This document shows positions 1 through 34,745 of a DNA stretch of 34,745 nucleotides, in pieces. The notes beneath the pieces are model-generated. The model was given only the letters and a program-made list of their open reading frames with translations. It searched no databases and had not been told where the DNA came from. The position numbers were made by a program, and so were the translations under genes. Origin of the DNA: a virus; the IMG/VR virus record IMGVR_UViG_3300017613_001904, positions 1 to 34,745 of that record; one strand, 5' to 3'. Position 1 is the first letter of the stretch. The number at the start of each line of letters is the position of its first letter.

Positions 1-1
1 A

Positions 2-106
2 ACAGATTTTGATATAACAACAGAGGTAACTATTGAGGGTGACCCATATGAATATGATTTGTATTGGTCGCCAGCATTAAGAATGAATAGGAGATATGAA
101 GAATAA
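2..106 (+). CDS. 3' end of an upstream gene (partial)
   Basis: An open frame enters from the left edge and ends at the TAA at 104-106, giving 34 residues that finish in ALRMNRRYEE. The fragment is rich in Asp, Glu, Tyr and Trp, and is followed 12 bases later by the next start codon, with a shared AAGGAG ribosome binding site lying on the stop codon. That spacing says it is cotranscribed with the adhesin genes that follow. It is too short to assign a family; a structural (virion) protein is the contextual guess. Confidence 0.6.
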   Translation, partial: TDFDITTEVTIEGDPYEYDLYWSPALRMNRRYEE

Positions 107-118
107 GGAGTAGTAATC

Positions 119-1417
119 ATGGCAAGTGAGAATATTAAATTAAGTAAAACTAATCAAGCTAATTTTACAGCTCATAATGGGTATTTTTATACCTTTGATC
201 ATGCTCAGGATAATTTACTTCAAAAGACGGATGATGGTAATACATCGTTTTCTTATCCGTATGATACTCTTATGAGTAATTTAGTTAAAAGCGCTGAGTT
301 TGATGGGGTTTACTTTTGGTCGTTGGAAGATCCAGGTGGAAATGATATAACTATTCGTAGGTGGTTAATAGATAATTATGTGTGCAAGCTTCAGCAAACA
401 TTTAGTTATGCTGCTGGTGGCGGCCATAACTATGAATCACAAGCATTTTCTATTGAACACTATCACACTACTCTTAGTAGCCCAACAAGTAGTGGTGCCA
501 CAACTTTACCTATGACTGAATATTCTGATCATCCTTCTATAAATTTTACAACCACTAGTGGCGATCCTTTGACTTTACATCTTGGGCCAAATTCTAATGA
601 TGAGGAAGAAGATGTGTATGTAGTGACGGTTATTTCCGGCGGGGTAACAATTTCTGGAGCAACAAGTTCAGGTATGCAATATTCATATGCTGGCGGAGAC
701 CCTATAAATTACTATACTCATATATGGATGTTTAATAACTATGACGGAGTAAGTAGCGCTACTGGGGCTTTATATAAATTAGATGCTTACACAGGTGATT
801 ATATAACCAGATATGCTAGTGGTGCTTATAAGGATATAACAGCTGCAACTTTTTATAAGGTAGATTCGTTTTCTGCTTTATACGGAGTAATAGATACATT
901 ATGTTATGTTAAGACCACTAATTTGTTATTTATAAATACTGGTCAAGCTGGTGCAACGTTGCCTTATTATGGCTCAATGGTAATGGAGAATATATTGAAT
1001 GATGAATCCACTGTTATACCTCTTTATGATATTACTATGGATGACCAAAATATTTATAGGTTACAAAATGCTCCTGATGCTGGTTCGAGTCTTACTCAGT
1101 GGGGTAGTTTTCTAAGTTACGTACTTTCATCTTTGGATTCGTTTGTGACGTCTATTTCGCTTGCGGCTTATCCAGCTATGATAGCTGCTAATTTGACTAG
1201 TAGCTCTTTGATTACAGCTTTTGTTAAAGACCAGTTTTGGCAACCTATTACGTCAAAAGCAGTTACATACTCAGTTGACGGGACTGACGGAGCTCATTTT
1301 GATGGAGCTGATCCTAATCCAGACAACACCGATAGTGATGGAAAATCAACTATTACTCTTCTGTCAGGAAATACAGCCAGAGAGGTTAAAGTGACCGCTG
1401 TAGTTGAGCAGGCTTAA
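119..1417 (+). CDS. Propeller-like virion protein with C-terminal invasin-type Ig domain (paralogue 1 of 3)
   Basis: This 432-residue protein is the first of three tandem paralogues. Its N-terminal ~340 residues are beta-rich with short repeated strands typical of a beta-propeller (phrases such as DGVYFWSLED, YKLDAYTGD and NIYRLQ). Around residues 140-205 lies an inserted module marked by LHLGPNS, an acidic run, VISGG and YAGGDPINY. That module is also present in the two following genes and resembles a small beta-barrel seen in other phage virion proteins. Residues ~342-432 form an Ig-like domain of the invasin/Big_1 type (ITAFVKDQFWQPI, DSDGKSTITLLSG). There is no signal peptide or membrane segment. 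AAGGAG upstream supports the ATG at 119. Sequence shows the modular beta structure; a role as a tail-associated adhesin is inferred from the context of many binding-domain proteins. No enzymatic motif is visible. Confidence 0.6.
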   Translation: MASENIKLSKTNQANFTAHNGYFYTFDHAQDNLLQKTDDGNTSFSYPYDTLMSNLVKSAEFDGVYFWSLEDPGGNDITIRRWLIDNYVCKLQQTFSYAAGGGHNYESQAFSIEHYHTTLSSPTSSGATTLPMTEYSDHPSINFTTTSGDPLTLHLGPNSNDEEEDVYVVTVISGGVTISGATSSGMQYSYAGGDPINYYTHIWMFNNYDGVSSATGALYKLDAYTGDYITRYASGAYKDITAATFYKVDSFSALYGVIDTLCYVKTTNLLFINTGQAGATLPYYGSMVMENILNDESTVIPLYDITMDDQNIYRLQNAPDAGSSLTQWGSFLSYVLSSLDSFVTSISLAAYPAMIAANLTSSSLITAFVKDQFWQPITSKAVTYSVDGTDGAHFDGADPNPDNTDSDGKSTITLLSGNTAREVKVTAVVEQA

Positions 1418-1428
1418 GAGGTATTTGA

Positions 1429-2637
1429 ATGGCTTATGATAACATCAATTTTAGGAAGCCTAATATGACTATATCTAACGGGTATTTTTATATGTTAGAT
1501 GATACTTGGGATGCTTTAGTAGAAAAAATAGACGATGGATCTATTAGTTTTACTTATCCTTTAGGCACATTACTTACTAGTACGGTAACAAGCTTAGAAC
1601 ATGATGGTATAAATTTTTGGAGTATGCAAAATATTACAGGTGGGGTGTCAATCAAGCGTTGGCAGATAGAGAATAGTATAGTTGAATTAAAAGATACCTT
1701 TGATTTCACTCCAAATTTTGTTTCAGAGACATTTACTGTAGAACATTATTACGATACCCTTGCCAGTGGAATAACGGCTAGTGGTACGGTAATATATTTA
1801 AATAATTATACAAACATAGTATCCAGTGGAATATCACTTACACTGGGTCCAAACTCCTCCAATCAATATGAAGAAGTAGATATAAGTACAGTAAGTGGTT
1901 CAGACATAGTTTTAGTTTCGGGAACTCAAAATTCATATGATTCTGGTGACGGTGTAAATTTTTACAATCATTTGTGGATATTTAATGATTACGATACTGG
2001 AAGGTTACATAAAGTAGATGCTTACACAGGATCTATTTTAACTACTTATAGCGGCGCAGATTATGATGATATAACAGCATGCACTTTTGCGAGAGTAAGC
2101 GGACCTTCTTCTTCAGCAGTTGACGCTTTAGCTTATGAGCAGGATGCTAACTTGAGATTTTTGAATATAGATACTATGAGTTTGTATGAAAGTATGATAA
2201 TGGATAATTTGAAGGCTAATGGGATTACTCACATTAAGATATACGATTTAGCTATATATGGTAATAGTGTGTATAGATTACAAGATGAAGCTGCTTACTA
2301 TGGTGTAGACAATGATTGGGGAGCTTTATATAACTATCAGATATCACCTATAAGATCGTTTATTGATTCAATAGTGGTCACAGCTTATCCAACAATTGTT
2401 CCTGCCAATGGTTATAATGTTTTAGAAGTTACCGCAGTAGTAAAAGATCAGTATGACGAGGGCATAATATATAAACCAGTATATTTTACTGATGATGATT
2501 CTATAGGGTATATTACTATAAATCCGGTCTACACGGACATATTTTTTGGGACAGGTAAAACTACCCCAACTTATTACAAAGCAGGAACAGTACCTAACAC
2601 AGTTACTATAGAAGGCACAGCTACACAAGATGATTAA
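1429..2637 (+). CDS. Propeller-like virion protein with C-terminal Ig domain (paralogue 2 of 3)
   Basis: This 402-residue protein is a clear paralogue of the preceding one. The starts match (MAYDNINF against MASENIKL), and FTVEHYYDTL, LTLGPNSS, HLWIFNDYD, KVDAYTGS and VYRLQD all have counterparts in the same order. Its C-terminal ~95 residues (309-402) again form an invasin-like Ig domain (LEVTAVVKDQYDEGI), more diverged and lacking the clear DxxG turn of its neighbour. The start follows the previous stop by 11 bases with AGAGG between, so translation is likely coupled. The start context ATGGCTTA recurs at 2648 and 13594 and, with GTG, at 28213. A virion adhesin or fibre subunit is the best inference; the substrate is unknown. 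Confidence 0.6.
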   Translation: MAYDNINFRKPNMTISNGYFYMLDDTWDALVEKIDDGSISFTYPLGTLLTSTVTSLEHDGINFWSMQNITGGVSIKRWQIENSIVELKDTFDFTPNFVSETFTVEHYYDTLASGITASGTVIYLNNYTNIVSSGISLTLGPNSSNQYEEVDISTVSGSDIVLVSGTQNSYDSGDGVNFYNHLWIFNDYDTGRLHKVDAYTGSILTTYSGADYDDITACTFARVSGPSSSAVDALAYEQDANLRFLNIDTMSLYESMIMDNLKANGITHIKIYDLAIYGNSVYRLQDEAAYYGVDNDWGALYNYQISPIRSFIDSIVVTAYPTIVPANGYNVLEVTAVVKDQYDEGIIYKPVYFTDDDSIGYITINPVYTDIFFGTGKTTPTYYKAGTVPNTVTIEGTATQDD

Positions 2638-2647
2638 GGGGTAATTA

Positions 2648-5287
2648 ATGGCTTACGAGAATGTTGAGTTTAGTTATAATAATTTTTGCATAGGCCCGCA
2701 AGGCGGAACGTTCTGTAGTATAGATACTACTAATGTGGCTACTACACTACAGGTGAAAAACAGTACCGGCAGCTTATTACATAACTATTCAGTGAATCCA
2801 GATTATGCGCAAAGCTTGTCCATTGGGTCTATAGAATATCCGGGCCCTAGAGGCGCTACTGGATTTTTTGATGATGTGCCTTTTTTTACATTAGAACATA
2901 ATAGTAGCACGCAATGTACTATAAGAGCTTGGAAATTTAACAGTACTAATTCCACTTTAGAAAAGGATTACGATATAGTAAAGACTACCGCCGGATCAAA
3001 TTATTTTAATTGTTATGATATGTCTGTGGAATATTGGCATACCGAGTTTGACGGTGCGACTACAACTGGTACTGGCAAGATAAAATTGGATTCAATTGGT
3101 TCTGTTGTTTCTGGTACCGAATTATTGTTGGGGCCGAGCAGTGATGCAACAAATACTGATGCGACAGAATGGGTAGAAGTTACTAGTGTATCCGGTGCTT
3201 GGGTTTATATAGATAGTATTACTTCTAGTGGAACAACGGCTCCTATATATGAATATGCAGATGCGGATGATATTACTTATTCTAAATACATATATTTGTT
3301 TAGTGATATAGGCCAAAACAATGATTCCACTAAAGGGTCCTTATATAAGTTAGATGTCAAGGATGGATCAGTTGTAGATGTTCAAAACAGTGGGTTATAC
3401 GGTGGTGTTAGGGCGTCAGCTTGGAGTTTGGATTATGATGCTATTGGCATAATCAAAGGAAATAATTTACTATATGTTGATCCAAACAATAACTATTATG
3501 TGACTAGATCACAAACCGCAACTAATGTAGAAGATGATGACACTACTATTATTCCAGTTTACGATTTAATATTTGATAACTATTCCATTTATAGATTGCA
3601 AAAAAAAGTAACTTTTAGAGATGATGCTGGTGACAAAGCTACTACAACATGGGCCACATATAATTACCACCAAGATACTATCGCACCTTATACTTTGAAT
3701 ATAGCACCATCAATTGAGCCGGACGGTATAGTGATGAATAACGGTAGTATCACTATTACAGTTGCGGTTAGAGATCAGTTCGGTGTTGGTTTATCTGCTA
3801 AAGATGTTTATTTTAGTAAAACTGGTGATGCTGGTGGTGCGTTTGATCCTGTAGGTGGTCAAGTTCTTACCAATTCAAGTGGAATAGCTACAATTGATTA
3901 TCAGACTGATTATTATTATCCTACAGGATCAGATACGGACACTGAAGATGTAGTAATTAAAGCTAAAACTGATGGTGGTTCAAGTTATTTAGGCGCGCCA
4001 GTATCTGGCTATACTGGCTGGATTTGGGACGAAATAGAATTTGTTTTATGGCGTAAGTTTACTACAGATATTAAAAATATAACGCAAAAACCTACATTAA
4101 GTGGTGTATGGCCTACAGAAGGATCGGATCTTTACTCTCAGGTGTATCTTGAACAATTAGAAGATATGGAAACCGATTTATATTTGAAAGGGTTAAGCAA
4201 ATTTCAATTCCCCGGAGGCCATTGGATACAGACAGGAGCCCCCAATGATTCCACAGCAATTATGGTTCAATTGGAAGCGTTTGAAAGTGAGGGTCGTTTA
4301 AATCAACTTACTGATGAAGTTGAAAATATAATTCCATTGATTCAAGATAAACAGGTTGAAAATGAGTTACAAATTAGTCAAACACACACTAGTAGGCACG
4401 TACTTGATCAGAACAAAGATTCTGTACAAATAAACCAATTCAAATTTATTGAAGATGCTATTCCGCCATTCTGGTCTGAAAAAAATCCAGTAGATACAAA
4501 CATTTGGATACATTTGAGACCCTATATAGCTAGTTTAGATCAAAATACATTAGTTTTTAAGGTACGCGAAGTGTCCTATGCTGGTGATACTGGTTATATA
4601 GACGTTACTGGATCTTGTGTGGTGATTGGTGATGGGGGATCTCCACAGGGTTTGAAAATAACCTATAATCCTCCTACTAATTTTCATCACCAAGCCATGG
4701 TTTTTGTTAGTATAGAAGTTTATGATCAAGCTCCAACACCTAATATTATTTTAACCGATTATTGGTTCAAGATAATTCCTGATTATAAAGCTCCTTATAT
4801 ATTAAATGAGAATCCGGCTCGGGAAGAAGAAGACGTGGCTTTGGATACTAATATTGAGTTTGATGTATTAGATGCTGGTGTGGGAGTAGATATAACTAGT
4901 TTAGAGTTTTTTGTAAATAATAGGATAAAAATTCCAACAGTTTCAGGTGTTTCAGGTGGGTATCACGTTAGTTATAACCCATCGGAGGATTTCTTTTATG
5001 GAGAAACTGTTGAAATTACAGTCAAAGTAAGAGATGCTTCGGCTTACCAGAATATTTTGTACGATATGTGGCGTTTTTATTGTGTTGGTAGTACAGGCCC
5101 GTGGATAGATAGGAGTAGTGTTTATCCAAAAAGTTGTTCAGAAGGAGTTGATAGGGAACAGACTAATATTTATGTGAATATGTATGCGATTAATGATACC
5201 GGATTAGATAGGGAAAGCATACTTATAGAAATAGGGGGAAAGGAACGGAATGTTACAATAACTCCAATAATTTACCGGGTTGATTAA
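2648..5287 (+). CDS. Large Ig-repeat virion protein with propeller-like N terminus (paralogue 3 of 3)
   Basis: The first ~340 of 879 residues are homologous to the two preceding proteins (MAYENVEF start, LLLGPSS module, VYDLIFDNYSIYRLQ). Residues ~345-447 are the invasin-like Ig domain (ITVAVRDQFGVGLSAKDVYF). A linker region of ~448-600 has a more helical, Gln/Glu-rich stretch (LTDEVENIIPLIQDKQ). It is followed by three repeated Ig-like units starting near residues 605, 714 and 817. The middle unit is the most complete (DAGVGVDITSLEFFVNN, YNPSEDFFYGETVEITV). The last unit stops after its first strands, so the protein looks shortened relative to the repeat pattern, and similar Ig sequence resumes in the next gene. 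Bacterial Ig domains of this sort are common spacers and ligand binders in phage tail proteins. The exact location in the virion is not shown by sequence. Confidence 0.6.
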   Translation: MAYENVEFSYNNFCIGPQGGTFCSIDTTNVATTLQVKNSTGSLLHNYSVNPDYAQSLSIGSIEYPGPRGATGFFDDVPFFTLEHNSSTQCTIRAWKFNSTNSTLEKDYDIVKTTAGSNYFNCYDMSVEYWHTEFDGATTTGTGKIKLDSIGSVVSGTELLLGPSSDATNTDATEWVEVTSVSGAWVYIDSITSSGTTAPIYEYADADDITYSKYIYLFSDIGQNNDSTKGSLYKLDVKDGSVVDVQNSGLYGGVRASAWSLDYDAIGIIKGNNLLYVDPNNNYYVTRSQTATNVEDDDTTIIPVYDLIFDNYSIYRLQKKVTFRDDAGDKATTTWATYNYHQDTIAPYTLNIAPSIEPDGIVMNNGSITITVAVRDQFGVGLSAKDVYFSKTGDAGGAFDPVGGQVLTNSSGIATIDYQTDYYYPTGSDTDTEDVVIKAKTDGGSSYLGAPVSGYTGWIWDEIEFVLWRKFTTDIKNITQKPTLSGVWPTEGSDLYSQVYLEQLEDMETDLYLKGLSKFQFPGGHWIQTGAPNDSTAIMVQLEAFESEGRLNQLTDEVENIIPLIQDKQVENELQISQTHTSRHVLDQNKDSVQINQFKFIEDAIPPFWSEKNPVDTNIWIHLRPYIASLDQNTLVFKVREVSYAGDTGYIDVTGSCVVIGDGGSPQGLKITYNPPTNFHHQAMVFVSIEVYDQAPTPNIILTDYWFKIIPDYKAPYILNENPAREEEDVALDTNIEFDVLDAGVGVDITSLEFFVNNRIKIPTVSGVSGGYHVSYNPSEDFFYGETVEITVKVRDASAYQNILYDMWRFYCVGSTGPWIDRSSVYPKSCSEGVDREQTNIYVNMYAINDTGLDRESILIEIGGKERNVTITPIIYRVD

Positions 5288-5326
5288 ATAATCTAACTGT
5301 CTTATTTATAGGGGATTATACTCAAA

Positions 5327-5950
5327 ATGACCATTGTAATTGACAATTTTTCTATAGGAGTAGAAGATTGGATATCAGTATCGGATTTAAATCACTTTTC
5401 CGTAGATGTGGTAGAAACCGCTTCTGGTGTTGGTATAAGTACGTCCGGTACGTATTTTATTCATGATGGCCAGGCAGTTCCAACTACTTATTCAGGTATA
5501 ACGGGTGGTTATATATGTTATTATACTCCGAGCGGTGTTTATTCTGATGGTACTATAAATTTAACTATTCATGCCGAAAACACTGCTAGTGGGGTATCAG
5601 AACAGGCTTTTCATTTATTATATGGATACAATGCTAAGTTTGAGGAGTGGGTTGATTGGGGTCCCCATGTTCAAGTAGATATAAGAGCACAAGCTTCAAA
5701 TTTAGTACGATGTCCCAACACAGTGGGAGAGGGTTTTTACTTTATAACCGCTGATTTAGAATCGGTGAATTTAGGCGCTACTATACGGGCAATTGAAAGT
5801 GTTGATTTAGGCGCGAAAATATATCCACAAAGTACAGCATTCTTTTATGGTGAGACTTACACTGTTACAATAAGTGGAGTTAAAGATTTTGCAGGAAATA
5901 TAATGGATCCATATATATATACATTTACGATTGAGGATCCTAGTAATTAA
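5327..5950 (+). CDS. Small Ig-like virion protein with a DLGA repeat pair
   Basis: This 207-residue protein has two Ig-like halves. The first (to ~residue 100) has the SASGVG-turn pattern of the Ig repeats in the preceding gene. The second ends in FFYGETYTVTISGVKDFAGN at 172-191, a typical Big_5/SbsA Ig-like final strand pair. Between them, residues 148-171 carry NLGATI and DLGAKI exactly 12 residues apart, the same dodecapeptide found more than 20 times in the protein at 28213-30180. It lies 39 bases downstream of the preceding gene and in the same reading frame, separated by three in-frame stops (TAA, TAA, TAG). The AGGGGA ribosome binding site supports the ATG at 5327 as a real start. Function is inferred to be structural; no catalytic motif is visible. 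Confidence 0.55.
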   Translation: MTIVIDNFSIGVEDWISVSDLNHFSVDVVETASGVGISTSGTYFIHDGQAVPTTYSGITGGYICYYTPSGVYSDGTINLTIHAENTASGVSEQAFHLLYGYNAKFEEWVDWGPHVQVDIRAQASNLVRCPNTVGEGFYFITADLESVNLGATIRAIESVDLGAKIYPQSTAFFYGETYTVTISGVKDFAGNIMDPYIYTFTIEDPSN

Positions 5951-5971
5951 TAAATTATAGGAGGTTTTAAT

Positions 5972-7531
5972 ATGGCAGCGGTAATAAGATGGGTCAAATA
6001 CGATGTTTCAGCTGTTGGCGCAGCGGGGGACGGAAGAGCTGCTGGATGTGTTGGAACTCGTGGATATTCATTTGGCATAGGTTCTGTGAACGCAGACGGA
6101 GTTACAATTGGCCCAACAACTAATAGGCTTTATGTTAATATAGATGGGTTCACCCCACCTAGTAGTTATATCACGTTATATTCAGGAGCTAACCTTGATC
6201 CTAGGTTTATAGCCAGAGATATAACTGAAAAGTTACATAATGTTGATACTGGTGACGAGAGATGGGCTAACGCCACTTGTTTATGGGAAAGTGGTGATTG
6301 GGTTTCCAGCACTGAAGCTGACAATCGTTTTAGAATTTATTCTGGTAGTTTAGGCAGCTCGTCCAGTGTTACAGTAGTTAGTGGAACTAATACAGCTCAC
6401 GCTATTCTTGGTTGGGATGCCGAAAGCAATCCAGGCGGAGCAGCTACTAGCAATACTTACAGTGGTACCATAACTATATCTGGAACGTATACTGGTCTTT
6501 TTGACGAAGTTTATACTATACTTGCTAGTAATGAACCTGATAATGGTATTGGCGCTCTCAATGATGCTAACATAGTATACGGTGGTACTGCAACTACTGC
6601 TGGAATGTTTACAGGTACTTCTGACGACACATACACTATAACCATTGATGTAACTAATGGAACTACTATGGGTGCTGGAACTGGAAATGTGCCTCGTATG
6701 AGGTGGACATCTACTAATGGCGATGACATGGGCGGAGCTGAATGGATAGAATTACTTTATCCGTTACATTGGTATAAGGTGGGAACCGGTGGCGTAATGA
6801 TTAAATTTACTGACGCAGTTTTTGCTGCTGGTTGGTTTACTTTACCAGTGTATGAAACTGACACTACTGATGGAGCTAATCCTAATGGGGCTTTAGGAAC
6901 TGCTCAATATAATTATAGCTCAAATAGAGGTGATGATAGTGCTGCACCAATTACTACATCTTCTGGTGGTTATACTGCTCTTGGTACTAAAGGTTTATAT
7001 ATTAAATTCAGTAATGCAAATAACCTATATGCTAGGGATGTGTTTTATGCGCTTTGTGCTGGCCCTTTGCCGGGTGCTCCAGCTAATTATAATATAAGCA
7101 GTTTGAATTATGGTAATGTTACAGTTTCTACTGATTCAGATGTTAGGTCTGTTCTATTTGAAATTGAGTCTGGCGCGGTGGAATTATCAACTGTTAAATT
7201 TGGTTTGCAGAATCACGGAACTTTTAATCATCATAAAGAAAATAATGCAGATACACATTTTAGATTTGGTACTGTGGGTCCTGGTCAACCCAAGACAGGA
7301 ACCGAATGGCATCAAAATGTAACCTATGATGATTTAGATGATGATACCCCACCGGCTTATTTGTACGCTATAGATAAGAGTTTAGCAGTGGTGTCTACTG
7401 CTGACAATTCTGAAACTGTGGGCAATTTTGGACTTACTGCTGATCCAGTGTGGTTGTGTATACATTTAGGTGCCAGTGAAACTGGAGCTAATAGTACAAT
7501 TAACTATAGACTTTACTTTGATTATTCATAA
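5972..7531 (+). CDS. Beta-rich virion protein with VNID-type module and GTYTG repeats
   Basis: This 519-residue protein is rich in Gly, Thr, Ser, Asn and Ala and nearly free of Cys and Lys-rich segments. Residues ~50-150 carry LYVNIDGF, LYSGANLD, RFIARDI, FRIYSGSLGSSSSVTV and AILGW in order. This pattern recurs near residues 224-304 of the giant protein at 13594-20331 and resembles modules of flagellar hook-associated and phage tail proteins. Residues ~165-225 hold two copies of a unit ending GTYTGxxDExYTI / MFTGTSDDTYTI about 42 residues apart. The C-terminal half has beta-strand-like segments including TDPVWLCIHLGASE and YRLYFDYS at the very end. A perfect AGGAGG precedes the ATG. A structural role is inferred; the family is not recognised. 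Confidence 0.55.
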   Translation: MAAVIRWVKYDVSAVGAAGDGRAAGCVGTRGYSFGIGSVNADGVTIGPTTNRLYVNIDGFTPPSSYITLYSGANLDPRFIARDITEKLHNVDTGDERWANATCLWESGDWVSSTEADNRFRIYSGSLGSSSSVTVVSGTNTAHAILGWDAESNPGGAATSNTYSGTITISGTYTGLFDEVYTILASNEPDNGIGALNDANIVYGGTATTAGMFTGTSDDTYTITIDVTNGTTMGAGTGNVPRMRWTSTNGDDMGGAEWIELLYPLHWYKVGTGGVMIKFTDAVFAAGWFTLPVYETDTTDGANPNGALGTAQYNYSSNRGDDSAAPITTSSGGYTALGTKGLYIKFSNANNLYARDVFYALCAGPLPGAPANYNISSLNYGNVTVSTDSDVRSVLFEIESGAVELSTVKFGLQNHGTFNHHKENNADTHFRFGTVGPGQPKTGTEWHQNVTYDDLDDDTPPAYLYAIDKSLAVVSTADNSETVGNFGLTADPVWLCIHLGASETGANSTINYRLYFDYS

Positions 7532-7569
7532 TAAAATAGAATAAAATTATAGGATTACAGGAGATAATT

Positions 7570-7878
7570 ATGCAAAGGGGATGGGAAGTTGAATTATCTA
7601 ATGGAGTGATACTCAGAGAGGGTGAGCTGGACTGGAAAAAAGTGCCTAAAAACCAGATAGTCAGGCTCACCCTTTTTTATGATGGTAGGCGTTGGGATCT
7701 AACTGACAAAGAAGCTTATTTTATTAAATACAGAGCTTCTGTTGTGCCTGGTATACAAGATAGTTTTAGAATAGAGCGAAGAGTAATTGGATACTATGAG
7801 GGATCTAATAAGGTTTGTTACTGTGTAGACGAACATACAGGTAAATTTAATTTAGAGGTAATCAATACTAATGAGTAG
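7570..7878 (+). CDS. Small hypothetical protein upstream of the Cys-rich giant
   Basis: This 102-residue soluble protein has no signal peptide or membrane segment. Visible features are a central AYFIKYRASVVPG segment, RIERRVIGYYEG, and two Cys near the C terminus (KVCYCVDEHTG). An AGGAG site lies 6 bases before the ATG. The stop overlaps the start of the next gene by 8 bases (ATGAGTAG), which points to translational coupling, so the two products may act together, for example as a chaperone or a small structural partner of the 1773-residue protein. The family is not recognised and no function is claimed. Confidence 0.55.
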   Translation: MQRGWEVELSNGVILREGELDWKKVPKNQIVRLTLFYDGRRWDLTDKEAYFIKYRASVVPGIQDSFRIERRVIGYYEGSNKVCYCVDEHTGKFNLEVINTNE

Positions 7879-10800
7879 TATAGAAAAGAACGTATGTCAA
7901 TATTGGCGAGAAGATGAGCCCGCACTGTGCTCACATTGGAATGCTGAAACTAATACATGTAAAATATCAGATGCGTTATATCATCCAAATTGTAATTACG
8001 TAGGAACTCAGACTAGATGTGATAAATATGATGGTGAAGGCACAGCACCTCTTTGTGTTTTGCCTGATGTAGAACGACAAGTAGGTAATCGTAGGACCGG
8101 GTTAAAATGGGTTTATGCAGATATTAATAAGTATAATAAAGGCCAGTGTGACGGGGCTGGTACGTCTACTACTTGTTCTGGATATTCGCCTTATCATTTA
8201 GGATTTTCCGCTATTCAACCTGACGATAAATATGGATTATTAAAAATAGATGAAATGGGTTTTTCGACCATTACTGGTACAAGATTACCTTTAGGGTATG
8301 ATGTATACAATGAAAGGGCTAGTCTAAGTAAATGTTATTGGTGGTTTGATAACCCAGCTTTTTTTGAAGTGGATGAGGATGGTTATATAAAAAATATAAC
8401 TTCTAAGTGTACTAATACGGATGAGACAGTCGATCAATTTAAAGAATTTCAGTGGGACAAAGACACTGGTATGTATAGAGCTCCCTGTAATGGGTGTAAA
8501 CCAGAATGTCCATTTTATACTGGCGTGTGTTGGCAGTATTGTATAGACGAAAAAATGCAGCATGGTGATAAAGTTTTAGCAGAACAGATGTTAGAATTAC
8601 GTTATCACATAAGACGTAATAGATGGACAACAGAAGATTTTGAAAACTCTTTTATAGAACCTATAATTTATGGATGGCAAGGCCCGCCAGAAGGTATTGA
8701 GGTTAAATACATATCTGGAGGAGCTTTAGATAATTGGAGTATTAACGCTATACGAGCTGAAATAACTGATTTTGATGTTTTTACTATTGATACTTCTACT
8801 GTCAGGCTTACTAGAGGTACTTCAGACCAAGAAGGTTTACCTGAAAGGGCAACTTTGGTTAGAGGAATACAAAGCGCAGTTTTAAAGCCCATAATTAGAA
8901 ATGTATTTGAACACGATGAATTAAGTCAACATTTTCCTTCCGATGTTAATATATTTGAAGTTGCTTCATTGGATCATGAGAATATTTTGATATTTGGTGA
9001 TACGTTTTGGTACAATGTTGCTACATACGGCATTAATTTGAGTGATCCAGATTTAGATTTTTTGCCCGAGGAATTAAAATCATTCGATAGTATGGAAGAC
9101 ATTAAGGCTAGTAAATCAGAGGAGTCCGAAGAAGCTTTCGAAGAGTTTAGCAATACTTTAGATGAGATTATAACAAACTTACTACGATATTACCCAGAAA
9201 AAATTATTGAAACTGAATTTGGTAAGGATATGAATATGTTTTACCTTGATATGCCTACTTTTTGGGACGAAAATATAATATTAGTTTTAAATAAGGGTAA
9301 CGGTTCTTGGGAGTTTGATAAAATAACAGTAGAAAAATTATTTTGTGGTGGAATAATAGGCCAACAAAGTTTTAGTCTTGCTGGTGATGAAGGTAAAACA
9401 ATTGATTATTTACCAGCGTATGAAAGAAATTTTAATTGTGACTCTAATAATAACGGATCTATATCGTTTAGTTTTATGCCATTTACATCAAATAATGGTA
9501 ATACATCAAAAGTGTCATATATATATAATGATTATGTACATAAACAAATACCCGCTAATCCTTATAATCCGCCTTCATTTCAAACTTACCAAATGGGGTA
9601 TGAATTACAAAAAATTACAATGTACACAGATTTAGAATTAGATCCAAAAAATGTAAGATTTTTTGGCAATAGCGGTTATGCTCTTGTAATTATACCTGAT
9701 CCATCTAAAATATTGAGTAATGTAGTTAGAAACTGGGAAATTGGTGGTGGTATAATTTTAGAAGTAACCGGAGATGATAATGAAGGTATAGATGGGAATG
9801 ATGTTAAGACCGGAATTAGAACTGTTGAAATGGAAATTTATGAACAAGGCACTGATAGATTAGAAACAAACCAAATTATAATACGCCCAAAAGATATTAA
9901 AGATTTTAAGGCTCCGTGTGATGCCGTTTTAAAATTTGGTGAGGCCGCCGCTTCGAGTGGAACTGCTTCGGTAAGTGGCGCTATTTATACTTATCAAAAA
10001 AGAAGTTTTGGCGAGACCCCCGCCGGATTTGATTATGAAATAGAGAGGGAAAGTTTTCTAGGAGTTAATGATGTAGCTAATTATAAAGATGGTGTAAGTT
10101 TGGTTGGTACTGGCAACGGCCCATACGATTTAGGGCGATTTGGTAATGATACTTTATTTATATCAACTGTTTTTGCTGGAGCTATTTCCGGCAGAATAAA
10201 AGGTGTTACTAGAACTAAAATGATGACTTGGGTGAGACAACCTTTTTGTAGAGATGTAGAGATATTTTATAGATGGAGTGCTAGTTATAAACACGCTACT
10301 TTACAGCCAGAGCGAGTTTGTTATGGGCCAACATCGTTTGAATGGGATAATAAGATACATGGAAAAATTTATATGCCATCGTGTGGAGATCATGATTTAG
10401 GTAGTTGGTCTTTGACTGGGCCTATGTGGTATCCATACGAAGCTTGTAATGATACAGCTAATTATCCGATAGATTCATCGACTAGTAATATCACTGGTGT
10501 ACGTAATTGGTTAATGGAGTTATACCAAGAGACAAATGAATCTGCTGAACCTCTATATGGGAATTGGAATATGAGGATGTTAGGTCCGCAAGATCAGTGG
10601 GGGTATGTGTGTGATAATCATGCTTCCTTATGGGATTGTACTTGTGATTGGTCTTATTGTAATTTATACAAAGAAGGCGAAAATTTGTTTACTGGATATG
10701 GTAGTTATAGGTGTGGTATAAGTTTAGTAGATCAAATAGAATGCACAAAAAATGGCGGAAGTTTGCCAAAATTTGGTAATCCATACAGAGATTTTATAAT

Positions 10801-13192
10801 GAGTTATAGGTCTATTGACAGTGTTTATTACTATTACGTTGAAGGCACTGATTTTACACGACTAAGAAAATGGATGCCTTTATATGAGTTTTATACTAAT
10901 GCAGATGTAACTAAAGGGTCGTCGTCCTATCCTTACGATATATATAGCAAAGATATAACGAGCCCCTTTATACATCCTATGGGTTTATTTTTAGCTAATG
11001 GATCTATTGAGGGTGTAGCTATAAATGAACAGGTAGATGTTGGTGGTGATGGGTTTCCGAAAAGATATCACTTTGAAGATGTTTTTAATACGCACCAAAC
11101 AACTCAATCAATAATGTATCCGTACCCCACTAATTTGAAATATAAAGGAATAGGCATGGATCCTATTTTAACTTGGTATACTTACAGAGATTATCCTGGA
11201 GGCGACGTTAGTAAATCAATTCAGTGGGTCTGGCAAGAAATATGGAAAGAGGTTGAGCGCCAAAGTTTTTCTTCTGATTTGGTTTTGCCTGCTGAAGAAA
11301 GTACTTCTTTTGAAGAGGCGGTGTTGTCTAAAGGGTATCAATACAACGAGGGCGGGAATGCTTCCGGCAAATTTTTATTTTGTACTGTAGAATACCCAGA
11401 TTACAAATATGATTATAAGATAGGTGAGCATAGATTAGTACTTGAAGAGGACGAATATGATATAAAATTAACTGCACCAGTAAGAAATAGTGACGGAGAA
11501 TATGAAAGCCCTTATTTTTTCATACAGTTAGGTACAGGCCCAGAAAGATTATTTGATGTGAATGGTAATTGGGATGCTACGCATGTTGATAATACTCATT
11601 ATGAACTTTATTACACATGCACTAAAGATCCGTGGTTTACGGACGTTACATTATTTGCGGCTGGGTATACTAATAAAAGTATAATTCAAGCTGAAACCGA
11701 TGGTAGAATGCTTATAGATTATGATGGTGTTGGTGATGAGGTTAAAACATATTATCAGAGGGGGCTTAATGTAACTTTAACTCCAGGTCAGTTTTCTTAT
11801 TTTTTGCCGCGAGAAAAAACATTGATAGATAGCGGTGATTGTGAAGTTCGTTTTAGCCATGTACCAAGTTGTACTGGCGGCGAGGAGTTTGAAGAGATAG
11901 AACTATCTGAGTGGTACCCTACAGAACATTGTATAGAAATGCCCTATTGTTGTAGTGAGGAAAATGTAGAATTTGAGTTTAAATTTTCATCCAAAAAAGC
12001 AGTTGAACGTGTGATTTGTGATTTTAAATTCGGATCGGAAAAAATAGCTATAGAGGACACCGATGTTACAATTTCTGATATGAGTCCAGATACATTGATT
12101 GATAGGTTATATCATGTGCCAGCTGTTAGTTTATTCAGTTCTGCTGATGGTGAGAGCTATACGTTAGTTCATACTGACAGTGCGTCTATGGTATTGGCTG
12201 CTCCTACAGATGGCATATCAACTAGACAGATAATTATGGATTGGGATGATGATATAGCTAATATAATGGAGCCGAATTTATATTTTAAAATTAAATTACG
12301 AGTTAAGCCAACTCCCGATGAGATTGCTCTATCTGAGATACCTGATTATAATGAGTGTGAAAATGTAGTGCATTTTGAATGTAATTATATTTACGACAGT
12401 GTGTTTATAGATGCTACGGAATCTATTAGTACATATGAAAGAAAATATAATATTTCGTATGGTACACACGGAGATTTTCCGCCCCATGGGTATGATTCTA
12501 CCGGTAGTTTACTTTATACTAGAACTAAAGAAAACTCCACTGTTTATCAGCGAGATTCTGTACACGGTGTAGTTGGTATGGCTGGTACAGACGGCGAAAA
12601 TAAAACTATGAATAAGGTTCGTGGTAGAATTATGAAAGAATGTCATGATGACAAAGAACCGCTTCCAGGGTCAGTGTTATCAAATTGGGAAAAAGAGCAA
12701 AAAATTATACATGATGACATAGCCCTTAATAGCGGTGACACATCAATTAGTTTTATTTCTATAGCTCCGCCTGGTATGGAAGAAAAGTTAAATGAAGTCG
12801 GGGTATCGTTTCCTTATTCATGGACGTGTACATTTGATAACACCATTATATTACCACTTAAAGAAGTAACGTGGTATGATCCATATAGTCCGTGTGGACA
12901 GGAGTTTTATTGGGATTTATCTAATTTACATTGGCAGCATAGGTGTGCTGGGTCACAATTTGGCGCGCATAGTGTTGGGTCTAAAGAAGTGTGGAAGTAT
13001 AAATTTCATTCAGTTTGTGGTGGTGATCTTGACGTTGGTACATATAATGCTGTTACTGTATATGCGCATAGTATAGCTCAGAGACTACTTAGTCTATTTG
13101 TTTATGTTCCACCAGAGACAATTGATAGGCCCTCAAGACTTAGTCAGGGTACGACAGAGTTCACTATGCCACCGGCAGTGTCGGCTTATTAG
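7871..13192 (+). CDS. Giant cysteine-rich virion protein (1773 aa)
   Basis: The first ~230 residues contain about fifteen cysteines, including C9, C20, C30, C41, C50, C62, C93 and C102, spaced mostly 8-11 residues apart, then a tight group (PCNGCKPECPFYTGVCWQYC) near 206-225. The motif CDKYDGEG at 50-57 is nearly identical to CDGYDGEG at 107-114 of the protein encoded just downstream. Further Cys clusters occur near residues 915-965 (DCTCDWSYC) and 1325-1365 (EMPYCCSEEN). The rest is mixed beta-rich sequence with many Tyr and Trp, without a recognised enzymatic domain. Phage proteins fold in the reducing host cytoplasm, so metal binding is more likely than disulfides, though either is inference. 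A tail fibre, baseplate wedge or adhesin is plausible from size and neighbours. The start is set by the overlap with the upstream gene. Confidence 0.5.
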   Translation: MSSIEKNVCQYWREDEPALCSHWNAETNTCKISDALYHPNCNYVGTQTRCDKYDGEGTAPLCVLPDVERQVGNRRTGLKWVYADINKYNKGQCDGAGTSTTCSGYSPYHLGFSAIQPDDKYGLLKIDEMGFSTITGTRLPLGYDVYNERASLSKCYWWFDNPAFFEVDEDGYIKNITSKCTNTDETVDQFKEFQWDKDTGMYRAPCNGCKPECPFYTGVCWQYCIDEKMQHGDKVLAEQMLELRYHIRRNRWTTEDFENSFIEPIIYGWQGPPEGIEVKYISGGALDNWSINAIRAEITDFDVFTIDTSTVRLTRGTSDQEGLPERATLVRGIQSAVLKPIIRNVFEHDELSQHFPSDVNIFEVASLDHENILIFGDTFWYNVATYGINLSDPDLDFLPEELKSFDSMEDIKASKSEESEEAFEEFSNTLDEIITNLLRYYPEKIIETEFGKDMNMFYLDMPTFWDENIILVLNKGNGSWEFDKITVEKLFCGGIIGQQSFSLAGDEGKTIDYLPAYERNFNCDSNNNGSISFSFMPFTSNNGNTSKVSYIYNDYVHKQIPANPYNPPSFQTYQMGYELQKITMYTDLELDPKNVRFFGNSGYALVIIPDPSKILSNVVRNWEIGGGIILEVTGDDNEGIDGNDVKTGIRTVEMEIYEQGTDRLETNQIIIRPKDIKDFKAPCDAVLKFGEAAASSGTASVSGAIYTYQKRSFGETPAGFDYEIERESFLGVNDVANYKDGVSLVGTGNGPYDLGRFGNDTLFISTVFAGAISGRIKGVTRTKMMTWVRQPFCRDVEIFYRWSASYKHATLQPERVCYGPTSFEWDNKIHGKIYMPSCGDHDLGSWSLTGPMWYPYEACNDTANYPIDSSTSNITGVRNWLMELYQETNESAEPLYGNWNMRMLGPQDQWGYVCDNHASLWDCTCDWSYCNLYKEGENLFTGYGSYRCGISLVDQIECTKNGGSLPKFGNPYRDFIMSYRSIDSVYYYYVEGTDFTRLRKWMPLYEFYTNADVTKGSSSYPYDIYSKDITSPFIHPMGLFLANGSIEGVAINEQVDVGGDGFPKRYHFEDVFNTHQTTQSIMYPYPTNLKYKGIGMDPILTWYTYRDYPGGDVSKSIQWVWQEIWKEVERQSFSSDLVLPAEESTSFEEAVLSKGYQYNEGGNASGKFLFCTVEYPDYKYDYKIGEHRLVLEEDEYDIKLTAPVRNSDGEYESPYFFIQLGTGPERLFDVNGNWDATHVDNTHYELYYTCTKDPWFTDVTLFAAGYTNKSIIQAETDGRMLIDYDGVGDEVKTYYQRGLNVTLTPGQFSYFLPREKTLIDSGDCEVRFSHVPSCTGGEEFEEIELSEWYPTEHCIEMPYCCSEENVEFEFKFSSKKAVERVICDFKFGSEKIAIEDTDVTISDMSPDTLIDRLYHVPAVSLFSSADGESYTLVHTDSASMVLAAPTDGISTRQIIMDWDDDIANIMEPNLYFKIKLRVKPTPDEIALSEIPDYNECENVVHFECNYIYDSVFIDATESISTYERKYNISYGTHGDFPPHGYDSTGSLLYTRTKENSTVYQRDSVHGVVGMAGTDGENKTMNKVRGRIMKECHDDKEPLPGSVLSNWEKEQKIIHDDIALNSGDTSISFISIAPPGMEEKLNEVGVSFPYSWTCTFDNTIILPLKEVTWYDPYSPCGQEFYWDLSNLHWQHRCAGSQFGAHSVGSKEVWKYKFHSVCGGDLDVGTYNAVTVYAHSIAQRLLSLFVYVPPETIDRPSRLSQGTTEFTMPPAVSAY

Positions 13193-13201
13193 GAGGTTTA
13201 T

Positions 13202-13594
13202 ATGTTTGATTTAGAATGTGAAAAATGCGGTGGTTTGATGCAAATAGATGAGTATCTTACAGCTGAAGAATATAGTAAAGACATGGATTATTTAGTTGAT
13301 GAGGCGGGACATTTAGTAGAGTCCACCATTCAGAAATATTTAATTTATAAGTGCTTTGTGTGTGGTGCTGTTTATAGATTTACATATAAAGATTGGGAAG
13401 AGCTTATACGTATAAAAGTAGCTAAGAGGGCAATGAATATAAGAAAACAAAAAATGTTTGCAGAGGATATAAACCCGATGAGAATAGATCCGGACAATGG
13501 GCTTGAATATTGCGGACAGTGTGATGGGTATGATGGTGAGGGTAATTGTTTAGTAGATATAATAAAACAATGTACTATAAGGAAAGATAAATAA
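13202..13594 (+). CDS. Small zinc-ribbon protein
   Basis: This 130-residue protein has CxxC pairs at C6/C9 and C51/C54, the classic layout of a four-cysteine zinc ribbon split by a ~40-residue insertion. A second group at C104, C107, C116 and C124 includes CDGYDGEG (107-114). The middle is basic and helical (LIRIKVAKRAMNIRKQ). A perfect AGGAGG lies 5 bases before the ATG, and the stop codon overlaps the next ATG by one base (TAATG). Lying between two giant virion genes and sharing a motif with the upstream one, it may be a structural accessory or assembly factor. Zinc binding is predicted from Cys spacing, not shown. Confidence 0.6.
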   Translation: MFDLECEKCGGLMQIDEYLTAEEYSKDMDYLVDEAGHLVESTIQKYLIYKCFVCGAVYRFTYKDWEELIRIKVAKRAMNIRKQKMFAEDINPMRIDPDNGLEYCGQCDGYDGEGNCLVDIIKQCTIRKDK

Positions 13595-16500
13595 TGGCTT
13601 ACAATTTCTTGCGAGATGCAAGGTCTATAAAAAATTCAGCGCTTTGTAGATACGATACCTTAAATGGGTATGAAACTGACTTTAGCCAGAATGGGGACGT
13701 AGATGGTTGGGATATATACTATAATATCTATCTATATGGTTGTTGGAATGACGCTATTTTTGGCACCTCGTATGACAAGAGTTGTTATGTGAGCCGTACA
13801 AACGTGTTTCAGTATGTTAATGCAGAAGATTATTATTTTGTTAGGCTAATGATGAAGCTTACAGATAATAATACACATAAAACTGTTCCTACACTTACAA
13901 CAGGACGAATACAGTGGGTTACACTAAACGATCCAACGTGGAACTCTACACAGCAAATGGATTTTGATTTAATTGTAGATGGTAAATGGCATTTATATGA
14001 AATAAATATGGGCCCAGCAAAAGCTTGGCAGGGGTATGTAAGTAATCTTAGAGTTTATCCATTTATAGATGGGGCCGAGGGTGATCAGTTTGCTATTAAG
14101 TTTATAAAGATAAGCTCATATGATAAATGGATATGTAAAAACACGTCTTGTTCTTACTATAGTAGTTATGAGCACGATTGTCCTGGTGCCGGAAAAAGAG
14201 CTAGTGTAGAAGCGGGTACTACGAAATCGCATTATACAACTGTTTCAGGTATAAGCGATAAACTAGTTGTAAACATAGATAGTTACGGCGAAGAGGAGTT
14301 TGATTTAGGTAATAATAGTAATCTCAATGGCGTTGAGATGGCCCGAGTAATTAGCAACTCTTTGGGCCAGTTGAATGTCGGAGCTTATATTTTTTCACAG
14401 GTTGAATATTCTGAGAATGATGAGTTGAAAATAAGTTCTGGAAATGTGGGGTCTCAAAGTTCAGTAGTAATTTCTGACACACCAGCTGCTAGAGCACTAG
14501 GTTTTTTTGATGATGGTGGTAATAATATATCAACTATAGAAGTAGGTGTAAATTCAGCTACTGGATTTGATTATGCGGCATCACGTATATTTACTGGTAT
14601 AGAAATAAACAAAATGGTTGATGATAACGTCGATAATTTTGCTTACTTACACAACCCAGATCAGTTCAATGTAGAAGGGGGTCGTAGGGATTTTAATGAA
14701 ATAGGTACTTCAAGGTTAATTTCTAATTTAGTTAACACCCCTTATTATCAATCACTGAATAATAAAGGTAAAACTATAGTAGATTTATCCCACCCAATAA
14801 ATAATAATGGTAGACTAAAAGCTATCTATATATATGGACAAATAGAGGATGACAGTCCAGCTAAAATTAAAATTTGTCGACCACACAGAAACGGCGAATT
14901 AACAGTAATACACTCTTTAGATCTCCCTGTAAAAGAAGCTAATAAAGTATACACCACTTATCCATTATCTTACAAGATAGATTGTAATATTTTGGTTAGT
15001 AAAGGGGATTTGATGGGTGTTTATAACGCCAATCTTTATGTGGGTGTATCTATGACTGGATTGCCAGATGCTACTTTTTACCAAGTTATCGGTGATATTT
15101 CTGGTAGATTTGATCCTGGTAAACCTTACTCATTTGGGGTAGCTGGGCTGGCTATTTATGGACGCAGCGATCGTTATCAAACCAATAGTATATTAGATAT
15201 TGATATGGGTAACCGTATTAATATTGAACAAATAGATATTTATGGAGAAGAAGCTTCAGGGTATTATGATTTTAATTTGTGCTCTTGTTTAGATGTTAGT
15301 TGGGATGTTAACTTGTTTGGAGAATCACATATTCACCATGGAATTAGATGGACTGATGGAACTCCTTGGACTCATACCCATACAAATATAGCTTACGGTA
15401 AAGCTTGTTTAGATGATATGGTTATTACAGCAGACAACGGTAAAGAAGGTGATAGTTATTATGCTGATAATGGGCTAGCCACTGCTGGAGAGCACGCTTA
15501 TTTTTATGTGAATGGTGATGCTGAATGGTTATACGGCGGAACTTGTACTGGTAGAACCGAATATTGTTGGCCATATGTTCCTGATTTAACTTATGGTTTT
15601 GAGAGAGACCCAGTCCAATTTACTCTCTTGTTTCCTAATGAGCGGGCTGCTAAAGTTAATAGTAGTATAATGTATTTTAAGGAGAAAGATAATTTTAGAA
15701 AGTTTGAATTGTCATATTATTTGGGAGCAAGTGATTCTACAGGCAATACTTATGATAATAATTATAAATATATCCCTGCATATAACGAAGTAATACTGAA
15801 TGGCATGTCGTTTAACAGCACAAACAATGATTTTGTAGCGCCCTACTTGTTTCAAAATCCTACGAGCGATGATTCTATTTATTCTGGTGGCCAGATACAA
15901 AACCCAGAAGTTATACAAGCCGCATATACATTAGACTGGACTATATTAGAACATAGATTTGATGATATAGAATGTAGAGGATTTAGAATCAGAACTAATA
16001 AACATCGCAGCACAAAAATGATGGAAATAGAAGTATATAGCCGTGTACAAACTGACCCCTCTTTGATTGATAATACCACTTTATCCTTTTCTGATTATGG
16101 TGATGTATGGAAAAGTGCGTCATTTACTGAAATTTCAGACAACCAATTAAGTACATTTATTGGAGGAGCTCCTAGATATTTTAGATTAGAGTTTGAATCT
16201 AAAAACAAATTCAACTTGAATGAGATAAAAATGTCGGCGGGGAATCAAGTCAAATTGGAAGATTGTGATACTACATTACTATTAGAAGAATCTAAAACTA
16301 ATGCAACAAATACATCTACCCCGGCAGTGCTTGAAAATATATACGATAAGCCGTTTGATCTTATAGTAGATTTACCAAAAGAAACTCAGGAAACTAGTAA
16401 CATAATTTTTTGGAGTAAATGTGATTCTATGGATTCTATAGATAATCCAGAGATAGGGCCGGCCTGTTTTTTGCGTAAGGAAGATGGTTATAATATACAA

Positions 16501-19500
16501 AACGATAATGGGCAATGCGCGATAAATGTACCGGGATATGGATTGAAGAATTTAATAGATGGTAAAAATGGTTATTATAGTTATACTAATGGTGATTCAT
16601 GGACTCTTTCTGGTACATTATCAAGTGGGGTTTCATTAGATTTTTCATGTAAAAACCCAGGTTTATTGGAATCTACTTTGTCTTTTAGTGACATTAGTTC
16701 TAAATACTGGCAAATTGTTTCGAGTGTTGGTGGGCATATAACCTTAGATTCTTTGAGAGCGTTTTATAATGACAATGAATTGGATATTTATAATTTACAA
16801 AGTGCTTATAGAAACGGTAATTATATACCGATATTAGTAAATGACGTCATAGGGGCTCCTGTTCTTACTAACTGGACTGAATATCAATCTCAAGCTGGAG
16901 ACGATTTAGATCTTTCTTTCGACGGTATAGAAGCTGTTAGTTATGGGTCTGCTACTGGAGGTCCTTATATTAGAACTGTTTTATCTCCAGACCTTACGGA
17001 TTTTACTATGGCTTTTGATTTTATGTCATACAGAATAACATCTAATAGAATGGCGCATTTAGATGTAGATTTTTACGATAGTACCGATACACTTATAATG
17101 CACTGGCATCTTACAGACTCGTGGGTCGGCACAAATATTTTACAATTAATGGTGTATGAAAAAGGGGTTTTATTAGGTAATTATGCTGTTACTGGCATTA
17201 CTTATAATGATGGTGTACGTACTAACGAAGCTATTATACAAAGATCTGGTAGTAATTTATTGCTCAAAATAGATAACAATGTTATTTATAATGGTGTTTT
17301 TGCTACTGAGGCTATACATAAAGTAGACATAAGTTTACAGAGACAGTCTGGGTATACCCCAGCCGATAAATTATCTGTTTATTTTGGTAATTCATTTTGT
17401 TTTGATTTAAATACTTCTGAATCTATGAATATTTTAAGACTTAAACATATTGGTAATTTATCCGATGATGTTGATATTTATACAAGCGCTGATAATATAA
17501 CTTACACAAAATGGGATGACGCTAGTTTTGTATTACACAACTCTACTTTTTATGATTATTTTGCGATTGATTTGGAGAATAGGCATATATTGGATTTCAT
17601 AAGAAATTATGGTAATAGTGTTGGTAAGTTATTGCTAGACGGGAGCGTTTTAGACTATTCTAATACTGATACCTCTAATATAAATGATGTGGTGTGGAAT
17701 AGTACTGAAGATGATGCCAGGTGGGTAAGATTTAATTTATTATCTGGGGACGGTGTTGACAGGTATTTAAGAAAGCTAGGTATTTATCCTGATGTATCTG
17801 TTAATGCTTGTCTTGATGGTGATGCTTATAACTGTGAGTGGGAACCTATTGGTAATATATTATCTGAGTATACCCCTTCAATAAACGTTGCTTATGGTGC
17901 TACGGTAACCGGTACTAATAATTATTTTAGCGATTGGTATCCAATTTATGCTGTGGATGGTATATCTAACGACTATAGTATGGACGAATGCTGGGGGTTT
18001 CAAAAAGAAGGAACTACAGATCCATATTTAGAAATTGATTTGGGTCAATCTTACACCATTTATCAGGTTAAGTTGTATCATGGATATGATCCGGATGATA
18101 GTGATTATATGAACAAGAATTATACTATAAGTGTTTCTACTTCTACATCTGGTAGTTTTACAAATGTAGTAAGCGTAACAAATAATAGTGATTTTTATAG
18201 GATGCATCAATTTACTCCTGTTGAGGCTAGAAGAATAAGATTAACTGTTACAAGTTATGATTATGAAAGAATATATTATTATAATGAATCTACTGGTTTA
18301 TACGATGTTTTTGATGGTAGTTTTTTACGGGAAATGGAAGTTTATACATATCCTGGAATTAGTTATGTTGATAGCGAAACATGGCCAGTAGTTTGTATGA
18401 ATTTGTTAGAACCGTTTGGCGTAATAGATCATGAATTGGTAAACAAGGATATAAATGATACCACTACTGATTGGGATAATGATGAGGATTTTTTCAAATA
18501 TTCTGATAATTTATTAGAAGAGCCTAAAAAAGTGTCATTTAGTCAAGCAGGCCAATGGGCAACTGAATATGTTTCTACAGATGATTCTGGCAACATGTTG
18601 GGTGGATCAGAGTATATATTTGATATAAATCAATTTTTTACTGAAGGTAGATATAGAGTTTATTGGGATGCTTATGGCCCGTCTGAGGGAGAAATTAGTT
18701 TACGATTGGCTGGTAACCAAGTAGTTGATCTTTTTGCTGATAATCTTGGTAGCGGTTGGTTGGCCCAGGAGGGCGTGTTAGATGTGCCAGAGGATGGTTT
18801 CTACGATGTTAAAGGAATTCAACATATAGACCCAGATGTTGATTGGCGTGTCAGAAACCCATTAATGCAAAGAGCCCAAGGACACATCAAATGGGTAGCA
18901 GTAAAACGAGACACAGCTACTAATTATTCATACGATGATGATTCAGGTAAATACGGTTTGGATTATTTGAATTTGATAAAAGTATATGGAGATACTAAAT
19001 ACAATCCAACTGAATATCACTGGTGGTGGGATTCAGTTTTAAGTACTTTGTCCAATGATTATCTAAATGTAAAAGTACATAGTAGGTCTTTGCAAATAGA
19101 TTATCCGACTTCATCTGGAGTTGATACTATTTCATTTTTAGAGGGCGATGATTTTGGGCAAGATATATACTGGTCTGTAAAGGATGTGTTTAGTTTTTGG
19201 TGGAAAATTGATGACGTGTCCAAATTGGACACCACCTTTGGTGATATAACGTTTGGCAGCGTAAATGAGTCACCGCCGTTTTACTATAAGTGGAATATCA
19301 GTAGTTTGAATTTGACTAGTGGTTGGAATTTAGTTAAGCTTAAATTTGATGAATACGATGTTGTCTACCCCGAGACTGAAAATTTTTATATGAATCCATT
19401 TATGGATGAAAGTTTAGATTTAATAAATAATGAAAAAGATTTAAAGTCTTTTATATTACGTTATCGCGGTAAAGGATCGCCATTCACAATGTATGTGGAT

Positions 19501-20331
19501 GATATTCATATACAACGAAATGCTTTTGAGGATGATGTAAAATTCAGCAAAGGGCTGTGTTTAACTGGTAGAGAATATTTAGATATACCAGCTGCAGGAT
19601 TAACTTTAGAGCAAGGTGCTGTAGAATTCTGGTTAAAAACATATTATGATTCTTATGGACGGGACGCTTTTGGAAATCTTGCTTCGAAAACATTTTTCAC
19701 TCTTGTTAATAATAACAATGATATAGTTTCTTTGGGGATAAAAGCTGGTCAATGGTTTCAAGCTAGTACAGGTAATTTGAGAACCGATTTGAATTTATTT
19801 GACGCTGATTATGCTAATTTACGCGGTGATAGTTACGTAGATAGAGACGAGGTTGTGCATATAGCTTTAGCGTGGAGTAATGACGGCCAGTTTATGGATA
19901 ATAATCAGACATTAAGATTTTATATAAACGGGGAGTTGTTATATATCAGTACTGTACAGTGGGATGTTTCTGATACCAAGTCTGTAAATGTAAAATTCGG
20001 TGGAGCTAATACCCAAATGGCGTATGTCCAGGATACTTACGGAGCAGGTATTTTTGATAATATAAAGATTTATAACTATGCGAAAGATGATTTTAAAATG
20101 AATACAGAAGGGGTGGAAAGTGATATTATTTATACCCCAAACGAATTTCTTGAGGTTAGTAAAGATGATATTAATTTTCATGGAATAGGATCTTTAAGTT
20201 TACCATTTGTATTTGAACAAGTGCCTGTTGGTGATAGCAAAACCATATATGTTAGGTCGAACAAAAATGATAATTTTGTGCAGAGTAAAAAGACAGCAAG
20301 TTTAATAGTTAGCTGGTTGACAACGGTATAA
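13594..20331 (+). CDS. Giant fibre-like protein with discoidin and LamG domains (2245 aa)
   Basis: Domains in order: a short Cys group near 180-195; a VNID-type module at ~224-304 also found in the 5972-7531 product; a beta-sandwich region at ~390-540 with a GDLMGVYNANLYVGV segment; a His-rich patch (H579, H581, H582, H594, H596); two discoidin-like endings near 790-900 (RGFRIRTNKH, PRYFRLEFES); a concanavalin-like region at ~1120-1275; a clear F5/8 type C (discoidin) domain at ~1430-1586 (NVAYGATVTG, YLEIDLGQSYTIYQVKLY, RRIRLTV); and a LamG/concanavalin-like domain at ~1980-2166 (GAVEFWLKTYYD, DEVVHIALAWSND, LRFYINGELL). The C terminus (SKTIYVRS ... LIVSWL) resembles the end of the next protein. 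Such domains bind glycans, so a host-recognition fibre is the natural inference. The start overlaps the upstream stop by one base. Confidence 0.65.
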   Translation: MAYNFLRDARSIKNSALCRYDTLNGYETDFSQNGDVDGWDIYYNIYLYGCWNDAIFGTSYDKSCYVSRTNVFQYVNAEDYYFVRLMMKLTDNNTHKTVPTLTTGRIQWVTLNDPTWNSTQQMDFDLIVDGKWHLYEINMGPAKAWQGYVSNLRVYPFIDGAEGDQFAIKFIKISSYDKWICKNTSCSYYSSYEHDCPGAGKRASVEAGTTKSHYTTVSGISDKLVVNIDSYGEEEFDLGNNSNLNGVEMARVISNSLGQLNVGAYIFSQVEYSENDELKISSGNVGSQSSVVISDTPAARALGFFDDGGNNISTIEVGVNSATGFDYAASRIFTGIEINKMVDDNVDNFAYLHNPDQFNVEGGRRDFNEIGTSRLISNLVNTPYYQSLNNKGKTIVDLSHPINNNGRLKAIYIYGQIEDDSPAKIKICRPHRNGELTVIHSLDLPVKEANKVYTTYPLSYKIDCNILVSKGDLMGVYNANLYVGVSMTGLPDATFYQVIGDISGRFDPGKPYSFGVAGLAIYGRSDRYQTNSILDIDMGNRINIEQIDIYGEEASGYYDFNLCSCLDVSWDVNLFGESHIHHGIRWTDGTPWTHTHTNIAYGKACLDDMVITADNGKEGDSYYADNGLATAGEHAYFYVNGDAEWLYGGTCTGRTEYCWPYVPDLTYGFERDPVQFTLLFPNERAAKVNSSIMYFKEKDNFRKFELSYYLGASDSTGNTYDNNYKYIPAYNEVILNGMSFNSTNNDFVAPYLFQNPTSDDSIYSGGQIQNPEVIQAAYTLDWTILEHRFDDIECRGFRIRTNKHRSTKMMEIEVYSRVQTDPSLIDNTTLSFSDYGDVWKSASFTEISDNQLSTFIGGAPRYFRLEFESKNKFNLNEIKMSAGNQVKLEDCDTTLLLEESKTNATNTSTPAVLENIYDKPFDLIVDLPKETQETSNIIFWSKCDSMDSIDNPEIGPACFLRKEDGYNIQNDNGQCAINVPGYGLKNLIDGKNGYYSYTNGDSWTLSGTLSSGVSLDFSCKNPGLLESTLSFSDISSKYWQIVSSVGGHITLDSLRAFYNDNELDIYNLQSAYRNGNYIPILVNDVIGAPVLTNWTEYQSQAGDDLDLSFDGIEAVSYGSATGGPYIRTVLSPDLTDFTMAFDFMSYRITSNRMAHLDVDFYDSTDTLIMHWHLTDSWVGTNILQLMVYEKGVLLGNYAVTGITYNDGVRTNEAIIQRSGSNLLLKIDNNVIYNGVFATEAIHKVDISLQRQSGYTPADKLSVYFGNSFCFDLNTSESMNILRLKHIGNLSDDVDIYTSADNITYTKWDDASFVLHNSTFYDYFAIDLENRHILDFIRNYGNSVGKLLLDGSVLDYSNTDTSNINDVVWNSTEDDARWVRFNLLSGDGVDRYLRKLGIYPDVSVNACLDGDAYNCEWEPIGNILSEYTPSINVAYGATVTGTNNYFSDWYPIYAVDGISNDYSMDECWGFQKEGTTDPYLEIDLGQSYTIYQVKLYHGYDPDDSDYMNKNYTISVSTSTSGSFTNVVSVTNNSDFYRMHQFTPVEARRIRLTVTSYDYERIYYYNESTGLYDVFDGSFLREMEVYTYPGISYVDSETWPVVCMNLLEPFGVIDHELVNKDINDTTTDWDNDEDFFKYSDNLLEEPKKVSFSQAGQWATEYVSTDDSGNMLGGSEYIFDINQFFTEGRYRVYWDAYGPSEGEISLRLAGNQVVDLFADNLGSGWLAQEGVLDVPEDGFYDVKGIQHIDPDVDWRVRNPLMQRAQGHIKWVAVKRDTATNYSYDDDSGKYGLDYLNLIKVYGDTKYNPTEYHWWWDSVLSTLSNDYLNVKVHSRSLQIDYPTSSGVDTISFLEGDDFGQDIYWSVKDVFSFWWKIDDVSKLDTTFGDITFGSVNESPPFYYKWNISSLNLTSGWNLVKLKFDEYDVVYPETENFYMNPFMDESLDLINNEKDLKSFILRYRGKGSPFTMYVDDIHIQRNAFEDDVKFSKGLCLTGREYLDIPAAGLTLEQGAVEFWLKTYYDSYGRDAFGNLASKTFFTLVNNNNDIVSLGIKAGQWFQASTGNLRTDLNLFDADYANLRGDSYVDRDEVVHIALAWSNDGQFMDNNQTLRFYINGELLYISTVQWDVSDTKSVNVKFGGANTQMAYVQDTYGAGIFDNIKIYNYAKDDFKMNTEGVESDIIYTPNEFLEVSKDDINFHGIGSLSLPFVFEQVPVGDSKTIYVRSNKNDNFVQSKKTASLIVSWLTTV

Positions 20332-20343
20332 AGGGGAGTTAAA

Positions 20344-23300
20344 ATGCAATACAATTTAATACGCAACAGCTATTTTAGATCACTTACTACAAGTGGTACT
20401 GGCAATGTATCTCTTACATGGCCCCAGCTTGAAAGTTTAATGGATCAGAATACTATAAGTTCTGGGGTAACATTAACTACATCGGGTATTCTTTATTTAG
20501 AGACTGATCTGTCCCAGAGAATAAAGGTGGACGGTGTTCGCTTGTATGCTAGTGATTTGTCAAAGTCTTCAAATATAAACTTTTACTATAAGAATACTGA
20601 AAGCGATAGCTACACACTATTAACTACTCAATCTGGCACTTCTTATTACTATACAACAATAACTACTCCCAGCGCTCCACAGTTTATGAGAGTGACAGTA
20701 AGCGGTATATCTGTTGAGTTATATGAATTTTTGATTTATAATGACGATTATATAGTAGCATTTGGTGAGGATGGTCAAACTTATGCCGAATCTCTTGATA
20801 ATGCTCCAATAGGAGAAGAAGGTGACTCGCAAGCCATCGCTATTTATAATAATGATACGAGTGCTATTCCAGCGACTGGATACACGGCCATTGATTATAC
20901 CGGTACTGATGCTGATAATTATATAAAAATTTCGGCGAGTGAAAATGGAACCTATAGAGGAATAGAAGATGGTGTTATGGTAGAAGATAATTATCTTAGT
21001 TCAAATTATATATGGGACATGGGTGACTATGTAGATAATACAACTGTTGAAAATAATAAACTTATACTGATTGATACAGATACATCGTCTGCTCTGGATA
21101 AATTAGGTGATTTACCTTTAACAGATGGATCTGAGTCATTGAATGTTGGGGAAAGCGCAATGGCTTATGATTCGGTAAATGAAGTTATTTATGCTTTGGG
21201 TTGTGAAGCTTCTCCTACAATTTTAAAATTGTATAAATACGACATACCCACTAATAATTGGACTTATTTGTGGGAAGTAAATCCAGGTGTAACTGGGTTT
21301 GAAAATACTGCTGGTATATGTTATTTGGATGGGTATGTTTATATAATGTGCAATTATTCGAGTTATACCTTTGGTAGATATGACATGGTTACTATGAGTG
21401 GGGTTTGGGAGTCTTTAGCTACTTTGTCTGGTGCAGTGCCTACAGCCACTTCAACCGCTTTTAGTATGGATAGTGATGGTGTTGATTGTGTTTATTTAGC
21501 TTCAGCGGATGGCCTTGGCGCTCCTGGTACTACGACTTTCCAAAAGTACAACACAGTATCAGGTACTTGGGGTGTTTTAGACGATGGTTTTGGGCGATTT
21601 CTTTATGGTGGTACTGGTAATTACCCTTTTACTGTGAGTATATCATATGATACTGATAGGGATTATGTTTATTCCATTGCTGGTGAATATAACGAAACAT
21701 ATGGCTATGTAAGTAGATATGACGTGTCTACAAATACTTGGACTACTGATTATTTAAATCGAGCTACTCTTGGCGGCAATCCATTTAAATCGTGCATAGC
21801 TTATTATGGAGACTATATAGTTTTGTATGGTTATGGATACACTCCTACTGCTTATTTGTATCATATACCAAGTGATTCTTCAAGATCAATTAATGTAGGT
21901 AGCCCTACTATACATGCTGATGGGCCTCATACTAATAATGCTAGCAATAAATCTTTTATGTGTGCAATTAATCCGCGAAAAAGTAACGATACTATGTCAA
22001 TTATCTTTGGTTGTGTGTTGGGGTATGAAGATGAGTTATATGGATATAATATGACGCCAGTGTATGAGTCAACTGGAACTTACATTTCTCCCATTTTTAA
22101 GGTAGATGATGCATACAGTTCAAGTTATTTTATAGTGGATGCTACAACTACTAGTGGTTTTACCAGTGTGAGTTATGATGCTGGTTCTTATAATGGAACT
22201 ATTAGGGTTAGAAGTGGTATAGAGCCTACACCAATTAATGAGGTTTATTGGTATGTTGGAATTGGCAGTTTTTTGGAAGTGTACAAATATAATTTATATA
22301 ATTTTGATGGTGGTAATTGGATAACTACCGCTGATGCTACTTCTGCATTGAAGACTATTAGTACAGCTGCTGATAGAAGAACTGGGCATGTAGCTACCAG
22401 TTATTCAAGGAATGTTCCAACAGGTAAGGGGGCTTACAGCCGATCCGAAGTAATAATTTATAATAGAGATGCTACTGAACTTTATTCTAATTTTATTAAT
22501 GCTGGTAGTAACAATCCACCGTATGAAAGATATGGGTTTGATGTTAATATGGAATTTGATAAATTTGGAGGAATTTGGGGATATAACGGTGATAGAGCTT
22601 TTTATTTACTGCATTTTGATTATCAACTAGTTAGTGAATTGGCCAGTATTTATGATGGAGGCACTGATTTTTTGTATGATTTTGCAGTTGAACTGGACGG
22701 TGATGGTGTTTGGTATACAAATAAATCTTTAGGTGTTGTATATCATTTAGATGCAGTTGGCACTGAATTACAACAGATTACATTACAGACACCCAGAGCC
22801 ATTTGTGGTACTAGTGATAATGGCTGTTGGGTTGTGGACAATACTGATTATTATGCAAGACGCTATGATTCTAGCGCAAATATTGTGAAATCTGTATATC
22901 TTGGCAGAACAGCCTCACGAATGTGTACTGATTATAACGATGGTTTTTGGTATTTTAATAGTAGTACTAGTAATGTCTACCACTTAAATAGTGTTGGAAC
23001 TGTTTTGTCCACTACTGGTGTAGCTAATGTTAGTCGTCTTAGAGGTTTAAATGATGGATGTATAGTGTGGTCATCGTCAAATGATTTTGTAAAGCACATT
23101 AATAGTAATGGATCTATAACACACACTTTTAATGGCCCATCATCTACTACTAGTTTACCAGGAGCGTTTGCTCATAACCACACTGACCATTTAAATTACC
23201 ACACTGATTTTTTGCCGATATCCTACGACCCAGTATGGGGCACTGGTGGATCTGCTAGCTGGAAAGAGGTAAGTAAAGATGGGTATTTTTTACCGAAAGA

Positions 23301-23511
23301 ACAATATCATCAAGTAGAATTAACTTTGCGTACTACTAACGCAGCATATACTCCCTATGTGAATAAATTATTAATGGCCCCGGCAGTAAAAATTGAAGAC
23401 ATACCATCTAAATCTTATAAAAATATGTATATTAAAACTGATATACCAAATGGAGCAGATATAGCAGACCATGAAGCAAGGCTAAAAACATGGTGGAGAG
23501 TGGAGGAATAA
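20344..23511 (+). CDS. Two-propeller fibre protein with kelch repeats
   Basis: This protein has 1055 residues. The N terminus (MQYNLIRNSYF) resembles that of the preceding giant (MAYNFLRDARS). It is followed by a discoidin-like region to ~residue 140 (LETDLSQRIKVDGVRLY, FMRVTVSGISVELYEF). Residues ~256-570 contain kelch-like blades (AMAYDSVNEVIYALGC, SISYDTDRDYVYSIAG, VSRYDVSTNTWTT). Residues ~632-932 form a second propeller with ~40-residue blades of the form DGVWYT...VYHLDxxG, including GCWVVDN and DGFWYFN. The last ~65 residues (KSYKNMYIKTDIPNG ... LKTWWRVEE) look like a terminal beta module shared with the previous gene. GGGGAG precedes the ATG. Propellers of this kind are ligand-binding platforms in secreted and virion proteins. 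No catalytic residues can be named. Host-surface recognition is inferred. Confidence 0.6.
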   Translation: MQYNLIRNSYFRSLTTSGTGNVSLTWPQLESLMDQNTISSGVTLTTSGILYLETDLSQRIKVDGVRLYASDLSKSSNINFYYKNTESDSYTLLTTQSGTSYYYTTITTPSAPQFMRVTVSGISVELYEFLIYNDDYIVAFGEDGQTYAESLDNAPIGEEGDSQAIAIYNNDTSAIPATGYTAIDYTGTDADNYIKISASENGTYRGIEDGVMVEDNYLSSNYIWDMGDYVDNTTVENNKLILIDTDTSSALDKLGDLPLTDGSESLNVGESAMAYDSVNEVIYALGCEASPTILKLYKYDIPTNNWTYLWEVNPGVTGFENTAGICYLDGYVYIMCNYSSYTFGRYDMVTMSGVWESLATLSGAVPTATSTAFSMDSDGVDCVYLASADGLGAPGTTTFQKYNTVSGTWGVLDDGFGRFLYGGTGNYPFTVSISYDTDRDYVYSIAGEYNETYGYVSRYDVSTNTWTTDYLNRATLGGNPFKSCIAYYGDYIVLYGYGYTPTAYLYHIPSDSSRSINVGSPTIHADGPHTNNASNKSFMCAINPRKSNDTMSIIFGCVLGYEDELYGYNMTPVYESTGTYISPIFKVDDAYSSSYFIVDATTTSGFTSVSYDAGSYNGTIRVRSGIEPTPINEVYWYVGIGSFLEVYKYNLYNFDGGNWITTADATSALKTISTAADRRTGHVATSYSRNVPTGKGAYSRSEVIIYNRDATELYSNFINAGSNNPPYERYGFDVNMEFDKFGGIWGYNGDRAFYLLHFDYQLVSELASIYDGGTDFLYDFAVELDGDGVWYTNKSLGVVYHLDAVGTELQQITLQTPRAICGTSDNGCWVVDNTDYYARRYDSSANIVKSVYLGRTASRMCTDYNDGFWYFNSSTSNVYHLNSVGTVLSTTGVANVSRLRGLNDGCIVWSSSNDFVKHINSNGSITHTFNGPSSTTSLPGAFAHNHTDHLNYHTDFLPISYDPVWGTGGSASWKEVSKDGYFLPKEQYHQVELTLRTTNAAYTPYVNKLLMAPAVKIEDIPSKSYKNMYIKTDIPNGADIADHEARLKTWWRVEE
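23502..23506 (+). promoter_or_regulatory. Ribosome binding site that fixes the start of the SPRY-LamG gene
   Basis: GGAGG at 23502-23506 sits 7 bases before the ATG at 23514. An in-frame ATG also exists at 23490, but it lies inside the preceding gene with no Shine-Dalgarno sequence, so the downstream start is preferred. The site is embedded in the final codons of the preceding gene. Confidence 0.7.
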
Positions 23512-23513
23512 TC

Positions 23514-25412
23514 ATGACTGATTATGTATGGCATGATGAAAATTATGACCAAAGAATACAACTTACTATAGATGGAACTAAAATAGACGGGGATATGACG
23601 GATTTTCCTGTTTTAATTCATTTATCTGATGCCTCTGGAATAACAAATGTTGATGTTACTGATGTGTTTGATGAGCTTACGTCCAGTGGAGTATTATATG
23701 ATAATACGTGGAATGAAAATGATAAAGCCGCTGGAATATCGTTGTCAAATGGTGATTTAACAGCTACAATGGTTAGTAGTGCATGGGATGCTGTGAGAAG
23801 TATATTAGCTAGAAGCTCTGGTAAATGGTATTGGGAAGTTAAGCTAGATGTAGTTGGTGATACTAATAATATGATTGGTATTGGCACGTTTTTAGAAACA
23901 TTAACGTATCCTGGTGATACTACAGAAGGTTATGGTTATTATGGGGCTAATGGAAATGCATACAACAATACTGCTAGTTCGTACGGTAATAGTTATACAA
24001 CTAATGATATAATAAGTGTAGCTCTTGATTTAGATAATGGTAAAATTTGGTGGGCTAAAAACGGTACTTGGCAAGGAAGTCCAGCTGGTGTTCCAGCTTC
24101 TGGTACTAACCCAGCTTATACTGATGTAATTGGCAAGTTTTATGCTATGGTAGGTTTTAACGCTAGTGGAAATAAAGCTACAGCTAATTTTGGGGCATCT
24201 GCTTTTACTTATACTCCTCCAACAGGTTTTCAAGCTGGTTTTTCCTCTGATATAACTAATGATAAAAAAATTGCAGTTTATACAACATCTGGAACTCAGG
24301 ATGTACAATGTTATACAGAAATAGAAAAATGGGTTACTACTTCCGGCAGCGAACAAGCTTGGTTATGGGTAAAAGTGCCTACCCTTTCCTCCGGCACGGA
24401 CGCCGTTATTTATTTATATTATGATAAAGATGTGTCTGATAATACTAGTTATATAGGTGATACGGGTGACTATGCTGCTAAACAAGTTTGGGATAATAAT
24501 TTTGTAGGCGTCTGGCACATGGCTCAAGATCCTTTTGGATCAGATGTATTAGATTCAACCTCGTATACTAACGACGGATCACCAAACGGATCTATGACTC
24601 CTATTGATTTAGTAGGTGCTAAAATAGGGGATGGTATAGATTTCGATGGATCAAACGATTATTTAGATTGTGGTAAAGACGCTGAGCTTGATATTACAGA
24701 AGCTATAACATTGGAAGCTGTGTTTAAATATACAACAGGTGGTAACTATAGACGTATGATAGCTAAGCAGTATGGGGCTGCTGGTACTAATAATGCTTGT
24801 TATCAGCTAGGTATTATGAATAATAACAAGCTTAGATTTTCAATTCCCCCAACTTTTGATTTGTATAATTATGGAAATACCCTTAATGATGGTAACTATC
24901 ATTATGGTGTTGGTATTTATGATAGCGGTGCTTCCGATATGGTGATGTTATTAGATAATTCTATAATACATACGTCATCTAGCTATTCTACTGCTATTAG
25001 ATCTAATTCTGATAAATTACTTGAGATAGCTGACGAAGAAGGCTCATCCTCATATAACTATAACGATGTAATAGATGAGGTTAGAATTTCAAATATAGCT
25101 CGTTCAGAGACTTGGATACACCTTACATATTATACTAGTTGGGACGAACTAATAACGTTTGGGGCAAAGGAAGACAAGCCTTCCTTTATTTTTAATGGGT
25201 ATGTACAAGTTCTGGGGAGTCCGGTAGCCAGGGAAGTATACCTATACCATAGAAGTACAGGAGAATTGGTGGGATCTGCAATCTCAAGCCCTTCAACAGG
25301 GTATTTTGAAATTCCTACACCATTTAATGATTATCATTTTGTTAATATTCTTCCGGGATTATCCGAGGATTACAATATTTTAGTTGAAGACAAGATAAAG
25401 TACGGGAGCTAA
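23514..25412 (+). CDS. DUF2341-LamG adhesin with an inserted SPRY domain
   Basis: This 632-residue protein begins with a DUF2341 half (QRIQLTIDGTKIDG, DFPVLIHLSDASG, VFDEL). Residues ~63-242 are a SPRY domain (GKWYWEVKLD, GIGTF, GYGYYGANGN, ISVALDLDNGKIWWAKNGTW) that interrupts DUF2341. DUF2341 resumes at ~243-332 (KKIAVYTTSG, QAWLWVKVPTLSSG, YLYYD) and leads into a LamG jellyroll at ~333-550 (GVWHMAQD, GDGIDFDGSNDYLDCG, IDEVRISNIARS). The C-terminal ~75 residues look like a carboxypeptidase-regulatory/transthyretin-like module (GYVQVLGSPVAREVYLYHRS). The gene at 26421-28202 is a paralogue without SPRY but with a different guest domain elsewhere. DUF2341, LamG and SPRY are known binding folds in surface and phage proteins. 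A virion adhesin is inferred; the ligand is unknown. Confidence 0.75.
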   Translation: MTDYVWHDENYDQRIQLTIDGTKIDGDMTDFPVLIHLSDASGITNVDVTDVFDELTSSGVLYDNTWNENDKAAGISLSNGDLTATMVSSAWDAVRSILARSSGKWYWEVKLDVVGDTNNMIGIGTFLETLTYPGDTTEGYGYYGANGNAYNNTASSYGNSYTTNDIISVALDLDNGKIWWAKNGTWQGSPAGVPASGTNPAYTDVIGKFYAMVGFNASGNKATANFGASAFTYTPPTGFQAGFSSDITNDKKIAVYTTSGTQDVQCYTEIEKWVTTSGSEQAWLWVKVPTLSSGTDAVIYLYYDKDVSDNTSYIGDTGDYAAKQVWDNNFVGVWHMAQDPFGSDVLDSTSYTNDGSPNGSMTPIDLVGAKIGDGIDFDGSNDYLDCGKDAELDITEAITLEAVFKYTTGGNYRRMIAKQYGAAGTNNACYQLGIMNNNKLRFSIPPTFDLYNYGNTLNDGNYHYGVGIYDSGASDMVMLLDNSIIHTSSSYSTAIRSNSDKLLEIADEEGSSSYNYNDVIDEVRISNIARSETWIHLTYYTSWDELITFGAKEDKPSFIFNGYVQVLGSPVAREVYLYHRSTGELVGSAISSPSTGYFEIPTPFNDYHFVNILPGLSEDYNILVEDKIKYGS

Positions 25413-25415
25413 TTA

Positions 25416-26408
25416 ATGACTATACCAACCGTTAGTGGCGGTATATTTAATTTTACGACTGGTGGATATTCTTCACCGGGTTTTAGCGGATCTACATATG
25501 GGTTTGGTACGGTTGAAACATTCTACCAAGTTTGGACGGATGATTATGTGTACGCTGCTACTTCACTCGGGTTAAATATCTATGACATTACATCTGAAAG
25601 TCAATACGCTTACGTAACTTATAGTGGCGGATTCAATACAGTATGGGCAAATGAGGACAAAGTTTTTGTTGGAACAACTAATAGTGGGGTTAAGTATATA
25701 AATAAAACATGTATTAGTGGAAGTGTTGTAAGCCCTTATGATTTATTTACTTGTCTAAACGATTTTAGTGATTTGACTTATTATCACCAATTGACTTCAG
25801 ATAATATAAGATATATCCATGGTAGTGGAGACGTTTTGTGTATGATAACTAATTCTGGAGTTGATATAGTTAAGATAGACCCGCAAAGTTATAGAAGTTA
25901 TACAACAATTAGTGGGGTAAGGAAAGGATTTATGACCTCGACGGGTGGATTTTATTATATGACATTGGATGTTTTATATGTTATGTATACTTCTTTATAT
26001 GATTGGACTGAAGCAAATAAGAACTATACAGTTGGCAGCGGAATTTTTGAGTCGGGAATAGAACTTAACGACATTTTTGTGACGGAACAGACCTCATCTG
26101 ATGGTATTTCAAATACTATATTCATGGCTACCACTAGTGGTGCTTATATAATAGATGAGGGAACAGAAAATTACATCAATTTTACTAGAGCTTCTGGTGT
26201 GCATGGCGGCTCAGATGCTTTCACAGCTATATGGGCTGACACAGATGCGGGATTGTCGGCGAATAAAATGTATATAGGATTAGAGGGTTACTTTAACGTA
26301 GTTAATCTAAGTGACCAAACAATTTATGATTGGTATAGTACTAGTCATAAAGGAAGGTCAAACGAGGTATTATCAGGAAGTGGTATAGTAGATATAAATG
26401 TAACTTAA
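25416..26408 (+). CDS. Beta-propeller virion protein
   Basis: This 330-residue protein starts 3 bases after the previous stop, with GGGAG upstream of the ATG. It opens with FNFTTGGYSSP (residues 11-21) and YGFGT (28-32), a short strand motif shared with the protein at 28213 (FRFTSSGYTMP). It then shows propeller-like blades: YVYAATSLGLNIYDI, KVFVGTTNSGVKYI, VLCMITNSGVDIV, IFMATTSGAYIID and KMYIGLEGYFNVV. Each has a [VI]-[FLY]-x-x-T-[TN]-SG-[VA] core, a pattern known from two-component-regulator-like propellers. The Ser-Gly dipeptide is very frequent (14 by hand count). There is no signal peptide. It sits between two DUF2341-LamG paralogues, so it is probably part of the same fibre or baseplate adhesin set. 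Confidence 0.65.
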   Translation: MTIPTVSGGIFNFTTGGYSSPGFSGSTYGFGTVETFYQVWTDDYVYAATSLGLNIYDITSESQYAYVTYSGGFNTVWANEDKVFVGTTNSGVKYINKTCISGSVVSPYDLFTCLNDFSDLTYYHQLTSDNIRYIHGSGDVLCMITNSGVDIVKIDPQSYRSYTTISGVRKGFMTSTGGFYYMTLDVLYVMYTSLYDWTEANKNYTVGSGIFESGIELNDIFVTEQTSSDGISNTIFMATTSGAYIIDEGTENYINFTRASGVHGGSDAFTAIWADTDAGLSANKMYIGLEGYFNVVNLSDQTIYDWYSTSHKGRSNEVLSGSGIVDINVT

Positions 26409-26420
26409 GGGAGAATATAG

Positions 26421-28202
26421 ATGGGGTTAGCTGGCTGGAATAGTGATAATAAACTAAAGTTAACGATTGATGCTAGTAAAATTGATAGTACTTTACTCCA
26501 AGGTAACAGTGTTGATAAGACACAATGCACCGCTTCATCACAATATAGTTCGAGCTATATACCGGATGAAGCGTGGGATGGAATTGCAGATGGGTCAACA
26601 GCTAATTCTTGGCTTAATAATGGTGGTACAAATCCACATAATCCTGATGGAAGTTGTTATATACAATGGAACTTTGGAGTTGGGAGAGAAATTACTTGGA
26701 TGCGTTTCCACACAAGGGGAGATGGTGGTAATGATGCGTGGCCAAGTAATATTAAAATTTTGGGATCTAATACCGGATCATTTTCTGGTGAAGAAACAAC
26801 TTTGTATGATGATGATGTTCCTGGAGCTTCTGGTATGAGTCCTGATGAGTGGTCGGTTTGGATGCAGTTTACTGCCCATGGTTATTATCAGTATTTAAGA
26901 ATGGAAATTCATGAAAGATATGTTTATCAAGCTGGCGGTACTTGGTTTGCTATACAGGAAGTTGAATTTATGTATGAATTGTCGAATTTTCCAGTACTTA
27001 TATCTCTATCATCTAGTAGTGGCCAAACAAATTATGACACTACTGGCGTGTTTGATGAGTTAGCTACGATTTCTGGAAGTTATGATAATAGGAAAAAAAT
27101 TGCGGTAACAACAACAGTATCCGGTGTAGAAACTGAGTTGTTTGTTGAAATAGAACGCTGGGATGATACTACTGCTTCCGGTAATGAACAAGCTTGGTTA
27201 TGGACTAAAGTTCCAACAGTATCTTCTGGGATAGATACAGAGTTATATTTATATTATGATTCTAACCATACCACCAATTCTGGATATATAGGTGATACTG
27301 GAGAAACGCCGGCTCAAAATGTTTGGGATAGTAATTTTAATGCTGTTTTCCATTTTTCTGAGGATTCATATACAGGAGCTGCTTCTGAAATAAAAAATTC
27401 TACTATTAGTGGTATACATGGGCATGCTATAAGCAGTGCTCAGCCTTCCAGTGCTTTGATAGGTAATGGTTTAGATGTAGATGATGTTAATAAAGGAGCG
27501 ATTGCAGAAAGTACTATTAATCCTGGTAATGTTTATACTGCGGAATCTTTTTTCTTAAAGCCGTGGAGCTCAGCAGGTGTTAATGCCATGTTTAAATCTA
27601 CTAGCCCAAATCAATATATGATTTTAATAGACACGGATAATTTATTAGCTGTTTATGATGGTGCATGGCGTAAAAGTAGTTATAATTTAAACACTATTAG
27701 TAATGGGTGGCACTACTTAGTTGCTGTTTCTGATGATACTAATACTTATTTTTATGTTGACGGTGGGTATGTTGATAGTGTGGCTTACCATTGTACTGGT
27801 GGTTTTGATAATTTTGGCGGTACTGCCACTCAATCTTGGGGCGATATAGATGAGGTTAGGGTTTCTGATGTTCAGCGTTCAGCAGCTTGGATTAAGGCTA
27901 CGTATTATAGTAATTTCGATGATTTAATTACTTTTTCTCCGACGATTAGTTATATACATTATTTTTCAGGAACCGTATATGAATTAGGGAGTACTGTTAG
28001 TGGTGCTCAAATTTTTATGTATAAAAGAGATACGGGTGAGTATTTAGGATCTACTACTTCGAGTGGTGATGGTGGTTTTTACATCACGACTTCTTATAGT
28101 GGATCTCATTTTTTGGCTTGTTTGGATCCAGAGGGCGGACAAAGTTACAATGACCTTATATATGGAGAAATGTATCCAATTACTATTACTATATCTGGTT
28201 AA
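26421..28202 (+). CDS. DUF2341-LamG adhesin with an inserted discoidin domain
   Basis: This 593-residue protein is a paralogue of the 23514-25412 product. DUF2341 starts at LKLTIDASKIDSTL and is interrupted at residue ~27 by a discoidin/F5-8C-like domain running to ~186 (QCTASSQYSS, EAWDGIADGS, YIQWNFGVGREITWMRFH, YYQYLRMEIHE, FAIQEVEFMYE). DUF2341 then resumes (NFPVLISLSSSSG, GVFDELATISG, KKIAVTTT, QAWLWTKVPTVSSG) and passes into a LamG region at ~304-503 (NVWDSNFNAVFHFSED, DIDEVRVSDVQRS). The last ~80 residues match the carboxypeptidase-regulatory-like end of the paralogue (GTVYELGSTVSGAQIFMYKRD). AGGGAGA precedes the ATG. Discoidin domains bind carbohydrate or lipid in known families; binding by this copy is inference. 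Confidence 0.75.
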   Translation: MGLAGWNSDNKLKLTIDASKIDSTLLQGNSVDKTQCTASSQYSSSYIPDEAWDGIADGSTANSWLNNGGTNPHNPDGSCYIQWNFGVGREITWMRFHTRGDGGNDAWPSNIKILGSNTGSFSGEETTLYDDDVPGASGMSPDEWSVWMQFTAHGYYQYLRMEIHERYVYQAGGTWFAIQEVEFMYELSNFPVLISLSSSSGQTNYDTTGVFDELATISGSYDNRKKIAVTTTVSGVETELFVEIERWDDTTASGNEQAWLWTKVPTVSSGIDTELYLYYDSNHTTNSGYIGDTGETPAQNVWDSNFNAVFHFSEDSYTGAASEIKNSTISGIHGHAISSAQPSSALIGNGLDVDDVNKGAIAESTINPGNVYTAESFFLKPWSSAGVNAMFKSTSPNQYMILIDTDNLLAVYDGAWRKSSYNLNTISNGWHYLVAVSDDTNTYFYVDGGYVDSVAYHCTGGFDNFGGTATQSWGDIDEVRVSDVQRSAAWIKATYYSNFDDLITFSPTISYIHYFSGTVYELGSTVSGAQIFMYKRDTGEYLGSTTSSGDGGFYITTSYSGSHFLACLDPEGGQSYNDLIYGEMYPITITISG

Positions 28203-28212
28203 GGAGAACTAA

Positions 28213-30180
28213 GTGGCTTATACTAAACCACCAGCGAATAATATGCCGTTTAGGTTTACTTCCAGTGGGTATACTATGCCTAACGCTGGTAGTATGAGAT
28301 TCCAATTTGGGGCTGCTGCTACTGCGAATCTACAAGCCGCTATTAACGTTCTTTCTGAAGATTACTTGAAAGAATGTCCTACCTATACAATATCTTACGG
28401 TGGTAAGATACAAACTATTCAACTTCCTTGTGTTTATGGTGGTTATAGACATTTAGGTGGTTATATTTATGGTAATCCCGAACATGCGGATTTAGGTGCG
28501 TATATTAAGGTTGTGATGGGCCAAGCCGAATTAGGCGCATATATTAAATCTACTATTCAGTCGTCCAAGAATTTAGGGGCCTCGGTGTATGGAATTCCTC
28601 CAGCCGATTTAAATGCTTATCTAAATATTATTGAGATTAGAAATTTACCAGCATATGTTTATGGTGTTCCACCCGTTGATTTACCGGCTCATTTAAACGG
28701 TTGGGCTGTTAAAAATCTATCTGCTTATGTATATGGTTACTATCCAATTGATTTAAATGCTTATATTTATGGTATTCCACCTGCCAATTTAACAGCTTAT
28801 ATACGTGCTTGGAGTATAACAGATCTTGCCGGTGAAATTAATTCAGTTTATAAAACAGATTTACCGGCTATTATACAGTCTACTACTCTAGCTGATTTAG
28901 CAGCTTATTTGTCTGCTGTTGATCCGATAAATTTTCCTGCCAGTATCCATGGATGGGCTACCGCAGATTTACCAGCTACATTAATAGGTGGTTATGGGCC
29001 TAATGATCTTCAAGCTTACATAGAAGCTTCAGGCGGGTACAAAGATTTATTAGCCTATGTCAAAGGTATGATAGAGACTGAAGTACCTTATGATTTACAA
29101 GGAATTATAGAAGGTTGGTATAGTTTTAATCTTGGTGCGTCCATATCCTTGATTTACCCAGCAGATTTGAGTGCTTACATATTTGCTACTGGAAAAACAG
29201 TTGATTTGCCTGCATCAATAATACCGAGAGTTATATATTTAAAACAAGCTATTAGGGTTGCGTTACTAGAGCACTTAGATCTGGGTGCTATGATTAACTC
29301 TTCCTGCTTTGCTTCGGGGTCAATAAATTTAAGTGCTTACGTATATCCAATTATGAAACATGATTTGAGAGCTGTTATTTTTGGTTGGAATGTAAATATT
29401 TATTCACACGTAGTGGAGCTTGCTGCTTGTATTAATACTGGGGTTGTAAACGTAGAAGATAAGATACCTGTTAGTTTTGTTCCCCAACCGCTAAAATATA
29501 CCATACTACGGCTTAAATTAGATGTTAATCCATCATATAAAGTCTTTGATACTCTTAGGATATTGTTTAGTAGTTATCCGGAGGCTAATTTACCAGCAAC
29601 TCTTACAGGTGTACTAGAATCATCAAACTTACCAGCTTATATAAAGGCCGTATTTGATTGGAATTACAGCGAACTTCCGCCATATGTAAACCCAAAAACC
29701 CACGAAGTAGTAATTGATTTTGATGAGGATGGTTATGAAAATTGGAGAAGGTTTGTAGAAATTTTCTTTGATTTTACAGGCGATTCGCCTTATCATTATT
29801 TTTATGTTAGTGGCGCAGATAAGGTTTACAGGGTGGATAGAGATAGACATTGGGTTGTGCGAGCTAAATCATATAAGCGAGTTTCTGGTATGATAGAGCG
29901 TAGAAATGTAAGGCGTAAATACATATTTAATATGTCAAATTACGCAAACGTGGACGAGGCTGTAAGAGATTTGATCGATAGGGTTTCAACGTATAGAAGG
30001 TCTAGTTTAGGAGCTTATATAAATGGTGGATTACCTATACATGCAAATTTAGGTGCATCAATTTACCCAGATGTAAAATATTCGTGGGTTAAATACTTAC
30101 ATGCTTCTGTTGTTGGTCGTTTAAGAGGATATCAAGGTACTGAAAGTTTAGATTTGTCAGCATCAATTACTGGTATATAA
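28213..30180 (+). CDS. Dodecapeptide-repeat virion protein (655 aa)
   Basis: The start is GTG, preceded by AAGGAG and followed by GCTTA as in other starts here (1429, 2648, 13594). After an opening strand motif (FRFTSSGYTMP, residues 13-23), the protein is dominated by a 12-residue repeat, [DN]-L-x-A-[YS]-[IV]-x-G-x4. Unit starts at residues 120, 132, 144 and so on to 252 are exactly 12 apart. Looser copies occur before this (81, 93, 106) and after (265, 278, 294, 306, 318, 331 and onward to 460-490). A different, charged region at ~495-595 (WRRFVEIFFDFTGD, YRVDRDRHWVVRAKSY, MIERRNVRRKYIF) interrupts the array, and the last ~60 residues return to LGAYI/LGASI repeats. Such strict periodicity suggests a beta-solenoid or stacked-strand fibre. 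The repeat family is not one I recognise. It is the last gene of the structural block. Confidence 0.65.
   Translation: MAYTKPPANNMPFRFTSSGYTMPNAGSMRFQFGAAATANLQAAINVLSEDYLKECPTYTISYGGKIQTIQLPCVYGGYRHLGGYIYGNPEHADLGAYIKVVMGQAELGAYIKSTIQSSKNLGASVYGIPPADLNAYLNIIEIRNLPAYVYGVPPVDLPAHLNGWAVKNLSAYVYGYYPIDLNAYIYGIPPANLTAYIRAWSITDLAGEINSVYKTDLPAIIQSTTLADLAAYLSAVDPINFPASIHGWATADLPATLIGGYGPNDLQAYIEASGGYKDLLAYVKGMIETEVPYDLQGIIEGWYSFNLGASISLIYPADLSAYIFATGKTVDLPASIIPRVIYLKQAIRVALLEHLDLGAMINSSCFASGSINLSAYVYPIMKHDLRAVIFGWNVNIYSHVVELAACINTGVVNVEDKIPVSFVPQPLKYTILRLKLDVNPSYKVFDTLRILFSSYPEANLPATLTGVLESSNLPAYIKAVFDWNYSELPPYVNPKTHEVVIDFDEDGYENWRRFVEIFFDFTGDSPYHYFYVSGADKVYRVDRDRHWVVRAKSYKRVSGMIERRNVRRKYIFNMSNYANVDEAVRDLIDRVSTYRRSSLGAYINGGLPIHANLGASIYPDVKYSWVKYLHASVVGRLRGYQGTESLDLSASITGI
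28570..29004 (+). repeat. Core of 12 in-phase dodecapeptide-coding units (36-bp period)
   Basis: This segment encodes twelve units that each begin with N/D-L (N-F once) at exact 36-base steps; only the last unit is 13 residues long. Early units alternate between an NLxAYVYGxPP type and a DLxAxLN type, hinting at a 24-residue super-period. Codons vary between units, so the repeat is conserved at protein level rather than as recent DNA duplication. Confidence 0.75.
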
Positions 30181-30230
30181 TTTTTTTTAAATTTATGCAT
30201 TTTTTATCTAGCAAAACCTTGTTTTTATTC

Positions 30231-30236
30231 TATAAT
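30231..30236 (+). promoter_or_regulatory. TATAAT promoter candidate before the DNA-metabolism genes
   Basis: The interval 30181-30283 is the only gap of about 100 bases in the window. It is very AT-rich, begins with eight T directly after the stop of the repeat-protein gene, and contains TATAATATAG at 30231-30240, 48 bases before the ATG at 30284. No TTGACA-like -35 box is found 16-18 bases upstream, so a sigma70 promoter would be weak or activator-dependent; a phage-specific factor is another possibility. The position at a switch from structural to DNA-metabolism genes supports a real promoter. Confidence 0.4.
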
Positions 30237-30269
30237 ATAGTTGAATTCAGTGAAAAATGATTAACTTTC

Positions 30270-30276
30270 AGGGGGA
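30270..30276 (+). promoter_or_regulatory. Ribosome binding site fixing the thymidylate synthase start
   Basis: AGGGGGA ends 7 bases before the ATG at 30284. The alternative in-frame ATG at 30257 has no purine-rich site at a suitable distance and would place this signal inside the coding region. The family alignment also begins naturally near MDLEFIEARDLPDAW. Confidence 0.65.
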
Positions 30277-30283
30277 TTACTGC

Positions 30284-30934
30284 ATGGATTTAGAATTTAT
30301 TGAGGCTCGAGATTTACCTGATGCATGGTTTCAATGCGTCTATAGGATTTTAGAAATAGGAAAGAAATACGTAATAGATAGAGGCAGTTACGAGGGACAA
30401 CAGCGCCTCGAATTTGACTATGTGACTATTCATATTAAACATCCTGGAGTGCGTCCGCTACTTCCGGATATCCCACCAAGTTTAGGCATACCTAATCCCG
30501 TTGCTGACGGGTACCTTGAAGAATACCTACCATATTTGATGACATCAGAAAAACAACCGGGGGAAGATTATACCTATGGTATGTATCTTGAACGTCAAAT
30601 AAATGAAGTTATCAATATGTATAAGCGTGACGGTCATAACACTAACCAAGCGTGCATGGCTGTTAGCAGACCAACTAATATTTATCTGAAAGATCCCCCA
30701 TGTTTGCGTCAGATTGATACAAGGATAAGTAGTGGTAAACTTCATTTCGTAGTTTACTTTAGATCCTGGGATCTGTGGAACGGGCTACCTGCTAATCTCG
30801 GCGCCATACAACTTATGAAGGAGTACATGGCTGCGGAAATCGGTGTGGAAGATGGTGAAATTATAGCCTCAAGTAAGGGGTTGCATATATATGATTATGT
30901 TTGGGAATTAGCAAAATTAAGAGCTTGTAAATAG
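30284..30934 (+). CDS. thyA: Thymidylate synthase, archaeal/thermophile-type
   Basis: This 216-residue protein matches the short thymidylate synthase family that converts dUMP to dTMP with methylene-tetrahydrofolate. Hallmarks are KDPPCLRQ with the catalytic Cys140, FRSWD giving R160, S161 and D163 (phosphate and active-site network), GLPANLGA with N171 (the uracil-recognising Asn of the family), and GLHIYDY with H201 and Y203. The N-terminal DLPDAWFQCVY and central EDYTYGMYLERQ are typical of the archaeal-type branch, which is shorter than E. coli ThyA (264 residues). In some phages related enzymes are dUMP hydroxymethylases used to make modified DNA, and sequence inspection cannot exclude that. 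It is the first gene after the promoter candidate and sits 10 bases before dnaN. Role: nucleotide supply for phage replication. Confidence 0.85.
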   Translation: MDLEFIEARDLPDAWFQCVYRILEIGKKYVIDRGSYEGQQRLEFDYVTIHIKHPGVRPLLPDIPPSLGIPNPVADGYLEEYLPYLMTSEKQPGEDYTYGMYLERQINEVINMYKRDGHNTNQACMAVSRPTNIYLKDPPCLRQIDTRISSGKLHFVVYFRSWDLWNGLPANLGAIQLMKEYMAAEIGVEDGEIIASSKGLHIYDYVWELAKLRACK

Positions 30935-30944
30935 GAGAAGGAAT

Positions 30945-32066
30945 ATGGAATTTAAGATACCAGTAGAAGATTTACAATCTATCGTTGCTCGTTTGTCTAA
31001 CGTGGTTAGGCCAAACGATGAGGGTGTTACCAGCATGATAATGATAGAGGCGGGTAATGATGTAAAATACAAAGCAACAGATGGAAATGTTCATTTAGTC
31101 ATCAGCAATGACCAGTGTGAAATCATTAAGACTGGTAAAATTTTAGTGAAACTTAATGATATAAAGGGATATATTTCTAAATTTATCCCCTTGGTAGATG
31201 ATTACGGGACCAAGGATTTCCATTTTGTAGTGGAAGGTCCAGAGGGTCTTATAAAAACTAAGACTCATTTCCAATCTGGCAAGCCATCGTATAGACGGCT
31301 AGGTTTTAAGTGTTATAAGTATGAATACCCAACAGTTAAGCCATTTGACGAGGCACAGTTGATTATTAATAGTAGTATTTTTAGGCGTGGTATTGACAAG
31401 GTTATGCACTGTGTTAACCCATCAGAAGTTAGACGGTCTATGACAGGGGTTAAAGTGGCTATTAAAGAAGATGGTATAGTGTTCGCTGGAACTAACGGTG
31501 TTAAACTTGCAGAGTTTGAATTGGATATTAATGCGGATATTGAAAAAGCTTCGTACATTTTCAGTTATAACTTTGCATCAACTTTGAGAGCTATTCTTGA
31601 TGATGATGCTCAAGTGTTTATGAAGTTGGAAGGTCGTAATGTTTATATTAAATCCAACGACATGTACATTGTTGGCGGGCTGATTATCAATGAAAGTTAT
31701 CCTAACTACGAACCAATGTTTGATTTGCAGAAGGTTATTGGTTTTCCTCGTATTGATTTTGTTGATACTGTTCATACACTTATGGATGTATTAGATCCAG
31801 AGGATAACAGTAGATTAACGATTACTTTCAAAGGTAGTGAATTACTTTTGAAAAATGACGTCGTTAATTCAGTTGAAGATTTCGGAGAGCCTTTTGAAAC
31901 TGAGTTGGATGTGGATGTTAACGGTGAGTTTCTTGACTCTCTTTTGAAGGATTTCTCAAGCGATAGATTAGAAGTACACTTTACTGAGGGAAGCAATTAC
32001 TTAGTGTTCAAATCGCCTGAGAGTGATAAACACACAGCATTACTGACAATAGTTAAGAGGCGATAG
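30945..32066 (+). CDS. dnaN: DNA polymerase III beta subunit (sliding clamp)
   Basis: This 373-residue protein has the length and three-domain flow of the bacterial beta clamp (E. coli 366). It opens with MEFKIPVEDLQSIVARLSNVV, a typical domain I start. It has FRRGIDKVMHCVNPSEVRRSMTGV at the start of domain II, matching the family pattern (L..ai..v.fa.s.de.r..l.Gv). NESYPNYEPMF aligns with the highly conserved G.yPdy..viP segment. The canonical C-terminal MPMRL is replaced by a TIVKRR ending, so the partner-binding cleft may differ from that of host clamps. The clamp encircles DNA and tethers polymerases and repair factors. AGGAG lies 8 bases before the ATG. The next gene begins one base after its stop and encodes a protein with a clamp-binding peptide. 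Confidence 0.85.
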   Translation: MEFKIPVEDLQSIVARLSNVVRPNDEGVTSMIMIEAGNDVKYKATDGNVHLVISNDQCEIIKTGKILVKLNDIKGYISKFIPLVDDYGTKDFHFVVEGPEGLIKTKTHFQSGKPSYRRLGFKCYKYEYPTVKPFDEAQLIINSSIFRRGIDKVMHCVNPSEVRRSMTGVKVAIKEDGIVFAGTNGVKLAEFELDINADIEKASYIFSYNFASTLRAILDDDAQVFMKLEGRNVYIKSNDMYIVGGLIINESYPNYEPMFDLQKVIGFPRIDFVDTVHTLMDVLDPEDNSRLTITFKGSELLLKNDVVNSVEDFGEPFETELDVDVNGEFLDSLLKDFSSDRLEVHFTEGSNYLVFKSPESDKHTALLTIVKRR

Positions 32067-32067
32067 C

Positions 32068-32685
32068 ATGAGTTTAGACCAACATGATTTATTTAGCAAT
32101 AAATCTACAGATGAAACCCATCTTGAAGAGTCCATAAAGAACGTTGAGAAGGCGGGGTATAGAGTAGTTCGAGATGCCGAAGAAGCTAAGCAGATAGCCA
32201 TTGAATCTGGTTGGCAGGTTACTGAACCTATATTGGTGAATGATAAGGTGATTACTCTGAAAGATCTGCGTAATTATTTTTTCATGCGTTTGTGGAGTAA
32301 GTATCCTAATAGATATAAATATTACGTGGACAACATTAAGAATGAATTTCGTATGATGCGTCTTTTTGTTGAATCTCGCGAATCGAAAGGTTTGAATAGA
32401 TTCAACGCCGTTCAACAATGTGTGGCGATTATTAATACTATTTTTGATCATGAAGAAGAATTTAATTTTAAGAATCCCATAGACATAAGGGTGGTAGGTC
32501 AAGCAAAAGCCGGTTGGATAACAGAGAAAGCACTTCAGATAGTGAATAATAAACTTTTAAAAGAAAGAGAAAAAGAAGCAGAGCGTAGAATTGCGGAAAT
32601 GGAGAGCAATACAAAAATAGATTTGAGAGAAAGAGCTCGAGAATTAGATGATTTATTAGCAAAAATGGAGGCAAATAATGGCTAA
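32068..32685 (+). CDS. Unknown replication-cluster protein with N-terminal clamp-binding peptide
   Basis: In this 205-residue protein, residues 5-9 are QHDLF, an excellent match to the bacterial beta-clamp-binding pentapeptide QL(S/D)LF, on what looks like a flexible N-terminal tail. The middle is helical and mixed (LKDLRNYFFMRLWSKYPNRYKYYV, 24 residues in outline: aromatic and basic). The C-terminal ~60 residues (from about LLKEREKEAERR) are strongly charged and should form a coiled coil. It starts one base after dnaN and overlaps recA by 8 bases, so coupled translation with both is expected. A clamp-tethered replication or recombination accessory factor is inferred; the family is not recognised. 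The GGAGG site for recA lies within its last codons. Confidence 0.6.
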   Translation: MSLDQHDLFSNKSTDETHLEESIKNVEKAGYRVVRDAEEAKQIAIESGWQVTEPILVNDKVITLKDLRNYFFMRLWSKYPNRYKYYVDNIKNEFRMMRLFVESRESKGLNRFNAVQQCVAIINTIFDHEEEFNFKNPIDIRVVGQAKAGWITEKALQIVNNKLLKEREKEAERRIAEMESNTKIDLRERARELDDLLAKMEANNG

Positions 32686-33715
32686 AAAGAAGGCAAAGGC
32701 AGAGCCTAAGGCGAAAAGTGCTCTGGAATTACAGAAACAGGCGGTTATTAAAAAGTATGGGGAAGGAGTTGTTAGTTACTTAGGAGATCACGAAGATTTA
32801 CAGATAGACGCTGTCTCTACTGGGTGCTTGTCACTTGATTCTGCGTTAGGTATTGGTGGTTTTGCAAGGGGAAGAGCTTATGAGATTTATGGACCCAACA
32901 GTAGTGGTAAATCTACTCTTGCATTGAGTCTGTGTATGCAGGCGTTGATGCGGGGTTTGGAAGTAGCCTACATCGATGCTGAACACTCACTTGACCCCAA
33001 ACTTGTTAGAAATATGGGCGCAGAAGTCAATGTAGACCCCGATAGAATGTGTTTGATACAGGCATTTACTGGTGACGATAATCTGGAAATCGCAGAAAAA
33101 CTAATGAAAACCAACGAATTAGATGTTTGTGTTGTAGACAGTGTCTCGTCTCTTCTACCAAAAAGTATGGCGGAGGGCGAGATTAGTGATAACTATATAG
33201 GATTATTAGCCCGCCTTATGAGTAAAGCATGTCTGAAACTCATACCGGTAGTTAATCGCACGAATACACTTCTTATATTTATCAATCAGATAAGACACAA
33301 TATTGGAAAATGGGGAGACGATAGAACTCCTACGGGTGGAGAAGCCCTAGCTTTTTATGCAACTGGTCGTATTAAAGTAGAGGGCGGTGAATCTAAAACT
33401 TCTCGAATAATAGGAGACGAGGGTTTACCTATAGGACATGAGAGTAGTTTTCAAGTAGTTAAGAATAAACTTGCTGCCCCTTGGAGATCAGCCAAAATTA
33501 ATCTTATTTATGGTCGAGGATATGATTTTGTTAGTGAAGTGGTTACTCTCGCTGTTGATTTTGGATTGATAGAACAATCCGGTGCGTGGTATAAATATGA
33601 AGAAGAGAAGTTTAATGGTAAAGGAAATTTAGTAAATATGTTCAGAGAAAACACTGAAATGTATGATGGATTAAGGGGTAGAGTAAAAGATATGTTGGGA
33701 TTGTCAGATGAGTAA
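32678..33715 (+). CDS. recA: RecA recombinase
   Basis: RecA-family strand-exchange ATPase of 345 residues (E. coli RecA 353). Walker A is GPNSSGKST at 72-80. The catalytic Glu is E102 in YIDAEHSLDP, and Walker B is VCVVDSV with D154. Loop L2 and the ATP-sensing Gln lie in FINQIRHNIG through TPTGGEALAFYATGRI (~201-231). The C-terminal domain keeps VVKNKLAAPWRSAKINLIYG and LIEQSGAWYKY. The sequence is closer to bacterial RecA than to T4 UvsX in these motifs. A Lys-rich N terminus (MAKKKAKAEPKAK) and a short tail (MLGLSDE) replace the long acidic C terminus of E. coli RecA. It catalyses homologous pairing during recombination-dependent replication or repair. GGAGG precedes the ATG inside the preceding gene; the nuclease gene overlaps its end by 8 bases. 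Confidence 0.93.
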   Translation: MAKKKAKAEPKAKSALELQKQAVIKKYGEGVVSYLGDHEDLQIDAVSTGCLSLDSALGIGGFARGRAYEIYGPNSSGKSTLALSLCMQALMRGLEVAYIDAEHSLDPKLVRNMGAEVNVDPDRMCLIQAFTGDDNLEIAEKLMKTNELDVCVVDSVSSLLPKSMAEGEISDNYIGLLARLMSKACLKLIPVVNRTNTLLIFINQIRHNIGKWGDDRTPTGGEALAFYATGRIKVEGGESKTSRIIGDEGLPIGHESSFQVVKNKLAAPWRSAKINLIYGRGYDFVSEVVTLAVDFGLIEQSGAWYKYEEEKFNGKGNLVNMFRENTEMYDGLRGRVKDMLGLSDE

Positions 33716-34049
33716 ACTTGCAGATGAGACATATGCTTTTTTGAGAAAAACATTTCCTCATAATATCATAACGAGAGAATATTATGTGAAGTATGGCAAC
33801 ACAAGGCTGTTTTTTGATTTTTATATCAAGGATTTGGGTGTGTTAATAGAGGTGCAAGGACGTCAGCACGATGAGTTCGTCAAGCACTTTCATAATGATA
33901 GAGAAACTTTTTTCGCGTCTAAGAAAAGAGACAATTTGAAGAAAGAGTATTGCGAAAAGAGGGGCTTTGTGTTATTAGAAATAAGAAGTGCCAAAGAATT
34001 GGATAGGGAAAAATTTATAGAACGAGCACGTAAGGAAATAACATCATGA
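33708..34049 (+). CDS. Small PD-(D/E)XK-like nuclease
   Basis: This 113-residue protein has RLFFDFYIKDLGVLIEVQGRQ in outline, placing D37 and E48-V-Q50 as the likely metal-binding acidic residues, with the QGRQH signature typical of small Vsr/DUF559-like nucleases. A following K-KRDNLKKEYCEKRG helix and FVLLEIR strand complete the fold pattern. The usual Lys of (D/E)xK is Gln here, a variation known in this superfamily. The start overlaps the recA stop by 8 bases (ATGAGTAA) and its stop overlaps the next ATG (ATGA). Encoded beside recA, it may process recombination intermediates or nick DNA. A homing-type or mismatch-repair role is an alternative. No catalytic activity can be proved from sequence alone. 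Confidence 0.65.
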   Translation: MSKLADETYAFLRKTFPHNIITREYYVKYGNTRLFFDFYIKDLGVLIEVQGRQHDEFVKHFHNDRETFFASKKRDNLKKEYCEKRGFVLLEIRSAKELDREKFIERARKEITS

Positions 34050-34312
34050 CAGAAATAATAATTCCAGGACAAAAAGATCCGCATGACCCTGATATGTGTA
34101 AAGATTGTCCTGACTTTGTTCCTTTGAAGGATGGGACAATTCACGGAGATCAAAAGTATTGCAACTTGTCGTTCGCTTGTAAACAAATAGGCATGTTGGG
34201 TCAGTGGGTAGAGATAGAAGATAAAGATGGTAAGATTATATCGAGAGATTATCTTTGCACAGGTAAGAGACCTATATGGGAAGACAGATCTGAAGATTCA
34301 AAGGCGACTTAA
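34046..34312 (+). CDS. Small Cys-containing hypothetical protein
   Basis: This 88-residue protein starts in an ATGA overlap with the nuclease gene. C18 and C21 (MCKDCPD), C39, C45 and C71, with His at 13 and 33, could form a metal site, but the spacing does not fit a standard zinc ribbon exactly. The protein is acidic and soluble, without membrane segments. Cotranslation with recA and the nuclease suggests a DNA-metabolism accessory role; the family is not recognised. Confidence 0.5.
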   Translation: MTEIIIPGQKDPHDPDMCKDCPDFVPLKDGTIHGDQKYCNLSFACKQIGMLGQWVEIEDKDGKIISRDYLCTGKRPIWEDRSEDSKAT

Positions 34313-34315
34313 ATT

Positions 34316-34745
34316 ATGAATGACATAAATAAATATCTAAATGACAGGTCAAAAGAATTAATGGTTCATAAGATGCCTCGTAACGAGAGTCTTATGGATG
34401 AAATATTTGCGTTTGACCCAAGAAATTTAGAAGCTACGTCATCCGCAGATATTAGTAAGTACGCTATCGGTCTTGCGCAGTTCTTAATTTTTTTCTCGTC
34501 GCAAATTAATTCGACCAAGGTAAAATTAATACAGAAAAATAGAGTGATAGATACCTACATCAATCAATCAGATATAAAAGCAAAGACCAAAGCTGAAAAG
34601 CGTTATAAGGTAATAAATGAAAATCCAGAGTTGAAGCAGATAGAAACTGATATAGAAGCGCTCGAAGCCGAAATAAAGATGACAGAAAACTTGGAGAAGT
34701 ATTACATAGAATTAATCAACGCATTAAAGCGTGAACTGACTAGGA
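34316..34745 (+). CDS. Helical protein, possible UvsY-like recombination mediator (partial, runs off the right edge)
   Basis: Starting at the ATG at 34316, 3 bases after the previous stop, 143 residues are readable before the window ends. Residues ~46-60 (SKYAIGLAQFLIFFSSQ) are followed by a Lys-rich helix (INSTKVKLIQKNRVI), TKAEKRYKVI, and a long charged coiled coil ending YYIELINALKREL. This order (an aromatic-hydrophobic helix, Lys-rich DNA-facing helices, then a terminal helix) resembles the layout of T4 UvsY, which loads UvsX on single-stranded DNA. The position in a recA operon agrees. The similarity is one of pattern rather than clear identity, so the call is tentative; an unrelated coiled-coil protein is possible. 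There is no clear Shine-Dalgarno sequence beyond AAGGCGA, so translation is probably coupled. Confidence 0.5.
   Translation, partial: MNDINKYLNDRSKELMVHKMPRNESLMDEIFAFDPRNLEATSSADISKYAIGLAQFLIFFSSQINSTKVKLIQKNRVIDTYINQSDIKAKTKAEKRYKVINENPELKQIETDIEALEAEIKMTENLEKYYIELINALKRELTR

Follow-up and report, generated by a model that had tools for sequence, protein, structure and literature searches.

In the binding proteins of phages, the familiar mode of variation is a swap of terminal domains. Two paralogous genes, P0001 and P0002, of a viral DNA stretch of 34,745 nt (IMG/VR record IMGVR_UViG_3300017613_001904, analysed whole and called the window below) raise the question of whether entire domains can also be accommodated in the loops of a scaffold, and what such guests might do for the virus. 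In P0001 a DUF2341-like scaffold is interrupted by a SPRY domain, and in P0002 the same scaffold is interrupted at a different loop by a domain of the discoidin type (Table 1).

Two split copies of one scaffold

Both ORFs are intact. That of P0001 occupies positions 23490-25412; its first ATG overlaps the preceding gene, which ends at 23511, and position 23514 is its second in-frame ATG. In the pairwise BLASTP comparison, residues 18-36 of P0001 correspond to 7-25 of P0002, residues 35-72 (with FPVLI and VFDEL) to 186-223 (55% identical over 38 aa), and residues 249-632 to 215-580 (33% identical, E 9e-47). The alignment thus breaks where an earlier note on this DNA had placed the junctions, and the host segments flanking the guests do align across both of them, as it had claimed. 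Its two further statements were borne out as well: SPRY splits the scaffold of P0001 after VFDEL (BLASTP break, Pfam, structure model), and discoidin splits that of P0002 after KIDSTL, VFDEL being continuous there (BLASTP break, Pfam search with the guest alone). Across the whole census presented below, P0001 and P0002 included, each of the 24 short host segments next to a guest outscored the highest value obtained from 300 reversed ORFs. For the N-terminal piece of P0002, 20 residues long, the score was 23.6 bits, the null maximum being 15.2. Inspection of four junction stretches by eye revealed no target-site duplication.

Table 1. Positions of the two paralogues, their parts and the neighbouring marker genes in the window.
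Feature	Position	Strand	Evidence or remark
P0006, conserved large neighbour, synteny marker	13594..20331	+	53-54% identical in G001 (entire length); 34-42% in G006 and G003 (parts)
P0001, DUF2341-like/LamG protein with nested SPRY	23514..25412	+	ORF open from 23490; BLASTP, Pfam, structure model
P0001 scaffold segment 1	23538..23687	+	profile positions 4-53, ends with VFDELTSS; 76.1 bits vs null maximum 20.3
P0001 guest, site S3, SPRY domain, 189 aa	23688..24254	+	guest alone vs SPRY (PF00622) 54.5 bits, cut-off 26.3; match to Ash2L SPRY structure
P0001 scaffold segment 2	24255..24596	+	profile positions 54-165, NDKKIAV...AWLWVKVP...
P0001 LamG-like jelly roll, residues 335-549	24492..25136	+	structure match, AbnA domain 4, Z 20.4
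P0001 C-terminal small domain, residues 568-636	25191..25397	+	common to P0002 and a relative's free SPRY protein
P0004, between the paralogues, synteny marker	25416..26408	+	homologue 58% in G001, 46% in G006
P0002, DUF2341-like/LamG paralogue with nested discoidin	26421..28202	+	ORF, Pfam, BLASTP, structure model
P0002 scaffold segment 1	26427..26492	+	profile positions 3-22, ends with KIDST
P0002 guest, site S1, F5/8 type C (discoidin), 162 aa	26493..26978	+	Pfam; missing from syntenic homologues
P0002 scaffold segment 2	26979..27437	+	profile positions 23-164, LSNFPVLI...VFDEL...KKIAV..., VFDEL unbroken
P0002 LamG-like jelly roll, residues 305-497	27333..27911	+	Laminin_G_3 (PF13385) 30.7 bits, cut-off 27.6; structure match Z 14.9
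P0002 C-terminal small domain, phrog_21337-like, CarboxypepD_reg-like	27963..28136	+	weak matches
P0005, downstream synteny marker, repeated LGAYI/LPAYI-type units	28213..30180	+	homologue 44% in G001

The scaffold core matches DUF2341 (Pfam PF10102). The split copies score below the cut-off of 23.4 (17.6 for P0001 as a whole protein, 19.3 for P0002) and are therefore termed DUF2341-like, whereas the unsplit syntenic homologues exceed it (26.6 and 30.7 bits). The core matched no solved fold: the VIA structure rows of P0001 concern its SPRY and LamG parts, and the search of the PDB with the core sequence profile was empty, which is an absence of match and not a sign of a new fold. The LamG part of P0001 has no Pfam match, yet by its structure match it is of the LamG type.

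As for the guests, SPRY is recognized in the whole P0001 protein (Pfam E 1.5e-13), and residues 71-253 of its predicted structure (mean pLDDT 81.5) resemble the SPRY domain of Ash2L (Z 23.4, rmsd 2.0, 169 residues aligned). As modelled, the guest is a domain folding apart from the scaffold and not integral to the DUF2341 fold, the outcome that the earlier note had named as its refutation thus failing to appear for P0001. The guest of P0002, scanned alone, exceeds the F5_F8_type_C (PF00754) cut-off of 28.2 with 31.9 bits, the whole protein falling just below it (27.2 bits). It had no match in any other ORF at E 1 or better, nor among PDB sequences up to E 5; its region of the model is mostly below pLDDT 60, and the input alignment held no relatives of the guest. 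Its probable discoidin identity rests on the Pfam score and on the empty sites in relatives. A reading of the guests as extensions of the DUF2341 fold, with no domain status of their own, could draw on the poor model of this second guest, but is highly improbable: the SPRY segment resembles free SPRY structures over 169 residues, a relative encodes a SPRY protein without any scaffold, and the empty copies are complete scaffolds without either guest. For P0001, judging by the model, such an explanation is already largely refuted.

Fold matches of P0002 also include clostridial neurotoxin receptor-binding domains and sialidases; at 7-16% identity, with the LamG jelly roll making up most of the aligned part, we take this to reflect no more than a common fold.

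Loop sites and their guests

The earlier note had proposed searching related viruses for the scaffold with other guests or with none, and both were found. The census, whose profile derives in part from the very copies being scored and which was restricted to copies of at least 60 bits, comprises 118 non-redundant scaffold copies in 100 ORFs, 96 of them empty and 22 with guests. The one cultured carrier of the scaffold that the analysis found is Methanoculleus virus Blf4, whose gp33 bears no guest. The 25 guests, 145-435 aa in length, are spread over seven loop sites: discoidin was found at S1 and S6, LamG (four guests) at S3, S4 and S5, and beta-propeller-like domains at S2, S6 and S7, while S3, the site after VFDEL, accommodates families as different as SPRY, LamG and a DDFTG-type domain. 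Twelve of the guests (six DDFTG-type, six others) have no good match to any named family, so that for these 12 the names give no hint of lectin-type binding. Junctions lie between scaffold elements for 21 of 25 guests and inside an element for 4 of 25, against 40% expected (P about 0.01, related copies being counted as independent). The weakest calls are the one in L103, based on 25 scaffold positions (19.7 bits against 16.3), and three S7 guests, for which 16-17 scaffold positions lie downstream; these three score 28.0, 21.6 and 23.8 bits, their null maxima being 15.1, 14.3 and 13.9. Not counted in the 118 are a copy in L178 that bears discoidin and is divergent (45 bits), a filled S3 copy from the same virus, which was recognized in full after the count, and the SPRY of L012, accompanied there by LamG, the scaffold pieces on either side joining only at a relaxed penalty.

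The records are nearly all metagenome-derived and the window is known from one assembly, and chimeric contigs joining unrelated genes could in principle imitate such nesting. We regard an assembly or frame artefact as very improbable, given that the frames are open across both junctions in both genes, that the gene order is kept in three related records and that filled sites recur in separate records: the guests of L102 and L140, at the same filled site, are 93.6% identical, and L194 and L197, again with the same site filled, cluster at a host identity of at least 95%.

Gene neighbourhood and direction of change

The flanking genes are common to the window and three related large virus records, in which their order is kept. 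In two of these relatives the syntenic homologue of P0002 is devoid of discoidin, with clean junctions; in one, the place of P0001 is taken by a scaffold-free SPRY protein, 44% identical to the P0001 guest; in another, five scaffold genes in a row bear different guests. The scaffold-free SPRY would agree with the guests being ancestral and the empty scaffolds being losses. This is improbable, however, considering that P0002 alone, of the 114 copies whose N-terminus is complete, has S1 filled, that both syntenic homologues just mentioned are empty, and that the tree shows filled copies in scattered places (six changes being required for seven S3-only rows, with related copies counted as independent). 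Modular insertion into the loops of one scaffold, as put forward in the earlier note, is thus well supported by the separately folding SPRY of the model, the empty syntenic sites of P0002 and the 25 guests that 22 of the 118 copies carry at seven sites. As to P0001 itself, in view of the free SPRY protein that takes its place in a relative, either SPRY may have entered the scaffold or the relative may have lost the scaffold.

One relative has a tape measure gene upstream on the same strand, and the large proteins adjoining the pair in the window bear LamG, discoidin and Ig-like domains (Pfam). Of the other profiles, phrog_2, which we take to be of the terminase type, matched one of the three relatives, while Baseplate_J and sheath were each found in none of the three, so that the tail assignment is based on gene order together with the tape-measure match. 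The tail-distal gene position suggests that the proteins belong to the virion.

Possible function and known systems

Most likely, P0001 and P0002 are tail-tip or fibre proteins with lectin-type domains grafted in their loops, comparable to the carbohydrate-binding modules (CBMs) of evolved Dit (distal tail) proteins. Their chassis would combine a LamG jelly roll and a C-terminal domain with a small beta scaffold of the DUF2341-like kind, and the inter-strand loops of this scaffold would accept whole compact domains: SPRY in the S3 loop following the VFDEL helix of P0001, and discoidin in the S1 loop between strands one and two of P0002. The guests, whose family names suggest ligand-binding domains, are predicted to stick out of the chassis and most likely to bind a glycan or protein of the host surface. 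Their gain, loss or exchange would then alter the range of virus adhesion, and a change of host range by guest exchange, which the earlier note had considered, might follow by analogy with evolved Dit. On the whole, we consider it probable that the two paralogues serve a large tailed virus as adhesion proteins of the virion, that their loop guests bind the host surface and that guest exchange alters adsorption.

The guests could also be structural decoration or spacers, contributing length, stability or oligomer contacts, with no role in host recognition. They vary freely, 96 of the 118 copies do without any, and four are LamG domains, the same kind as in the chassis. However, the named guest families (SPRY, discoidin, LamG) are for the most part linked to binding. 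The analogous CBM insertions in Dit are described as promoting adsorption (PMC10688798); we therefore find a purely structural role unlikely, though worth keeping in mind.

Under the adhesion reading, swappable loop guests look like a natural route for viruses to try new surface-binding parts. A compact scaffold retains its fold though whole domains enter at least seven of its loops, and it points to likely places of recognition modules in uncultured viruses. Relatives provide versions with no guest, one guest or two, the empty syntenic homologues among them, and this makes the natural rules of insertion (loops, guests, linkers) directly testable. More tentatively, the DUF2341/LamG chassis might be a general docking platform, a beta scaffold of about 165 residues with seven interchangeable loop ports, which diverse tailed viruses load with lectins, propellers and SPRY repeatedly and independently, sometimes at two ports, keeping arrays of differently loaded copies for combinatorial surface recognition.

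None of the papers listed by a literature search for DUF2341 names it in the title or abstract. Among known systems, an evolved Dit is reported for lactococcal skunaviruses, and related insertions of CBMs for major tail proteins and neck proteins (PMC10688798; PMC6669499); skunaviruses given the evolved, CBM-bearing Dit are reported to have become fully infective on EPS-producing lactococci (PMC10688798). As described there, the likeness lies in a conserved virion scaffold (the virion place of the DUF2341-like one being predicted), an internal domain, there a carbohydrate-binding one, classical forms without the insert and a link of the insert to adsorption; an internal whole binding-type domain in a scaffold that also exists empty is what P0001 and P0002 display, through their nesting and their empty homologues. 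The difference is that the scaffold there is Dit, a family absent from the Pfam and PHROG matches of both proteins, whereas here it is of the DUF2341-like/LamG kind, the viruses are uncultured, no fewer than seven sites are used, and the guests fall into five classes or more, SPRY and beta-propeller-like domains among them. The lectin domains described for jumbo-phage fibres (discoidin, LamG3, SPRY; PMC7824862) belong to families also found here as guests, and the large-phage proteins that bear them are virion-associated, but that account concerns domain presence, as opposed to nesting in the loops of one scaffold. Similarly, the mosaicism of phage receptor-binding proteins (PMC10684548) involves domains shuffled around common parts of tail proteins; in that description domains are shared or unshared between proteins, whereas P0001 and P0002 each have a domain that a second one interrupts at a defined loop.

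Paralogues of the window and their guests

In the window (34,745 bases, an IMG/VR virus record), the single gene P0004 separates the paralogues P0001 and P0002. According to the earlier note, the two proteins share one scaffold, DUF2341 with LamG, split by SPRY after VFDEL in the former and by discoidin after KIDSTL in the latter. This description was correct in every detail checked. BLASTP aligned the two proteins in three blocks, whose breaks mark one additional segment (guest) per protein: approximately residues 67-255 of P0001, directly after VFDELTSS, and residues 25-186 of P0002, between KIDST and LSNFPVLI. Scanned alone against Pfam, these guests are SPRY (54.5 bits) and F5/8 type C (31.9 bits with a cut-off of 28.2; in the whole-protein scan 27.2 bits, below the cut-off), respectively. 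Outside them, both proteins comprise three parts: a DUF2341-like core, the LamG jelly roll and, at the C terminus, a small domain.

The AlphaFold2 model of P0001 (31 related rows in the alignment, mean pLDDT 81.5) bears out the separateness of the SPRY guest: residues 71-253 match Ash2L SPRY (Z 23.4, rmsd 2.0, 169 aligned residues), and most scaffold strands on either side are predicted with high confidence. Residues 335-549 resemble domain 4 of the arabinanase AbnA (Z 20.4). In the P0002 model the scaffold is predicted well and the guest poorly, because the alignment contained no relatives of its discoidin; Pfam and the homologues devoid of this guest suggest that it, too, is a separate domain.

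The tetrapeptide T-x-S-G is strongly enriched in the 14 structural ORFs at window positions 119-30180: it occurs 48 times, where shuffling the proteins gave 6.3 (at most 15 in 1000 shuffles), and is absent from the replication ORFs. Scaffold loops are a common location, and loci L145, L159, L224 and L178 are likewise rich in this possible modification or linker motif. The neighbouring P0005 contains numerous DLxAYI/NLGAYI-type units and has no match in Pfam or PHROG.

Features, sites (by scaffold profile position) and guests
Feature	Location	Content
P0001	ORF 23490/23514-25412	640 aa from first ATG; T-x-S-G at residues 64, 265, 283
P0002	ORF 26421-28202	593 aa; T-x-S-G at residues 216, 232, 251, 285, 328, 525, 546, 590
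P0005	28213-30180	
S1	22	1 guest: discoidin (P0002)
S2	37-40	3 guests: beta-propeller-like (L102, L140)
S3	50-57	10 guests: SPRY (1, P0001), LamG (L159, L110), DDFTG-type (6)
S4	63	1 guest: LamG (L159)
S5	82	1 guest: LamG (L176)
S6	119-125	5 guests: discoidin (L195, 27.7 bits, slightly below cut-off), beta-propeller-like (L178, Glyco_hydro_130 31.1 bits), DUF6923-like (L218, below cut-off)
S7	139-148	4 guests: beta-propeller-like (L103, L183)
Scaffold-free SPRY protein	L229:10150-10947 = G001 87149-87946	at position of P0001
G003 scaffold array	L233/L234, G003 46424-59385, minus	between P0003 and P0005 homologues
Partial P0004 homologues	G001 87959-88768; 90033-90371	
P0004 homologue, seemingly fused to scaffold protein end	G003 56395-59385	
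HNH/homing-endonuclease-like ORFs	L236:6164-8092 (G001); window 33708-34049	in or beside tail module

Loading of the scaffold across related loci

Viral contigs (the best 80 of 219 and the best 80 of 103 relatives in two scans), genome contigs and one cultured virus, Methanoculleus virus L4768/Blf4, were scanned for scaffold loci; these provided a 165-position profile, which was applied with an aligner permitting long internal inserts. At a threshold of at least 60 bits this yielded 125 scaffold copies, 118 of them non-redundant at 95% scaffold identity, within 100 ORFs. No long insert was found in 96 of the 118, and the remaining 22 carry one or two, 25 guests in total. Long inserts are likewise absent from the six copies on MAG contigs of bacteria or archaea (L119 twice, L120-L123).

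As the table shows, one site thus accepts guests of several families, and three of the families recur, each at two or three sites. A curated cut-off was passed by 7 of the 25 guests; 6 were assigned no family in the guest scans. The beta-propeller-like guests are mutually related, and the DDFTG-type domain (about 200 aa) matched no family above the cut-off. Each of the 24 short scaffold segments beside a guest outscored the best of 300 reversed ORFs. By the secondary structure of the P0001 model, 4 of 25 junctions fall within a strand or helix vs 40% expected (P ~0.01): three where the VFDEL helix ends, the fourth in a hairpin.

Loci L105, L138 and L184 each encode four tandem scaffold copies in a single ORF, with no long guest in the census list. 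Relatives of the P0001 SPRY guest also follow an empty scaffold as beads within the same protein (L112/L187; two copies in L187) or, in L175, lie immediately after a scaffold ORF of the locus.

Synteny and history of loading

The neighbour P0006 (2245 aa) has homologues in three further records of large viruses: G001 (150 kb), with 54% along the whole protein, G006 (119.5 kb) and G003 (92 kb). Gene order is conserved: P0006, P0003, scaffold genes, P0005, replication genes. The search for the same scaffold with other guests or none, proposed in the earlier note, found both in syntenic positions. G001 has, in place of P0001, a 265-aa protein of SPRY and the C-terminal domain, without DUF2341 or LamG; its SPRY shares 44% identity with the P0001 guest across 185 aa and had the best score of the 72 SPRY stretches collected for this guest. 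In G001 and G006 the P0002 homologue is an intact scaffold in which KIDEDL/KVDEDL runs straight into DFP, and an additional G001 scaffold gene carries two LamG domains after VFDEL and another two in the following hairpin. Five successive scaffold genes of G003 mostly differ in guest or site: three are loaded at S3 (one also at S6, one with an empty second copy, one at S3 only), one carries a discoidin, and one a beta-propeller-like domain at S6.

In the tree of 116 scaffold copies, seven S3-only rows require six changes, three of them forced by well-supported branches; loading therefore occurred several times. P0001, P0002 and the G001/G006 copies (two empty, one doubly loaded) form a five-row group with support of 87/85, below the star threshold. 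The HNH/homing-endonuclease-like ORFs may drive exchange. P0004 itself is 330 aa long.

Predicted role and known systems

The N and C termini of SPRY, discoidin, LamG and propeller domains lie close together, so that a guest could occupy a loop with the host fold undisturbed. The scaffold protein is predicted to be a tail-tip or fibre protein, because G001 has a tape-measure gene upstream on the same strand and the scaffold gene of Blf4, adjoining a putative tail protein gene, is within ORFs 12-34, classed as structural in its authors' account (PMC8540584).

Lectin domains on phage fibres (as noted in PMC7824862) and domain mosaicism (as noted in PMC10684548) are already known. Among the open-access papers listed for DUF2341, none had it in title or abstract, and no paper on the scaffold was among the matches listed for domain insertion or shuffling, receptor binding and nested domains, or among those listed for evolved Dit or for SPRY with phage tails or lectins. 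Skunavirus Dits with inserted carbohydrate-binding domains are described as promoting adsorption to EPS-producing lactococci (PMC10688798; PMC6669499). The scaffold of the evolved Dit is Dit and that of P0001 and P0002 differs, so we do not claim family membership; the evolved Dit serves as a working analogy for the predicted function of the guest-bearing scaffold.

Follow-up and report, generated by a model that had tools for sequence, protein, structure and literature searches.

Gene layout at the locus

The window analysed here is a stretch of 34,745 nucleotides of viral DNA (IMG/VR record IMGVR_UViG_3300017613_001904, positions 1 to 34,745), and the repeat gene, its parts and the copies of its elements found elsewhere in the window lie on the plus strand. 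The open reading frame at 28213..30180 encodes a protein of 655 residues. It begins with GTG at 28213, and its relatives use the corresponding position, with ATG as their start codon; upstream lies an AAGGAG ribosome site (Shine-Dalgarno-like AAGGAGAAC, 28201..28209, as read from the sequence). The amino-terminus carries the motif NxPFxFTxxGYTxP...FxFG (residues 9-37, 28237..28323), conserved in 10 members of the family and a possible docking element. It is followed by a two-cysteine cassette, LKxCxTYxxxY...C.YGGxR (residues 50-80, 28360..28452), containing Cys55 and Cys73 and conserved in most full-length members; in one relative (L079, 816-3230) a two-cysteine cassette, YCQxLxPRKYLIGYExGxPKF...RCVDFL, is present twice.

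Repeat units spaced 13-14 residues apart (residues 80-118, 28450..28566) lead into a regular array of twelve units of exactly 12 residues each (residues 120-263, 28570..29001). Beyond it come irregularly spaced units (residues 265-410, 29005..29442), with a spacing that is nearly fixed throughout the family, and two more units (residues 457-490, 29581..29682). A non-repeat domain (residues 491-597, 29683..30003) is, judged by identity to the relatives, the best-conserved part of the protein, and further units occupy the carboxy-terminus (residues 598-655, 30004..30177).

Periodicity and consensus of the repeat

In the regular array, units of the form [DN]-[LF]-x-[AG]-x-[IVL] begin at residues 120, 132 and so on to 252, in exact 12-residue steps. 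An earlier note on this DNA had described such a run of twelve, which stands: when the protein was shuffled 5,000 times, no 12-step run was longer than one unit. Its estimate of about 30 copies in total also holds, with 29 copies of the strict core motif (mean 1.0 and maximum 6 in 2,000 shuffles) and 37 of the loose one (mean 7.1, maximum 16). The shuffles rule out chance or low complexity as the source of the repeat. Self-identity of the protein is 0.215 at lag 12 and 0.265 at lag 24, over a background of about 0.06. The consensus first proposed, [DN]-L-x-A-[YS]-[IV]-x-G, is slightly optimistic; Tyr or Ser is found at position 5 in eight of the twelve array units, Ile or Val at position 6 in eight (Leu in the others) and Gly at position 8 in seven. 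The array is rich in Ala, Leu, Ile, Tyr and Pro.

Along the twelve-unit run, Asn and Asp alternate at the first position (Fisher p = 0.015), and units an even number of steps apart are the more similar (p = 0.02). The earlier note had suggested that this alternation may mean two rungs per turn. The alternation is real in this protein, but it is not a rule of the family, because among consecutive pairs in all members Asp-Asp is the commonest single type (57, versus 37 Asp-Asn and 36 Asn-Asp) and any even/odd difference is slight at most (p = 0.04-0.31); a strict two-unit alternation is thus unsupported. Two units per turn fits the structure model described below, from which that reading now derives.

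A family in uncultivated tailed phages

The repeat protein has relatives in 22 further IMG/VR contigs of up to 228 kb, amounting to about 20 distinct sequences. A direct search gave the first syntenic relative, and the others were collected with a three-unit DNA pattern, the family alignment and an IHGW-unit pattern. A distant member, encoded on a contig of 23 kb (L012/L097), has the same repeats and carboxy-terminal domain and is found by the repeat HMM (E 1.8e-14), though absent from its training set; by eye, a LamG-like domain lies carboxy-terminal to its repeats (L097). The family member of L075 (3673-7374) has its repeats fused to preceding domains that we recognise by eye as discoidin-like, with Ser-rich linkers; these domains are repeated, resemble F5/8 type C and are connected by very long Ser/Glu-rich linkers.

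The gene closes a module of virion-type genes, encoding Big_1 and Big_5 Ig-like, F5/8C, LamG, kelch, SPRY and DUF2341 proteins; in cultured phages, matches to the SPRY neighbour are annotated as virion structural proteins. This gene context supports the earlier naming of the product as a virion protein and suggests that it belongs to the virion. A sliding clamp gene lies shortly downstream in all 17 readable loci, separated from the repeat gene by a thymidylate synthase-like gene, by other genes or, in some loci, by none. In the longer loci the clamp is followed by a protein of about 200 residues and RecA, usually with a DUF2726-like nuclease. The thymidylate synthase-like gene of the window (30257-30934) is short and divergent, matching only positions 111-216 of a 266-position profile; in L006 such a gene is followed by an endonuclease-like gene. 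The closest syntenic relative, L002, has apparent homing-endonuclease genes between its virion genes (1503-1895, 4041-4907 and 7145-7999).

Elements of the repeat protein recur in other virion proteins. A copy of its amino-terminal motif opens the virion reading frame at 25416-26408 (25443..25511, HMM E 6e-4), and NxPFxFTxxGYxxPDF is also present in the carboxy-terminal tails of four relatives. Two members carry WVExNxxQWxDxxxxQW in place of the usual amino-terminal motif, and in other members this sequence sits on a neighbouring virion protein. The two motifs, FxFxxxGYxxPxF and WVExNxxQWxDxxxxQW, change places at virion-protein ends in the window (25443-25511), L078, L085, L006 and L074. From this sharing and swapping of motifs, the protein ends look like interchangeable docking elements. 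A Big_5-like Ig protein of 207 residues (5327-5950) contains two units, NLGATIRAIESVDLGAKIYP, 12 residues apart (5768..5827, repeat HMM i-Evalue 1.4e-4), and six related contigs encode homologues of it (31-68% identity) in which LxAxI pairs are conserved at that place.

Comparison with described repeats

The claim that the repeat was unrecognised is upheld by the searches: in no member are the repeats covered by a match to Pfam, PHROGs or the sequences of the PDB. The window protein and 17 aligned relatives gave no Pfam match below E 0.01, PHROG matches in family members were isolated and none spans the repeats, and PDB sequences returned nothing for the repeats of any member. Among 50,697 GenBank phages, tblastn found no relative, only chance-level matches with E up to 10; no relative was found in plasmids by tblastn, a synthetic consensus query had no matches, and a literature search turned up no phage repeat of 12 residues. 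In 84,980 genomes the three-unit DNA pattern had 55 matches, mostly in low-complexity DNA, and no family member; as it picks up just 8 of the 22 viral contigs, about a third, absence from this collection is weak evidence, and a prophage copy in host genomes is possible. The endolysin family phrog_6745 touches the carboxy-terminal domain of L072 (E 4.5e-5); tblastn follow-up found nothing, and we treat the match as a lead.

The array has no cysteine (residues 120-264) and, as first noted, neither an RTX nor a hexapeptide signature. For the RTX repeat GGxGxDxxx, with its 9-residue period, lag-9 identity is at background and Pfam gives no match; for the hexapeptide [LIV]-[GAED]-x2-[STAV]-x, lag-6 identity is 0.066, equal to background, again with no Pfam match. 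Insect antifreeze beta-helices have 12-residue coils in which Cys and Thr occupy set positions; the consensus here has neither TxT nor Cys. The curlin motif N-x-hydrophobic-x-hydrophobic-x-Q ends in a Gln that the consensus lacks, and none of the 17 members examined matches the Pfam curlin repeat. The octad VxGxxxxx of T4 gp5 differs in consensus, and lag-8 identity is 0.075. Triple beta-spirals are homotrimers that repeat every 15 residues or so; in the family, gaps between units are predominantly of 12 residues (181 gaps), with 15 residues in 23. Members are characterised by [DN]-L-x-A-x-I units, the conserved domain at residues 491-597 and a gene that comes last in the virion module, ahead of clamp and RecA. 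The repeat family is new, while the kind of structure it points to is already familiar.

Evolution of the array

Units show 32-56% identity to those in the same alignment column of relatives, against 25-31% for other units. Column-wise identity is favoured by the alignment itself, but the shared spacing supports the result. The higher same-column identity indicates units of old origin that have kept their places. A recent tandem expansion at the DNA level is rejected, the DNA copies being mostly 67-80% alike, and is also contradicted by the greater resemblance of units to their counterparts in relatives than to neighbouring units.

Insertions and deletions in the array among relatives are single whole 12-residue units. 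The distance between anchors at residues 81 and 246 ranges from 155 to 207 residues across members; counted by hand, there are 13 unit steps between them in the window, 14 in L070-L072, 15 in L078/L079 and 16 in L083/L085. In the carboxy-terminal half, the unit spacing is almost constant. Mean identity between relatives and the window is 50% for residues 491-597 and 38% for the array. A fixed tail-tip, neck or baseplate component with a folded beta-rich body, rather than an extended shaft, would agree with the strong conservation and almost invariant spacing of the carboxy-terminal half, and with a gene that keeps its place before the clamp and RecA in all readable loci, like that of a core part. 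The amino-terminal array nevertheless varies in length between the anchors as shafts do, and amino-termini are swapped among members, and we regard such a component as very unlikely.

Structure prediction

For the full-length protein, with 17 sequences, AlphaFold2 gave no usable model (pLDDT 39). For residues 114-266, with 24 aligned segments, the best model reached a pLDDT of 62.7 and a pTM of 0.64 and contains twelve strands for the twelve units, one each. The remaining four segment models were poorer (27-53), and since the five are so uneven (27 to 63) we take the segment model as moderate evidence. Foldseek returned no significant match to it in the PDB or BFVD. Its top neighbours according to VIA-align are parallel solenoids, although repeat-like models can reach a Z of up to about 13 without any relationship: SufB aligns with a Z of 11.5 (151 residues, 3.1 Å), CsgA with a Z of 10.8 (rmsd 8.3 Å; segment model pLDDT 63) and, as fifth neighbour, the CAP C-domain with a Z of 7.8. 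From the aligned ranges we estimate about 23-25 residues per turn, that is, two units. The beta-solenoid or stacked-strand fold that the earlier note had suggested is thus moderately supported, by a predicted strand for each unit and by solenoid neighbours, set against a pLDDT of 63 and the lack of a significant Foldseek match.

The beta-helices of SufB/SufD and the CAP C-terminal domain share 7-11% identity with the model, are from cellular proteins and lack the 12-residue repeat. Left-handed beta-helices of the LpxA/LpxD type give weak structural matches (rmsd 9-10 Å), and their 6-residue periodicity is absent from the repeat protein. The best viral structural match, Nodularia phage gp116 (E 0.01, 23% identity), does not have the repeat motif; in our view it is a beta-helix of the GIN type (DUF2807) with no sequence relationship to the repeat protein.

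Proposed architecture

We give about an even chance to a shaft that is a beta-solenoid, adjustable in length and conserved at its assembly end. Each unit would form one beta-strand, with Leu, Ala and Ile on one face, and a turn, and two stacked units would make up each turn, of about 24 residues, in a stiff solenoid rod with a layout like that of the centrosymmetric CsgA. The rod may be a spacer by which the adhesin-like proteins encoded nearby (SPRY, LamG, F5/8C and kelch) are carried or positioned, its length being set through gain or loss of whole units, and the conserved carboxy-terminal half would serve in assembly or anchoring and would not be a receptor tip under fast evolution.

Solenoids of the CsgA class have two short strands per turn of about 23 residues, with small or hydrophobic residues pointing inwards (PMC10192328). 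Like the repeat protein, CsgA has near-identical half repeats in variable number, and the Asn that opens its motif has its equivalent in our Asp/Asn; the repeat protein differs in its hydrophobic Leu/Ala/Ile core without an Asn/Gln-capped zipper, in its 12-residue half repeats and in its place in a phage virion module, and there is no sequence match. A more specific version, a new class of phage shaft that is curli-like and nearly centrosymmetric with two sheets, in which the units are exchangeable half turns that also occur paired in the Ig-type protein and the rod is adjusted by half a turn at a time, we advance tentatively. Gain or loss of a single unit would alter the face parity of a solenoid with two strands per turn, which argues against the solenoid rod in general, and an array so rich in Ala, Leu, Ile, Tyr and Pro would be unusual for an exposed monomeric rod and fits an oligomer equally.

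Both points bear on the main rival, an obligate homotrimeric fibre in which each chain contributes one strand per level, so that a solenoid model of the monomer would mislead; we judge it rather unlikely. Single-unit gains and losses would come naturally to such a fibre, as three chains would each gain a level together, and the hydrophobic composition and the low confidence of the monomer prediction speak for it. Against it, the period of 12 is neither the 8 of T4 gp5 nor the 15 of the triple beta-spiral, and solenoids are found as structural neighbours with the monomer model as it is. In its favour, phage and adenovirus shafts are often intertwined trimers of short repeats (PMC4576200, PMC8869412). 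The triple-stranded beta-helix of T4 gp5 (VxGxxxxx, PMC4576200) and the adenovirus triple beta-spiral (PMC8869412) are likewise built from short beta repeats, with other periods and consensus sequences.

The 12-spaced pair in the Big_5 Ig-like protein, with the LxAxI pairs of its homologues, lies where antiparallel strands would be expected, and a turn centred on position 10 would pair Leu2 with Ile6 and Ala4 with Ala4. The units could accordingly be antiparallel strands, forming hairpins or a meander, or peptides that donate a strand to other proteins of the virion. Against this, the model resembles parallel solenoids most closely, and the hydrophobic face of an open sheet would demand a partner; we think this arrangement improbable.

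Within this lineage of uncultivated tailed phages, the repeat protein is probably a core structural part of the adsorption or tail-fibre apparatus. As an undescribed repeat family encoded by a core gene of large uncultivated phages, it joins the few shaft architectures described for phages. Should the solenoid prove correct, the half-turn unit would provide a simple rule for lengthening and shortening a fibre, and the regular hydrophobic-core scaffold may be of use in design.
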